A stretch of DNA of 64,000 nt. Origin: Methyloterricola oryzae (GTDB lineage Bacteria; Pseudomonadota; Gammaproteobacteria; Methylococcales; Methylococcaceae). Location of the stretch: the NCBI RefSeq assembly GCF_000934725.1, contig NZ_JYNS01000007.1, forward strand, positions 124,001 through 188,000. Reading direction: 5' to 3'. A program made the position numbers and the translations under genes. A model generated the notes under the pieces. That model was not told the origin of the DNA, searched no databases, and was given only the letters and a program-made list of their open reading frames with translations. Shown piece by piece: positions 1 through 64,000 of the stretch; positions within the stretch are counted from its first letter, which is position 1, and the number at the start of each line of letters is the position of its first letter.

Positions 1-431
1 CGGACATGCAGGGGTGAGAGCGCGGCGAGCGAAACCTGGGCGGTCAATTCCAGCCCTGCGGTCGAAGCGGCGCACTGCAATTCGGGCTTCAGGGCCGAAA
101 GCTCCATGTCCGCAAGGAACGCCCGCTGGCGATAGCGGTCGAACGCATAGACCGCCCAGTCTCCCGAGGGGGAAAAATTGAACTCGTGATAGCGTGGCAA
201 GCCCGGAAGCGCGACGAACAGTTCGAAACATGTGTGCCGCCAGAGTTCGTCCGCAAACCGCCCTTCCGCCGCTTGCGGGATGCGCAACGCGCCAAGGTTT
301 CCCTCGAGACGGAAACCCACCTGGAGCATCCCACCCGACCGCGCAAATTCCCCGGATAATCGGCATGCCGGCGGGTCGGTTTGGAGCGGATGGCAAAGGA
401 GGCTGAAGGGTGCGGTCTGGCAGTCAGGCAT
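1..431 (-). CDS. DOMON-like domain protein, partial (C-terminus outside window)
   Basis: Translating the minus strand from an ATG at 431 gives an uninterrupted frame to the window edge, so the 3' end is missing. It reads MPDCQTAPFSLLCHP near the start and later LWRHTCFELF and EFNFSPSGDWAVYAFDRYR. I recognise this motif set from the small bacterial DOMON-like family of uncharacterised proteins of roughly 190 residues. The true function is unknown; DOMON folds generally bind haem or sugars, but nothing here shows a ligand. It diverges from sdaA across a 140-base gap. There is no strong Shine-Dalgarno, so the start is chosen by family fit. Confidence 0.72.
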   Translation of the reverse strand, partial: MPDCQTAPFSLLCHPLQTDPPACRLSGEFARSGGMLQVGFRLEGNLGALRIPQAAEGRFADELWRHTCFELFVALPGLPRYHEFNFSPSGDWAVYAFDRYRQRAFLADMELSALKPELQCAASTAGLELTAQVSLAALSPLHV

Positions 432-571
432 GGGCGGCAAGCCTACCAGATCGAACCCGCCAGGCAAACCGCCCAGTCTCGGCGAGTGGATGGTGAATTT
501 CGCCCGCCCCGCTGGCACGCGACCTCGCTTTCGATCAGGCTTAGACTTCCCCTTGTTTTCGCCATCGGTCC

Positions 572-1987
572 ATGGAATCCATCAGCGCCTTCGAAATCAT
601 CAAGCTAGGCATCGGCCCCTCCAGTTCGCACACCATGGGGCCCTGGCGGGCCGCGAGCCTGTTTCTGGCGGAACTGGGCGATGTGAAGCGTGTGCAGTCC
701 CTCACCGTCAGGCTCTACGGCTCCCTGGCGAAGACCGGCATAGGGCACGGCACGGACGTGGCAGTCCTGATGGGACTGAGCGGAGAAGACTACACCCGCA
801 TCGACACCACCACGATCCCGGAGCGCGTGGCCGCCATCAAGGAGCGTGGCAGGCTTCCACTGGGCGGGAGCCACGACCTGCCCTTCGAGTATGCGCGCGA
901 CCTGGTGTTCGAGCATGCCATCACCCTGCCCCGCCACGCCAACGCCATGAGCTTTCACGCCATCTGCGAAGGCGGCGAAACCCTGGAGCGCACCTACTAT
1001 TCCCTGGGCGGCGGCTTCGTGGCCGGTGAACAAGACGGTTCCACCCCCAGCACGCCGCCCATCGTCACCCCCCATCCGTGCCACAGCGGTCAGGATCTGC
1101 TGGCCAATTGCCGCAAGCTCGGGCTCTCCGTGTCCGAACTCACCTATCTCAACGAGCAGGCCTGGCGCAGCCAGGAAGCCATCCGCTCCCAGGCGCTCAT
1201 GCTGTGGCGGGAGATCCGCGACTGCATCTACCGCGGAGTGCACCAGGAAGGCTATCTGCCGGGCGGCCTGAATGTGAGGCGGAGGGCTTTCGCGATCCAC
1301 CGCAAGCTGCTCCAGGGCAACGGCTACCAGACCGTGGAGGAATGGTCAGACCTGCTGCGGCGCCAGTCCCGCAATTTCACCCTGGTGGACCGCTGGGTCA
1401 CCTGCTTTGCCCTGGCCGTGAACGAAGAGAACGCCTCCTTCGGCCGCATCGTTACCGCGCCCACCAACGGCGCTGCCGGCGTGATACCGGCGGTGCTGAT
1501 GTATGCCTGGTGCTTCATGGACGGATTCGACGAGGACAAAATCGTGCGCTTCATTCTCACCGCGGGCGAGATCGGCACGCTCTTCAAGAAGAACGCCACC
1601 ATTTCCGCCGCCATGGGCGGCTGTCAGGCGGAAATCGGCGTGTCGTCAGCGATGGCCGCGGCAGGATTGGCGGAAGTTTCGGGAGGCACGCCGGAACAAG
1701 TGCTGCAAGCGGCGGAGATCGCCATGGAGCACCATCTGGGGCTGACCTGCGACCCAGTGGGCGGGCTAGTGCAGATTCCCTGCATCGAACGCAATGCCAT
1801 GGGCGCGGTCAAGGCCATCACCGCGGCCTCCCTGGCCCTGGACAGCGACCCGGCGGACGCGCGCGTCAGCCTGGATGCGGTAATCAAAACCATGTGGGAA
1901 ACCGCGCAGGACATGAACAGCCGCTATAAGGAAACCGCCGAGGGCGGGCTTGCGGTGCACATCCCGGTCAACGTCCCGGAGTGCTGA
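572..1987 (+). CDS. sdaA: L-serine dehydratase (L-serine ammonia-lyase), iron-sulfur type
   Basis: Deaminates L-serine to pyruvate and ammonia in the cytosol. The 471-residue protein has the single-chain layout: an N-terminal beta domain starting MESISAFEIIKLGIGPSSSH and a C-terminal catalytic alpha domain. Cys351, Cys393 and Cys404 (MGGCQAE, LTCDPVGG, IPCIERN) have the spacing of the three cysteines that ligate the catalytic 4Fe-4S cluster in characterised type 2 enzymes. SSSHT and APTNGAAGVIPAV are further family motifs. It is slightly longer than the usual 455-460 residues. It stands alone, converging on the hydrogenase protease gene 10 bases away. Confidence 0.96.
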   Translation: MESISAFEIIKLGIGPSSSHTMGPWRAASLFLAELGDVKRVQSLTVRLYGSLAKTGIGHGTDVAVLMGLSGEDYTRIDTTTIPERVAAIKERGRLPLGGSHDLPFEYARDLVFEHAITLPRHANAMSFHAICEGGETLERTYYSLGGGFVAGEQDGSTPSTPPIVTPHPCHSGQDLLANCRKLGLSVSELTYLNEQAWRSQEAIRSQALMLWREIRDCIYRGVHQEGYLPGGLNVRRRAFAIHRKLLQGNGYQTVEEWSDLLRRQSRNFTLVDRWVTCFALAVNEENASFGRIVTAPTNGAAGVIPAVLMYAWCFMDGFDEDKIVRFILTAGEIGTLFKKNATISAAMGGCQAEIGVSSAMAAAGLAEVSGGTPEQVLQAAEIAMEHHLGLTCDPVGGLVQIPCIERNAMGAVKAITAASLALDSDPADARVSLDAVIKTMWETAQDMNSRYKETAEGGLAVHIPVNVPEC

Positions 1988-1997
1988 GCCGGCGGCC

Positions 1998-2495
1998 TCA
2001 AGCCGGCACGGCGGGCGACTTTAACTGGCTCAGTGACTGCCAATGGGTGGGGTCAGGACGGACGCACAACGCGTCGAGAAAGCGCGCCGCGGCCTCAAGA
2101 TTCGCCCGAGCCGCTTCGCTCAGGGGCTCGCCCAGTTCGAAACGGTAGCCGCGTATCCCCAAGAGGAAGCAGGGCGGCGGCTCGCCCCGCAAATCCTCAA
2201 AGACCTGAAGCACGGCCGCAGGGCTCATGGCGTGGGTGGTATAGCTGCGATCCCTGGCGGGCTGCAGCCTGATGAAACGAAAGGGGGCCGAACACGACGC
2301 GTCGGCGTCGATGAACAGGACCAACCGCCGCTGTTCCAGATCCAATGCGTGCTCGACCTGAAGCTGAAAATCGCCCAGCAGTTCAATCCCGGGATGGGCG
2401 CAGTCCGCCAAATGGTCCAGGGCCGAAGGGCCGAGGGCATCATCACCCCGACTGGGGTTGCCGTAGGCGAATACCAGAACGTCGTGCACGGGCAT
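1998..2495 (-). CDS. hoxW: [NiFe] hydrogenase maturation protease (HoxW-like)
   Basis: Endopeptidase that removes the C-terminal extension of a hydrogenase large subunit once nickel is in place. The 165-residue protein opens with FAYGNPSRGDDALGP, the GNxxRxDD motif of the HyaD/HycI/HoxW family, has an acidic residue in the nickel-sensing region (LFIDADAS), and a conserved-position His in the YTTHAMSP segment. It lies 66 bases downstream of hoxH on the same strand, which gives it an obvious substrate. The assignment to the HoxW branch rests on this context. Confidence 0.85.
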   Translation of the reverse strand: MPVHDVLVFAYGNPSRGDDALGPSALDHLADCAHPGIELLGDFQLQVEHALDLEQRRLVLFIDADASCSAPFRFIRLQPARDRSYTTHAMSPAAVLQVFEDLRGEPPPCFLLGIRGYRFELGEPLSEAARANLEAAARFLDALCVRPDPTHWQSLSQLKSPAVPA

Positions 2496-2561
2496 CGGAA
2501 GAAGTCAGAAAAATGCCCGGGCCACGCGGCGGCGCAGCAACCGGGCAGGCCTCAGAAGCGT

Positions 2562-4046
2562 TTAGTGGCTGAAGTTGCCTTCGCTATCCCGGGACAGGCT
2601 GTCGATCAGCGCGCCCTGGGCGTCCACCAATTCCAGTTGCAGGGGCATCTTGCCCAGGGCGTGGGTGGCGCAGGACAGGCAAGGATCGTAAGCGCGTATC
2701 GCCACCTCCAGGTGGTTCAGCAGGCCCTCAGTCAGTTCCTTGCCGTCCAGGTAGCGCGCAGCCACCGCCCGCACGGCCTCGTTCATCGCCTGATTGTTGT
2801 TGGTGGTGGACACGATCAGATTGGCGCGGGTGATTAGATCGTCCTCGTTGATGCAATAGTGATGGAACAAGGTGCCGCGCGGCGCCTCGATCACGCCGAC
2901 GCCTTCCATGCGCTTCTCGCCCTTAGCCACCAGATCGCCGCTGAGGATATCCGGGTCTTGCAGCAACTCGCGGATGGCCTCGGCGCTGTACAGCATCTCG
3001 ATCATGCGCGCCCAGTGATAGGCCAGGGAAGCGCGCACCGGCTCGCCATTGCCATAGGCCATGAATTCCTGACGCGCCGCTTCCGCCAGCGGCGTGTCGA
3101 TGGAATCGCAATTGTTGATGCGCGCCAGGGGTCCAACCCGGTACCAGCCGTTCTCGCGGCCCAGTTCCACGATATGCGGGAACTTCATGTAGGACCAGGA
3201 TTTCACTTCCTCGCGCAGATACTGGGTGTAGTTGCGGTAGTCCACATGGTCGAAGATGGTCTTGCCCGCCGCGTCCCGCGCCCGCAGGCCGCCGTGATAG
3301 AGTTCCAGTTCACCCTTGGGCCCGGTGAGGCTGAGGAAATTGGAGCTGAAGGCGCCGAAATGCTGGTGGTATTCCACATTGGACAGGAAGATGTCCTTGA
3401 TCAGGGCCACCACCTCGTTGGACCAGGCCACCGTGTCATCGATGTCCTGCAGCAGGTAATCGCGATCGGCCGGCGTCAGCGCCTTGTTCATGCCGCCGGG
3501 AATGGCTGCGCTGCCGTGCACCCGCTTGCCGCTGATGACCCGGATCACCTCCTGGCCGTATTTGCGCAGCTTGACGCCCTTCAGCCCCGTGTCCGGAAAC
3601 TCCTTGAGCACGCTGACGACGTTGCGGTGAGCCGCGGCGTCCTCGAAGCCGAACAGCAGGTCCGGCGTGGACAGGTGGAAGAAATGCAAGGCGTGGGACT
3701 GCAGGGTCTGGCCGAAATGCATCATGCGCCGCAGCTTCTCCGCCGGCGGAGTCAGCTGGTCGACGCCGACCAGCTGATCCACGGCCTTGGCGGCGGCCAG
3801 GTGATGGCTGACCGGGCAGATGCCGCACAATCGCTGCACCAGCACCGGCAGTTCCCAATAGGGACGGCCCTGGATGAAACGCTCGAAGCCACGAAATTCA
3901 ACGATGTGCAGCCGCGCCTGGCGGACATGGTTGTCCTCGTCCAGCAACAAGGTGACCTTGCCGTGACCTTCGACGCGGGTAACCGGTTCGATGACGACAC
4001 GCTTCAGATTTTCAGGATTGGCGGCGGTTTCCAGATGTTCGTACAT
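2562..4046 (-). CDS. hoxH: [NiFe] hydrogenase large subunit HoxH (group 3d-like) precursor
   Basis: Carries the Ni-Fe active site of a soluble bidirectional, NAD-linked hydrogenase. The 494-residue sequence has the N-terminal metal motif RLCGICPVSH (Cys74, Cys77) and the C-terminal motif DPCLSCATH (Cys456, Cys459). LHIVEFRGFERF and VIEAPRGTLFHHY are typical of HoxH rather than membrane-bound uptake enzymes. After His462 a 32-residue tail remains, the part expected to be cut off by the adjacent protease. A clear AAGGAG precedes the ATG. No hoxY, hoxU, hoxF or hoxE lies next to it: upstream is an intergenic region and a divergent marR. The partner subunits must be elsewhere or absent. Confidence 0.93.
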   Translation of the reverse strand: MYEHLETAANPENLKRVVIEPVTRVEGHGKVTLLLDEDNHVRQARLHIVEFRGFERFIQGRPYWELPVLVQRLCGICPVSHHLAAAKAVDQLVGVDQLTPPAEKLRRMMHFGQTLQSHALHFFHLSTPDLLFGFEDAAAHRNVVSVLKEFPDTGLKGVKLRKYGQEVIRVISGKRVHGSAAIPGGMNKALTPADRDYLLQDIDDTVAWSNEVVALIKDIFLSNVEYHQHFGAFSSNFLSLTGPKGELELYHGGLRARDAAGKTIFDHVDYRNYTQYLREEVKSWSYMKFPHIVELGRENGWYRVGPLARINNCDSIDTPLAEAARQEFMAYGNGEPVRASLAYHWARMIEMLYSAEAIRELLQDPDILSGDLVAKGEKRMEGVGVIEAPRGTLFHHYCINEDDLITRANLIVSTTNNNQAMNEAVRAVAARYLDGKELTEGLLNHLEVAIRAYDPCLSCATHALGKMPLQLELVDAQGALIDSLSRDSEGNFSH

Positions 4047-4365
4047 GAATGCGGCTCCTTGGGGAATGCGGGGTCCCGTGTGACGGTATTACCTTCATCA
4101 TACACCAGGGCGTCCGGCATACAACCCAGGAAAACCATACATTTCCAGGCTGCCGGATTGCTCCGGTGAGCCGAGACCCTGTAAACTTCGGGGCGCTCAA
4201 GTGCCGCCTTATTCTAGCCACGGCCACGGCAATCGACCGCGCCGGGCTCAAAGCCCTCTGGGATGGTAATTCCGCGTGCGCCATAGATGACCGTGCCCCC
4301 GCTTTGAAGCGCCCGGCCCGAGCAGCGGATTCCACGCCCCTTCAACGCCGAAAGGAAACCAGGAC
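4047..4365. other. intergenic region between hoxH and marR
   Basis: 319 bases without a supportable gene. It separates two divergent units and holds the candidate hoxH promoter at 4097-4124. No hoxY-like frame is present. It would be the natural place for a MarR operator, but I did not find a convincing long palindrome. Confidence 0.6.
4097..4124 (-). promoter_or_regulatory. candidate sigma-70 promoter of hoxH
   Basis: On the minus strand TTGTAT and TATGAT are separated by 16 bases, ending about 50 bases upstream of the hoxH start. The -10 box matches 5 of 6 consensus bases; the -35 is weak. No experimental support. Confidence 0.4.
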
Positions 4366-5858
<1,493 letters not shown>

Positions 5859-5949
5859 AGCCCCCGGTCGCGATCACTCCCTGACGAACCCTGCCCTTTT
5901 AGATTTAGATCAGACGGCGGCAGGGTGATGATGGCTCAAGCGACTGTGG

Positions 5950-6630
5950 TCAGGACGCGCCCTTGCCGCCTGCCGCATTATTGCCCAAAGGCTCCTTGAG
6001 CGCCGTCTTGTTGCGCTGGGCGATCTCGGCGATCAACTGATCCAGCGAGCCGGTCTGCGCCACCTCGTTGGTGAAGCTGGTGCGGTAGTTCTGTATCAGG
6101 CTGATGCCCTCGATCACCACATCGTAGACCTTCCAGTCGCCTTTCACATTAGCCATGCGGTAATCTACGGCTACCGGCTGCGCACCCGCCTGCAGAATCT
6201 CGGTGCGCACCACGACACGCTTGTCCGATGCGTCAAGCGTCATCGGGCGGTGACGGATAGTCCAGTTTGCGTACTCGGTAAATGCGGTGGTGTAGGTACG
6301 GACCAGCAGCATGCGGAACTCTTTCTTGAAGCGCACCTGCTGCTCAGGGGTGGCGGTCTTCCAGTATTTGCCCAGGATCAGCATCGAAACGCGATCGAAA
6401 TCAACGTGGGGATCGATGATGGTTTCCACCAAGTGCGTGGCCTTGACGAAGTCCTTTTTGTACTCGGGCTTCTGCAGGTTCTTCTGCAGTTCGTCCGCCG
6501 TATGCTGAATCACGATCTGCGGAGGCAGCAAGGCTTCGTCGGCTCCAGCCAGCCCGGATGCCAGAGCGAGCAGCACTCCCCAAACGCCCAACCAAGCCGT
6601 CAATCCGAACGAAAACTTGGCAAATTTCAT
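5950..6630 (-). CDS. mlaC: MlaC-like periplasmic phospholipid-binding protein (Ttg2D family)
   Basis: Soluble periplasmic lipid shuttle of the Mla retrograde phospholipid transport pathway. The start at 6630 has an excellent AGGAGG eight bases upstream and opens a signal peptide (MKFAKFSFGLTAWLGVWGVLLALASGLAGA) of usual form, although the frame stays open further upstream. The mature part has the Tol-tolerance motifs: IDPHVDFDRVSMLILGKYWKTA, FRMLLVRTYTTAF and GDWKVYDVVIEGISLI. No mlaDEF or mlaA is beside it, so it is detached from the usual operon. It diverges from hemB. Confidence 0.88.
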   Translation of the reverse strand: MKFAKFSFGLTAWLGVWGVLLALASGLAGADEALLPPQIVIQHTADELQKNLQKPEYKKDFVKATHLVETIIDPHVDFDRVSMLILGKYWKTATPEQQVRFKKEFRMLLVRTYTTAFTEYANWTIRHRPMTLDASDKRVVVRTEILQAGAQPVAVDYRMANVKGDWKVYDVVIEGISLIQNYRTSFTNEVAQTGSLDQLIAEIAQRNKTALKEPLGNNAAGGKGAS

Positions 6631-6728
6631 TGAACCCCTCCTGCGATCATTAATGCGCTTATGATAACCCGATGCATTGTAATAAACTACCGCGCCACTT
6701 GGTTCGCCGACGCCGTTGCCTGGGTTGA

Positions 6729-8573
<1,845 letters not shown>

Positions 8574-8602
<29 letters not shown>

Positions 8603-9239
8603 GAACGCGCCCGCGGCGTTTGGCGGCGTAGAGTGCGTCGTCCGCCCGCTCGATCAGTTCGTTGGGTGTCAGTGCGCTGCCCCACAAGAGAGTTGCCACG
8701 CCACCACTGACCAACACCGCGAGCTGCCTGTCCTCCCAGGCCACTGACTGTTCGCGCACCGCCAACCGCCCCGGTTCCAGACACCGGTCGGCGCATCATG
8801 GGTGGCCTGAACCCGCAGTTCATCGCGCGCCTCCATGAGCGCCTGATTCAACTGCATCAGTTCCTGGTAGAGGCGGCTCTTTTCCACCACGGCGGACACC
8901 AGACCCGACGGACGCAGAAAGACGCCTGATACAAGGCGGCATAACAGTATGGCTGCTGGCTGTTGAAGAACAGGAAGCCCACTGGCTTTCGCAGGGCGAT
9001 CAGCGAGCAGGTCAGGCTGGAGCGCACACGCCCTCGGCGACAATCAGACTGGTCGCCATCGATGCTGCCAACTCCGCGATGGCCACCCCGAGCGCATTGA
9101 CTTCATCTGCTGGCCCCTTCGGTAACTGGACATGGGCTTCCCCGTTGGGAAGCTGGCTCAATATCTGCCGAAAGTAATCGATGCGTGAGTCAGGCATGCC
9201 ATCCTCCGCAGCCAAGGGTCGACCTAGGGGCAATCTCAT
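8574..9239 (-). pseudogene. decayed GAF-GGDEF diguanylate cyclase
   Basis: Minus-strand pieces of one gene in different frames. First piece (about 9239-9012): DEVNALGVAIAELAASM running straight into ATSLIVAEGV, which in intact relatives I know are separated by much of a GAF domain. Middle piece (9043-8669): GLVSAVVEKSRLYQELMQLNQAL and VQATHDAPTGVWNRGG, the end of GAF and entry to GGDEF. Last piece (8765-8574): LAVLVSGGVA and NELIERADDALYAAKRRGR, the GGDEF end. The GGDEF core with the GG[DE]EF site is gone. At least two internal deletions and two frame changes make it non-functional. Confidence 0.85.
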
Positions 9240-9270
9240 CGCAGAAGTCCGAAGCTCCCGTGCGTAGCCC

Positions 9271-9801
9271 TCAATCCGCGGCGAGGTAGCGCTCTTTCAG
9301 GCTTACATAGTGCTTGGAGGAATAGTATAGAAACTCCAGTTCCATTTCCTTCAGCGGGCGTGCCTGGCGCACCGGCGAGCCCACATAGAGAAAACCGCTT
9401 TCCAGGCGCTTGCCCGGTGGCACCAGGCTGCCCGCCCCAAGCATGATCCGTCCTTCCAATTCGGCGCCGTCCATGACGATGGCGCCGATGCCGATCAGGC
9501 AATGATCGCCTATGCGGCAGCCGTGCAGCACGGCGCGGTGCCCCACGGTGACTCCCGCCCCGACCACCAGAGGATGGCCACCCCTGGCGTAGCCGCTGTC
9601 GTGGGTGACATGCAGCACGCAGCCGTCCTGAATGTTGCTGGCGGCCCCAATGTGAATCGAGTTTACATCGCCGCGGATCACCGTCATGGGCCAGACGGAG
9701 GCGTCATCCTCCAGGGTCACGTCGCCGATCACCGTCGCCGCCGGATCAATATAGACGCGGCTGCCCACCCGGGGGGTTTTATGCTCGAAGCTGTGTATCA
9801 T
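9271..9801 (-). CDS. gamma-class carbonic anhydrase / left-handed beta-helix hexapeptide protein (YrdA-like)
   Basis: 176 residues of hexapeptide repeats forming a trimeric left-handed beta-helix. The metal-ligand pattern of gamma carbonic anhydrases is present: His in VLHVTHDSG and GHRAVLHG. IRGDVNSIHIGAASNIQDGCVLH is the classical family segment, and the C-terminal helix LKERYLAAD closes it. The YrdA branch is often of uncertain activity, so carbonic anhydrase function is inferred from family. It stands alone downstream of the decayed cyclase. Confidence 0.9.
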   Translation of the reverse strand: MIHSFEHKTPRVGSRVYIDPAATVIGDVTLEDDASVWPMTVIRGDVNSIHIGAASNIQDGCVLHVTHDSGYARGGHPLVVGAGVTVGHRAVLHGCRIGDHCLIGIGAIVMDGAELEGRIMLGAGSLVPPGKRLESGFLYVGSPVRQARPLKEMELEFLYYSSKHYVSLKERYLAAD

Positions 9802-10024
9802 GGAAAAAGGCGTCCTCCACCTGCTCAGTCATGCCTTGCTGATCAGACGCATAAACCCGCCTGACAATTCCGGAGCAGGCCAAGGTCACGACGAACATCC
9901 GACCTTTCTCGGCGCGGCCTGCGGCGGTGCTGGGGTCTATACTTCATGCCGTCAGTCTCACGGCATTCACTCGTCCCAAACACGGCGGTTGCCGGGAGGC
10001 ATCATCCCCAAAAGGAGACCCGCC

Positions 10025-10597
10025 ATGCCCATCGCAGGAGCCTTGTTGCTCGGCCTGCTCGTGATCCTCGCCTTGTATGTCATCGTCATCTACAACCGCC
10101 TGGTCGGACTCAAGCATGATATCGCAAAAGCCTGGTCGAACATCGATGTGCTGCTCAAGCAGCGTCACGATGAACTACCCAAGCTGGTGGAAACCTGCAA
10201 GCAGTACATGAAGCACGAACGCGAAACCCTGGAGAAAGTCATGCAGGCGCGGGCGCGCGTCTCGTCGGCCCGGGAATCGTCCGACGTGGCGGCTCTGGGA
10301 GCCGCCGAGACCGGCCTCAGGCAGGGCTTGATGAATCTATTCGCCGTGGCGGAGGCGTACCCGGAATTGAAGGCGGACGAATCCTTCCGCAACCTGGAGG
10401 CGCGCATCACCGGTCTCGAAAATGCCATCGCCGACCGGCGCGAGTTCTACAACGACGTAGTGAACAGCAACAACGTGAGACTGGAACAATTCCCCGACAT
10501 CATCATTGCCCGCCTGTTTGCCTTCAAGCCGGCGGAACTGCTGGTCTTTTCGGCCGAGGAAATCGGGGACGTGGACGTCAAAGCGCTGTTTGGCTGA
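10025..10597 (+). CDS. lemA: LemA family protein
   Basis: 190 residues with an N-terminal transmembrane helix (about 3-23) followed by YNRLVGLKHDIAKAWSNIDVLLKQRHDELPKLVE, the LemA signature, and a long helical body. The frame is open further upstream, but an AAGGAG seven bases before 10025 and the membrane helix directly after it fix the start. It is six bases upstream of the GIDE-domain gene, a common LemA partner. Molecular role is not established; probably envelope-associated. Confidence 0.92.
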   Translation: MPIAGALLLGLLVILALYVIVIYNRLVGLKHDIAKAWSNIDVLLKQRHDELPKLVETCKQYMKHERETLEKVMQARARVSSARESSDVAALGAAETGLRQGLMNLFAVAEAYPELKADESFRNLEARITGLENAIADRREFYNDVVNSNNVRLEQFPDIIIARLFAFKPAELLVFSAEEIGDVDVKALFG

Positions 10598-10603
10598 ACC
10601 ACG

Positions 10604-11599
10604 ATGACGGACGCGCACCCTCTGGCCGCCCTGGTGGCCAGCGCCGTGCAGCGGGCAACGCCCGCGCAATTCTGGCTCGGCTTCTCCGCTGGCATGGTTT
10701 TGGCGATCTGGCTGCTGTATTTCGGGTTCTCGCGTCTCAAGCGCTCGCGCCTGATCACCGACATGCCCACATCGAAAGTGCGCTCCGCGGCCCAAGGCTA
10801 CGTGGAACTGGAGGGACATGCTCGCCTGATGCCGGGCGAACCGATTCATGCCGCGCTCAGCGGTTTGCCGTGCGTCTGGTTCCGGTATCAGGTGGAACAC
10901 CGGGAGCGCGATGCCCGCGGCCGTTCGGACGAATGGCGCGTCGTTGAATCGGGCATCAGCGATGCCATCTTTCACCTGCAAGATGATACGGGCCTGTGCA
11001 TCGTCGACCCCGACGGGGCAGATATCACGCCATCCACCTGTGTCCGCTGGCGCGGGCACGCGCCGCGCCCCGGAGCGCCGCCCCGGGACACCGGATTCCT
11101 GGCGCGACTGCTGGACTCGGGGCCATACCGCTACACCGAGTATCGTATCAACGAATTTGACAGCCTGTACATCATCGGGGATTTTGCCGGGCTTGGCGAC
11201 AGCGGCTCCGTCAGCCTGCGCGAGGCCACGGGCGACCTGCTATCCGCCTGGAAAAAGGACCGGCCCGAGTTGCTACGCCGCTTCGACGCCAACGGCGACG
11301 GCCAGATCGACATGGAGGAATGGGAGTCCGCGCGAACGGCGGCGGAATCTGCGGCGGCCACATCGCTGGGCGCGCGCCGCCAGCACACGGAACACAACCT
11401 GGTGCGCAGGCCACGCTATGGACGGCCTTACATCATTTCCTGCACGCCCCAGAATGTGCTGGTGCGCCGCTACCGCCGCACGGCGTTTCTATCGGCCTTG
11501 GGATTTCTCGCCATGCTGACGCTTCTGGCCTGGACGGCAAACCTGCGGGCCAATCCACCCCTCAAAGCACCACCGGTGCCCGGCCGGGTTCTTCACTAA
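10604..11599 (+). CDS. GIDE-domain membrane protein with an embedded EF-hand
   Basis: 331 residues with one membrane helix near each end (about 24-42 and 293-312). The intervening region has the GIDE (E3-ligase-like, MULAN-related) pattern seen beside LemA: GYVELEGHARL, PCVWFRYQVEHRE, RYTEYRI and DSLYIIGDF. A complete EF-hand loop, D228-ANGDGQID-MEE239, sits inside the domain, suggesting calcium control; that is inference. No RING motif is visible, so ubiquitin-ligase activity is not implied. Its 3' end overlaps the convergent gene by 38 bases. Confidence 0.82.
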   Translation: MTDAHPLAALVASAVQRATPAQFWLGFSAGMVLAIWLLYFGFSRLKRSRLITDMPTSKVRSAAQGYVELEGHARLMPGEPIHAALSGLPCVWFRYQVEHRERDARGRSDEWRVVESGISDAIFHLQDDTGLCIVDPDGADITPSTCVRWRGHAPRPGAPPRDTGFLARLLDSGPYRYTEYRINEFDSLYIIGDFAGLGDSGSVSLREATGDLLSAWKKDRPELLRRFDANGDGQIDMEEWESARTAAESAAATSLGARRQHTEHNLVRRPRYGRPYIISCTPQNVLVRRYRRTAFLSALGFLAMLTLLAWTANLRANPPLKAPPVPGRVLH

Positions 11600-13289
11600 G
11601 GGTAAACTGCTGGAACGAGGGGTTGGACTCCAGCAGCTTCTCGATTCTGAAGTGGCTCAAGCCCCCGGCATCATCGATGGTAATGGTCTGCCCCACATCG
11701 AATTTCGCCGTTGAAACCAGGATGCAGGGCTCACCCCGCACGCGCACGTCCTCCGTCAGGAACAAAGCCATCTCCGGCGTCCCCCGTCCCACGGCGTAGA
11801 TGCTCACCGCCCGTGTCCTGGGCGCAATCAATTCCACGCCGATGGTGACGTCGCCTTCCGGGGTCTGCTCCAACCAACGCACCACGCCGATGTAGAGCCT
11901 GCCCTGTTCGGTCGGAAACCCGATCAGTTCCCCGACCTTGAGGCAGGAAACCTGCCTGTGGGCCCAAAGCAGACAGCAGCCGCGGGCGCTGGAGTTGATC
12001 ATTGCGGCCTTTAGATTGGATGCATCGCCAACACCGGCTGCCCCCGAGAAGCGATTTTCTCCCCAGATGTCCTCCCGTGACATACCCGTGGCCTGCTCCC
12101 GGATCAGGGTGCCGAGCGCTCGCTCGCTGCGCACGAATCTTTCACCGCCTTGCGGCCGGTCATCGGGCAGGATTTCCACCTGAAAATCCGGCACATTGAG
12201 CCACTTGACACCCTTGTACTGCAGGGAGGTGCGCGCCTCGGGCAGGTCCTTGGACTGCCGGCCACGCCAAAGCGCCTCGATCACGGATTTCAGCCCGACG
12301 ATGATCACCCGCTCACCCGCATCGGGACGCCGCAATGACTTGCGCCGCTCCGGCACGCCCAAGGCACGGACCAGGCGTTTTACCAGCCCCCCGGACAAGC
12401 CGCCCCCGAATTCGCTCATGCCCACGGGCCCCGAGAAATGGGCAATCATGGACTCCACCAGAGCCCGGGTAAAGAGAAAGCGCAGGCCACCGCCGCACTC
12501 AAGATCAGGCGTTGACACCCGATGCGGTTCCCGATCCGAGTCCAAATCCACGACGAACAAAGCCTTCAGATCGCCCTGTTGCCAATCCGAGGCCAACTGC
12601 GCACGCGCGGAAAAACGCTGCAGCAGCAAGAAGATCTGCCGGATGTCTCGGGGCCGATGCCGGTTGGTTGGCGTCAGCGGAAACAGCATCAATGCGAGGA
12701 AACTGCCTTCCACGGTAATGGCTGTCGCCTCGCTGGCTGCCGCTTTCAGCAGATGGTTGTCCTCGGCAAGACGGAACAGCTCATATATGTGGCGCCAGAA
12801 GTCGAAAGGCGGGGGATGATAACTGAGCTTCAGGCGCAGCAGCGCCTGGCCATAGTTCTGCAGCGCCCTCAGCAGGACGGCGGTCCGGCCTTGGCCGGCC
12901 AGGGCCCACTCACTCATGTAGTCGGGGTCCATCGCGATGCGCCGATAACCGTCGCCCAAGGCGCGGGCAATCAGGAAGCAGCGGCTCGCGACCCGTTGCG
13001 CGGACTGCGGCAGGGGAAAGGCCTCGTCGGCCAACTGGGTGCGGGAATACTGCTGTACCTGGATCTCTGCAACCGACAGGATCCGCTCCATAATAGCCAG
13101 CCGCTCGCCGCAGGGAATATGGCTCTGCTTCTGCAGGACCGTGAGCATGACCAGCAGGGAATCGATGCAAGCATCCCGATTGGCGAGGGGCAACGCAGCC
13201 AGCCAGGCGGCCACGGCGGACTCGTCAAAATTGGCAGGCAAGGGAGCGCTCGGCACCGAACCAGGGGGTGGGCTGGTTTTCAGATCCAT
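11562..13289 (-). CDS. uncharacterised 576-residue protein with PilZ-like C-terminal region
   Basis: A long alpha-helical N-terminal region of no recognised fold, then a C-terminal beta-rich segment (about the last 170 residues) with INSSARGCCLLW, VGELIGF, YIGVVRWLEQ and VGVELIAPRTRAV-type strands that resemble a PilZ domain. The strict RxxxR di-GMP motif is not obvious. The frame runs to a TTG at 13379, but the ATG at 13289 is preferred because a possible -10 (TAGACT) overlaps the upstream part. Similar proteins occur in other proteobacteria as hypothetical or 'molecular chaperone'. Function unknown. Confidence 0.6.
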   Translation of the reverse strand: MDLKTSPPPGSVPSAPLPANFDESAVAAWLAALPLANRDACIDSLLVMLTVLQKQSHIPCGERLAIMERILSVAEIQVQQYSRTQLADEAFPLPQSAQRVASRCFLIARALGDGYRRIAMDPDYMSEWALAGQGRTAVLLRALQNYGQALLRLKLSYHPPPFDFWRHIYELFRLAEDNHLLKAAASEATAITVEGSFLALMLFPLTPTNRHRPRDIRQIFLLLQRFSARAQLASDWQQGDLKALFVVDLDSDREPHRVSTPDLECGGGLRFLFTRALVESMIAHFSGPVGMSEFGGGLSGGLVKRLVRALGVPERRKSLRRPDAGERVIIVGLKSVIEALWRGRQSKDLPEARTSLQYKGVKWLNVPDFQVEILPDDRPQGGERFVRSERALGTLIREQATGMSREDIWGENRFSGAAGVGDASNLKAAMINSSARGCCLLWAHRQVSCLKVGELIGFPTEQGRLYIGVVRWLEQTPEGDVTIGVELIAPRTRAVSIYAVGRGTPEMALFLTEDVRVRGEPCILVSTAKFDVGQTITIDDAGGLSHFRIEKLLESNPSFQQFTLSEEPGRAPVVL

Positions 13290-13468
13290 AGGCGTAAGTT
13301 GACGTCGCACGAGTATCGACAAGCAGCCTTTGATCCGGGTGCTCAAGCCCCCCGGCGCGGCTTCTTCCTCAGGTGCCAAGTCTAGCCTATGATCGCTTCC
13401 GCACGGGAAGCGTTAGAGCGGCCGCTCAAACCGGCCCCGGCCCCGCGCCCGCGGACCTGAGTCACCGC

Positions 13469-13789
13469 TCAAGTGCGGGAGGCTTTCTCCTCGATCCCGG
13501 AAAGACCGAAGCGGCGCTGGAGTTCGCCAAGCACGTCGTTGGGCCCCAGACCCTGGTTTGCCAGCAGAACCAGGCAGTGGAACCAGAGATCGGCCATTTC
13601 ATAGACGATCTGCGCGGGTTCGCCGCCCTTGGCGGCGATAATGGTCTCGGCGGCTTCTTCGCCGATTTTCTTCAGAATGGTATCCAGTCCCTTGGCATAC
13701 AGGCTCGCCACGTAGGAGTCCTTGGGATTCTGCGATTTACGCTGCTCCAACACCTCTGCCAGACGCGCCAGAATATCAGCCTCGGTCAT
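13469..13789 (-). CDS. hisE: phosphoribosyl-ATP pyrophosphatase
   Basis: Second step of histidine synthesis, releasing pyrophosphate from PR-ATP. 106 residues, all-alpha MazG-like fold: [30 protein letters not shown] with the metal-binding EExxE, and [14 protein letters not shown]. It is the last gene of the his operon and overlaps hisI by four bases. Downstream on the same strand a 7-bp inverted repeat (13394-13412) without a U-run may mark the transcript end. Confidence 0.96.
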
Positions 13790-14168
13790 CGGTAAATCGC
13801 CTCCGGATCTTTCAACACAGGGTCTACCGTCACCCAGGCGCCGTCCCTCAGCACCCGGAAAAAGCAGTGATGCCGTCCCGTGTGGCAGGCAATGCCGCCC
13901 GCCTGCTCCACCTTGAGCAGCACCACGTCCTCGTCACAGTCCAGGCGGATCTCCATGACCTTCTGGCGATGACCGGATTCCTCACCCTTGCGCCAGAGCT
14001 TCTGCCGTGAACGCGACCAGTACACGGCATAGCCCTCGGTGACAGTGAGGGCGAGCGCCTCGCGATTCATCCAGGCGAACATCAGCACCTGCCCTGAACT
14101 TGCCTCCTGCGCGATCACGGGCACCAGACCATCGCCGGTCCAGCGCAGCTCGTCCAGCCAGGCGGTGC

Positions 14169-14172
<4 letters not shown>
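13786..14172 (-). CDS. hisI: phosphoribosyl-AMP cyclohydrolase
   Basis: Opens the adenine ring of PR-AMP. 128 residues with [41 protein letters not shown] and the zinc-ligand segment [13 protein letters not shown]. It is separate from hisE, unlike the fused enterobacterial HisIE. Overlaps hisE and hisF by four bases each. Confidence 0.97.
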
Positions 14173-14932
<760 letters not shown>

Positions 14933-14933
<1 letters not shown>

Positions 14934-15664
14934 TAGAAGGTATCCGCCAGTTTCTGGCCTTCGGCGAAGCTCAAGGTACCCTCATACAGTGCCCGCCCGG
15001 TGATGGCTCCCATCACCCCGTCGGCCACGATCCCGCCCAGTTGGCGGATATCCTCCAGGTTGGTGATGCCGCCCGATGCGATTACGGGAATTCGAATGGA
15101 CCGCGCAAGACGCGCAGTGGCCTCGATGTTGATGCCCTCCATCATGCCGTCGCGGCTGATGTCGGTGTAGATGATGGCCTCGACGCCATCATCCTCGAAC
15201 TTCTGCGCAAGGTCGATCACATCGTGGTGGGACAGTTTGGACCAGCCGTCGATGGCTACCTTGCCGTCGCGGGCGTCCAGGCCAATGATGATGTGATTGG
15301 GAAACTCGGCGGCTACGTCGCTCACGAAGTGCGGCGCACTCACCGCCTTGGTGCCGATAATGACGAAATCCACACCGGCGTCCAGATAGCCCTGGATCGT
15401 GTCTTCGTCGCGGATTCCGCCGCCCACCTGGATCTGCACGTCGGGACAGCCTTCGCGAATGGCGTGGATGACCTCGCGGTTGCGGGGAACTCCGGCGAAC
15501 GCGCCATCCAGATCCACCAGATGCAGCCGCTTGGCGCCCTCGGATACCCAACGTCTCGCCATCGCCACAGGATCCTCGGAAAACACCGTATCGTCTTCCA
15601 TGCGGCCCTGCCGCAAACGGACACACTTGCCATCTTTCAGGTCGATAGCAGGTATCAAGAGCAT
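14933..15664 (-). CDS. hisA: ProFAR isomerase (phosphoribosylformimino-AICAR-phosphate isomerase)
   Basis: 243-residue half-barrel-duplicated TIM barrel. Catalytic aspartates are in [16 protein letters not shown] and [14 protein letters not shown]. The frame extends 87 codons upstream over hisH, but homologues begin at MLLIPAIDL, and GAGGACC precedes the 15664 ATG, so that start is used. It lies between hisH and hisF in the operon. Confidence 0.97.
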
Positions 15665-15707
15665 GTTCAGGTCCTCGTACTCAAGTGGATTTGACGAATG
15701 CGGGAAG

Positions 15708-16352
15708 TCATTGGCCCGGCTTCCAGCGCAGAAAATTGGCCAGCAGGCGCAAGCCTGCCACCTGACTCTTCTCCGGGTGAAACTGCACGGCAAACAGATT
15801 GTCGCGCTGCAGCGCTGCGGCAAAGGGTGTCGGATAATCGCTGGTCGCCGCGATCTGGCTCGAATCGGCGGGACAGGCGTAGTAACTGTGGACGAAATAA
15901 AACCAGCTGCCGGGGTCGATGCCATCCCAGAGCGGATGTGCAGCAGACGGATTCAACCGGTTCCATCCCATGTGCGGAATCTTCAGGGGATTGCCGCCGC
16001 TGTCCTGCAAGCCATCCGGGAATCGCACGACACGACCCGCCAGCAAACCCAGACACGCCGTGCCGTCGTTTTCCTCGCTTTCCTCCAACAGGGCCTGCAT
16101 GCCCAGGCATATACCCAGGACAGGCTTGCTCGCGGCCAGTTCGGCCAACACAGGGATCAGCTGCCTCTGCTGCAGCGCCTGCATGCAGTCACGAATCGCC
16201 CCGACGCCCGGGAATACCACGCGATCGGCGCTGAGCAAATCCTTGGGTTCGCCCGTGACAATAACGCGCACTGCGGGATCGGCATGCTGAAGCGCCTTGG
16301 CGATGGAATGGAGGTTACCCATTCCATAATCGATAACGGCCACCGAGGACAT
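15708..16352 (-). CDS. hisH: imidazole glycerol phosphate synthase, glutamine amidotransferase subunit
   Basis: Class I glutaminase delivering ammonia to HisF. 214 residues with nucleophile Cys in [10 protein letters not shown] and the His-Glu of the triad in [22 protein letters not shown] at the N-terminus and PHMGWN are family hallmarks. 43 bases separate it from hisA and 33 from hisB. Confidence 0.97.
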
Positions 16353-16385
16353 ACGAAAAAAACCGAAGGGGAGGATGGCGACGGG

Positions 16386-16979
16386 CTACAATGCGCCTTT
16401 GGTCGATGGAAGAATGCCTTGCATGCGCTCATCACGCTCAAGCGCCATGCGCATGGCCCGGCCAAATGCCTTGAAGATCGTCTCTGCCACATGGTGGGCA
16501 TTGACGCCTTTCAGGCTGTCGATATGCAACGACACTTTAGCATGGTTCACGAATCCCCGGAAGAATTCCAGCAAGAGATCCACATCGAAATCGCCGATAC
16601 GCGCCCTGGGGAAGCTGACATCGTAGGCCAGCCCTGGCCGGCCGGAGAAATCAATCACCACACGCGACAAAGCCTCGTCCAGCGGCACGTATGAGTGCCC
16701 ATAGCGGCGAATGCCGCGTTTGTCGCCCACAGCGCGATCGATGGCCTGCCCCAGGGTAATACCCACATCCTCCACCGTATGGTGCGCGTCGATGTGCAGA
16801 TCGCCCGCGGCCTTCACGGTCAGATCGATCAACCCGTGCCGAGCGACTTGATCGAGCATGTGCTCGAGGAAGGGTACGCCTGTCTCGAAGCGGCCGGTTC
16901 CGGCACCATCAAGATTGACCTGGACAAAAACCTGGGTTTCCAGGGTATCGCGCCTTATTTCCGCCGTACGTTGATCCAT
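16386..16979 (-). CDS. hisB: imidazoleglycerol-phosphate dehydratase (monofunctional)
   Basis: Dehydrates IGP to imidazole-acetol phosphate. With the ATG at 16979 the protein is 197 residues, the standard monofunctional size, starting [16 protein letters not shown]. Metal-binding repeats are visible in [40 protein letters not shown] and [12 protein letters not shown] 33 bases upstream is in frame but would sit almost at the inferred transcription start. No HisB phosphatase domain is fused. First gene of the operon as seen here; hisG, hisD and hisC are not in the window. Confidence 0.96.
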
Positions 16980-17025
16980 TTCACCACTGATCTGCGGTTT
17001 GTTGAACTGCAATTGCGAGCTTATT

Positions 17026-17054
17026 ATGATAGTGATTTCTTATGTATTGATAAA
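17026..17054 (-). promoter_or_regulatory. candidate sigma-70 promoter of the his operon
   Basis: On the minus strand TTTATC and TATCAT are spaced by 17 bases in an A/T-rich island about 47-75 bases upstream of the hisB ATG. It points away from the sRNA and back-to-back with its UPS element. Confidence 0.42.
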
Positions 17055-17089
17055 CCGCCCTACTCAAACCTGTGAAGCCGGTCACATCG

Positions 17090-17107
17090 CGTAAGCAATT
17101 GCTTACA
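17090..17107 (+). promoter_or_regulatory. GacA-type upstream activating sequence (UPS box)
   Basis: The 18-base palindrome reads CGTAAG-CAATTG-CTTACA, one base from the TGTAAG-N6-CTTACA consensus bound by the GacA/UvrY/LetA response regulator upstream of RsmY, RsmZ and CsrB-type RNAs. Its centre lies about 60 bases before the inferred sRNA start, the spacing seen for rsmY-like genes. Confidence 0.8.
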
Positions 17108-17156
17108 TCAAGTTCGGCGATTTCCTGCAGACGCACGCTGTTGCTAAGCTCAGAAT

Positions 17157-17280
17157 TACAACCGTCGCCAGACAGGAAAAGGATTTCTAGGAGTATTCAA
17201 CAGGACGTTGCCAAGGACTGGACCTGTTAAGCCAACCAACAGGCGATAAGCCTCCTACAGGATGTATGGAGGCTTTTTTA
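17157..17280 (+). ncRNA. CsrA/RsmA-sequestering small RNA candidate (RsmY/RsmZ type)
   Basis: An intergenic stretch of about 124 bases with eight GGA triplets, six in the AGGA context (17174, 17180, 17189, 17202, 17214, 17259) plus 17220 and 17268. It ends in a Rho-independent terminator whose loop carries UACAGGAUGU, nearly the optimal CsrA-binding sequence. A -10-like TAAGCT (17145-17150) with a poor -35 follows the UPS box at the expected distance. Size, motif density, promoter element and terminator all match GacA-controlled RNAs that titrate CsrA/RsmA. The exact 5' end is inferred. No coding frame with a start and Shine-Dalgarno fits. Confidence 0.78.
17248..17280 (+). terminator. Rho-independent terminator of the sRNA
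   Basis: Perfect 8-bp stem AAGCCTCC / GGAGGCTT with a 12-base loop, followed by a T-run. The 3' arm and the loop each contain a GGA, so the terminator doubles as a CsrA-site hairpin. Confidence 0.85.
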
Positions 17281-17292
17281 TTGGGCTTTTGC

Positions 17293-17943
17293 CTACTGAT
17301 CCTCTAGAAACTCCTTGATTCCCTGCCTCGTGTCGGCCCTGAGCTTCTTTGAGGACTGCAGTTTCTTCAGCGTGCTGAGCACCTGCTTAAGACGGGGCTC
17401 ATTCGCCTCCATATCCGACACTAGGCTTTCGATGGCGTCCAGGGCGCTCACCTGTACGTCCTCATCCTGGTCTTCCAGAGCCTTCAGCAGGGCCGTCATG
17501 ATGCCGTCGGAAAGATTCTCGAACTGACCAAGGCTTTGCGCAGCGGCGCTGCGCACATCCGCGCTCGAGTCGCCGGCAAGGGTGATGAGCAACTGTTGCT
17601 CGGCCTCCGCCGTCGGGAAGGCGGCCAGTTGTTCCACCCCGGCAACGCGCTCCTCTGGATCGGTACTCTTAAGGGACTCCAGCGCCTCCAGCACCTGCTC
17701 GGCATCGATCTGCGCCTCGTCCTCCTCATCTTCCGGCGTAGGCGCCTGAACCGCCTGAGCCTGAATTTCCTCGGCATGAGGCAGCACCGGAGGCGCCGGC
17801 GCGGCCGCGGGCGTTGCCTTCGCCACTGGCGCGGGCGAAGACGACACCTCCATTTCATTCAGGCTTTCGCTTTGGAGAATGCGATAGACGACCAGTCCGC
17901 CCGCTACCAGCGTGACCAGCAGGACTATAATAAAAATTCGCAT
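17293..17943 (-). CDS. membrane-anchored HEAT-repeat protein
   Basis: 216 residues: one N-terminal membrane helix (about 3-20), an Ala/Pro-rich linker with an acidic stretch (PEDEEDEAQ), then alpha-helical HEAT-like repeats such as RVAGVEQLAAFP, DVRSAAAQSLGQF and DVQVSALDAIESL. A protein-interaction scaffold is likely; partner unknown. The ATG at 17943 is chosen over a TTG four codons upstream. It converges on the sRNA terminator. Confidence 0.8.
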   Translation of the reverse strand: MRIFIIVLLVTLVAGGLVVYRILQSESLNEMEVSSSPAPVAKATPAAAPAPPVLPHAEEIQAQAVQAPTPEDEEDEAQIDAEQVLEALESLKSTDPEERVAGVEQLAAFPTAEAEQQLLITLAGDSSADVRSAAAQSLGQFENLSDGIMTALLKALEDQDEDVQVSALDAIESLVSDMEANEPRLKQVLSTLKKLQSSKKLRADTRQGIKEFLEDQ

Positions 17944-17989
17944 GGAACGACCCAAAACCTCGAATTATGTAATGAAGATTTGTAGCCCT

Positions 17990-18021
17990 ATAAAATGACT
18001 GACCCCCGCAGGGGCCAGTCA
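17990..18021 (-). terminator. Rho-independent terminator of the GlcG/HbpS-like gene
   Basis: Inverted repeat TGACTG-A-CCCC / GGGG-C-CAGTCA (17996-18021) with a CGCA loop and one mismatch. On the minus strand it is followed by TTTTA, so it terminates the gene ending at 18047. Confidence 0.65.
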
Positions 18022-18046
18022 AGGACACATGAAGAACGATCGCGGC

Positions 18047-18916
18047 TTAATCCGGCGCCTTGTTTTTGACCACGATGATGCCATTGGCCGCGGTACCATC
18101 CGCTGAACCCGCAGCCGTTCTCGGGCAGGCAGGATGCTTCCAGCCGCCCCAGCCTTCACCCGCGTCGCTAGCGCCGGTCACGTCATTGATCAGGATCAGT
18201 TCGTCGCCCTTCAAATTGAAGGTATTGCTGGTCCCCGCAGCGCCATTGATCGCGACCGCGGTGCCATCCGCCGTGTAGTTCGCCGTGGTGATCCCGGTCC
18301 CACCCGGATGACCATTCAAGGCGGCGCGGATGAGCCAGGCAACGGCATGATCGCGGCACGATGTGTCGCCGGAAACGCCGATAGCGCCGATCTTCTTATT
18401 GCCCCCGGAGTACACCGCAAGACCACCGCCGAACACGTTGACGCCGCCGATGCGCTTGTTCTTCAGGGGATCATTCTTGGTCCCGTATTGGTTCGGGCTC
18501 CCCGTATAAGCGAGACTGCCGTTGATGGGGTTGCTGGCCTGCAGACCAAACAGGCTCTGGCCCTGATTGACGGGAGTATACAGGTTGGCCGTCGAGATGG
18601 CGTAGCCGTCGATGCTGAAGGCATTGGCCGTGCTCGCCTTCTGCGCCGAGATGTTACGACTGCCCAGCCATAACGCGCCGCTGTTGTGGCCTTTGCCATC
18701 CGTCGAGTTGACCACATGACAGATCTTGCCGGTTTCATCCACCATGGTCACCCACATGGGAAGGCCATACCCACTCTTTTCCGCCGTCACCGCAGCCTGA
18801 GCGGCTGACTTCAACTGGCTATACGATACATCCTTACACGTTGCCAATGCGGCCTGGCTGCCAAGAGTCAACGCGGCCACGCTCAAAGCCAAAGAAATAC
18901 CTGCCTCTTTTCTCAT
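18047..18916 (-). CDS. secreted GlcG/HbpS-like (DUF336) haem-binding-family protein
   Basis: 289 residues with a Sec signal peptide (MRKEAGISLALSVAALTLG, cleavage after ALA) and a mature GlcG/HbpS domain: WVTMVDETGKICHVV, ISAQKASTANAFS, NVFGGGLAVYSGGNKKIGAIGVSGDTSC and RDHAVAWLIR. The AAGGAG before 18916 fixes the start. Family members bind haem or haem-degradation products or act with glycolate/propanediol genes; no such neighbours here. It has Gly/Asn-rich insertions and is longer than the about 140-residue core family. Confidence 0.82.
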   Translation of the reverse strand: MRKEAGISLALSVAALTLGSQAALATCKDVSYSQLKSAAQAAVTAEKSGYGLPMWVTMVDETGKICHVVNSTDGKGHNSGALWLGSRNISAQKASTANAFSIDGYAISTANLYTPVNQGQSLFGLQASNPINGSLAYTGSPNQYGTKNDPLKNKRIGGVNVFGGGLAVYSGGNKKIGAIGVSGDTSCRDHAVAWLIRAALNGHPGGTGITTANYTADGTAVAINGAAGTSNTFNLKGDELILINDVTGASDAGEGWGGWKHPACPRTAAGSADGTAANGIIVVKNKAPD

Positions 18917-19232
18917 AAGGATCTCCTTTTTTCCATTTCTTATGTAAGTCAAGAACGACACAGGGCCCTAAGGCCCCTGGCAACTGTAGAACAGTTCGGC
19001 GGAAAAAGGTATACCCTTTCAAAGGGTCGCGACGGGCCTTTCAGGCTTTGAGCCTGGCCCGACTTTCCGCTAACCTGCGGCGAAAGCAGTGTCCCAGGCC
19101 CTGGCTGCGAGTCAAGGCGGCCCGGATTTTGTCGTCCGTGCGTGCGCCCAGAGTGCTATAAGAACTATTGGGTGAAGACGCGCTGGCGCTTTGGCACATT
19201 CAGAACTAAGGACTTTTCCGTAAGGAGCACAC
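18917..19232. other. intergenic region between the GlcG-like gene and nadC
   Basis: 316 bases without a gene, serving divergent units. It contains small inverted repeats, for example CCCTTTGAAAGGG-type near 19010-19030, but no clear promoter pair or riboswitch. Confidence 0.5.
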
Positions 19233-20060
19233 ATGCTGGTTTCCCTGGAAGACATTGATCGCTGGCTAACGGAAGACATCGGCGCCGGCGACCTTACCGC
19301 GCTCATCGTGCCGGCCGAAACGCACGCCACGGCCAAGGTGGTGACCCGCGAGGACACAGTGGTCTGCGGCCAACCCTGGGTGGAAGCGGTCTTCGCACGA
19401 ATCGACCCGCAAACGCGCATTACCTGGTCAGTCGATGAGGGTAGTTGGGTCGCAGCGGGAACGCAGTTGTGCGAACTATCCGGCACGGCCAGATCCCTGT
19501 TGACCGGAGAGCGAACAGCGCTCAACCTGCTGCAGACGTTGTCCGGCACGGCCACCCTCGCCCGGCGCTACGCCAACGCGGTGAGCGGCTCGGCCGTGAC
19601 CGTGCTGGATACACGCAAGACCCTGCCCGGCCTGCGCAAGGCACAGAAATACGCGGTCCGTTGCGGGGGCTGCCAAAACCATCGCATGGGCCTGTATGAC
19701 GGCATCCTGATCAAGGAAAACCACATCATGGCGGCAGGATCGATCCACGCCGCCGTGCAGCAGGCTCACGCCCTGGGCGCCGATGTGCCGGTCGAAGTCG
19801 AAGTAGAGAATCTCGCGGAACTGACCCAAGCGATGGAAGCCGGGGCCGACCGGGTGCTGCTGGACAATTTCAGCCTGGAACTCATGCGGCAGGCCGTCGC
19901 CATCAACGCGGGCCGCCTGAAGCTCGAGGTTTCGGGAAACGTCTCTCTGGACAATATCGCGGACATAGCCGCCACTGGCGTCGACTATATCTCCGTCGGC
20001 GCGCTGACCAAGAACGTCCAAGCAATCGACCTGTCCATGCGCATCACCCTGGTGCAGTAG
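19233..20060 (+). CDS. nadC: quinolinate phosphoribosyltransferase
   Basis: Makes nicotinate mononucleotide from quinolinate and PRPP in NAD synthesis. 275 residues with DIGAGDLTA near the start, the PRPP/quinolinate-site run LDTRKTLPGLRKAQKYAVRCGG, HRMGLYDGILIKENH, VEVEVENLAE and SVGALTKN. AAGGAG precedes the ATG. Monocistronic and convergent with the SIS gene, 18 bases apart. Confidence 0.97.
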   Translation: MLVSLEDIDRWLTEDIGAGDLTALIVPAETHATAKVVTREDTVVCGQPWVEAVFARIDPQTRITWSVDEGSWVAAGTQLCELSGTARSLLTGERTALNLLQTLSGTATLARRYANAVSGSAVTVLDTRKTLPGLRKAQKYAVRCGGCQNHRMGLYDGILIKENHIMAAGSIHAAVQQAHALGADVPVEVEVENLAELTQAMEAGADRVLLDNFSLELMRQAVAINAGRLKLEVSGNVSLDNIADIAATGVDYISVGALTKNVQAIDLSMRITLVQ

Positions 20061-20078
20061 AAGCCAGGGCGGAGCGGG

Positions 20079-21051
<973 letters not shown>

Positions 21052-21052
<1 letters not shown>

Positions 21053-22971
21053 CAGGGCGCGGATTGCATACCGGCAGCACTGGGCTGCAACATCGGCGCG
21101 ATGCCCCGCGGCTGGGGCACGCCGGATTCGAACTGGGCACAGGACAACTGGCGCTGAATCTTGTTGCCTGCCTTCACATCCAGTTGTCCGGTGGCTCCCG
21201 CGAAGCGGCTCTGCGCGCCGGATCTTAGCAGGGGCAGTTGCGGCACCAGATTGTAGGCATCGATGCCCATGGCAATCAGACGCGTGTAGTTCTCCGGCGT
21301 GCGCTCCACCAGGGACTGCAGGCTGTTGCGCGACAGTGGCCCACTATCGTTGGGATTGAGCATCCAGGGCAGGTCACAGAAGATCACGCCGTTCAGATCG
21401 CGGTCCTGGTCCACCGCATCGGGACGCCCGTTGAAGACTTGCGACATGGCGTAGACCGGAATCGGCATGGCCTGCTGCGATTCCAGTTGCGGCCGCAGCA
21501 GACGGGCATCCCGAGCGTCGGCGATCATGAACACGAAGTCGGCGGAACCGGTGGCGGCTTCCGGCGGTGCCGCCGCCCCATCCTCCCGAGCCAGAGCACC
21601 GGGGCTGGACGCCAGCAGGTCATGAACGCTGCTGGTAAAATCCTCGCCACCCGGCTTGTAGGTCTTGATGGCGACGATCTTTCCGCCAAGGCTCTTCCAG
21701 TAGCGGCTGAAATGGCTGATCAGGCGCTGCCCGTAAGCCGAGGCCGGCGCCAGCACCAGCGCGTTCTGCCGGCCGTCGAACCAGGCGCTGCCGGCGGACT
21801 GCTCGACCTCCTGCTCGGGCGTCAGCCCAAACTGGAACAGATTGTCACGGGAGGCATCGCTGCCCTGGTTCAAGGCCAACACCGGCACGCTCAATTCGAC
21901 GCCCGCCGCCAGTCGCGCCACATCTTCCTTGATCAGCGGTCCCACCACATCCTGCGCGCCCTCTTTCACCAATTGGTCGTACAGGGCGACGACATCGCCA
22001 CCGTTGGTGTCGACAAATTTGAGGCCTAGCTTGCCCGGATTGGTGTCCGCCCCGTTGGCCGCTTCCATGCCGCCGCGTATGGCCTGTCCGGCGCCAGCGA
22101 AGGGACCACTGAGCGGCAGCAGGACACCGATCACGGGTCCAGGCGCCGCGGCCGGCGCCGGTGTTGGCTCTGCGGCCAGCGCAGGGGTGGGCTCGGCATC
22201 GCGCAGCGGGGTGACCTTGACCGTTTCTTCGGCCGCACCGCCCAGGGTATTCAGGAAAGGCCCATTCGCCGGATGCTGGGGAAACTGCCCGCGCCAGGCC
22301 GCCAGCGCCTGCGGGCGCTCCGGCTCAGGCCCTTGCATGATGAAGGCTAATTCGATCCAGCCTCCCAGGGTGTCGCGGCGCCCGTTGCGAAGCCCTGCAA
22401 GCGCTGATTCAGGCATGCGACTGAGGTCCTCGTAGATGAGCTGGTTGTTCTTTTCCACCGCCTGGGGGGACTTCAGCAGATACCCCAGAAACACCCTTTC
22501 CCGCGCGCTTTCCAGCATATTGCCCAGTTGATTGTAGGCCGACGCCCGGAGTGTGTGATAATGGGCGCGCTGCCCAGGATCCAGTTGCTGGGGGCTCAGG
22601 GTATCCAACAGAAGCATGGCGTCCCTGGCGCGCCCCTGGTTCAGATAGAGGCGGCTCTTGAGCAGCGTATAGCGGTATTGTTCGTCCTCGACGAGATCCT
22701 CTGCGCGCACCTGCCCCAGCAAGGCCTCGGCCGCGGAGCCGTTGCCGCCGCGCAGTTCCGCATCCGCCGCCATCAGCCGGTAGTAATCGGGCGCGTTGGA
22801 AACCTGTGCGAGATGCTGATACACCCGCGCAGCGCCATCAAAATCCCCGGCCCGAATACGCCCCTGCGCTTCGTCGATCATCGCTGCATCCTCTTGCCGC
22901 GCGCTTTGGCCAGCGCAGCCGAACAGCAACAGGGCAAGACAAACGGCCGAAATTCGCGGAAGCAGGGACAT
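21052..22971 (-). CDS. lpoA: penicillin-binding-protein activator LpoA (lipoprotein)
   Basis: Outer-membrane lipoprotein that activates PBP1A. The start at 22971 places a lipobox LLLFGCAGQ with Cys19 behind a short signal sequence. The N-terminal half is TPR-like helices (DEAQGRIRAGDFDGAARVYQ, ESARERVFLGYLL). An Ala/Pro/Glu linker (about 290-310) leads into a periplasmic-binding-protein fold (VIGVLLPLSGPFAGAGQAI; VLALNQGSD). 639 residues, close to characterised LpoA. First gene of lpoA-yraN-diaA and divergent from rsmI. Confidence 0.93.
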
Positions 22972-23015
22972 GGGTGCAAGACTCTGATGAGGAAATGAAT
23001 TTAAGGAAGGCACGC

Positions 23016-23885
23016 GTGGAAACACCAGACTGCGGCATACTATACCTAGTCGCCACCCCCATCGGCAATCTGGCGGACCTGAGCTTCCGCGCCCTCGACG
23101 TGCTGCGCCAAGCGGATTGCATCGCCGCCGAGGACACGCGCCACAGCCGCCCACTCCTCGAACACTACGGCATCGCCACGCCCTTGCTGCCCCTGCACGA
23201 GCACAACGAGGACCGAACCGCCCCGCGCCTGGTGGAACGCCTCCTGCGGGGCGAAACCATCGCCCTGATCTCCGACGCTGGCACGCCGCTCATCAGCGAC
23301 CCCGGGTTTCCCCTGGTACGCCTTGCGCGCCAGCAGGGCATACGGGTCATACCCATACCGGGCGCCTGTGCGCTGGTGGCGGCGATTTCGGCCTCCGGCC
23401 TGCCCACCGACCGCTTCAGCTTCGAAGGTTTTCCGCCGCGCACGAGCTCGGCGCGCAAATCGATGCTGCAGTCCCTGGCAGACGATCCAAGGACCTTGAT
23501 CTTCTACGAGTCCAGCCACCGGACCTTGGATTTTCTAAAGGACTTAGCCGAGGTTTTCCCGGCGCAGCGGCCCGTTGCCATCGCTCGTGAACTCACCAAG
23601 TTGTACGAGACCATCGTCAACAGCACGGCGGGCGAAGCCGCGGCGCTGGTTGCGGCCGGTCCGCACATGCAGAAAGGCGAGTTCGTCATCCTGATCGCGG
23701 GCGCCGACCCCGCTCAGGCACCCAGGGACAGCCTGACGGACGAGCAACAACGGGTGTTGGGTTTTCTGCTGGAGGAATGTTCGGTGAAGACTGCTGCCTC
23801 CTTGTGCGCGCGCATCACCGGCGCGCGCAGGGAGTTGGCCTACCAGGCGGCTTTGCAGCTTAAACGTGAGAACGACGCCGGTTAA
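23016..23885 (+). CDS. rsmI: 16S rRNA 2'-O-ribose C1402 methyltransferase
   Basis: SAM-dependent methylation of C1402 in 16S rRNA. 289 residues with the tetrapyrrole-methylase-fold motifs YLVATPIGNLADLS, AAEDTRHSRPLL, ISDAGTPLISDPG, VIPIPGACAL and FEGFPPR. The GTG at 23016 has AAGGAAGG just upstream; an ATG at 22995 with a closer GAGGAA is the alternative (seven more residues). Head-to-head with lpoA, as in many gammaproteobacteria. Confidence 0.95.
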   Translation: METPDCGILYLVATPIGNLADLSFRALDVLRQADCIAAEDTRHSRPLLEHYGIATPLLPLHEHNEDRTAPRLVERLLRGETIALISDAGTPLISDPGFPLVRLARQQGIRVIPIPGACALVAAISASGLPTDRFSFEGFPPRTSSARKSMLQSLADDPRTLIFYESSHRTLDFLKDLAEVFPAQRPVAIARELTKLYETIVNSTAGEAAALVAAGPHMQKGEFVILIAGADPAQAPRDSLTDEQQRVLGFLLEECSVKTAASLCARITGARRELAYQAALQLKRENDAG

Positions 23886-23915
23886 AGTCGGTAACCTCGT
23901 TCGACGTCACCGGAC

Positions 23916-24347
23916 TCAGTTGGGCCGGCCGGTCCGCTCGGACTGGCGCAAAGGAGCCGGAGGCTGCCCGGCATGCTTTTTCGGCGTCATCGTGGTCAGC
24001 TTGCTGACCATGTCTTCCCAGGATTGATATTGCTTGAACTCGGGATCTCCGGAGGCAATCTTGGCGTCCACTTCGGTTTTGGCCAGTTCGATCACTTCGT
24101 CCGGGTCCATGCCGTCCACCGCGGCGGCAAAGGCATCGGGCCCTTCCTGCGACTTGATCTTGTCCAGAATGCCGAAGGCGGTATCGAACACCACCCGGTC
24201 ATCGGTGGACAGGTAGCGCTTGGCCTTGATTGCCGAACGGTAGGCGGTTTCGCGCGACTTGCCGTTGATTTCATGCGACCCCTGCATGAAGGCGGGAAGA
24301 AAATAGATCACCGCGAGGATCGCCATGATGCCGGCCATTATTTTCAT
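23916..24347 (-). CDS. small exported protein, DUF6694-like
   Basis: 143 residues starting MKIMAGIMAILAVIYFLPAF, an uncleaved or cleavable N-terminal hydrophobic helix, then SAIKAKRYLSTDDRVVFDTAFGILDKI, and DGMDPDEVIELA. This pattern resembles DUF6694, a family of small envelope proteins of unknown role. GGAG eight bases upstream supports 24347. The C-terminus is Pro/Arg-rich. Confidence 0.6.
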   Translation of the reverse strand: MKIMAGIMAILAVIYFLPAFMQGSHEINGKSRETAYRSAIKAKRYLSTDDRVVFDTAFGILDKIKSQEGPDAFAAAVDGMDPDEVIELAKTEVDAKIASGDPEFKQYQSWEDMVSKLTTMTPKKHAGQPPAPLRQSERTGRPN

Positions 24348-24378
24348 TGTGTTCCACTCCGAAGGTTTTTGTGTTCGC

Positions 24379-24388
24379 ATTATATAAT
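24379..24388. promoter_or_regulatory. overlapping divergent -10 elements
   Basis: The sequence ATTATATAAT contains TATAAT on both strands (24379-24384 minus, 24383-24388 plus) between two divergent envelope-protein genes. The -35 boxes are not clear on either side. Confidence 0.45.
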
Positions 24389-24488
24389 TAGGTCGCCCAA
24401 AGGGCATGAAAGCGATCGACCGGGCTTTAAGCCCGGACCCGTTCCGCAAGGGGCCTCATTTCACTCAATTTCCCCAGACGAGGAGCCA

Positions 24489-24899
24489 ATGCGATCCCGT
24501 TCACTGCCGACTATCCCGTGTTCGAAACTGCTCCTTGCCGCCTGCCTGCTCCTCTCCGGCTGCACCCACGACCTCCAACTGATGAAGACGGAGGATGAAC
24601 TCAGCCGCTACGGCGCCGCCATCCGCTGGGGACAATGGGAAGCCGCCAGCGAATTCCAGCCCCCAGCCAAACAGGGGCGTCTCGATTTCGCCTTCCTGAA
24701 GAATGTCCACGTCACCTCCTATGATCGGGTCCATCTCCAGGAGCATAAGGGCAGCGACGTGCTCCGCCAGACCGTCGAGATCCGCTACTACATCGAGCCT
24801 GCCGGCGTCGAGCAACGCCTCACCGACCGACAGACCTGGCGGTTTGACAACGAAAAGGACCGTTGGTTTCTGCAATCCGGCCTGCCCGACTTCAAGTAG
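24489..24899 (+). CDS. uncharacterised lipoprotein
   Basis: 136 residues. A signal sequence with lipobox LLLSGCTHD places a lipidated Cys near residue 25. The mature domain (RYGAAIRWGQWEAASEFQ; VEIRYYIEPAGVEQRLTDRQTWRFDNEKDRWFL) has an alternating beta pattern reminiscent of NTF2-like folds. GAGGAG precedes the ATG at 24489. It is immediately upstream of rnpB. Function unknown. Confidence 0.75.
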   Translation: MRSRSLPTIPCSKLLLAACLLLSGCTHDLQLMKTEDELSRYGAAIRWGQWEAASEFQPPAKQGRLDFAFLKNVHVTSYDRVHLQEHKGSDVLRQTVEIRYYIEPAGVEQRLTDRQTWRFDNEKDRWFLQSGLPDFK

Positions 24900-24930
24900 C
24901 GTAACCGAGGGCGAAACGATACACTAGCCG

Positions 24931-25336
24931 CGAGTCGGCCAGACAGTCGCTGCCCGCCAAAAGCGGGTGGAGGAAAGTCCGGGCTCCACAGGGCAGGGCG
25001 CCAGGTAACGCCTGGGGGGCGCGAGCCCACGGAAAGTGCCACAGAAAATATACCGCCCCGCAGCGATCATCCGCACGGTCCCGGAGTCATCCGGGGCCGC
25101 CGTTCAGGCGGTCGCTGCGGGGTAAGGGTGAAATGGTGCGGTAAGAGCGCACCGCGCTCCCGGCAACGGGAGTGGCAGGGTAAACCCCGCCCGGAGCAAG
25201 ACCAAATAGGGGGGCATTGGGTTCGTCCCAAACGTGCGGCCCGCACGGCTCCCGGGTAGGTTGCTTGAGGCATGCGGTGACGCATGTCCCAGATGAATGA
25301 CTGTCCACGACAGAACCCGGCTTATCGGCCGACTCC
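24931..25336 (+). ncRNA. rnpB: RNase P RNA (type A)
   Basis: Catalytic RNA that trims tRNA 5' leaders. The P1 helix is visible as GAGTCGGCC (24932-24940) pairing with GGCCGACTC (25327-25335). Conserved cores are present: GGAGGAAAGTCCGGGCTCC near 24968, AGGGTGAAATGGTGCGGTAAGAGCGCACC near 25125, and CAGAACCCGGCTTATC near 25313. A -10-like TACACT at 24920-24925 sits seven bases before the 5' end. The length of about 405 is normal for bacterial type A. Confidence 0.97.
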
Positions 25337-25376
25337 ACTTCCCTTTCACCACCCCTTGAGCGCAGTACCGGAGGCC

Positions 25377-26924
25377 ATGCCACAGCCAGCGGACCTGCGC
25401 CATCTCGTCATCGTCCTGGGCGACCAGTTGAATCGCGACAGCGCGGCCTTCGATGGCTTCGACCCGGGTTCCGACCGCGTCTGGATGGCCGAGGTCAAGC
25501 AAGAATCCACCCATGTCTGGTCGCACCGCCAGCGCAGCGCCCTGTTCCTCGCCGCCATGCGGCATTTCCACCAGGACCTGCTCGCTGCAGGCTGGCCGGT
25601 CAGTTATTACCGCCTGGGCGAGCACCCCCATGAGAGCCTGGGTGAAGCGCTCGCGGCGGAACTGGAGCTTGCGCGGCCCGCCGCCGCGATTCTGGTCCAG
25701 CCCGGGGATTTGCGGGTGCTGGATGAGATCCGCCAGACCCTCGTGCGCCTCGACCTGCCCTTGATCCTGCGCGAGGACCGGCACATTTTCATGCCGCCGG
25801 ACGCATTCGCCCGCTGGGCAAAGGGCAGACGGGAACTGCGCAATGAGCACCTGTACCGGTACTTGCGCCGGCAATCAGGGATTCTGATGCAGGACCAGCA
25901 GCCCGCAGGCGGTCGCTGGAACCTGGACGCGGACAATCGGCGCAGCTTCGGCCGCGCAGGCCCCGGCAGGGTCCCCGCGCCCCAGGGCTTTGCGCCCGAT
26001 CCCATCACCCGGACGGCACTGGCCGACGTCAGCCGTCATTTTCCCGGCCACCCGGGCAGCCTGGGTAACTTCGATTGGCCGGTGACCGCCTTCGATGCCC
26101 GCCAAGCCCTGCGTGATTTCATCCAGCACCGCCTGCCAGTGTTCGGCCCATATCAGGACGCACTGTGGCAAGACCAGCCATATCTGTATCACTCACGCCT
26201 GGCCGCCGCGCTCAACCTGCACCTGCTCTCGCCCCGGGAAACCATCGCGGCGGCGATCGTGGCCTTCAAGGCCGGACATGCGCCGCTGCAATCGGTGGAG
26301 GGCTTCGTGCGCCAGATCCTGGGCTGGCGGGAGTTCGTCCACGGGATCTACTGGCTGCACATGCCGGACTATCGGCAGCACAACGCACTGGGCGCGGAAC
26401 AGGCACTGCCGCGCTGGTATTGGACGGCTGAAATTGACATGGTCTGCCTGCGCGAAGCCATCGCCCAGACCCTGAGCCTGGGTTATGCCCATCACATTCA
26501 ACGCCTCATGGTCACCGGCCTGTTCGCGCTGCTGCTTGGCGTTCGCCCGATGGAGGTGCACGAATGGTATCTGGCGGTTTACGTCGATGCCGTGGAGTGG
26601 GTGGAACTGCCCAACACCTTAGGCATGTCACAGTACGCGGACGGCGGAATCGTCGGATCGAAGCCCTACGTAGCCAGCGGGCGCTACATCCAGCGCATGA
26701 GCAATTACTGCCGCAGTTGCCCTTACCGGCCGGAGCAGGCCGTTGGGCCAAAGGCTTGTCCGTTCACGACGCTGTATTGGGATTTTCTCATGCGCCATGC
26801 GGAGCGCTTCGCGCACCATCCGCGCAGCGCCCAGCAGTGGCGCAACCTGGAACGCCTGGATGCCGAAACCCGGGCCGCAATCGCCGCCCAGGCGAATAGC
26901 TTGCGCGATCGTCTGTTGGCCTGA
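25377..26924 (+). CDS. phrB: iron-sulfur photolyase / cryptochrome (FeS-BCP, PhrB-like)
   Basis: 515 residues. Starts MPQPADLRHLVIVLGDQLN, the deoxyribodipyrimidine-photolyase-related N-terminal domain, followed by the FAD-binding helical domain. Cys357, Cys445, Cys448 and Cys461 reproduce the 4Fe-4S ligand spacing of Agrobacterium PhrB (350/438/441/454), a prokaryotic (6-4) photolyase. VEGFVRQILGWREF and WYLAVYVDAVEWVELPNTLGMSQYADGG are hallmark motifs. GGAGG three bases upstream fixes the start; a longer frame would run into rnpB. Probably uses FAD and 6,7-dimethyl-8-ribityllumazine. Confidence 0.93.
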   Translation: MPQPADLRHLVIVLGDQLNRDSAAFDGFDPGSDRVWMAEVKQESTHVWSHRQRSALFLAAMRHFHQDLLAAGWPVSYYRLGEHPHESLGEALAAELELARPAAAILVQPGDLRVLDEIRQTLVRLDLPLILREDRHIFMPPDAFARWAKGRRELRNEHLYRYLRRQSGILMQDQQPAGGRWNLDADNRRSFGRAGPGRVPAPQGFAPDPITRTALADVSRHFPGHPGSLGNFDWPVTAFDARQALRDFIQHRLPVFGPYQDALWQDQPYLYHSRLAAALNLHLLSPRETIAAAIVAFKAGHAPLQSVEGFVRQILGWREFVHGIYWLHMPDYRQHNALGAEQALPRWYWTAEIDMVCLREAIAQTLSLGYAHHIQRLMVTGLFALLLGVRPMEVHEWYLAVYVDAVEWVELPNTLGMSQYADGGIVGSKPYVASGRYIQRMSNYCRSCPYRPEQAVGPKACPFTTLYWDFLMRHAERFAHHPRSAQQWRNLERLDAETRAAIAAQANSLRDRLLA

Positions 26925-26926
26925 GA

Positions 26927-27376
26927 TCAGGCCGGCGCCGCGCTCGACCCGTAGCGCACCGCCGCCTGGCGGCAGAAGGCATCCACGAAGGACTCAGCCA
27001 CCTCCTTGAAAAAACCGCCGAAGGCCAGGCTCAGAAGACTGTTGGAAAACTCGAAGTCCAGTTCGAAGGAAGTTTCGCAACCGCCATTGCCGCTGGGCCG
27101 GAAGCGCCAAACCCCGCTCAGCCGCTTGAAGGGCCCGTCGACCAGCTTCATGTTGATCTGACGCCCCTGCTCCATGGAATTGGCCGTGGTGAAGGTCAGC
27201 TTGATCTTGCCCTTCGACAGGGTAATGGTGGCGCGAAGCTGATTCGAATCCTTGTCCAGCACCGTGACCTTGGAGCACAAGGGCAAATAACGGGGGTAAG
27301 ACTCCACATCGTTTACCAGCTCGTACATCTGCTCGGGCGTGTATTTCACGCAGACACTGTTACTTAGCAGGGGCAT
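26927..27376 (-). CDS. ratA: RatA / Coq10-like START-domain protein
   Basis: 149 residues of the SRPBCC fold: PEQMYELVNDVESYPRYLPLCSK, ETSFELDFEFSNSLLSLAF, ESFVDAFCRQA. The Coq10-type family binds ubiquinone; in E. coli RatA was reported to inhibit ribosome-subunit joining. The usual neighbour smpB is absent. It converges on phrB with only two bases between stops. Confidence 0.9.
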   Translation of the reverse strand: MPLLSNSVCVKYTPEQMYELVNDVESYPRYLPLCSKVTVLDKDSNQLRATITLSKGKIKLTFTTANSMEQGRQINMKLVDGPFKRLSGVWRFRPSGNGGCETSFELDFEFSNSLLSLAFGGFFKEVAESFVDAFCRQAAVRYGSSAAPA

Positions 27377-27421
27377 CTCGGGCTACCTCGCATTCAAGCC
27401 AACCGGCCGGCATCGCGCCGC

Positions 27422-27886
27422 TCAGGCGGACTTCAGCCGGGAAAGCGACTCCAGACTGTCCGAAAGGCGTTTGATCTCTTCCTCTGCCTTGACCTGCCGG
27501 GTCACATCGTACTGGACCCCCAGGTAGTACAGGAGCTTTCCGTTGGAGTCGAACAGCGGGGCAATGGCGAGGTGGTTGTAGAACATCTCCCCGTTCTTGC
27601 GGTAGTTGCGCAGGTTCACTTCCACCGGCTGGCAGGCGTCGATGGCCTCGCGCAACTGACGCCGCGCTTCCTGGTCCCGGTCCGTGCCCTGCAGGAAGCG
27701 GCAGTTGCGGCCCAGGGTTTCCTCCTCGCTGTAGCCGGTCATCTCCAGGAAGGCGCGGTTGGCGTAGACGATGGGCATATCCTCCAAGTCCGGATCGGCC
27801 AGGGTCACGCCATTGACGCAGGAATCGAGGATGGTGGAGAGTATCTGTGGAATCAGGCCGGGGTCTTTTTCAACGATGAATGACAT
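27422..27886 (-). CDS. short LOV-domain photoreceptor
   Basis: 154 residues consisting of one PAS/LOV domain and a C-terminal helix (KAEEEIKRLSDSLESL), with no output domain. All flavin-photochemistry residues are present: GRNCRFLQG with Cys62, Asn94 (NYRKNG), Asn104 (MFYNHL) and Gln125 (GVQYDVT). It should form a blue-light FMN-cysteinyl adduct. The helix suggests dimerisation or coupling to a partner in trans. It is 31 bases after the SRPBCC gene on the same strand. Confidence 0.9.
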   Translation of the reverse strand: MSFIVEKDPGLIPQILSTILDSCVNGVTLADPDLEDMPIVYANRAFLEMTGYSEEETLGRNCRFLQGTDRDQEARRQLREAIDACQPVEVNLRNYRKNGEMFYNHLAIAPLFDSNGKLLYYLGVQYDVTRQVKAEEEIKRLSDSLESLSRLKSA

Positions 27887-27917
27887 GGTCGTTCTCCGAC
27901 TTTTGCGGTTACCGCGC

Positions 27918-28406
27918 TCACTGGCTGGCCAGCGCAGCGGCCTCGGCCTCGATCAGGCGCTTGATGTTTCGGACGGTCCGCTCGGCACCATCCTGAATGG
28001 CGATGCGGATGAGCTTTTCAAAGGGACGCATGTACAGTTCCAGGCGCAGCAGTTCGAAGGTGAACACCACGCGCGTCGCCGTGCCCGTGCTTTCGCCGTC
28101 CAGCAGGTAGTCGCAGACATACGGGTTGGAGACACCTTCGAAGCGGATTCGGCTCGCCGGCTCGAACACGGTGACCTTGAAGCTGGACTCGGACCGGTTG
28201 CCCTGGTCGACACGCACCTGCCGGGCCAGGGTGCCCAGCCGGACCTCGCCCGGGGTCATCGGCTTCAGCTCAATCACCTCCGGCGACCAGCGGGGATAGT
28301 TGCGAAAGAAATCCACGCCGATAAACCGGAACACCTCGTCTGCGGGACGCTGAATGGTGATCCCGGCCTTGGCGGCAACTGGATTGTCGTTGAGAAGTCC
28401 GAACAT
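27918..28406 (-). CDS. SRPBCC-family (polyketide cyclase-like) protein
   Basis: 162 residues with a helix-grip pattern: ITIQRPADEVFRFIGVDFFRNYPRWSPEV, FKVTVFEPASRIRFEGVS, TRVVFTFELLRLELYMRPFEKLI. Binds an unknown hydrophobic ligand. It sits 33 bases after the FAD oxidoreductase gene and 31 before the LOV gene, so the three likely form one unit. Confidence 0.8.
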   Translation of the reverse strand: MFGLLNDNPVAAKAGITIQRPADEVFRFIGVDFFRNYPRWSPEVIELKPMTPGEVRLGTLARQVRVDQGNRSESSFKVTVFEPASRIRFEGVSNPYVCDYLLDGESTGTATRVVFTFELLRLELYMRPFEKLIRIAIQDGAERTVRNIKRLIEAEAAALASQ

Positions 28407-28439
28407 TTGACCGCCTCCCCTGCCCTTTACGTTTCGCTG

Positions 28440-29597
28440 TCAGATGAAATAGGTGTCGATGCCCGATAGCAGCAGGTCATACTGTGCCTCCACGATTTCC
28501 TTGATCAGCAGCGCCGGCGTGCCACCGACCACATTGCCCTGGAGCCCCAGCCAGCCCACGGCGTCGTCAGGCCCCAAGCTGACCACATAGCCGAGGTCGC
28601 GGTGCAGATACGGCTCAAGTACCGGTAAGAGTCCGCAATGCCTCAAAATGTTCCGCGCCGCCAGCCTGCCCTTGCGCACCGCCGACTGTGCGGTGGCCGA
28701 GTTCGATCCGGGACCGGCATAGACCGACTGATCGCCCGCGGCAAATACCTGGGTCAGCAAATGCCCGCCCAGGCGCACCTGGCCAAAGGCATTGACCTGG
28801 AGGCGCCGCACCGGGGTCTGTCCGGGGAAGAGGAGAGTCAGCGCCGATGGCAGTTCGGACACCTGACCGCTTTCAGCGTCCTCCACGTGCACCACGCCGT
28901 CTTGCTGGCCCCGGAAGTAGGTCCTGGGCAGGTAATCGATACCTTTCAAGCGCATGCGAGAAACAACGTAGCGGCCGAACTCCGGCGCAAACTGCCGCAG
29001 CACGCGTGGCTCGGCGTCGATCAGGCGCAGGGGGCCGTTGATCCCGCGCTGGCGCAGAAATGCCGCGATCTCGAACAGGAACTGGATTCCCGTGGCTCCT
29101 CCTCCCACCACGGAGATGCCCGCATCGGATGCGCCAGACCGGGCGAGGTGCCGTTCGAGTAGTTCGTAACCGGAATAGCCGCAGAAATCCGCCAGGCTCA
29201 GCTCTCCCTCCCGCGTCCCGGGCGGTGGCAGCGCCATTCCCGAGGCCAGCAACAGACAGTCGAACTCCAGAGTCTCGTCCGCAAGCTGCAGGCACCTTTC
29301 CACCTGCCAGCGCCGCAAGTCCTCGTCCTCCATCCTGACCTCGGCTTGCACGTGCCGGAAACCCAGTTGCTCGCCCAGATCGGCGAAAGGCACCCGAAAC
29401 GCCTCAAGGGGCCTTCGAAACGTCTCGTGCAGATGGGTGATCTTGATATGGTGGCTGCGCGGATCCACCAGGGTGATCTCCGCCTCCGGTCGATGCCGAC
29501 GCAGGCTAACCAGGGCGGCGAGCCCGGCATAGCCGCCTCCAATGATGAGGATACGCGGCGTCTTCGCGCCCGGCACATGAAACGGCAGAAAAGCCAT
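28440..29597 (-). CDS. FAD-dependent NAD(P)H oxidoreductase (NDH-2-like)
   Basis: 385 residues with two Rossmann motifs: ILIIGGGYAGLAAL near residue 16 and SVVGGGATGIQFLFE near 162, plus the FAD motif VFAAGDQSVYAG near 290. This is the type-II NADH dehydrogenase / sulfide:quinone reductase superfamily; the SQR cysteines are not seen. The C-terminus (VGWLGLQGNVVGGTPALLIKE) resembles the membrane-associating region of NDH-2 relatives. GAAGGAAA precedes the ATG. Substrate undetermined. Confidence 0.85.
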   Translation of the reverse strand: MAFLPFHVPGAKTPRILIIGGGYAGLAALVSLRRHRPEAEITLVDPRSHHIKITHLHETFRRPLEAFRVPFADLGEQLGFRHVQAEVRMEDEDLRRWQVERCLQLADETLEFDCLLLASGMALPPPGTREGELSLADFCGYSGYELLERHLARSGASDAGISVVGGGATGIQFLFEIAAFLRQRGINGPLRLIDAEPRVLRQFAPEFGRYVVSRMRLKGIDYLPRTYFRGQQDGVVHVEDAESGQVSELPSALTLLFPGQTPVRRLQVNAFGQVRLGGHLLTQVFAAGDQSVYAGPGSNSATAQSAVRKGRLAARNILRHCGLLPVLEPYLHRDLGYVVSLGPDDAVGWLGLQGNVVGGTPALLIKEIVEAQYDLLLSGIDTYFI

Positions 29598-29712
29598 GTC
29601 TATTTCCTTCGCCTGATTCCGACAGTTGGGCCCATTCTACCAAGAGCCGGCCGGGCGCGTGGCCCGGAAAATACGCGCTTGAGGTCTCGGCGGCCGCCAA
29701 GGCCGTCATAAC

Positions 29713-29740
29713 TTGATTAGCAAACGCACGCAGATACAAT
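29713..29740 (+). promoter_or_regulatory. candidate sigma-70 promoter of the ABC ATPase gene
   Basis: TTGATT and TACAAT separated by 16 bases, leaving a leader of about 145 bases before 29893. The leader ends in an 8-T run (29864-29871) after a short GC stem, which might act as an attenuator. Confidence 0.5.
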
Positions 29741-29892
29741 GGCCCTCCGCAGCAGCAACCGCCGCCGCCGCCACAAAGCAAGCTTGACCTCGCGTGGGAG
29801 CCGCACCGCCCGGTCCCTGGCAGCGGCAGGCAGGGCGATTCGCGCGCCTGAGCGCGGGGCATTTTTTTTCATCATGCAGGTCCGAACTGGTC

Positions 29893-31113
29893 ATGTCCAT
29901 CGCCGCCGTATCCGTCCATCAACTCGGACGCGTCTTTTGCCGCTCACTGACCAGCGCACTGCTCTACCGCCTCGCGGACCGCGGGCACCTGCTCCTGCGC
30001 AGGCCGCCCAGGAAAAAACTGCGGCGGGATGAGTTCTGGGCGCTGCGTGAAATCAGCTTCCAGGTGGAACCCGGTGAGTGCCTTGGCATCATTGGACCCA
30101 ACGGCGCCGGCAAAAGCACCCTGCTGAAACTGATCAATCGTGAACTGCGGCCCACCACGGGCCAGATCGCGACCCAGGGCAGCATGAAGTCCCTGATTCG
30201 CATCGGCGCCGGGCTCCAGCCCATGCTCAGCGGCCGCGAAAACATCTACGTGCAATGTGCCCAACTGGGCCTGAACACGCGCCAGACCGACAGCGTGGTG
30301 ACGGGCATCGTCGGTTTCGCCGAATTGGAAGAAGCCATCGATGCGCCGGTCAAGACCTATTCCGACGGCATGTACGCCCGGCTGGAATTCGCCATCGCCA
30401 CCAGCATCCGCACCGATCTGCTACTGGTGGACGAAGTGCTGGCGGTTGGCGACGTGGCTTTTCAGCTGCGGGCGCTGGAACGCCTGAACCGCCTGAAACG
30501 GGAAGGCACGGCGATCATTTTTGTCTCGCATTCGGAAATGAATGTCCGACAGGTGGCGGACCGCTGCCTGCTCTTGTTTGCCGGGAGACAGGTGGCCCTG
30601 GGTGAACCCGATGCCCTGTTCTACCGATACTACGCCTCCATCGGATACCTGAACCAGGCGCTCAAGCCGCTGGGCGCCGCGCCGCCCTTGCCGGCGGACC
30701 TTGCGGATGATGTACGCATAACGACTGCCGGCGTTCAGACGGTCATGGGGCCCGAAGGGCGCGTGCTCAGCGGAGAGCCCTTCGAACTGGCGCTGAGCCT
30801 AAACAGCCGGCGCAACATCCAGGCCGCCGAGATCATCCTGCAGTTCTGGAATAGCGCTGGAATCCTGGTGGCCACGGCGAAGCCCGGCATCCCTTCGCGG
30901 CTCGGCCTGCCACCAGGGAACCGCGGTGTGCGGGTGAACCTCCGCAGCTTGCCGCTGGCGGCGGGGATTTACCGCGTCAGCGCTAGCCTCAGGGACGGGG
31001 ACCGGCTGGTGGCGCAAGCGGGGAGACTCGCGGAAATACTGGTCACGGAACCGGGCAATGGTCCGGCGGGTGGGCTGATCGTGCTGGACGCGGAGATCAG
31101 GGCCGATGGGTAA
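29893..31113 (+). CDS. Wzt-type ABC transporter ATPase with C-terminal carbohydrate-binding-like domain
   Basis: 406 residues. Residues 1-250 are an ABC ATPase of the polysaccharide-export class: Walker A GPNGAGKST (68-76), signature YSDGMYARLEFAIA, Walker B LLLVDEVLAVGD. Residues about 280-400 are a beta-rich region like the Wzt C-terminal domain that reads O-antigen ends. The Wzm-type permease that should accompany it is absent, and no glycosyltransferases flank it. The start at 29893 is chosen because upstream codons are not conserved-looking. Confidence 0.85.
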   Translation: MSIAAVSVHQLGRVFCRSLTSALLYRLADRGHLLLRRPPRKKLRRDEFWALREISFQVEPGECLGIIGPNGAGKSTLLKLINRELRPTTGQIATQGSMKSLIRIGAGLQPMLSGRENIYVQCAQLGLNTRQTDSVVTGIVGFAELEEAIDAPVKTYSDGMYARLEFAIATSIRTDLLLVDEVLAVGDVAFQLRALERLNRLKREGTAIIFVSHSEMNVRQVADRCLLLFAGRQVALGEPDALFYRYYASIGYLNQALKPLGAAPPLPADLADDVRITTAGVQTVMGPEGRVLSGEPFELALSLNSRRNIQAAEIILQFWNSAGILVATAKPGIPSRLGLPPGNRGVRVNLRSLPLAAGIYRVSASLRDGDRLVAQAGRLAEILVTEPGNGPAGGLIVLDAEIRADG

Positions 31114-31119
31114 GCGCCC

Positions 31120-32730
31120 TCAACCGGCGACGCAGCGGTTGCGGCCTTCGTGCTTGGCGCGGTAGAGGCAGCGGTCGGCGCGTTCGAATAACTCTTCCAG
31201 GCTATCCTCGGACTGATACTCGCTGATGCCGCAGGAAATCGTGATTTGCACCGGCTTTCCTTGCGAGTTGAAGCCGCAGTTCTCCACCTTGGCACGGATG
31301 GCGTCAGCCACCTTCAGCGCCGCGCCGCTGTCGGCGCCGGAGAGGATCATGACGAATTCCTCGCCTCCGAGCCGTGCGACAAAGTCGGTTTCGCGGATCG
31401 AGGAAGCCAGTTCCTCGCCGATGGTGATCAGCGCCTTGTCCCCGGCGTTGTGGCCGAATCGATCGTTGATGCTCTTGAAGTGGTCGATGTCCCAGACCAG
31501 CAGGCAGAACGGGTGTCGAAAGCGCTTCCAACGCGACACCTCCTGTTCGAGACGCTCGTTGTAGGCCAGGCGGTTGGGCAGGCTGGTGAGACAGTCGCGC
31601 ATGGCCATGCTGTGTTCCACCCGCAGGCGCGTGCGCAGTTCCGCAGTCTCCGACTCCAGATCCTGCAAGCGCCCGGTGAGCTTGTCCATCTCCAGTTCAG
31701 CCTCGCGGGCGCGTTCCAGTTCCTGCTCCCGTGCACTGGCCAGGAAGCCCGAGATGACGTCCAGCCTTGAGCTGAGCAGTAGCTTGAGGGAGGCCAGGTC
31801 GGTGGCGTTGCTGGTGGTGCTGCGCAGGCTTTCCACATGGTCCACCACCGTGGCATGCATAGTGGCCGAGCCCTCTTCCGCTGCCTTGGTCAGCTCCTGA
31901 ACACCCACGGTCTGGTGTTCCAGTTCGATCAGTTTGCGGGTGAGTTCCGAGAGAAACTGCTCCAGGGACTTCTGCTCGACCTCCGCGCTGCTCTTGAGCT
32001 CCGCCAGGAATTTCACCACGTCCTGCAGCAGATCCATGAAGCCTTCGACGTCGATGTCCCGGCGCAGGCGCGACAGCAGCCGGTTGGCCTGGGACTGCGC
32101 CGTCAGGGGCGTATCCACCGCTTCCAGGAGCATGATCAGATTGCGCAGGATGGCGTCGAGATCGATCTTGCGCTCGACCTTTTTCCCGGCGCCGAACAAA
32201 CGCCCCAGCAGCCCCGGCTTGCCACTCTTGTCTTCGCTGGCTGCGCGCGCGGCGGCGACGCTTTCCAGCAATTTGCCCAAGTCCGCGAAGGCAGCGGCAT
32301 CGCCACCCAATGCACCTTGTTCTGCGCGCTGACGCCATGCGCTGAGCTGGGTCTGCTCATCGGCACGCAATAACTGCGTGGAGATGAAGTCGAACAGTTT
32401 GGCGTAGTCACCCGCGGCAGCATGCGGCTTGGGTTCCTTCGTCGCATCGGCCGTCTGCTTGACGATCTCGAACAGGGCACTGGACACCTCGTCCAGTTCC
32501 ACCTGCATCGCTTCGCTGAGGGTTCCCTTGCGTACCAGGTTGCGAATCTGGGCGAGCTGCGGCTCGATAGTGGAATCGAGACCTATGGAAGCCGCCGCAA
32601 CCCGCGAGATAACCCGCACCAGCAGACGTTCCGCCTCCAGCCAGCGGGCCTTGCGCTGCTCCATTTCATCGAGCACCGTCGCGTAACGGTCACGCCAGTA
32701 GTTGGCCTCATTCTGCTTTGGGCTGTTCAT
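31120..32730 (-). CDS. diguanylate cyclase (GGDEF) with helical N-terminal sensor region
   Basis: 536 residues. The first about 370 are predicted helical and coiled, with a SiaD/DgcA-like regulatory character; no membrane helix. The C-terminal GGDEF domain is intact: active site GGEEF 455-459, inhibitory I-site RETD 446-449, DIDHFKSINDRFGH and ISCGISEY. It should make cyclic di-GMP with product inhibition. The ATG overlaps the stop of the upstream EEP gene (TGATG), so the two are coupled. Confidence 0.93.
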   Translation of the reverse strand: MNSPKQNEANYWRDRYATVLDEMEQRKARWLEAERLLVRVISRVAAASIGLDSTIEPQLAQIRNLVRKGTLSEAMQVELDEVSSALFEIVKQTADATKEPKPHAAAGDYAKLFDFISTQLLRADEQTQLSAWRQRAEQGALGGDAAAFADLGKLLESVAAARAASEDKSGKPGLLGRLFGAGKKVERKIDLDAILRNLIMLLEAVDTPLTAQSQANRLLSRLRRDIDVEGFMDLLQDVVKFLAELKSSAEVEQKSLEQFLSELTRKLIELEHQTVGVQELTKAAEEGSATMHATVVDHVESLRSTTSNATDLASLKLLLSSRLDVISGFLASAREQELERAREAELEMDKLTGRLQDLESETAELRTRLRVEHSMAMRDCLTSLPNRLAYNERLEQEVSRWKRFRHPFCLLVWDIDHFKSINDRFGHNAGDKALITIGEELASSIRETDFVARLGGEEFVMILSGADSGAALKVADAIRAKVENCGFNSQGKPVQITISCGISEYQSEDSLEELFERADRCLYRAKHEGRNRCVAG

Positions 32731-33569
32731 CAGGCCGCCGATGCGAGTTGACTTCTCTGGGCCGCCAGATGGAGCGTACCAGGAAGCCGGACGTCCATGG
32801 CGATGGGAAGATGGTCGGAACAGGCAAAGTCGAGTACCCGCACCCTATCCACCGCCAGGCTCGGGGTCACCAGGATGTGATCCAGCATCTTCCGCGGCCG
32901 CCAGCTTGGGAACGTGCCCAGTTCCCACAGGGGCTCGGTAAGCGCCGTCGTACGGGTGAGCAAGCGGATTTCCGGGGAATCGGGACCGCAATTGAGATCA
33001 CCCATGACCACCACATGCGGCAGGCCCCGTATCAGTTCGGCGACAAACGCCAGCTGCTTTAGGCGGGCACGGCGACTGAGGGCAAGGTGCAAGATGCATA
33101 GGTACAGCGCCTCACCCTCGGCACCGCCAAAACACGCCAGCAGCGCCCCCCGGCCAGGCAGGCCAGGCAACTTGTAGTCGTGGATCATCATCGGCCGCAC
33201 GCGGCTAAGCAGTCCGTTGCTGTGCAGGGCGATATTGCCGATGCGGCGGTTGATCTGGTTGTGCCAGTGCTTGAACCCCGCCCGCTCCGCCAGATACTGG
33301 GTCTGAATGACCAATCGGCTGCGGATGCCGCCGCCGTCCACCTCTTGCAGGCCCACGATATCAAAGGGCTTGAGGACTTCAGCGATTCGGTCGAGATTGG
33401 CGAAGCGCCGGCTGGAGGGCAGCACATGCCGCCAACTGCCCGTCACGTATTCGCGGTAACTGCCGGTGCTGATGCCGGTCTGGATGTTGAAACTGGCCAA
33501 GCGTAAGGTCACGCCCGGCGATTCGATGCACGCTTCGGGGGACTGCGGTTCCAGGGCCGGGAGGCTCAT
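32730..33569 (-). CDS. endonuclease/exonuclease/phosphatase (EEP) family hydrolase
   Basis: 279 residues with LRLASFNIQTG, IVGLQEVDGGG (metal Glu), VVMGDLNCGPDS and SDHLPIAMDV (catalytic His), the complete EEP/DNase-I-like catalytic set. No signal peptide. Substrate could be a nucleic acid, phosphoinositide-like or other phosphodiester. Translationally coupled to the diguanylate cyclase. Confidence 0.88.
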   Translation of the reverse strand: MSLPALEPQSPEACIESPGVTLRLASFNIQTGISTGSYREYVTGSWRHVLPSSRRFANLDRIAEVLKPFDIVGLQEVDGGGIRSRLVIQTQYLAERAGFKHWHNQINRRIGNIALHSNGLLSRVRPMMIHDYKLPGLPGRGALLACFGGAEGEALYLCILHLALSRRARLKQLAFVAELIRGLPHVVVMGDLNCGPDSPEIRLLTRTTALTEPLWELGTFPSWRPRKMLDHILVTPSLAVDRVRVLDFACSDHLPIAMDVRLPGTLHLAAQRSQLASAA

Positions 33570-33881
33570 GCAGGCCTCATACTGAAAGCCGCGAACCGCA
33601 GCGCATGCCTTTTCGGCCGGCTGTTCGGGGTTCTACTCCGGGGTGGCGCCAAAGGACAAGGCCCGTCCTAATGTCTTGTCGGTGCAAGGGTGTTTGCCTA
33701 GCAAAGTAAGAATCCGGAGCACGGCAGCCATTCGCAATGCCGCAAAGCGCACGATCAAACCCTGTCGCGATCAACCGCGCCCTGTGCCCCCTCAAGCCTC
33801 GCCCCGCCGGCATACCGGCCCGGGCCCGAGGCCACACAGAGGATAATGATGGGTTAAAACGTCACAAATGCAAGCGTGTAC
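33570..33881. other. intergenic region between dsbA and the EEP gene
   Basis: 312 bases with no supportable gene. It holds a GC-rich hairpin at 33796-33832 (GCCTCG...CGAGGC with inner pairing) downstream of dsbA, lacking a T-run. I see no clear promoter for the EEP-cyclase pair. Confidence 0.5.
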
Positions 33882-34532
33882 TTACTTAGCCGGCTTGCTC
33901 GTCGACTCTTTCGCGATCAGGGATTTGGTAACCTCGATCATGTTGGCGAAGGTCTTGGCCTGGGAGCCACTGACCCGGTACTTGCCATTGACGATCAGGC
34001 TGGGCGTGCCCGTCACGCCGTAACGCGCCGCCATGTTTTCCGCCTGGCGCATCTTGGTATCCACCGCAAAGGATTTATACGCCTTGTGGAAGTCGGCCTC
34101 CTTTACGCCGTGCTCGGCGAAGAACTTCGCCAAGTCCGCCTCGCTCTCCAGCGCCATCTTCTTGTTCTGGATCGCGTCATAGAAATCCGCATGCATCTTG
34201 TCCAGCACGCCCAGGGCCTCGGCGGTAAAAAACGCCTTGGCGTGGGCCGCCCAATGGGCATTGAACACCGCAGGCTGGCGAATGAAAACCACGTTGTCCG
34301 GTTTGGTCTTGAGCCAGGCGTTCAGGTCCGGCTCGAAGTGATAGCAATGCGGGCATCCGTACCAGAAAAACTCGATGACCTCCACCTTGGACGGATCCGA
34401 GGTCGGCTGCGGCGGGCTGACCAGTTCGTAGCCCTCGCCCCCTTTGTCGGCGGCAGCCTCGGACTTGGGCGCAGCATGGCCTGCGATGGAAACGGCCAAC
34501 AACAGGAACACGCTGAGGATCGAGTTAAGCAT
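33882..34532 (-). CDS. dsbA: thiol:disulfide interchange protein DsbA
   Basis: Periplasmic oxidant introducing disulfides. 216 residues: signal peptide to about residue 20 (ending GHAA), active site FFWYGCPHCYHFEP (CPHC) and cis-Pro loop VTGTPSLIVNGKY. It follows the cytochrome c4 gene by 69 bases, a common gammaproteobacterial pairing. Confidence 0.95.
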   Translation of the reverse strand: MLNSILSVFLLLAVSIAGHAAPKSEAAADKGGEGYELVSPPQPTSDPSKVEVIEFFWYGCPHCYHFEPDLNAWLKTKPDNVVFIRQPAVFNAHWAAHAKAFFTAEALGVLDKMHADFYDAIQNKKMALESEADLAKFFAEHGVKEADFHKAYKSFAVDTKMRQAENMAARYGVTGTPSLIVNGKYRVSGSQAKTFANMIEVTKSLIAKESTSKPAK

Positions 34533-34601
34533 CCATTTTCTCCTTGGGAATATCGGGTTTTGTGGGGGGCCAGGTGGCCCCCGCGCACTGGAGCGGTGAC
34601 T

Positions 34602-35201
34602 TTACAGCCCCGATGCGTATTCGGCAACGGCGTTGATTTCGTCCTCGCTCAGGCGTGACGCGATGGTACGCATGATCTGGTTGGGATCGTTAGCACGCTC
34701 ACCGCTTTTGTAGTCATGCAGCGTCTTGCTGATATAGGAAGCATACTGACCCGCCAATACGGGATAGACCGCGTTCGGATTGCCGGCACCGCTGGGTCCG
34801 TGACAGCCACTGCAGGCCGGCGTGCCCTTCGCGGCGTTGCCGGCCCGGTAGATCTTTTCGCCCAGTTCCGATTTTTCGCCCTTCTCGGGCGTGATCTTCT
34901 GCTTGGCATAGAAGGCGCTCAGGTCGGCGATGTCGGCATCGCTGAGGGACGCGGCCATGGCGGTCATGGTGGGATCATCGCGCTTTTTCGACTTGAAGTC
35001 GTGCAACTGCTTGGCCAGGAAAGAGGCATGCTGGCCCGCGAGCTTCGGAAACATAGGAGCCGGCGCGTTGCCGTCCTCGCCGTGGCAGCCGGAACACCCC
35101 TCCGCCTTGGCCTTGCCGGCGCCCGCGTCACCGCCCTCAGCGTAAGCAGTTCCGAACAGCGCCAGGGAAACAAATGACCCGATTATTAGGTTTCTTATCA
35201 T
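34602..35201 (-). CDS. dihaem cytochrome c4
   Basis: 199 residues with a signal peptide (cleavage after AYA), two class-I cytochrome halves each with a CxxCH haem site (GCSGCHGEDG, ACSGCHGPSG) and two distal Met contexts (DPTMTAMAA, NQIMRTIAS). A periplasmic electron carrier, usually between bc1 and a terminal oxidase. Upstream of and on the same strand as dsbA. Confidence 0.95.
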   Translation of the reverse strand: MIRNLIIGSFVSLALFGTAYAEGGDAGAGKAKAEGCSGCHGEDGNAPAPMFPKLAGQHASFLAKQLHDFKSKKRDDPTMTAMAASLSDADIADLSAFYAKQKITPEKGEKSELGEKIYRAGNAAKGTPACSGCHGPSGAGNPNAVYPVLAGQYASYISKTLHDYKSGERANDPNQIMRTIASRLSEDEINAVAEYASGL

Positions 35202-35297
35202 TCTTCGACTTCCTCTCGTGGGGTGTGGCCTGTCCGCTGTTCCGGCTCGCCGGAGGCCGATCGGTAAGGCCGCTTCAACCGTTCAATGAAATACGGG

Positions 35298-35303
35298 TAC
35301 ACT
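35298..35303 (+). promoter_or_regulatory. candidate -10 element for engB
   Basis: TACACT 29 bases before the engB ATG; the same hexamer is correctly placed before rnpB. The -35 region (TTCAAC, 18-base spacing) is weak. Confidence 0.33.
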
Positions 35304-35331
35304 AGAAAAGTCAACCCGACTCTACCCGCCC

Positions 35332-35952
35332 ATGAATCCTCTCTACCACCGCACCCACTATCTCCTCAGCGCCTTGCGCCTTGAAGACGCGCCGCCCGAC
35401 GAGGGGCGGGAGGTCGCTTTCGCCGGCCGCTCCAACGCCGGCAAGTCCAGCGCCATCAACACCATCGCCCAACAGAAAGCGCTGGCCCGCATCAGCAAGA
35501 CGCCGGGCCGCACCCAAATGTTGAACTTCTTTGTGGTGGATGGACAGCGCCGACTGGTGGATCTGCCCGGCTACGGCTATGCCAAGGTGCCCGACGCCGT
35601 GCAGAAGAACTGGCGGCGCGCCATGGAAACCTACTTCCAGGAACGGCGCTCCCTGCGCGGCGTCTTCCTGCTCATGGACATCCGACACCCGCTCACCGAC
35701 TTTGACCGGCAGATGATCGATTGGTGCCAGCATTGCGAACTGCCCTTGCACATCGCCCTGACCAAGGCCGACAAGCTGAGCCGTGGCGCGGCCAGCGGAG
35801 TCCTGCAGCAGGTGCGCGGACGGCTCAAGCTGGAAGCCGGCGGCATGGAGGTTTCATTGCAATTATTTTCGTCACTGGCGAAACAGGGCGTGGACCAAGC
35901 GCACGCGGTACTCGACCGCTGGCTCTTGGACGATACGGAAGAGACAAGCTGA
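35332..35952 (+). CDS. engB: ribosome-biogenesis GTP-binding protein EngB (YihA/YsxC)
   Basis: 206 residues with G1 FAGRSNAGKSS, G2-region T in KTPGRTQ, G3 DLPGYGYAKV and G4 TKADKLS. Needed for 50S subunit assembly. Divergent from cytochrome c4, a frequent neighbour in gammaproteobacteria. Monocistronic. Confidence 0.97.
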   Translation: MNPLYHRTHYLLSALRLEDAPPDEGREVAFAGRSNAGKSSAINTIAQQKALARISKTPGRTQMLNFFVVDGQRRLVDLPGYGYAKVPDAVQKNWRRAMETYFQERRSLRGVFLLMDIRHPLTDFDRQMIDWCQHCELPLHIALTKADKLSRGAASGVLQQVRGRLKLEAGGMEVSLQLFSSLAKQGVDQAHAVLDRWLLDDTEETS

Positions 35953-35989
35953 TCCCGTCAGTCAGACTCGGCAGCGCGAAGAAACAGTG

Positions 35990-36025
35990 CAAAAAAGCTC
36001 CGAAGCCAAGGTCGGCTCCGGAGTT
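35990..36025 (-). terminator. Rho-independent terminator downstream of the amylase gene
   Basis: On the minus strand CTCCGGAGCC / GGCTTCGGAG form a 10-bp stem with one G-U pair and a 6-base loop, followed by CTTTTTT. On the plus strand the wobble becomes an A-C mismatch, which favours minus-strand transcription. Confidence 0.8.
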
Positions 36026-36140
36026 CTAGGATCCCGGCTGGGGTGGCCGGGTTGTACAGAACTACCCACAAGGGAGTGATGGGTAGCGGGCGCCGTTCCC
36101 GGCACTTACCCCTAAGACCGGCCTTAGGCGCGAAAGTTCA
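36022..36140 (-). ncRNA. structured RNA-like segment, possibly a 3' UTR element or separate sRNA
   Basis: Between the amylase stop and the terminator lie about 140 noncoding bases with nested hairpins: AGTTCT/AGAACT (36022-36027, 36058-36063), CCCGGC/GCCGGG (36033-36038, 36046-36051), CTACCCA/TGGGTAG (36062-36068, 36080-36086) and CCTAAG/CTTAGG (36111-36116, 36123-36128). I do not recognise an RNA family. The strand is set by the terminator. Whether it has its own promoter is unknown. Confidence 0.4.
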
Positions 36141-36168
36141 ACCCTCAGCCAAGCCGCCGGAGCGCGGC

Positions 36169-37452
36169 CTACGTGGATTTGGGCGCGTCACGCGGTTCTG
36201 TCACCAGCACGCGGCCTACCCCGGGAGGCAACTCGTAATCGAATGGCGTAGGCAGGAACCCCATGGGCCACTGCGGAGAAACGTCCGCCAATGGCGCGCC
36301 GCCCTGGACATAGCGGTATAGGTCGTCGATCCAGCAATGCTGGCGGTTCCAGACGTCCTTGTTGAGGATCACCAGGGCTTCCTGTCCAACCTGTTCCGAG
36401 CATTTCCACATGAGCAGCACGGCGGGATTGGAGGTGGGCCAGATCTCGGTGACGCTCTCCTGCTGAAACACGGGATGTCCCGCCTTGACCTGGTTGACCT
36501 GGCGGATGAAGCCGGTGAGGTCGGCGCCGCCCTCCTCCCAGTCGCCCGGGCGAGTTTGCACCACGTGTAAAGGCTTGCGGAAGCCGAATTCAAAGCCCAT
36601 GGGCATCATCACGCCGGCCGAGAACAGCGCCGCGAACAGATAGCGCTGCTCCATGGCGGCCACGTTTCCGTGCACCTCATCGAACAGCCTGGGCGTATCA
36701 TGGCTCTCCGGGAAACTGATGGAGGGCGAGACCGAGCGGGTGAGGTGGTATTGCTCCAACAGCCAGGGGCTGTCGAAATCCCACCATTTGGAGCTGTTGA
36801 AGATGGCGTCGAAACCGGCCTGCGCAGTCTGTCGCGTCTGTTCGGGGGAGCAGCCCAGCGTCTCGGCGAAGAACAGGGCGTCGGGATAGTCGCGTTTCAC
36901 CGACCGGATCAACTGCCGCCAGGTGTCAGTGGGCAGTTGATAGGCGGCATCGCAGCGGAACCCGCGAAAGCCCAGATCCAGCAGGTACTGCAGAATCTGC
37001 CGACAGTACTGCAGCAGGCCATCCCGGTCGCGGCCGTGTTGGTGGTCGAACTGGGCCAGATCCTTCCACACTACCTTTTCGCCGTCATGGATGCAGAAAG
37101 GGTGCGCGGCCTTGCCGCCTTCCTGAACGAACCACTCGGGATGCTGCTTGACCAAGTCGGAGTCGTAGGCACAGTGGTTGATCACCAGATCGATCATGAC
37201 GCGCAGGCCGAGCTTTTGGGCTTGACCGATCATTTCCCGGCACTGGTCCTCCGGGGACTGGCCGCCGCGGGAGCACAGCGCCGGATTGAGCGCGAAATAA
37301 TCCTTGATGGAATACAGGCTGCCCGAGCGCCCCAGTTTCTGGATCGGGTTGACGAACAGCCAGTCGAATCCCAGGTCGGCGGCGCGCGCCATGTGCGGCT
37401 GCCAATCCTTGAAAGGCCCGGCGAGCAGTGGAAACAGGTTGTAGATGCGCAT
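36169..37452 (-). CDS. GH13-family alpha-amylase-like glycosidase
   Basis: 427 residues, TIM-barrel GH13 with the four conserved regions: MIDLVINH (I), GFRCDAAY with nucleophile Asp (II), LFFAETLG with acid/base Glu (III) and FPESHDTPR (IV). No signal peptide, so cytosolic. Next to glgA, it probably acts in glycogen metabolism (hydrolysis or transfer), as inference; the region II and IV wording differs from classical secreted amylases. 57 bases separate it from glgA. Confidence 0.85.
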   Translation of the reverse strand: MRIYNLFPLLAGPFKDWQPHMARAADLGFDWLFVNPIQKLGRSGSLYSIKDYFALNPALCSRGGQSPEDQCREMIGQAQKLGLRVMIDLVINHCAYDSDLVKQHPEWFVQEGGKAAHPFCIHDGEKVVWKDLAQFDHQHGRDRDGLLQYCRQILQYLLDLGFRGFRCDAAYQLPTDTWRQLIRSVKRDYPDALFFAETLGCSPEQTRQTAQAGFDAIFNSSKWWDFDSPWLLEQYHLTRSVSPSISFPESHDTPRLFDEVHGNVAAMEQRYLFAALFSAGVMMPMGFEFGFRKPLHVVQTRPGDWEEGGADLTGFIRQVNQVKAGHPVFQQESVTEIWPTSNPAVLLMWKCSEQVGQEALVILNKDVWNRQHCWIDDLYRYVQGGAPLADVSPQWPMGFLPTPFDYELPPGVGRVLVTEPRDAPKST

Positions 37453-37509
37453 TGAGAGAATCGGCCTTGTCGAAAAGTGCGCGCAAGATCCCGCCGCAAG
37501 CCGCGGGCG

Positions 37510-39714
37510 CTACTTGCTGCGGATCATGTCGTAGATGTTGACATAGTCCGCACCCGGGTGATTCCAGGAATAATCGCAGCGCATGGCGTTCTTCATCAGT
37601 TCCCGGAAGTGCTCCGGATATTCGTAATAGCAACTGATGGCCCGCCCCAGGGCAGACTCCAGTCCCGCCTCGTCGTAGTCGCGGAACACGTACCCGTTGC
37701 GCTCATGCAAGGGCCGGTGCGAGAAGTCCTTGTCGAATACCGTGTCGGCCAGGCCGCCCACCTCCCGCACCACCGGGATGGTTCCATAACGCAGGGCAAT
37801 GAGCTGCGTGAGCCCGCAGGGCTCGAAGCGGCTGGGCACCAGTACCATGTCGGCGCCCGCGTAAATCAGATGCGACAGTTCCTCGTTGAAGCCGATCTCG
37901 ATATGGCAGTCCGGATTGTCATTGAGCTGATGTTTCAGGCTCCAGAAATAGTTGTTGATCTGGCCATCCGGGCTGGACCCCAGCAACACGAATTGCCCGC
38001 CCCGTTGCAGGGTATAGAAGATGGCGTGGCGAATGAGCTCCAGCCCCTTCTGCGGGTCGAGACGGCCGACGAAGGCGACGATGGGCTTCTCGCTGTCGGC
38101 GATCATCAGCCGGTCGCGCAGGGCCTTCTTGTTGTGGTACTTGTCCTCGAGGGTGTCGACGCTGTAATGCACCGGTATGTGGTGATCCAGCTCCGGATTC
38201 CAGAAGGAATAGTCGATGCCGTTGACCACGCCGCCGTATTTCACGTGGTGGATGTGCAGGCTGGGCTCCAGCCCGAAACCCTGGCCCTGGTCCTTGGCCT
38301 CGAAGGCATGGCGCGGCGAGACGGTGGTGACGAAATTGGCGTAGACCACCCCGGCCTTCATCAGGTTCAAGGCATGCGGATTGTGGTTGTCACGCAGGCG
38401 GTCGTAGTGGAAATAGTATTCCGGCCGGTTCAGGCCGGTGGCATGCAGCACTTGCGCGCCGGTCACGCCCTGATGCTTGAAGTTGTGGATGGTGAAGCAC
38501 ACCCTGGGGTGCCACATGCCCATGTGCTGGTAGATCTCATAGAGAAATACCGGCGCGAGGGCTGTCTGCCAGTCGTGGCAATGGATGATGTCCGGGGTCT
38601 TGCCGGACTGCCACAGGAACTCCATGGCCGCGCGCGTGAAGAAGGCGAAGCGCATGACATCGTCATTGAAGCCGTAGATGCAGCCGCGGTTGAAGAAATT
38701 GTCGCCCGAGTGCGGCTCGATGAAGAAGCACTTGCGACCGTGCACGAAACCGAAGAATACCGAGCAGTGGATGGCTCCGCCGTACCAAGGCACCCACAGG
38801 TCGTCGAAGGTCTGACAGAGACCCCAGATGTGGTCGTAGCGCATGCAATCGTACTTGGGGAGGATGACCTCCACATGGTTGCCGCGGATCTCCAATTCGT
38901 TGGACAGACCGAACACCACGTCCGCCAGGCCGCCCACCTTGGCCACCGGCGCCAGTTCCGGAGTGATCTGCACGATGAACAAGGACGGCCGCGATGGCTG
39001 GGGCTGATACTCCTGATAGACCTGCTCGGGCTCGGGCTCATAGGCCGGTTCGGACATGGACAGGCCATCCCAGTCGTTGGCCGGTGGATACGGGGTGACC
39101 GGCGGCAGCGAGTGCTGCTCCGCCGGCGCCGGCAGCACCTCTTCGGTGAGGCTCTCGGGCCGCATGTCCACCTCAGGCAGGGCTCCCTGGCCGGCCATGA
39201 AGCGCAGCTCCGCCGGAATCGTCGCGCCCAGCGGCGCCTCGGCAGGCGGAACCGAGAGCACGGATTGTGGCCCGGATTCTGACGGCTTGCTTGACGAAGC
39301 GCCACCTGTCGCGCCGGTTGGAGCCTTCGCCGCCTTTCCGGAACTGCTCCGCGCCGGCGCCTTGCCCGGCGGCGTAGCTTGCGCCGCCCCCGCCCCCGCC
39401 GCCGGGCCGGCAGCCTTCTCCGCCTTCGCGTCTTCGGGCTTTGCCGCAGCCACTGAGGCATTTGCCACAGCGGTACCGCCGGACGCCTCCCGCCGGGTTG
39501 CCGAAGGATTGGCCTCCGGCTGTGTCGGTGCCGCGGGGTTAGGCACGCTGGCCGATTGCTTTTCGGGGCCGGTCTTTACGACGGGCGTATCGGCAGCGGC
39601 AATGCCCCCCCCCGCCGATTCGGCTTTGGCCTGCGTGGGCGCCTGCTTGCCGGGCGCCGCGGCCTTGCGGGTTGATGGGGTTTTCCGGGGCTTGTCCGAG
39701 GGAGTCTTGGCCAT
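37510..39714 (-). CDS. glgA: glycogen synthase with long low-complexity N-terminal extension
   Basis: ADP-glucose-dependent GT5 alpha-1,4-glucan synthase. Residues from about 245 are the catalytic part: LFIVQITPELAPVAKVGGLADVV (KxGGL at 259), HCHDWQTALAP, VGRLDPQKGLELI, VPSRFEPCGLTQLIALRYGT. The first about 240 residues are Ala/Pro/Lys/Ser-rich and apparently disordered, unlike the usual about 480-residue bacterial GlgA. MAKTPSDKPRK at 39714 is the chosen start; the frame continues upstream without support. Probably co-transcribed with the amylase. Confidence 0.9.
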   Translation of the reverse strand: MAKTPSDKPRKTPSTRKAAAPGKQAPTQAKAESAGGGIAAADTPVVKTGPEKQSASVPNPAAPTQPEANPSATRREASGGTAVANASVAAAKPEDAKAEKAAGPAAGAGAAQATPPGKAPARSSSGKAAKAPTGATGGASSSKPSESGPQSVLSVPPAEAPLGATIPAELRFMAGQGALPEVDMRPESLTEEVLPAPAEQHSLPPVTPYPPANDWDGLSMSEPAYEPEPEQVYQEYQPQPSRPSLFIVQITPELAPVAKVGGLADVVFGLSNELEIRGNHVEVILPKYDCMRYDHIWGLCQTFDDLWVPWYGGAIHCSVFFGFVHGRKCFFIEPHSGDNFFNRGCIYGFNDDVMRFAFFTRAAMEFLWQSGKTPDIIHCHDWQTALAPVFLYEIYQHMGMWHPRVCFTIHNFKHQGVTGAQVLHATGLNRPEYYFHYDRLRDNHNPHALNLMKAGVVYANFVTTVSPRHAFEAKDQGQGFGLEPSLHIHHVKYGGVVNGIDYSFWNPELDHHIPVHYSVDTLEDKYHNKKALRDRLMIADSEKPIVAFVGRLDPQKGLELIRHAIFYTLQRGGQFVLLGSSPDGQINNYFWSLKHQLNDNPDCHIEIGFNEELSHLIYAGADMVLVPSRFEPCGLTQLIALRYGTIPVVREVGGLADTVFDKDFSHRPLHERNGYVFRDYDEAGLESALGRAISCYYEYPEHFRELMKNAMRCDYSWNHPGADYVNIYDMIRSK

Positions 39715-39905
39715 GGCGCATTCAGTCCTGAGTGGCGGGAAGGAAAGCAAGATTGCGCCGGTAGTGTAAGTCATCGTGCGGTACCTGAAAACGATCCCTT
39801 GACGGTGCCGCGAACTTTGAACTCGGCCCGATCTCTTGCGCCACGCCGCATGGGGGCGCGTCAGGACGGGCTTTCCCGAGGGTGCAAGGGACCGGCGAAT
39901 CGCGA

Positions 39906-39911
39906 TACAAT
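39906..39911 (+). promoter_or_regulatory. candidate -10 element upstream of the DUF4266 gene
   Basis: GATACAAT contains TACAAT about 84 bases before the DUF4266 ATG. No good -35 at 16-18 bases. Confidence 0.3.
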
Positions 39912-39994
39912 CGCAGCCGGGCACGCTTTGTGCGTCGAAATTCAAACGCTTTTTCCACCCTGAATCCGAATCACAGCGTGCAGGAGCCTTCCTG

Positions 39995-40249
39995 ATGTTC
40001 CAATCCCGTCCTCGCGGCAGCGGACCCGCCTTGCCCGCCTGGTGCCTTTCCTTCACCCTGGCGATGACCTGCTTCGCGCTGGCCGGCTGTGCCGAAGTCA
40101 AGCCGTGGGAGCGCGGCCATCTCGCCAAGCCCCAGATGGCCATGGAACCCTACCCGGAACAGGCGGCCCTGCGCGCTCATACCTATGGCGGCCGAGAGGC
40201 CGCAACCGGCGGTCAATCCACCAGCGGCGGCGGCTGCGGCTGTTACTGA
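39995..40249 (+). CDS. DUF4266 lipoprotein
   Basis: 84 residues: signal sequence with lipobox FALAGCAEV, then KPWERGHLAKPQMAME and a Gly/Cys tail GGGCGCY. This is the DUF4266 pattern (Lys-Pro-Trp-Glu-Arg, terminal GGGCGCN). CAGGAG eight bases upstream supports the start. It is 16 bases before the DUF3570 gene, its habitual partner. Confidence 0.9.
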   Translation: MFQSRPRGSGPALPAWCLSFTLAMTCFALAGCAEVKPWERGHLAKPQMAMEPYPEQAALRAHTYGGREAATGGQSTSGGGCGCY

Positions 40250-40265
40250 AGCCAGATTTCGCGCC

Positions 40266-42884
40266 ATGAATAAGCACCGATTGCACCGCGGACTGCTGCG
40301 CCGTTTGGCCTGTCTGCTCAAGGCCCGCAAGCGGGAGGCCAGAAAGTACGCAACAGGCGGCGAAAGCGCGCCTCTGCGCGCCCTCACCGCCGCGGCCCTG
40401 GCTCTGCCCGGCCTCTCGCCCGCCACCGCGCAAGCGGCGCCCGGCGATGAGGCCGGCTTCCAGTACGGCCATTACACCGAAGGTCAGCGCCAGCTCTACC
40501 TGGGCACCCGCAGCAAGTACAACCCCATCCAGGTGGATACCTTGCTGGGCAGCGGCAAACTCACGCTGATGGACCGCTGGAAATTCGCCTTCCATTACGT
40601 GCAGGACACCTGGTCCGGGGCCACGCCCATCGCCACAGCGCCCCTGGCTTTCGGCGGCAACCATCAGACCGTCAGCGGCGCCTCGCCCTATCTGCAGGGG
40701 AAAGGCGTCCTGCGCTACGACCGCAGTTTCAACACCTACCGGCGCAACGAAACCACCGGCGATTACGTCAAGGACAACCGGCTGGTGCACACACTGTCGG
40801 CGGCTTCTCCGGAAACGCGCATGCAGGGCGACTTCCGCCTGGGTTATGAATGGGACGAGTCGGCATTCAACCTGGGGGGCGGCGTCTCCAACGAGCCGGA
40901 CTATTACTCCAACTTCGTCAATACGGACGCGCGCTGGGACTTCAATCAGAAGCTCACCAGCGTGGACCTGGGGCTGAGCTACACCAACAGCGAGATCAAC
41001 GCGAAACTGAACCCCGAGGCCAGCCAATACTTCGACTACTCCTCCTATACCAAGCAGATCGATGTCATTCCGGGACCGGACGCGACACCGACGCGCATCA
41101 TCAACGGACTGCGCCAGGATTGGAGCACGCGGCTGGGAGTGAGCCAGGTGCTGAACAAGGATGCGGTCCTGGCGGGCGGGATGAGCTACACCCGCAGCAC
41201 AGGCTACCTGGCCAATCCTTACAAGATGGTCGAATTCATCTTCGTCGATCCGAACCAGACGCCGGAGGATGCGGGAACGCCAGGGATTCCGCCGCTGCTG
41301 GTGCCCCAGGTGCAAGCGGTGATGGAACGGCGGCCGGACGAGCGCAACCAGTTCAGCTGGGACGCGCGTTACGTGCAGTTCATCGAGAGCCTGGATGCCG
41401 CCGTGCACCTGGACTATCGCTTCTTCCACGATGACTGGGGCATCAACGCGCACACCTTCGAGGCCGACTGGGTGCAGCCCGTAGGCGACGGCTGGACCGT
41501 CACCCCGCGGTTCCGTTATTACTCCCAGGACGAGGCGGATTTCTACCAGCCCTACTGGCTGTTCAAGAACGCCGAGCCCACCTTCAGCAACGGCAAAATC
41601 GATCTCTCCAAGGTTCCCGTCAGCAATTATTCCAGCGATCACCGGCTCTCCGGCTATGGCGCCATCGGCACCGGTATCAGCGTCAGCAAGGCCATCGGCA
41701 AGGCCATCCAACTGCAGGGCAGCTTTGAATACTACACCCACGCGGGCGGCCTGAAGCTGGGAGGCGGCGGCGAGGATTCCTACGCCAACTTCAACTTCTA
41801 CCAATTCAACGCCGGCATCAAGGTGGACCTCTCCGCCCCGTCTTTGATGGGCGATCTGGGCCTGTCCGAGCATGCGGGCCATGAAGGCCACCATCACGAG
41901 CATCACGCCCATGGCGCGCCCCTGCCCGCCGGCGTCATGTTCGGCCACATGATGGAGCAATCCGGACAGACCATGGTGGGCTACCGCTTCATGTGGAGCC
42001 TTCAGGACGGGGACATCCTGCACGGATCAAACCCGGTCAGCGACGCCACCGTCATCGACCAGGGCTGCGGCGGCAGGCAGAAATGCAGCCTGCTGCCCAA
42101 AGACATGAGCATGTACATGCACATGCTGGACATCATGTACGCCCCCACCGACTGGCTGAACCTCATGCTGATGCCGCAGTTCATGGACATGGACATGAAC
42201 CTGCGCCAGCCACCGGGCGCGCCGCCGCCCCCCAGCGAGGGTGGCCACAACCACGGCGGCAACCCGCACCACGCCACCGGCGGCGTCGGCGATGTGGGCC
42301 TGTACGCCCTGTTCAAGCTGTTCACCTTTCAGCACCATCACATGCACGCCACCCTGGGCCTCAGCGCGCCCACCGGGGCAGTTGACCTGAAGCTGGTGAG
42401 CGGCGACTATGAGCACTACGGCATGCAGTTGGGCAGCGGCACCTGGGACTTTAAGCCCAGCTTGACCTACACCGGGCAATGGGATGACTGGTCCTGGGGC
42501 GGGCAGCTCAGCGGAACACACCGGATGGAATCGGAGAACGAGGTCGGCTTCGCCTTCGGCGACATCTTCCAGGCCAGCCTGTGGGGCAGCTACAAGTTCA
42601 TGGACTGGCTCTCCGGCTCCGTCCGCGGCATCTACACAGCGCAGGGCGCCATCAATGGCCGTTACAAGGCGCCGCATCAGATCGTCGGCCCCATGGACAT
42701 GCCCAACAGTTACGGCGGGCGTTACTGGGATCTGGGCATGGGCCTCAGCGCGGTGGTGCCCAGCGGCACCTTCAAGGGCAATACCTTGTCGGTGGAATGG
42801 GTGCAGCCCTTGCAGGATGACGTAAACGGCTACCAATTGGAGCGCGATGGCGCCTTGAACGCCACCTGGAGCATCGCATTCTGA
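40266..42884 (+). CDS. DUF3570 outer-membrane beta-barrel protein with Met/His-rich C-terminal barrel
   Basis: 872 residues. A signal peptide is preceded by an Arg/Lys-rich n-region (cleavage near AQAAP). Residues about 60-530 match DUF3570 (YTEGQRQLYLGTRSKYNPIQVDTL; FRYYSQDEADFY; FEYYTHAGGLKLGG), ending in amphipathic strands. A His-rich hinge (about 536-550, EGHHHEHHAHG) leads to a second barrel-like region with MYMHMLDIMYAPTDWLNL, MPQFMDMDMNL and a GGHNHGGNPHH loop. That half resembles the 'transporter' beta-barrels found near metal genes. A transition-metal (copper) role is suggested but unproven. Confidence 0.78.
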   Translation: MNKHRLHRGLLRRLACLLKARKREARKYATGGESAPLRALTAAALALPGLSPATAQAAPGDEAGFQYGHYTEGQRQLYLGTRSKYNPIQVDTLLGSGKLTLMDRWKFAFHYVQDTWSGATPIATAPLAFGGNHQTVSGASPYLQGKGVLRYDRSFNTYRRNETTGDYVKDNRLVHTLSAASPETRMQGDFRLGYEWDESAFNLGGGVSNEPDYYSNFVNTDARWDFNQKLTSVDLGLSYTNSEINAKLNPEASQYFDYSSYTKQIDVIPGPDATPTRIINGLRQDWSTRLGVSQVLNKDAVLAGGMSYTRSTGYLANPYKMVEFIFVDPNQTPEDAGTPGIPPLLVPQVQAVMERRPDERNQFSWDARYVQFIESLDAAVHLDYRFFHDDWGINAHTFEADWVQPVGDGWTVTPRFRYYSQDEADFYQPYWLFKNAEPTFSNGKIDLSKVPVSNYSSDHRLSGYGAIGTGISVSKAIGKAIQLQGSFEYYTHAGGLKLGGGGEDSYANFNFYQFNAGIKVDLSAPSLMGDLGLSEHAGHEGHHHEHHAHGAPLPAGVMFGHMMEQSGQTMVGYRFMWSLQDGDILHGSNPVSDATVIDQGCGGRQKCSLLPKDMSMYMHMLDIMYAPTDWLNLMLMPQFMDMDMNLRQPPGAPPPPSEGGHNHGGNPHHATGGVGDVGLYALFKLFTFQHHHMHATLGLSAPTGAVDLKLVSGDYEHYGMQLGSGTWDFKPSLTYTGQWDDWSWGGQLSGTHRMESENEVGFAFGDIFQASLWGSYKFMDWLSGSVRGIYTAQGAINGRYKAPHQIVGPMDMPNSYGGRYWDLGMGLSAVVPSGTFKGNTLSVEWVQPLQDDVNGYQLERDGALNATWSIAF

Positions 42885-43032
42885 TCTGCACCCGCTCAGC
42901 TTCGCGCCGACTGAGCAGACTTTGACTGCCTTCCGACGGCAAGGCTGGCGTGAGACCGCGACTGACCACCCGGCTCTGGCGTACCTAGCCAGGCCCATCC
43001 AACACCGGGAGCAAGACCCGAAGGAGTTCGCC

Positions 43033-44541
43033 ATGCAATTCTTCCCCACTCCGGCACGGTTGGCCCTGGCGGTCAGCGCGTGCATCGCCGGCACGGCCCA
43101 GGCCAACGCCATTCCCCCCGAACTAGAGGAACTCCTCAGCGGGAAGAACTACATTATCCAGTGGGACGGGGAGTCCATCGCGGATGTGACCGTGTCGGGC
43201 AACAGTGGCTCGGGCGAACACAGCGGACAGACCGACAACACCTTGACCGCCACCTATTTGCCGCTGGACCCCGCGCAGGTGCCCGCGGAATACCGGTCCC
43301 TGCCGCCGGGATCGCTGAGCCGCATCCAGTTGCCCATGGGCTTCATGGGCATGGAGCTGGGCGGCAAGTTCGTCATCGACCTGCCGTCCGGCCGCTACGA
43401 ATTCACCAAGGACAACGAATACCCGCATCCCGGTGGCATGACCTGGGTCGGCAAGCTGAGCGAGGACGATTCGTTCCGGATGATGGTGACCTCGGGCGAA
43501 AACGGGACGATGACCGGCTCGATCAAGACACCGGATGGCGAATACCTGCTGGAAGCCTACGAAGGCGAGACCTGGATGCTGGACGCCAGCCGCGCCGGCC
43601 TGCAGCAACCCGCGTTTCCCCCGGATGCGTTCAGCGTCGGTGGCGGCATCATGGCCGATGCCACCGGCGAAGGCGGCGCCTACCAGACCGATCCGCCACC
43701 CGCCATGCCTTTATCCGGCGTAAGCCAGGACGGCAGCCACGCCGGGTCCGGCGCGCGCCCCTCCTACGCGGGCGCCGTCGCCACCACCGGCAGCGCCAGC
43801 AGCACCACCACGACCGTTACGGCGACGGCCGCAACCAACACCGTGGATGTGCTGGTCTTGTACACGCAGAACTTCGCCAGCAAAGTCGGGGCGACAACGC
43901 GCATCAACTACCTGTTCGCGGTCGCCAACCAGGCTTACAAAGACAGCGGCGTGCCGGTAAGGCTACGGCCCGTGTTCACGCAGAAGACCAGTTTTCCTGA
44001 AACCAGTCTCAACGAGCAGGCCCTGCAGAACATGACTTTTGGGTGGGCCGCCTTCACCGGCAGCAATATCAAGACCCTGCGGGACAAGTACGGCGCCGAC
44101 CTGGTGACCCTGCTGCGGCCTTTCAGGTACGCACAACAAGCTTCCTGCGGCACTTCCTGGATCACCCAATTCGGGACCCCATCCACCTACGGTTACTCGG
44201 TGGTCTCGGACGGGACCGACGGCATGTACTACTGCCACGATCTCAGCTTCGTGCACGAGATCGGCCACAACCTGGGCCAGACGCACGAGCGGGCCAACGC
44301 GGGCGGCGGCATGGGCTACCATGCCTACTCCTACGGCTGGGGCGTCGACGGCCTGTTCGGCACCGTCATGAGCTATATCAACCCGAAGGTAGGCAAGTTT
44401 GCCGGCCCCAAGTTGACGTGTCCGGGAAACCGGCCCTGCGGCTATCCTGAAACGGACCGCTACCGCGCCTCCGATCAGGTGAAATCCATGTCGCTGGTTG
44501 CGCCCATCGTGGCCAAGTTCAAGCCGACCCTGGTCAAATAA
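43033..44541 (+). CDS. secreted metzincin zinc metalloprotease (M12-like)
   Basis: 502 residues, AAGGAG before the ATG, signal peptide ending TAQANA. An N-terminal region (about 25-230) precedes a Thr/Ala/Ser linker (about 250-268). The catalytic domain begins VDVLVLYTQ and carries HEIGHNLGQTH at 408-418 with the Met-turn GTVMSY (Met446). Cysteine pairs flank the active site. Likely exported and self-activated. It follows the DUF3570 gene by 148 bases, possibly in the same unit. Confidence 0.9.
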   Translation: MQFFPTPARLALAVSACIAGTAQANAIPPELEELLSGKNYIIQWDGESIADVTVSGNSGSGEHSGQTDNTLTATYLPLDPAQVPAEYRSLPPGSLSRIQLPMGFMGMELGGKFVIDLPSGRYEFTKDNEYPHPGGMTWVGKLSEDDSFRMMVTSGENGTMTGSIKTPDGEYLLEAYEGETWMLDASRAGLQQPAFPPDAFSVGGGIMADATGEGGAYQTDPPPAMPLSGVSQDGSHAGSGARPSYAGAVATTGSASSTTTTVTATAATNTVDVLVLYTQNFASKVGATTRINYLFAVANQAYKDSGVPVRLRPVFTQKTSFPETSLNEQALQNMTFGWAAFTGSNIKTLRDKYGADLVTLLRPFRYAQQASCGTSWITQFGTPSTYGYSVVSDGTDGMYYCHDLSFVHEIGHNLGQTHERANAGGGMGYHAYSYGWGVDGLFGTVMSYINPKVGKFAGPKLTCPGNRPCGYPETDRYRASDQVKSMSLVAPIVAKFKPTLVK

Positions 44542-44553
44542 GCTCCGAAATGC

Positions 44554-44577
44554 CCGGCGCGCCTTCGGGCGCGCCGG
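44554..44577. terminator. strong hairpin between convergent genes
   Basis: 10-bp stem CCGGCGCGCC / GGCGCGCCGG capped by a TTCG tetraloop between the metzincin and pepN stop codons. No long T-run on either strand; a bidirectional terminator is the likely role. Confidence 0.5.
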
Positions 44578-44588
44578 CTCCGCCTGAC

Positions 44589-47246
44589 TCAGGCCAGACT
44601 CTTGGTCGCCATCTCGAAAACGTCCGCCGAAATGCCATCGGTGCCGGCAATGCGCTGCAGTTGCTCGCGCATCAGTTTCTGCCTGTTTCCGCCGTAGCGC
44701 CGCCATTGAGTCAGAGGTCCCACCATGCGCGATGCGATCTGCGGGTTGATCCCGTCCAGGGCGATCACGTGGTCGCCCAGGAAGCGGTAGCCGCTGCCAT
44801 CCAGGCGATGGAAGTTGACCGGGTTGGCCTGGCAGAAGGCGCCGATGAGCGAGCGCACCCGGTTGGGATTGCGCAAGTCGAATGCCCGATGGGCCAGCAG
44901 CCCCTGGACCCGTTCCAGGGCGCCTGACCGGTGGCAGGAAGCCTGCAGGGCGAACCATTTGTCTATGACCAGATCTTCCTGCTCCCATTGCCGGTAGAAG
45001 TCTTCCAGACATGCCTGCCGTTCCGGATTGGAAGAATTGACGACGCAGCCCAGAGCCGCGATCTGGTCGGTCATATTGCGCGCTCCACGGAACTGCGCAA
45101 CTTCCAGAGCGTGAATCGCGCTGTTGTCCAGTTCCGAGAGAAATCCCAGACAGACATTTTTCAGCTTGCGCCGGCCGATGGCGCCCTCGTCGAAACACCC
45201 GGACTCATCGCGGTGGTTGCTACGGTACAACTCCAAAAGCCTGTCCTGCAGTTCCTCGGTCAGCTCGCGCTTCACCGACTGGCGGGCGGCGTGCACCGCT
45301 TCCGGATCGATGGTCTTCATGAGGGCGCTCACGTAATCCTCCGAAGGCAGGGTCAGGAGCAGGGCGAGGTAGGACAGATCGCTCCAGTCCTGGCTCAGGG
45401 CCTTGCGGTAGGCGCTGACCAGGTGCGGGTCCGAGGCGCCCGGGGTGCCGCCCGCCTTGATCTGCTCCACGCGGCTGAGGATGATGCGGCTGGCCAGGGT
45501 CTGCCCTGCGTCCCAGCGGTTGAAGGGGTCGCTGTCATGACCCAGCAGGAAGGCCAGTTCGTCATAGTCGATGGGATGATGCAGCCGCACCGGCGCCGAA
45601 AAGCCGCGCAAGGCCGAAACCACCGGCTTCTGGGGCAGGTTCACGAAGCGGAAGCGCTGCTCGGGCTGGGTCAGATCCAGTACACGCGTGGTGGCGGATG
45701 AAGGTTCCGGCTCACCTTCCAGTTGCAGCGGACAATCCGCGCCGTCCGGACCGATCAGCCCCACGGCGAAGGGGATGTGCAGAGGTTCCTTGTCCGCCTG
45801 CCCGGGCGTGGGCGCGCAGCTTTGCCGCACGGCCAGTTCGAGAGTCTGGCTGTCGGCATCATAGCTGCTGAGCACGCAGACCTCCGGTGTGCCGGCCTGG
45901 CGGTACCAGCGCCGGAACTGGGTAAAGTCGGCTCCGTTGGCATCCTCCATCGCCTTGACGAAATCATCGCAGGTCACCGCCTGACCATCGTGACGCTCGA
46001 AGTACAGGTCCGTGCCCTTGCGGAACCCTTCGGGCCCTAGCAGGGTGTGCAGCATGCGCACTACCTCGGCGCCCTTTTCGTAAACCGTCAGGGTGTAGAA
46101 ATTGTTGATCTCGATATAGGAATCGGGCCGCACCGGGTGCGCCAGGGGACCGGCATCCTCGGCGAACTGGCGGGTACGCAGCAGGTTCACGTCCTCGATG
46201 CGCTTGACCGCGCGCGAGCTGCGGTCTGCCGTGAACTCCTGGTCGCGGAACACCGTCAGCCCCTCCTTCAGGCTGAGCTGGAACCAGTCGCGGCAGGTGA
46301 TGCGGTTGCCGGTCCAGTTGTGGAAGTACTCGTGGCCTATCACGCCCTCGACATGCTCGTAGTCGGCGTCGGTGGCGGTATCGGGCCGGGCCAGCACATA
46401 CTTGGTGTTGAAGATGTTCAGGCCCTTGTTTTCCATGGCGCCCATGTTGAAGTGCCCGACGGCGACGATCATGTACAGATCCAGGTCGTACTCGCGGCCG
46501 AACACCTCCTCGTCCCAACGCATGGCATTCTTAAGGGAAGCCATGGCATGCCCGCACTTATCCAGATCGTGCCGCTCCACGTAGATCTGCAGTGTGACCT
46601 CGCGCCCGGAGGGCGTCACATGGACATCCTCGATGTGGTCCAGGCGACCCGCCACCAGGGCAAACAGATAGCAGGGCTTGGGGAACGGGTCCTCCCATTT
46701 GACCCAGTGACGGTTCTTCTTCAAGTCCCCCGAGGCCACCTTGTTGCCGTTGGACAGCAGTACCGGGTAGCGCCATTTATCGCCGATCAGCGTGGTGGTG
46801 AACTTGGCCATCACGTCGGGGCGGTCGGGAAAATAGGTGATCTTGCGGAAGCCCTGGGCCTCGCACTGGGTGCATAACATGTCCTTGGACAGGTACAAGC
46901 CCTCCAGGGCGGTGTTGGCCTTGGGGTTGATGCGGGTCTCGATCTCCAGGGTGAACACTTCGACCTTGGGCGCCCAGGCGATAGTCAGGTTCTCCGGGGT
47001 CAGTTCATAGCGTTCGGGCTTGAGCAACTGGCCATCGAGCTTGACCCACTCCAGCTGCAGTTGCTCCCCCTCCAGCACCAGCGGCGCATTGGGGTTGGCG
47101 CTTGCGGGGTTCTTCTGCAGACGCAGGCGCGAGGTGACCCGGGTATTTTCCTCATCCAGGAGGAAGGTGAGTTCGACGCTGCCTACCAGATAGTCTGGCG
47201 GCGTGTAGTCCTTGAGGTAGACGGTTCTGGGAGCGGATTCGCGCAT
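44589..47246 (-). CDS. pepN: aminopeptidase N (M1 family)
   Basis: Zinc aminopeptidase for cytosolic peptide turnover. 885 residues with GAMENKGLNIFN (substrate anchor GAMEN), HEYFHNWTGNRITCRDWFQLSLKEG (HExxH-x18-E) and YEKGAEVVRMLHTLL. The overall sequence tracks E. coli PepN closely through the C-terminal helical domain. ATG at 47246 preferred to a GTG four codons upstream because homologues begin shortly before YLKDY. Confidence 0.97.
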   Translation of the reverse strand: MRESAPRTVYLKDYTPPDYLVGSVELTFLLDEENTRVTSRLRLQKNPASANPNAPLVLEGEQLQLEWVKLDGQLLKPERYELTPENLTIAWAPKVEVFTLEIETRINPKANTALEGLYLSKDMLCTQCEAQGFRKITYFPDRPDVMAKFTTTLIGDKWRYPVLLSNGNKVASGDLKKNRHWVKWEDPFPKPCYLFALVAGRLDHIEDVHVTPSGREVTLQIYVERHDLDKCGHAMASLKNAMRWDEEVFGREYDLDLYMIVAVGHFNMGAMENKGLNIFNTKYVLARPDTATDADYEHVEGVIGHEYFHNWTGNRITCRDWFQLSLKEGLTVFRDQEFTADRSSRAVKRIEDVNLLRTRQFAEDAGPLAHPVRPDSYIEINNFYTLTVYEKGAEVVRMLHTLLGPEGFRKGTDLYFERHDGQAVTCDDFVKAMEDANGADFTQFRRWYRQAGTPEVCVLSSYDADSQTLELAVRQSCAPTPGQADKEPLHIPFAVGLIGPDGADCPLQLEGEPEPSSATTRVLDLTQPEQRFRFVNLPQKPVVSALRGFSAPVRLHHPIDYDELAFLLGHDSDPFNRWDAGQTLASRIILSRVEQIKAGGTPGASDPHLVSAYRKALSQDWSDLSYLALLLTLPSEDYVSALMKTIDPEAVHAARQSVKRELTEELQDRLLELYRSNHRDESGCFDEGAIGRRKLKNVCLGFLSELDNSAIHALEVAQFRGARNMTDQIAALGCVVNSSNPERQACLEDFYRQWEQEDLVIDKWFALQASCHRSGALERVQGLLAHRAFDLRNPNRVRSLIGAFCQANPVNFHRLDGSGYRFLGDHVIALDGINPQIASRMVGPLTQWRRYGGNRQKLMREQLQRIAGTDGISADVFEMATKSLA

Positions 47247-47300
47247 GAGCAGGTGCACCAGGGAAGACGGTTAAATGCGCCTAGTGTACCAAGTGCGGGC

Positions 47301-47339
47301 GGAAAACTGACCTGGCGGGAGAATTTCTCCCCCGCCAGG
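47301..47339 (-). terminator. Rho-independent terminator of the cmoA / methyltransferase pair
   Basis: CCTGGCGG / CCGCCAGG (47311-47339) with further inner pairing GGGAGAA/TTCTCCC; on the minus strand it is followed by TCAGTTTTCC. Placed eight bases after the methyltransferase stop. Confidence 0.62.
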
Positions 47340-47347
47340 CCTCGCGT

Positions 47348-48139
47348 TCATTGAGCGGTACCGGTTTCCGCCTCGGTTTCCGCCATGCGTGCCGGCTGCA
47401 GGCGGCGGGTTTTCTTGAGGTAACGCACGGTGCCGTAAAACGCGGCCAATGGAACCAGCGCCCCCACAAGCAGCCTCACGGCAGTCTCATGGCCCGCATA
47501 GCCGTAGACATAGACAACCTTCCAGGCCAGGAGACCCAGGGCGATGCCGAGGGTGAAGCACAGGGTGTTGTATTCCTTGACCAAAGATCTGCGCCAGTCG
47601 TACTCGAATTCCGCCAGTGATGCCTTCAGCCCCTTGAAATCGGGGATGAAGCGGTTGACCCGGGCGCTGTACTCGGCATAGGCGGCGCCGAACTTCTCCG
47701 CCAGGTAGGCTTCCTCCGCCGTCGTGATGGCCAGATAGATCCACGCGAACAAGGGGGCAATCAGAGCCACCACCCAGCCGGATCCAAATAGCAGGGCGAA
47801 GCCGACCACGATCAGGTAGTTGCCCACGTACATGGGATTGCGTGTGTGGGCGTAGAAACCACGGGTCACCAGTTCGTTGGCGTGTACCTGCTTGTTCTTG
47901 CCACCCCGGCGTATATAGGCATAGCCGATCACCAGCATGCGGAATGCCTCGCCGGAGACCGTGCATAGCAGACCCAGCCCGGTCAGCCATTGATCCAGAA
48001 ACAGGTTGCCGAACCACTGCGCCGGGCGTGCCAGCAGCACCAGGGCCAGCAGCACGACGGGAAACAGGGCGTTGCGGAAACGGAAGAAAAAGGTGCCGGA
48101 TGCCAGCAAAGCCGGATAGATCGCAGACTGCTTATTCAT
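47348..48139 (-). CDS. isoprenylcysteine/phospholipid methyltransferase-like membrane protein
   Basis: 263 residues with five or so hydrophobic helices. The SAM-binding signature of the ICMT/PEMT superfamily is clear: RGFYAHTRNPMYVGNYLIVVG, followed by EEAYLAEKFGAAYAEY. The substrate is unknown; bacterial members methylate lipids or other small membrane molecules. The start overlaps the stop of the cmoA-like gene by four bases, so the two are coupled. Confidence 0.85.
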   Translation of the reverse strand: MNKQSAIYPALLASGTFFFRFRNALFPVVLLALVLLARPAQWFGNLFLDQWLTGLGLLCTVSGEAFRMLVIGYAYIRRGGKNKQVHANELVTRGFYAHTRNPMYVGNYLIVVGFALLFGSGWVVALIAPLFAWIYLAITTAEEAYLAEKFGAAYAEYSARVNRFIPDFKGLKASLAEFEYDWRRSLVKEYNTLCFTLGIALGLLAWKVVYVYGYAGHETAVRLLVGALVPLAAFYGTVRYLKKTRRLQPARMAETEAETGTAQ

Positions 48140-48861
48140 TTGATCGCCACCATGCCGCAGAAGTTGTACCAGCGGAAAAACACCTCGCAGGCCTTGAAAC
48201 CGTTGTCCAGCAACAATTTGCGGTTTTCGTCGAAGTGGTAGGGGATCAGGACGTTCTCCAGCGCTTCGCGTTTCTGGGCAATCTCCAGTTCCGAATAGCC
48301 GTTGCGCTTCTTGAAGTCGTAGTAGTACTTGATGAACAGGCGGTTGAGCGTGGAATCGGGCCCCAGCACCTTTTCCACCAACAGCAGGCAGCCGCCTTCG
48401 TTCGTGCCGTTGGCGATGCTTTGGATCAGGCGCTCGCGGTAAAGCGGGCGCACGAACTGCAGGGTGAGATTCATGATCACCACCGAGGCATTGACGATGG
48501 CCACGCCGTCATCCAGGTTCTGGCAAACCAGTTCGTGTGGCCGTGAAAACCCGTGTTCCGTCAGTTTTTCCCGGCACTGATCGAGCATTTCGGGGGATGA
48601 GTCGACTCCAACGAACTTGACGTCATTGGGCAGCAAACGATCCAGCCAGAGCAGGCTGGTGCCGGTGGAACACCCCAGATCATAGAGGTTGCTGCCCGGT
48701 GCCGCAAAGTCCTCCGCGATCTCTCCCATCATGCGTTGGATCTCCGCGTAGAAAGGCACGGAGCGGTCGAGCATATCGTCGAACACCTCCGCGGTTTCCT
48801 TGCCGAAATGGAAATTCTCTATGAAATCCCGTTTATCCTTGAATATGCTGTCTTTATTCAT
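48136..48861 (-). CDS. cmoA: carboxy-S-adenosyl-L-methionine synthase-like protein
   Basis: 241 residues. Retains the CmoA layout: AEVFDDMLDRSVPFY, SAM loop LYDLGCSTGTSL, VIMNLTLQFV, YYDFKKRNGYSELEIAQKREALENVL and the C-terminal YNFCGMVAIK. CmoA makes carboxy-SAM from SAM and prephenate for CmoB to modify tRNA wobble uridine. CmoB is not adjacent; the partner here is a membrane methyltransferase. The ATG at 48861 fits homologues. Confidence 0.88.
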   Translation of the reverse strand: MNKDSIFKDKRDFIENFHFGKETAEVFDDMLDRSVPFYAEIQRMMGEIAEDFAAPGSNLYDLGCSTGTSLLWLDRLLPNDVKFVGVDSSPEMLDQCREKLTEHGFSRPHELVCQNLDDGVAIVNASVVIMNLTLQFVRPLYRERLIQSIANGTNEGGCLLLVEKVLGPDSTLNRLFIKYYYDFKKRNGYSELEIAQKREALENVLIPYHFDENRKLLLDNGFKACEVFFRWYNFCGMVAIK

Positions 48862-49215
48862 CGATTGCCATTTAGACGTGTGGGGCCTGGCGGTCATCCC
48901 AAGGCCTGATATAGACGGTACCGGCGCTGACGCATGCCTGTCTCGCGCGGGGCGAGCGTGTTTCCTGCAAGGTGCCCGGTTTTAGGCTGCAGCGCGCGGC
49001 AATGGATCCTGTCCTGTTTCACCTCTCTGCCGCACGCGCACAGCAAGTGTTCAAAAGCACATAATACGCCAATTTCCACTGAGCATAACCTGGTGTTTTG
49101 TGTTGCTCGGCCTGCCTGACTGGTTGAAATCCACCACACCATACACCACCCACGTTCCCTTGCGCGGCCATAGTGGACCGATGCAACACCCGGACACACC
49201 GGAGGGGCGCAGCAA
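48862..49215. other. intergenic region upstream of cmoA
   Basis: 354 bases with no supportable gene or tRNA. On the minus strand TTATGC and TATTAT, 16 bases apart (49061-49088), form a candidate promoter for cmoA, implying a leader of about 190 bases. The stretch nearest the CPBP gene shows nothing notable. Confidence 0.45.
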
Positions 49216-50118
49216 TCAGAAGCCGCTGCCGGCTTCCGCACCGTGCAGTCGGCGGCGATGGAGGAGAACCGCGACGATGACGAGCAACACGGTGGCCAGC
49301 CACGCGGCGGAAAGATAACCGATGACCCGGTCGTAGTCGCTCACCAGATAGGCCAGCGGCGCGCCCGGCACCACGTGGGTCAGCGGCTTGGCGCATTTGA
49401 TGATGAACACCCAGCCTGCGTGGATTCCGACGCAAACGCCCAGCCCCGAGGGAATCAGCGCCCGGACACTGGCCAGGAACATGCCCGCAAAGAACAGGGC
49501 CAGAAACGCGCCCGGCTCGATCTGCCCCAGCTTGCCCAGCCCCAGGGACACCACGTGCAGCCCCGAGGCCCAGCCGACATCGGAGAAGGGAGCATTCCAC
49601 TTGGTGCCGAAAAAGTGCACCAGGCCGAAATACAGGGCGCTGAGCGGAACCGCCGCCACGGGGCCGGTCGCACGTCGCAGATAGGCGAACAGCATGCCGC
49701 GGAAGATGAGCTCCTCCACCAGCGCAACCGCCAGGCCCGTCGCCAGCGCCTTGCCAGCGACTTCCAGCACGCGGCCGAATTCGCTGAAGGGATTGCCATT
49801 GGGCGCACGAATTCCGAGGCCGATCAGGCCCAGGGTATGCAGGCCCAGCATTGCCGCGCCCAAGGCAAAACCGATGCCCCACTGCCTGAAGAACGCGCGG
49901 CTGAAGCCGAGGCTGGCGAAGTTGAAGCCGCACCAGCGGGCCAACGGGTAAAGACCCACGACCATTAAGACCTGCGCCCCACGTGTCACCAGTGTGCGCA
50001 GATCGCGTCCCTCATCGCCCCCTGAGACCACAAACAGCGGGTAGGCGAGCAGGGCCATGAGGATCAGGCACCCCAGCAGGTAAAACAAGGGAGCGAGGGC
50101 GGGGACAAGAAATTTCAT
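49216..50118 (-). CDS. CPBP-family intramembrane metalloprotease
   Basis: 300 residues with about eight hydrophobic helices. The abortive-infection/CAAX-protease motifs are present: VEELIFRGMLF (EExxxR), GLVHFF (FxxxH position) and GIHAGW (HxxxN-like). Role ranges from prenyl-protein processing to immunity or regulation in this family; nothing here decides. It follows atpG by 78 bases on the same strand and may be read from the ATPase transcript. Confidence 0.85.
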   Translation of the reverse strand: MKFLVPALAPLFYLLGCLILMALLAYPLFVVSGGDEGRDLRTLVTRGAQVLMVVGLYPLARWCGFNFASLGFSRAFFRQWGIGFALGAAMLGLHTLGLIGLGIRAPNGNPFSEFGRVLEVAGKALATGLAVALVEELIFRGMLFAYLRRATGPVAAVPLSALYFGLVHFFGTKWNAPFSDVGWASGLHVVSLGLGKLGQIEPGAFLALFFAGMFLASVRALIPSGLGVCVGIHAGWVFIIKCAKPLTHVVPGAPLAYLVSDYDRVIGYLSAAWLATVLLVIVAVLLHRRRLHGAEAGSGF

Positions 50119-50196
50119 GAATCGAGCAACAGAAGCGTGAAGGTCGACCGCGCAGTCTGCCTCAGACCGCCGCCGCAGACAATTGCGAATTCGTGA

Positions 50197-51036
50197 CTAG
50201 GGAGAACCGGGCCGCAGCGAGCCGGCTTCGGCGCTGAGCAGGATCACTTCGATCTCCTCGGTGATCTCCTCCTGCCGAAGCACCCGGCTCTGACGGGCAA
50301 ACTCAGCGGACCGGTCATCCAGGCGGCGGATGGCGCCTTCCAGATGCTGGATGCGACGCTGGTTTTCCGCCATGAGCGAGGTGTAGAAAATCTCGTGCAA
50401 CACGGCCATGAGATAGTGCTCCACCAGATCGGCATAGAACCGGTCCGGCCGAAGGTACAGCAGCGGCGCATGCCCTTGGGGCCTGTTCGGTTCTCGGTCG
50501 GCGAAGGGCGGCAGCAAGGTGCTCCGAACCGGGTCTTCCCTCCCGTTGCGGTGATGCCAAACCACGAGGCTGAGGGCCAATTCATGCGCCTGGAAGCGGG
50601 CGATGGCGGCGCTCAGGGACAGCAGGGCAGCGCCGATTTCTTCCGCGACTCCCGCGCCCTGCAGGAGCGTCGCCCCGGCCGCGTTTTCGGCGAGACGCGC
50701 GGTGATGCGCGAGCCCACGGCGATCAGATGGGCCCCGGCCAGTTCACCGGCGGCGGCCTTGAGCAGGGCCTCATTGAAATCACCGCAGAACCCCCGCTCG
50801 GACCCGATGAGCAGCACGAGCCGTTGCCCACCGACTGGAAGCCGGGCCAGGTCCGGGTAGAATGTTAGAAAGTCCGAGGCGGCGGCCTCGATCAGCGCCA
50901 GGGCCTCCCCCTGGGCATCCAGCAGCCGCGACAGCTTGCGGGTCTCCATGTACGCCAGGTTCTTCATGGAGCGCATGATCTCGGCGATCTCGTCCAGTTG
51001 ACGGCGATGCTGGTCCAGTTCGCGCCGCCGGCTCAC
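50197..51036 (-). CDS. atpG: N-ATPase gamma subunit
   Basis: 279 residues forming the central rotor shaft. N-terminal helix [13 protein letters not shown] and C-terminal helix [26 protein letters not shown] show the usual antiparallel coiled coil; [13 protein letters not shown] is the Rossmann-like core. Overlaps atpA by four bases. Last ATPase gene. Confidence 0.93.
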
Positions 51037-52526
51037 GGCCGACCACCCTCACCCTCCCCCAGGCAGCGCGCCAGCGCCCGGCTCCAGGCCTCGCGGGCAT
51101 CGTCCAGACCCAGGGACAAAGCAGCCACGCATGCCTTGAGGGATTCCATTGCGGCCGGGATAGCCTGCGGCTCCCTTTGGTCGAGCAGCCCGTCGTTAAA
51201 AGCCACCAGCCAAGCCAGCTGGAACTGCGGTGACAGCGGCTCCAGCCGATCCTGCTTGAGCAACTCGCGCAACAGCCGTCCCCGGCGCAGAGGCCGCTCC
51301 ATGGCTTCGTCCAGGCGCGTGCCAAAACGGGTGAACACTTCCAGTTCGAGAAACTGCAGGTAGTCCAGCTTCATCCGGCCCGCCTCGTTCTTGATGGCGG
51401 GATGCTGCGCCCGCCCGCCGATGCGCGAGACCGAACGGGCAATGTCGATGGCCGGGCGGAAGCCGGCCGCGAACAGGTCCGCGTCCAGGTAGATCTGGCC
51501 GTCGGTGATGGAAATCAGGTTGGTGGGGATGTAGCCGGCAATATCCCCCAACTGGGTCTCCACGATGGGCAGCGCCGTCATGCTGCCGCCGCCCGCCACC
51601 GCGTTGAGGCAGGTGGAGCGTTCCAGAAGCTGCGCGTGAATGGAAAAAATGTCGCCGGGAAACGCCTCGCGCCCCGGCGGGCGCCGCAGCAGCAGGGAAA
51701 GCTCGCGATAGGTCCGGGCATGGGTGCTGAGGTCGTCATAGACCACCAGGGTATCGCGGCCCCGTTCCATCCAGTATTCCGCCAGGGCGCAGCCAGCATA
51801 GGGCGCCAGGTGCTTGAGACCCGGCAGCGCGCTGGCTTCGGCCACCACCAGCACGGTGAAGTCCATGGCTCCGGCGGCGCGCAGGATGTCCAGGGTGTTG
51901 ACCACCGCCGAGCGCTTCTGCCCGATGAGCACCACCACGCACAGCACGTCCTTGCCCCGTTGACTGATCACCGCATCCAGCGCCAGGGAACTGCGTCCCA
52001 GGCCTTCGTCGCCGATGATCAGCTGCCGTTGCCCCTTGCCCACGGGAACCATGCTGTCGACGATCTTGCAGCCCGTATAGAGAGGTTCATGCACCATATC
52101 GCGCGCCACGATCGGCGGGGAGTGGCGCAGGAGCCGCTGCCGGACATCAAACGACACAGGGCCCGCGCCGTCCAGCGGCTCCCCCAGCGGATTGACGACC
52201 CGCCCCAGCAATCCGTCGCCGCCGGGCACACTGAGCATGCGACCCGCCCTCAGGGCACGGACGCCGGCGCCGACAGCCCCGGTCTGGCGCAGCAGGATCG
52301 CCCCCAGCAGCCCCTCGCGCAGATCGAACACCATGGCCTGGCTGCCATCTTCCAGGTCCAGGATTTCCTCCATGGCCACCGTGGGCAATCCCGCGATCCA
52401 GGCGATCCCATCACCCACCGACACCACCCGGCCCTGCTCGGCCATGCGCAGCCCTGGCCGGTAGGTCGCCAACCACTGGGCCTGCCGCTCGAAAGGCCCG
52501 GACGCCAGCGGGCTAGGCACTGTCAT
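51033..52526 (-). CDS. atpA: N-ATPase alpha subunit with altered P-loop
   Basis: About 497 residues of F1 alpha. [36 protein letters not shown] and [11 protein letters not shown] are conserved. The P-loop, normally GDRQTGKTA, reads GDEGLGRSS: the nucleotide-binding Lys is Arg, and neighbouring residues also differ. The non-catalytic nucleotide site may be weak. The frame also offers an ATG at 52556 overlapping atpF by 44 bases; the 52526 ATG (14-base overlap) is used. Confidence 0.93.
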
Positions 52527-53262
52527 GGGCGGATTCGGCAAAGGCCCGGAGTTCATCGGCCAGGCTGGCGTGGAGCACCCAGGGCCCGACGGTGATGCGC
52601 AGGCCCGCGAGCAGCGCCGGCTCCTCGCTGAAACGGCAGTCGGGCGTCATTCCACACAAGTCGCCCAGCGTCGCCGCAAGGCGATTCCTCTGTTCGGGAC
52701 TCAAGGGAAAGGCGCTCTTCACGTCAACCGGCTCGCGCGAGCTAGCAAGGGCCAGCCGCAAGGCCTCGGCGCTGGGCGCCGCCAGGACTTGCAAATGCCC
52801 CAGTGCCAGATCCACCAGACGCGTCTGCAAGTCAGGCGAGGCACAACTGGAAAGCAGGCGGCTGGCGAACTTGGCACCTTGCTCCAGGCACAGGGCCTGG
52901 TCATGGCGCAGTCGGTCCTCCCGTTGCCGCGCCGCGACCGCCTCTTCCTTCCTCCGGTTCTGCTCCAGTTCTTCGCCCAGCGCCGCCAGGCGGCGCTCGC
53001 GCTCTTCCTTCAACTCCTGTTGCAACTCGTCTCGCGCCGCCTGCTTTTCGGCCTCCCAGTCCTGGAGCCGGCTTTCGTAGCGGCCCCTGAGCGTCTCGGC
53101 TTCCGCCCGGATGGCGTCGGCATTGGCGATGATGGCCTCGGCCTGCGCCTTGCGGCGGGCCAAGGCGTCCTGCACCGGGCGGAACAAAAAGCGGCTGAGC
53201 AACCAGACCAGGATCAGGAAGTTGAGGATTTCCAGCAGAAAGGTGGACCAGTTCAGTTCCAA
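52513..53262 (-). CDS. atpF: N-ATPase b subunit fused to a delta-like C-terminal domain
   Basis: 249 residues, much longer than a normal b subunit (about 155). N-terminal helix [23 protein letters not shown] anchors it; a long charged coiled coil follows to about residue 150. The C-terminal part ([41 protein letters not shown]) matches the end of delta/OSCP. No separate atpH exists in the operon, which is typical for N-ATPases. Confidence 0.9.
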
Positions 53263-53295
53263 GGGCCTGCTCCCGGGCGCGCGCGGCGAGCCGCC

Positions 53296-53562
53296 TTACT
53301 TGAGCACGTATTCCAGCAAGGGATTGCGGAACAGTACGATGAGTACGATGACCAGGACATAGATGGCCAGCGATTCGATCATGGCCAGGCCTATGAAGAG
53401 GATGCGCATGATCGACTTCTCGGACTCCGGCTGGCGCGACAGCGCATCCAGGGCACTGGCAATGGCGCGCCCCATGGCGTAGGCGGGCAAGGCCACGCCG
53501 AGGGCGATGCCGAGCACCGCGACGGCGGTGCTGACCAGGGTCAACCAGCTCATGTCAGCCAT
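53296..53562 (-). CDS. atpE: N-ATPase c subunit
   Basis: 88-residue two-helix hairpin forming the rotor ring, with the polar loop ALSRQPE. The ion-binding carboxylate is Glu63, followed by Ser64 and Tyr68, as in sodium-binding rings; but position +2 is Leu65, not Thr, and the helix-1 partner at P26+4 is Met30, not Gln. Ion specificity is therefore uncertain. Confidence 0.94.
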   Translation of the reverse strand: MADMSWLTLVSTAVAVLGIALGVALPAYAMGRAIASALDALSRQPESEKSIMRILFIGLAMIESLAIYVLVIVLIVLFRNPLLEYVLK

Positions 53563-53565
53563 GTC

Positions 53566-54255
53566 TCACTCCTCCTGTTGCCTGCGCCGTTCCTGGGATT
53601 GCAGCGCGCCGGCGATATAGATCAGGGCCAGCATGCCGAAGATGTAAGCCTGTACCAGGGCCTCCACCACATGCAGCATGAGCAGGGGCACCGGCGCCAG
53701 AAAGCCGGCCACCATGAGCACCAGCAGGGCCGCCATCTCCAGGCTCATCATATTGCCGAACAGGCGGATCGCCAATGCAATGGTGCGCGTCACCTCGCTC
53801 ACCAGGTGGAAAGGGAGCAGGATCGGGCTGGGACTGAGGTAGTGCTTGAGGTAAGCCTTGAGTCCCAGTTCGCGGATGCCGAACCAGTGCACGGAAAAGA
53901 ACACAGCGATGGCCAATGCCGCCGTGAGCGAGAGATCCCGCGTGGGGGAATCCAGTCCGGGCACCAGCCCGACCAGATTGGCCACTACCAGGAACAGCCA
54001 CAGACTGCCGATGAAAGGCAGCAGCAGGCGCCGATGCGCCGGTGCGGCGGCCGCGATGGCGTCTTCCATCACCGTCACCACGGCTTCCGTCGCCGTTTGC
54101 AGCCAGCCGGCGGGCTTTGTCCGGGGACGCGTGGCCCACCAGGAAACGAACGCCAATGCCACGCTGATGCCGCAGGTCGTCAGCGCGGTCTCGGTGATCT
54201 CCAATGGCCCGAAGCTGACCAGGGTCGCCGCGGACAAGGCATTGCTCATGCTCAT
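53566..54255 (-). CDS. atpB: N-ATPase a subunit
   Basis: 229 residues, multi-helix stator channel. The essential arginine lies in TIALAIRLFGNMMSLEM. ILLPFHLVSEVTR and FGMLALIYIAGAL are family motifs. The ATG overlaps the atpQ-like stop by four bases, and its stop is three bases from atpE. Confidence 0.94.
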   Translation of the reverse strand: MSMSNALSAATLVSFGPLEITETALTTCGISVALAFVSWWATRPRTKPAGWLQTATEAVVTVMEDAIAAAAPAHRRLLLPFIGSLWLFLVVANLVGLVPGLDSPTRDLSLTAALAIAVFFSVHWFGIRELGLKAYLKHYLSPSPILLPFHLVSEVTRTIALAIRLFGNMMSLEMAALLVLMVAGFLAPVPLLMLHVVEALVQAYIFGMLALIYIAGALQSQERRRQQEE

Positions 54256-54520
54256 TCCTTTACGAACCAGTAGACGTTGAAACTGCCGATCGCCACGCCC
54301 AGGGCGATCATCAACAGGGTCCAGTGGACGGAATAACCTTCCACGTGGCGGTCCAGCCAGAGCCCGACGTAAGCGCCCAGCACCACGGGCACGGCGAACA
54401 GCAAGCCCAGGGTGCCCACGTAGGCGGTTTGCGCCAGCAGCGTGGGCTGGTCGCGCTGGGCCTGCCGCATGCGCCGGGCCTGGTTCTCGACGCGCTTGCG
54501 CAAGCGCTCGTCGGCATCGG

Positions 54521-54524
<4 letters not shown>
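54252..54524 (-). CDS. atpQ: AtpZ/AtpI-type small membrane protein (AtpQ of N-ATPase)
   Basis: 90 residues: an Arg-rich N-terminus (RLRKRVENQARRMRQAQRD) and two membrane helices, the second ending GSFNVYWFVKE. This fits the ATPase_gene1 family and the Q position of the atpDCQRBEFAG order. Probably aids ring assembly. The usual atpR, expected between this and atpB, has no room here. Confidence 0.82.
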
Positions 54525-56337
<1,813 letters not shown>

Positions 56338-56721
56338 CTAGCGGGGCAGGCGGTAAGCGTAGACGGCGAGCAGCAGCCAGGCGGCCAGGAAGGCGGTACC
56401 GCCGAAGGGCGTGATCGCCCCCAGCCATTTCACCCCGCTGATGGCCAGGACGTACAGACTGCCGGAGAAGATGAAAATGCCGGCAAGCAGCAGCGCCGCC
56501 GCCCAGCGCAACAGCCGGGATTCAGGGTCACCCCTGAGCAGCAGGGCCACCACGCCCAGCCCTAGCCCGTGCCAGAAGTGGTACTGCACTCCGGTCTGAT
56601 AGACCGCCAGCATGGCGGCATCCAGGTGCTGGCGCAGGCCGTGGGCGCCAAAGGCACCTAAGGCCACGGCCGTGAACAGGCTGAGGGCTGCGAGCAGGAG
56701 GGTTATGCGGTACGTCATCAT
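56338..56721 (-). CDS. DUF423 (YgdD-like) inner-membrane protein
   Basis: 127 residues with four membrane helices and the family motifs GAFGAHGLRQHL, YQTGVQYHFWHGLGL and ITPFGGTAFLAAWLLL. Function unknown. Nine bases from atpD and ten from the deaminase gene, so it is likely in the same transcript. Confidence 0.92.
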   Translation of the reverse strand: MMTYRITLLLAALSLFTAVALGAFGAHGLRQHLDAAMLAVYQTGVQYHFWHGLGLGVVALLLRGDPESRLLRWAAALLLAGIFIFSGSLYVLAISGVKWLGAITPFGGTAFLAAWLLLAVYAYRLPR

Positions 56722-56731
56722 GGGCTAGCCG

Positions 56732-57169
56732 TCAGACACCGATATCTTCATTCCACAGTTCGCCGTGGGCCGCGATGAAATCCCGCATGAGCCGGACGCA
56801 AGTCTCATCGTCCACCACCTCGAGGGACACGCCGCGAGCGCGCAGCAAATCCTCCTCGCCCATGAATGTGCGGTTCTCGCCGATCACCACGCGGGGAATC
56901 CCGTACAACAGGATGGCGCCGCTGCACATGGCGCAGGGCGACAGCGTGGTGTAGAGGGTGCATTCGCGATATACCGAGGCCGGCTGGCGGCCCGCGTTTT
57001 CCAGGGCGTCCATTTCTCCGTGGAGGATGGCGCTGCCCGACTGCACCCGGCGATTGTGCCCGCGCCCGATGATGCGCCCGCCGTGGACGATCACCGAACC
57101 GATGGGTATGCCGCCTTCGGCCAAGCCCTTCTCGGCTTCTTCAATAGCGGCCCGCAGGAATGGGTCCAT
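56732..57169 (-). CDS. cytosine deaminase-like (yeast Fcy1 type) zinc deaminase
   Basis: 145 residues of the CDA fold: LHGEMDALENAG (HxE) and LYTTLSPCAMCSGAILLYG (PCxxC). The segments IPIGSVIVHGGRIIGRGHN, GIPRVVIGEN and the terminal WNEDIGV closely follow yeast cytosine deaminase, rather than TadA or guanine deaminase. AAGGAG precedes the ATG at 57169. Expected reaction: cytosine to uracil in pyrimidine salvage. Confidence 0.85.
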   Translation of the reverse strand: MDPFLRAAIEEAEKGLAEGGIPIGSVIVHGGRIIGRGHNRRVQSGSAILHGEMDALENAGRQPASVYRECTLYTTLSPCAMCSGAILLYGIPRVVIGENRTFMGEEDLLRARGVSLEVVDDETCVRLMRDFIAAHGELWNEDIGV

Positions 57170-57202
57170 GCTGTTCTCCTTCAAGATCCCGACGCCACGG
57201 CT

Positions 57203-58855
57203 TCAACGCCCCTGGCTGCGCCAGCGCTGCACGATACTGTTGATGTCCAGATCGTCGGGGCCGCTGTTCCAGTAGGTATGGAAATCCACGTCGTTGCTGT
57301 TGGGCGGCGGGTCCGGCTTGTAAACCTGGAAACGCACCGGCAGCGGGGTAGCCTCGCCCAGCACCATGGCTTCGCCACGCCCCAGGGCGGTGAGGATGTC
57401 CACCAGATCGCCCTCCCCCTCCGGCACCAGCTTCTTAACATACGCCTGATCGTCCGGATTGGTGATGCGCAGGCATACGTAGGTGCCGCACTGGGACAGC
57501 ACGGTTTCCGAGAGTTCGTGGGGCCGCTGGCTCACCACGCACAATCCGACCCCGTACTTGCGCCCCTCCTTGGCGATGCGTTCCATGGACTTGCGCGTGC
57601 CCTCGAACCCGGCGGCCGAGTCGCGCGGAATATAGGCATGGGCCTCCTCGCAGATCAGGAGAATCGGGAATTCCCGGTTCTGAGGGTTCCAGTAGTTGAA
57701 TTCGAAGGCCAGGCGCCCGATCTGCGCCGACACCGTGGGCCGGACGTCGAAGGGCACCGGGCTCAGGTCGATGACGGTGATCTGCGCCCGGGGCTCGCCC
57801 AGGCCGACGAAATCCCGCAGCAGGCTCTCCAGGGATTCGGAGCGGTTGCGCCGCTGCGGGCTGAGCAGGAAATCGTAGCGCACGTCGTTGAGCCGGCTCA
57901 TGAGCTTCACCAGGAACTCGTCGAATTGCCCGAACAACGGCCCCTTGGTCTTGCCGAAGTCGGTGCGCATCTCGTTGGCTTCCTTGAAGCTGTCATAGAC
58001 GGCTTTCAACGGGAAATACACGGGCGAGTCGATGGACACGGCGTCCATGCCCAACTGCTCCGCGCTCTTCTTCTTCAAGGCAAAAATGGTCTCGCGCAGA
58101 AAGGCCATCTGCACCGAGGCCCCTTCGTCGTTGCGGTCGATGAACAGGTCCACCAACTCGGCGAAGGTCATCAGCCAGTAGGGAATCTCCAGGCGGCGCG
58201 CGTCCAGGTAGCGGGTATTCTTGGGATCGAAGGCCGAATTGAGCTGGCCGTCGCGACCGCGCCAGCAGTATTCGCCGTGCAGGTCGAGCAGAATGATGTG
58301 CGCCTTGGGCATGGCTGAGACCACATGCTGGATCAGGCTGGCCACGGTCCAGGACTTGCCCGAGCCCGACTGGCCGAGGATGGCGAAATGGCGGCTGCAC
58401 AGTGCGGAGGCGTCCAGATACACGCCCGTGGCGGGATGGCTGCGCAGATAACCCAGGTTGAAGCGCTGGGCGCGGTATTTGACGAAGATGGAATTGATCT
58501 CCTCCGGCGCCACCGCGTGGATTTCCGCGCCGGGTGTCGGATAGCGGCGGACACCCCGCTGGAACTGGTTCTTGTCACCCACCTCGCCCAAGGGCGTCAG
58601 GGTCACGGAGCAGCCGGCGGCGGAGCGGCAGCCCTTGGGTTGGGTCGCCTCGATGCGCTTGACCATAGCCAGCACGCGCAGGCCGAATTGATGGATGGAG
58701 ACGTAGGAGCCCACCTGCCCGACGATCTGGGTTTCACCGCCCACCGTCACCTGGTCGCGGAAGCCCTCGTCCTCGCCCAACAGCCGCCCCAGCATGCCAC
58801 TGCCGTCCACCCGCACCACGTGTCCTATCAAGGTGTCGTTGGTATTCTCCATCAC
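57203..58855 (-). CDS. HerA-like hexameric ATPase (DUF87 / HAS-barrel)
   Basis: 550 residues. An N-terminal HAS-barrel-like region (to about 115; QVGSYVSIHQFGLRVLAMV) precedes a FtsK/HerA-type motor: Walker A GQSGSGKS (161-168), ILLDLHGEYCW, Walker B LLICEEAHAYIP (399-), VVSQRPHELSETVLSQCG with the sensor/arginine region. HerA motors normally pair with NurA or effector nucleases; none is here. It diverges from an uncharacterised membrane/coiled-coil pair. DUF2897 ends 48 bases upstream. Confidence 0.88.
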   Translation of the reverse strand: MMENTNDTLIGHVVRVDGSGMLGRLLGEDEGFRDQVTVGGETQIVGQVGSYVSIHQFGLRVLAMVKRIEATQPKGCRSAAGCSVTLTPLGEVGDKNQFQRGVRRYPTPGAEIHAVAPEEINSIFVKYRAQRFNLGYLRSHPATGVYLDASALCSRHFAILGQSGSGKSWTVASLIQHVVSAMPKAHIILLDLHGEYCWRGRDGQLNSAFDPKNTRYLDARRLEIPYWLMTFAELVDLFIDRNDEGASVQMAFLRETIFALKKKSAEQLGMDAVSIDSPVYFPLKAVYDSFKEANEMRTDFGKTKGPLFGQFDEFLVKLMSRLNDVRYDFLLSPQRRNRSESLESLLRDFVGLGEPRAQITVIDLSPVPFDVRPTVSAQIGRLAFEFNYWNPQNREFPILLICEEAHAYIPRDSAAGFEGTRKSMERIAKEGRKYGVGLCVVSQRPHELSETVLSQCGTYVCLRITNPDDQAYVKKLVPEGEGDLVDILTALGRGEAMVLGEATPLPVRFQVYKPDPPPNSNDVDFHTYWNSGPDDLDINSIVQRWRSQGR

Positions 58856-58903
58856 GCGTCCTCTTCTGCAACGATTTGCACGACTTCCAGGGAACTGCAG
58901 GAC

Positions 58904-59047
58904 CTACCAGCCGCCTTCCTCATCGTCATAGGGTTTCGCCTTGACCGAATCCGGCACCTTCGGTTGCTTCGCCGTCCGCAGCAGCACCAGCAGATTGCCG
59001 ACCACCACGACGACCACCACAACCAGCATCAGGAAAAAGATTTCCAT
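58904..59047 (-). CDS. small single-helix membrane protein, DUF2897-like
   Basis: 47 residues, easily missed: MEIFFLMLV, then a run of valines, GNLLVLLRTAKQ, VPDSVKAKPYDDEEGGW. One membrane helix (about 4-24), a Gly-Asn at the interface and an acidic C-terminus ending in Trp fit the DUF2897 pattern. GAAGGG sits five bases before the ATG. Upstream of and on the same strand as the HerA-like gene. Confidence 0.72.
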   Translation of the reverse strand: MEIFFLMLVVVVVVVVGNLLVLLRTAKQPKVPDSVKAKPYDDEEGGW

Positions 59048-59204
59048 GCCCTTCACTCTTCAAATTGATCCGGGAAAGCAATAGCATGTCGGGGACTTCC
59101 CAACCGACGGTGATCCCTATGCATGATAAGACCACCCGGCAGTCCCCTGTTTCAGCGCCGCCGGCGCGTTCCATCCCGCCATCAGGCCTATCGGGGCCCA
59201 CGTC

Positions 59205-60458
59205 ATGACCGCGCAGGTCTGGCGCATCGGGCAGATCCTCAACTCCGTTCAGAGCACCTTCGTCGGGCTGCTGCGGGTCTGGTCCATCCCCATCGTGCTG
59301 CTGCTGAGCGTGGCCTCCGGCTACACGACCTATTATGGCATGTCTTTTTTCATTACCTGGTGGATCGCCCTGATCATCACGGTGGCGGTGCAATCCATCA
59401 TCGTCATCTGCACCCTGGAGCTGGCGGGCACCCACTGGCGCGCCAACCTGCCGCGCTACCTCAGCATCGCCGGCTCCCTGGTGGTCGCCTTGGTGGTCTC
59501 GGTATCGTTCTCCTATTTCAAGTTCTACGAGTTCTCTCAGCGCGACCAGTTGCTGCTGGATAAGACCGCCGCCCTGGAAAGCGATGTCGCGCGCTACCTT
59601 GAAGACGTGGCGCGCCAGCACAGCGGATTGATCGCGCAGCAGGAACGCAAGGCCGAGGCCGCTCGCCTGGAAGCCACTCAGGCCTATCTGGGCAACCACC
59701 CGGCCATGCAGGAAAACACGGCGCGCAAGGTCGGCAAGGGCAAGTTCTGGAGCCTTTACAACGAGATCCAGCAGCGTGAGGAAACCAAGCTGGCTAGCCT
59801 CAAGACCGACCTGGCGGCCCTGGATGGCGCCATCCTGGCGCTGCGCGGCGCGAGCCAGGGCTTCACGCGGCAGCCCAGTGACGCGAGCGCCTACGAGAAG
59901 CTTCAGGAAGCGCTGCGCAATGTCCAGACCCGCGCCGATTCCCTGGCCGCGGGGGCCGGCCTGACACCGGTGAAGGCACCGGTCCCGGCGCCCTTCCCTC
60001 AGTTCAGCCAGGGCATCACACCCACCTTTGACATGTGGCGCAACATCTCCTGGTTCGCCCTGGCCTGTGCCTGCATGGTGGATTTCTTCACCTTGGTGCT
60101 GTCCTATCGCCTGGAATCCACGGCCCCGGGGCCCCTCACCGAGGAAGAGAAGGAACTGGCCTACGCGGGCCTTCGCCAGTTCGGCGAGTTCACCATCAAC
60201 GGCAACGACGAACTGGAATTCCAGATCGAGAAGACCGAACTGGAACGGGCGCGGCGCTATTCGGACTGGACTCGCATGTTCGCCGTGGCCTTTCTGCTCA
60301 ATCGCGGCTACCTGCGCAAGATCAGCGGCAAGGCGGTGGAGTTCGCGCCGAACCTCTATCCCATCATTTCGGAGCGTCTGAAGCTGCGCCGCGAGGAACC
60401 GGCGCCGGCCAATGACGAGCGGATTCGTGTAGCCATGGAGAAAAAGCGTTATGGATGA
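59205..60458 (+). CDS. uncharacterised membrane protein with periplasmic or cytosolic coiled coil
   Basis: 417 residues. Three hydrophobic helices near the N-terminus (about 25-45, 47-71, 86-106), a long charged helical region (about 108-260, with ALESDVARYLEDVARQHSGL and EIQQREETKLASL) and a fourth helix (about 277-300), then a soluble tail rich in Arg/Glu. No enzymatic motif seen. It overlaps the next gene by eight bases and diverges from the DUF2897/HerA side, suggesting a joint module. Not recognised as a named family. Confidence 0.75.
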   Translation: MTAQVWRIGQILNSVQSTFVGLLRVWSIPIVLLLSVASGYTTYYGMSFFITWWIALIITVAVQSIIVICTLELAGTHWRANLPRYLSIAGSLVVALVVSVSFSYFKFYEFSQRDQLLLDKTAALESDVARYLEDVARQHSGLIAQQERKAEAARLEATQAYLGNHPAMQENTARKVGKGKFWSLYNEIQQREETKLASLKTDLAALDGAILALRGASQGFTRQPSDASAYEKLQEALRNVQTRADSLAAGAGLTPVKAPVPAPFPQFSQGITPTFDMWRNISWFALACACMVDFFTLVLSYRLESTAPGPLTEEEKELAYAGLRQFGEFTINGNDELEFQIEKTELERARRYSDWTRMFAVAFLLNRGYLRKISGKAVEFAPNLYPIISERLKLRREEPAPANDERIRVAMEKKRYG

Positions 60459-61533
60459 GTTGCTGTTCGAGGCTAACGATCACATCTGGGAAGCGGGCTT
60501 CGAAGGCGGCCGCAGCGTGGTGGTCACCCGCCTCGGGCCCGTCGTGCGCGTCGCGCCGCGCCCGGCGCGCTTCATCAAACGCTTCTACCACGAAGTGTTC
60601 GAACTCCCCATCGAGGACTGGGAGATTCCCGTCGAACCTCTGGTGCTGGGCTCGTTCTGCACCGTCTCCGCCAGCGTGTCAGTGCGCTTCCAGCCCACCT
60701 TGCGCTATGCGCGGGACCATCTGGAGGCCCTGCCGGAACTGGGCCGGCATATCCGCCAGAGCCACCACGCCTTGCTGCGCGACCAGGTGGAAGAACACCT
60801 GCGCCGCCTGGAAGCCGACCCCGCCTGGCTGGAACAGGGCTGCGCCACCCACGAGAAGGCCATCGAGCGGGAAATCAACGAGCAGTTGGCGATCCGCTAC
60901 ATCCAGTGCCGCACCCGCTGCAGCATCACGCCCGTTTTCGGATCGCTGGAGGAAATCGAAGCCGCCGCGCCCTGGTCCCGGCACCGGACGCTGTACCTCG
61001 AGATACTCCGCCGTCAACGCGTGGCGGAGGAGCAGGCGCAACAGGAGGCGCACGCGCAGTCCCTGCTCGAGCAGCAGCGTCGGCTAGAGCAGGAGGAACA
61101 ACTCCTCGCCGTCAAACAGCGTGAGGAAACCTTGCGCAAGGTGCGTCTGGAGCAGGAACTGGAGAGCCTGCGTGCCGAATTACGCGTGGAGGAAGCCATG
61201 CAGGACGAGCAGCGGGGCAGCGAGGCGCGCCAGCGGCAGGAACAGATCCGCCATACCGCCCATCTGCGTGAATTGGAACTGGATGCTGACATCAACGAGA
61301 AAACCCGCCGCGCGCAGACCATGGACGACATGGAGGAACACATCAAGCGCGAGATCGAACTGCTGGCCATGGAGCGCCAACGCCTGCTGCTGGAAGAGGA
61401 AGTGCGCGACGTGAAGGTGGCCAAGGCCAAGGGCTGGGTGATCAATGCCAAGAAGCGCTTTCCCCTCGGCGAGGGACGTCACGTCCTGCAAGGGCGTAAC
61501 AAGGACGCTGCCGAGGAAGGCGAGTCCGGCTAG
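60451..61533 (+). CDS. SPFH-like coiled-coil protein, uncharacterised
   Basis: 360 residues. Residues about 15-180 have a Band-7/SPFH-like order: VVTRLGPVVRVAPRPARFI, a strand-rich VEPLVLGSFCTVSASVSVRFQP, then HHALLRDQVEEHLRRLE and AIEREINEQLAIRY. Residues about 190-330 form a Gln/Glu/Arg-rich coiled coil. No membrane helix of its own, so it may be recruited by the upstream membrane protein. The SPFH call is by pattern only. Confidence 0.68.
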   Translation: MDELLFEANDHIWEAGFEGGRSVVVTRLGPVVRVAPRPARFIKRFYHEVFELPIEDWEIPVEPLVLGSFCTVSASVSVRFQPTLRYARDHLEALPELGRHIRQSHHALLRDQVEEHLRRLEADPAWLEQGCATHEKAIEREINEQLAIRYIQCRTRCSITPVFGSLEEIEAAAPWSRHRTLYLEILRRQRVAEEQAQQEAHAQSLLEQQRRLEQEEQLLAVKQREETLRKVRLEQELESLRAELRVEEAMQDEQRGSEARQRQEQIRHTAHLRELELDADINEKTRRAQTMDDMEEHIKREIELLAMERQRLLLEEEVRDVKVAKAKGWVINAKKRFPLGEGRHVLQGRNKDAAEEGESG

Positions 61534-61540
61534 ACTCCGA

Positions 61541-61984
61541 TTATCCCGTCGTAAAATCCGATTCGAGCGCCGAGCGCACCGCGTGCCAGGCCGATCCTGA
61601 GGGCAGGAAATGCAAGTGCGCCTTGCCGTCATCCCCCGCCTGCCTCGCGAACGCGGCCTCCATTTCATCGCGGCCATCGGCCGCTCCGTCCATCAGCAGA
61701 ACCAGCCGGAAGCGGTTGTAAGCCGCCGCGTCCCGCTCCGCCCTGCCCCGCTCCACAAGGGACGGTAGCCAATGGAGCAAGGAACTCCCCTCCGATCCTT
61801 CCACGGCGTAGATCAAGAGCCTGCCGCCGATCAGGATACGCAGGTAGTTCGGATCAGTCCGCTCCACCCTTGGCCATGAGGATTCGATCTGGCGGAAGAC
61901 CTCAGCGGGACAGCCGCAGCCGAGGGCGCCCGTCACGAAGCCCTGAATGACTGCGCGACTTGCTTCGACGCTGCGCTCGCTCAC
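61541..61984 (-). CDS. conserved hypothetical with LGCxCPxEVF motif
   Basis: 147 residues, no signal or membrane segment. The N-terminal FVTGALGCGCPAEVFRQIE holds two cysteines in a C-x-C arrangement; RILIGGRLLIYAV follows. I have seen this motif in small proteins of other Proteobacteria but know no function. It ends eight bases from the convergent SPFH-like gene and is 18 bases after the spermidine-synthase-like gene. Confidence 0.65.
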   Translation of the reverse strand: MSERSVEASRAVIQGFVTGALGCGCPAEVFRQIESSWPRVERTDPNYLRILIGGRLLIYAVEGSEGSSLLHWLPSLVERGRAERDAAAYNRFRLVLLMDGAADGRDEMEAAFARQAGDDGKAHLHFLPSGSAWHAVRSALESDFTTG

Positions 61985-62002
61985 CTGCAGGATCGCCTGC
62001 CC

Positions 62003-63553
62003 TCAGCGCACAAACAGATCGCCGCCGAACATGTCCACCAGGAAACGCCGGTAATGCTCGGATTTGGCGATCTGCAGATGTTCCAGGGGATTCAGGTTGT
62101 CCGTCAGCACGGTGCCAGGCGCGGGGTCCACCGGGAACACCCGCTCCTGCAGCCAGGCGGTCTGGTCTGGCGAGAGGCCTGGCGCATGGATGTCGACGGG
62201 CTGGCGACCGGCCAGGAAGATGAAGTCGGTGAACTCCTTGCCCGGTTCGGAAATGAAGACCGCCTGTTGGGGGAAGGCCTGGGCAAGGGTGCGCGAAACG
62301 GAGTTGAGCGCGAGGCTGTTGGGCCCCTGGGCGAAGGCGACGAAATTCACCGCCAGTATGCCTCGTTCCGACAGCAGCCCCCGCAGTTGTTCCAGGGTCT
62401 CCACCGTCATCAAATGGGCGGGCTCGGACCCGCCGGTGAAACAATCGAGGATGATCAGGTCATAAGGTCCGGTCAGATGGCGGATCTCATAGCGGGCATC
62501 GCCCACGATCACCCTGCCGGTGGGCTTGAACGCGAAGTGATCCTCCGCGGCGCTGGAGACCGCCGGGTCGATTTCCAGGGAATCGGTCACCATCCGGTAG
62601 CGGTCGTGCAGCACCTTGCCCATGTGGCCGGCGCCCAGGCCGACGATCAACCCGCGTTGCATGGGCGGGCGCATGGCGGGAATCAACCCGACGATGTCTT
62701 GGTAACTCAGCACGCTCTCGCCATTGACCAGACTCGCCGCGCCGATGGCGGAGGCATCCGAGGTGAGGAGTCGCAAGCGGCGCGAGGAATCATCGATCAC
62801 GCGCACCCAACCGTACAGGCTCTCGCGCTCGGACAGGACGCGGAACTTATCGCCCACCGGCACATGGCCGGCGCTCAGCACCTTGGGCACCATCCCCAAG
62901 CCGATCACACCGAGCAGGAACGCGGGCAACAGCGCCTTGGCCGCGCCGAGACGGCCTCGCTCCAGCAATCCCACGATCAGGGACAGGGCCAGAAGAAGCA
63001 ACCCCGTGCCCACCAATATCTCGCGCGAGCCTATCAGAGGAAACAGGAAGAACCCCAGGATCAGCGTGCCCACCACGCTGCCCACGGTGCTGACGGCATA
63101 TATCGAGCCCGCGCTGTTACCCACCCCAGCCAGGGTGGAGGTGGAGAGTTTGATGGCGAAAGGGCCCACCATGCCCAGCAGGGTGAGGCTCGGGGAGAAC
63201 AGAACCAGTGCACTGATGAAAGCGCCCAGGCGCAGTCCCAGGGGATCGGTCGCCAGGAGCACGGGACGGGTCGCCCAGGGGATCGCCAGGGTCAGTACCG
63301 CGGCCAGGGCGATGATGAGGGAAAGGCCCGAGCGCCGGGCGCGGTCGGCCCAGCGCCCCCCCATGAAATAGCCGAGGGCCAGGGCGATCATGGTCACCGA
63401 AATCAGCGAAGACCACACGTACAGGCTGGCGCCGTAGAAAGGCGCGATCAGCCGCGTCCCCAGCAGTTCGATGACCATCACCGCGGACCCGGTGACAAAT
63501 ACGGTGAAAAAAAGAGCGGCCTTGCCGCCCAAATTGCCTGGGCTATCGTTCAT
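62003..63553 (-). CDS. membrane-bound spermidine synthase-like (fused polyamine aminopropyltransferase) protein
   Basis: 516 residues: an N-terminal part with about seven membrane helices (GSAVMVIELLGTRLIAPFYG; LGYFMGGRWADRAR; GSIYAVSTVGSVVGTLILGFFLFP) fused to a SpeE-like methyltransferase fold (GLIVGLGAGHMGKVLHDRY; VTDSLEIDPAV; IILDCFTGG). Catalytic Asp and the SAM/dcSAM loop are present, but substrate specificity is uncertain in this fused class. MNDSPGN at 63553 is the chosen start. Confidence 0.85.
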   Translation of the reverse strand: MNDSPGNLGGKAALFFTVFVTGSAVMVIELLGTRLIAPFYGASLYVWSSLISVTMIALALGYFMGGRWADRARRSGLSLIIALAAVLTLAIPWATRPVLLATDPLGLRLGAFISALVLFSPSLTLLGMVGPFAIKLSTSTLAGVGNSAGSIYAVSTVGSVVGTLILGFFLFPLIGSREILVGTGLLLLALSLIVGLLERGRLGAAKALLPAFLLGVIGLGMVPKVLSAGHVPVGDKFRVLSERESLYGWVRVIDDSSRRLRLLTSDASAIGAASLVNGESVLSYQDIVGLIPAMRPPMQRGLIVGLGAGHMGKVLHDRYRMVTDSLEIDPAVSSAAEDHFAFKPTGRVIVGDARYEIRHLTGPYDLIILDCFTGGSEPAHLMTVETLEQLRGLLSERGILAVNFVAFAQGPNSLALNSVSRTLAQAFPQQAVFISEPGKEFTDFIFLAGRQPVDIHAPGLSPDQTAWLQERVFPVDPAPGTVLTDNLNPLEHLQIAKSEHYRRFLVDMFGGDLFVR

Positions 63554-63585
63554 GCGCTTTTCGTTCTTGGAATACAGACTGCGTA

Positions 63586-64000
63586 TCAGGCATGGCCAGC
63601 CAGGGAGCCGCCCACGGCGCCGCGCACATCCATCCAAAGATGCGCCAGGCCCAGGGATTGCAGCCAGGCCGGTCCGTCCCGCTCCTTGAGCATAGCGATG
63701 GTGGAGGCGCTGCCGGCGACGACGCAGAACTCGCCGACCACGGTGACCGCCGCCATATGCCGCACAGGCCAGCCGGTCTTCGGGTTCAACACATGGCCGT
63801 AACGCTCATCGCCAAGCACGATACAGCGCTCGTAGTCGCCGCTGCTGGCAACCGCGCCCTCGTGCAGTTCAATGGTGTCCAGCACCCCGGAATGCTGGCG
63901 TGGATGGCGGATGCCGATGCGCCAGGGCGTCCCGTCCGCGCGCGGGCCGACGATCTTGATGTCGCCGCCCAGGTTGACGATGCCGCTATGCACACCAACT
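63586..64000 (-). CDS. apbE: FAD:protein FMN transferase ApbE, partial (N-terminus outside window)
   Basis: The C-terminal 138 residues are present and the frame stays open to the window edge. Motifs: IVNLGGDIKIVG, VASSGDYERCIVL, YGHVLNPKTGWPV (metal- and FAD-binding) and VVAGSASTIAML. ApbE attaches FMN to Thr of periplasmic subunits such as NqrB/RnfG. Probably co-transcribed with the spermidine-synthase-like gene, 32 bases away. Confidence 0.92.
   Translation of the reverse strand, partial: VGVHSGIVNLGGDIKIVGPRADGTPWRIGIRHPRQHSGVLDTIELHEGAVASSGDYERCIVLGDERYGHVLNPKTGWPVRHMAAVTVVGEFCVVAGSASTIAMLKERDGPAWLQSLGLAHLWMDVRGAVGGSLAGHA

Follow-up and report, generated by a model that had tools for sequence, protein, structure and literature searches.

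CsrB and CsrC of Escherichia coli titrate CsrA by means of CAGGA-type repeats, with 22 GGA motifs in CsrB (excerpts of PMC7652899), and an 18-nt inverted repeat located upstream of them is bound by UvrY, at about -183 in the case of csrB (excerpts of PMC4682653). RsmY (RF00195) and PrrB/RsmZ (RF00166) are short intergenic RNAs (118 and 133 nt, respectively, as matched in this study) with an upstream GacA-type site (UPS), several GGA motifs, an intrinsic terminator, and a presumed role in the titration of CsrA/RsmA. The distance from the centre of the UPS to the 5' end was about 67 nt for RsmY in the Pseudomonas genome that served as our control, and the UPS of RsmZ lies about 182 nt upstream.

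Here we describe a segment of the window (i.e., the whole stretch of 64,000 nucleotides that was analysed) for which an initial annotation proposed a CsrA-titrating small RNA (sRNA) of the Gac/Rsm type, a reading that comparative evidence now supports. Judging from the sequences compared, positions 17162-17279 very probably encode a free-standing sRNA of the Gac/Rsm (BarA/Csr) type, which would be activated by GacA and would titrate CsrA. Like RsmY and RsmZ, it would be a short intergenic RNA with a UPS, several GGA motifs, its own terminator and a presumed titrating role; with CsrB and CsrC it shares the upstream inverted repeat, the type of repeated motif and the proposed titration of CsrA. 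The UPS is located ~65 nt upstream of a GGA-rich segment of ~117 nt, a spacing comparable to that of RsmY and unlike those of RsmZ and csrB, and the segment holds 8 GGA as against the 22 of CsrB. Unlike RsmY and RsmZ of Pseudomonas, the family described here has its locus between hisB and bipA. The features are as follows:

16386-17012, minus strand: hisB (imidazoleglycerol-phosphate dehydratase; Pfam IGPD), divergent neighbour, of conserved synteny and outside the RNA
17090-17107, plus strand: UPS CGTAAGCAATTGCTTACA, palindromic GacA-type site, seen in the sequence, with the homologous position filled in relatives
17151-17156, plus strand: putative -10 hexamer CAGAAT, placed from the upstream regions of family rows
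17162-17279, plus strand: predicted sRNA of about 117 nt, GacA/CsrA (Rsm/Csr) type, from the covariance-model family, covariation and synteny
17164-17169 and 17242-17247, plus strand: 5' arm (GUCGCC) and 3' arm (GGCGAU) of helix 1, the closing helix, from covariation
17174-17222, plus strand: GGA cluster (17175, 17181, 17190, 17203, 17215 and 17220), from the motif count and the excess over shuffles in the family
17198-17210, plus strand: hairpin 2, CAAC-AGGAC-GUUG, with GGA in the loop and two-sided changes at all 4 pairs
17231-17239, plus strand: near-invariant element GCCAACCAA, not a CsrA motif, from its conservation in both row sets
17248-17279, plus strand: intrinsic terminator whose tip carries ACAGGAUGU, a CsrA-type site, from the sequence, folding and a terminator-loop scan
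17293-17955, minus strand: gene of a HEAT-repeat protein (Pfam HEAT_2/HEAT), convergent neighbour

Anatomy of the segment

The initial annotation described a near-perfect GacA UPS palindrome followed about 50 bases later by a GGA-rich segment, and this description was borne out. Positions 17091-17106 form a perfect 16-nt palindrome, GTAAGCAATTGCTTAC, of the GacA-type UPS, the 18-mer at 17090-17107 has one mismatch to TGTRRGN6CYYACA, and the first helix (17164) begins 57 nt after the end of the 16-nt palindrome. Transcription would be expected to start near 17162-17164; a simple promoter and terminator scan found no sigma-70 promoter directly upstream of the RNA and did not call its terminator.

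The 4.90-Mb genome contains GTAAGN6CTTAC at four places and the backward reading of this pattern at one. At the other three places (L002, L004, and L005) neither a match to our models nor a second copy was found, which speaks for a mere chance meeting of palindrome, GGA-rich sequence, and terminator in the window. Against this stand the conservation over two orders, the compensatory changes, and the near-fixed UPS distance described below; the comparative data in effect refute chance co-occurrence, to which we give hardly any probability. The palindrome at L002:1501-1516 (G000:C1:799585-799600) is UPS-like as well, with AAAGGAGGACCAGGACGTTGCC downstream on the minus strand and CAGGACGTTGCC in common with the sRNA; the new models do not match there, and a 441-aa ORF nearby has by eye the look of a metallo-hydrolase.

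The count of eight GGA, six of them AGGA, was reproduced in 17158-17279. Among 127,756 overlapping 122-nt segments covering both strands of the window, at least eight GGA were present in 0.2% and at least six AGGA in 0.03%. Six or more AGGA recur just once elsewhere, near 61050 (plus strand). At most seven GGA are available, since the one at 17268 is buried in the stem of the terminator, with an unpaired probability of 0; when the sequence is folded singly, the one at 17175 is for the most part paired. The folding energy of the single sequence was modestly better than that of shuffles (z -2.1; -0.3 to -5.0 in five relatives).

The terminator is built as AAGCCUCC-UACAGGAUGUA-U-GGAGGCUU followed by a U tract (17248-17279). 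Its loop had been called almost the ideal CsrA site: the CsrB-type CAGGAUG is indeed present in ACAGGAUGU, but ACAGGAUGU is one base shorter than the core of the SELEX site RUACARGGAUGU (excerpts of PMC7652899).

The window was also said to hold an active-looking and a dead diguanylate cyclase. One ORF (31120-32844, minus strand) carries DIDHFKSIND and GGEEF, but two motif scans of the window revealed no second, dead one, and the suggested link of the sRNA to the diguanylate cyclases found no support.

Distribution of the RNA family

A plain DNA comparison provided the first link between the window segment and relatives, with the segment found in 12 of 101 genomes, its own included. Covariance models were built from ten sequences (R1) and, more broadly, from 42 (R2), with the window in both training sets. 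Among 311 Methylococcales genomes, the RNA was found in 49 with R1 and in 58 with R2. One R1 match (L151 of G472, E 8e-4) was treated as false, being devoid of the conserved element and of a UPS in a genome missed by R2.

R2 also found the RNA in 71 of 195 genomes sampled from a larger group, the order of Sedimenticola and Thiodiazotropha (the second order hereafter), where the named carriers, via hisB loci, are Sedimenticola selenatireducens, a Solemya gill symbiont, and two Candidatus Thiodiazotropha. Only three carriers were present among 369 genomes drawn evenly across the class, i.e., the genome of the window, one more of Methylococcales, and G657 of the second order (whose locus is identical with that of one of the two Candidatus Thiodiazotropha), and the family is therefore not universal.

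The window RNA, itself a training sequence, scores 85.2 bits with R2, with helix 1, hairpin 2, GCCAACCAA, and the terminator all present, and one copy was found in its genome by R1 and R2. In the genus that includes G657 (g310), two to five copies are present in most genomes among the matches listed; several copies per genome are also seen in the duplicated siblings RsmX-1 and RsmX-2 (RsmX-2: excerpts of PMC7911923) and in the csrB duplication of Vibrio (PMC6262261). Unlike those siblings, Thiodiazotropha-type genomes carry tandem arrays of four copies in about 1.1 kb, at five loci (L196, L197, L205, L206, and L207), and a single copy was found in the genome of the window. In the outermost tandem copies, the GCCAACCAA element is decayed and GGA occurs twice.

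The comparison with RsmY, RsmZ, and CsrB covariance models suggested in the initial annotation gave no match. Rfam 15 returned no Csr/Rsm family for the whole window at gathering scores, none among the six matches to 16900-17500 at E up to 10 (asX2, Phe_leader, and the others being at chance level), and none for eight further family loci at E 0.1; in this, the window RNA also differs from CsrB and CsrC. Bacterial class A RNase P RNA is encoded in the window at 24931-25340 (plus strand; 337 bits). In the Pseudomonas control, where six of eight UPS-pattern loci were scanned with Rfam, RsmY and RsmZ were recovered beside two UPS-like sites; the looser UPS pattern used there occurred at 8 sites vs 23 for its backward reading, so the pattern alone is unspecific in that genome. 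R2 gave nothing better than E 0.4 on the Pseudomonas loci, and nothing of weight at RsmY or RsmZ, which, read by eye, are unlike the new family in having neither GCCAACCAA nor a GGA in the terminator loop. The lack of an Rfam match places the RNA outside the RsmY, RsmZ, and CsrB sequence families, while the proposed function still fits best.

The best reading of these sequence comparisons would be an undescribed sRNA family, not in Rfam, that is common to methane oxidisers and sulfur-oxidising symbionts. Literature on CsrA, GacA, or small RNAs together with methanotrophs or Thiodiazotropha showed no such RNA in the titles and abstract openings among the matches listed. CsrA-regulating sRNAs were reportedly predicted by Kulkarni et al. 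in 2006, and a Methylococcales RNA may be among them. The main text of a 2017 follow-up to that work contains neither a 'Methylo' word nor hisB in the passages covered (PMC5568370). The family comes with a model able to annotate it and with a recurrent hisB-bipA locus.

Conserved structure, UPS position, and gene neighbourhood

Covariation was examined in a first set of 63 distinct rows and in a second set of 40 distinct second-order rows, with identical sequences entered once in both and in the terminator-loop scan. L172, which is the same locus as L047, was left out of the counts of UPS, GGA, element, synteny, and terminator loops. In the first set, 43 of whose 64 rows were R2 training rows, 95.5% of the cells of both helices are paired, with two-sided changes in 46 cells vs 7.8 in shuffles and 0-12 when the pairing was slid; at slide -3, 82.6% of its fewer cells (265) were still paired. 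In the second set, in which two rows are identical to training rows, 92.9% are paired and 72 cells show two-sided changes vs 28.1 in shuffles, with two of five covariation measures not above shuffles (two-sided-change pairs, 31/500; further pair types, 301/500). Helix 1 is paired in 97.4% of first-set cells, with compensatory C-G to U-A changes, and in 100% of second-set cells; the values for hairpin 2 are 92.5 and 79.5%. Both alignments were adjusted to the model, a bias in its favour. Among model-free sequences, L010 and L012 carry GTCGTC...GACGAC where others have GTCGCC...GGCGAY.

Two further pairings were considered. Just 53% of cells supported the pairing of a third hairpin, CC-AAGGAU-GG, which was dropped from R2, and an RNAalifold alternative, pairing GG of AAGGA with CC of GCCAACC, had zero compensatory changes in the columns concerned; we claim neither.

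The expected retention of GGA motifs and UPS in relatives was observed. Rows of the first set have 4.7 GGA on average vs 2.0 in shuffles, although few (2-4) are found in some members (g40 rows, g22 rows, and last tandem copies). GGA is inside the terminator loop in all 40 distinct rows of the second set and in 18 of 63 of the first, 12 of them in the window's own family (12 of 14), in a scan where 10 of the 63 rows fell under the hairpin cut-off, mainly through trimming at an early T run. The exact ANGGAN hexaloop was not found among the folded terminator loops of either set; AAGGAU or AUGGAU would be common there if the closing A-U pair opens. Just before the closing helix, at least eight of the nine letters of GCCAACCAA are kept in 58 of 63 first-set and 37 of 40 second-set rows.

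Because the UPS lies outside the covariance models, its position is an independent check. Counted from the first helix, offsets 63-65 gave a UPS score of at least 9 out of 12 in 54 of the 63 distinct first-set rows, the window included, while control offset triplets gave 0.6 on average and 7 at most; scores of at least 11 were found in 25 of the 63 rows vs at most 2 at control offsets. In the second set (39 rows for this count, L204 being without upstream sequence), a score of at least 10 within 40-130 nt was found in 34 rows and in none of 44 backward-read stretches, the usual offsets being 64-67 and 86-87. The half-sites alternate between TAAG/CTTA and TAGG/CCTA. Nine of the 63 first-set rows have no good UPS at the standard offset. 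The UPS of five Cycloclasticus-type rows (L176-L180) lies further upstream than that offset, and no convincing UPS was found upstream of L137, L131, L141, and L161. GacA is present in three of the four genomes that carry these last rows.

The synteny with hisB, proposed as a check in the initial annotation, holds in relatives. Among named genomes, the best match to HisB of the window is from an uncultured Methylococcaceae record (82% identity). hisB adjoins all eleven foreign loci of the plain DNA comparison (ten at once; L120 on second look). Among 63 loci (66 minus the repeats L019, L020, and L021, which are L178, L175, and L180), hisB is divergent within 900 nt upstream in 49 and bipA/typA convergent within 400 nt downstream in 39; both are present at 27 and one or the other at 61. 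The ancestral order was likely hisB-sRNA-bipA, and in the window the HEAT-repeat gene occupies the place of bipA.

The intergenic position, and a terminator that could serve a convergent pair, would also suit an attenuator, 3' UTR, or terminator that acts in cis for hisB or the gene downstream. However, since hisB points away from the RNA and the downstream gene towards it, neither gene has its leader or UTR on the plus strand; the RNA stays where the downstream neighbour changes from bipA to the HEAT gene; and one Thiodiazotropha copy (L150) lies away from both genes, others being in tandem arrays. We consider such a cis-acting role very improbable.

Regulators and proposed mechanism

Both csrA and gacA, whose presence the initial annotation presupposed, were found in the genome, together with two BarA/GacS-like kinases. 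csrA is present in a single copy; its sequence is canonical, and a tRNA-Ser gene comes after it. The GacA orthologue has UvrY/SirA/GacA as its best NCBIfam model, with 269.8 bits at a cut-off of 280 and 153 for the next model. The two long hybrid kinases score 512 and 510 bits, under the BarA cut-off of 890, and their matches span positions 150-904 and 153-911 of the 920 of the BarA model.

A GacA orthologue (E 1e-50 or better) is present in 162 of 311 Methylococcales genomes, i.e., in 51 of 58 RNA-bearing genomes vs 111 of the 253 others (Fisher p = 5e-10, uncorrected for relatedness). At this threshold no match was found in 7 of the 58, and six g9 genomes among the matches listed have neither GacA nor the RNA. 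G265 (98% complete) and G030 (93%) have a UPS of 12/12 and no GacA match, and G079, G193, and G239 have GacA and no convincing UPS. G013 (L137; 100% complete, 3 contigs) has kept the RNA but lacks both a GacA match and a UPS, possibly reflecting a rewiring of the RNA to another activator.

The features of the functional class are present in the window and its genome, namely a UPS upstream, several GGA in loops or single strands, an own terminator, and genes for CsrA and GacS/GacA. From these we infer that the RNA would be transcribed, depend on GacA, and bind and titrate CsrA in the following manner. Phosphorylated GacA would bind the UPS ~65 nt upstream and switch transcription on. In the folded RNA, GUCGCC/GGCGAY would close a frame that contains AGGA sites, some single-stranded and some in hairpin loops, and a further AGGA site would stand at the tip of the terminator. 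These sites would bind CsrA dimers and thereby draw CsrA off its mRNA targets.

The GCCAACCAA element and the terminator-loop GGA of many members exceed what titration needs. A real GacA-activated sRNA might act mainly by base pairing through GCCAACCAA, possibly with Hfq, with the GGA motifs secondary. In its favour, GCCAACCAA is among the most conserved stretches and is no GGA site, and the element is predicted to pair with the host csrA leader at -28.1 kcal/mol, GGGUUGGCUUGA, ~60 nt upstream of csrA (L001 reverse strand, G000:C1 near 328.1 kb), being complementary to it. Among 2000 shuffled leaders, 3 equalled this duplex, as did 0.1% of 3000 stretches taken at random from the window; the pairing was sought after the fact, in one genome, with the leader's own folding ignored. 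The GGA motifs, far above shuffles and located in covarying hairpin loops and at terminator tips, are as titration predicts, and we regard action mainly by base pairing as quite unlikely.

It is conceivable, though rather doubtful, that the family is bifunctional and self-wired: GGA motifs would titrate CsrA, GCCAACC would pair with the csrA leader, and, through the site in the terminator loop, CsrA would be able to affect how the RNA that antagonises it terminates or how stable the 3' end of that RNA is. If true, one Gac-activated RNA would act on both CsrA protein and csrA mRNA.

Returning to the titrating sRNA, our preferred reading, the comparison raises the question of why such an RNA keeps GCCAACCAA, a non-CsrA element, nearly unchanged over two orders. 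If this reading holds, the family would be the RNA arm of the Gac/Csr system in Methylococcales and in sulfur-oxidising symbionts such as Thiodiazotropha, and would link the Gac system with the flow of carbon in organisms that are used to convert methane.
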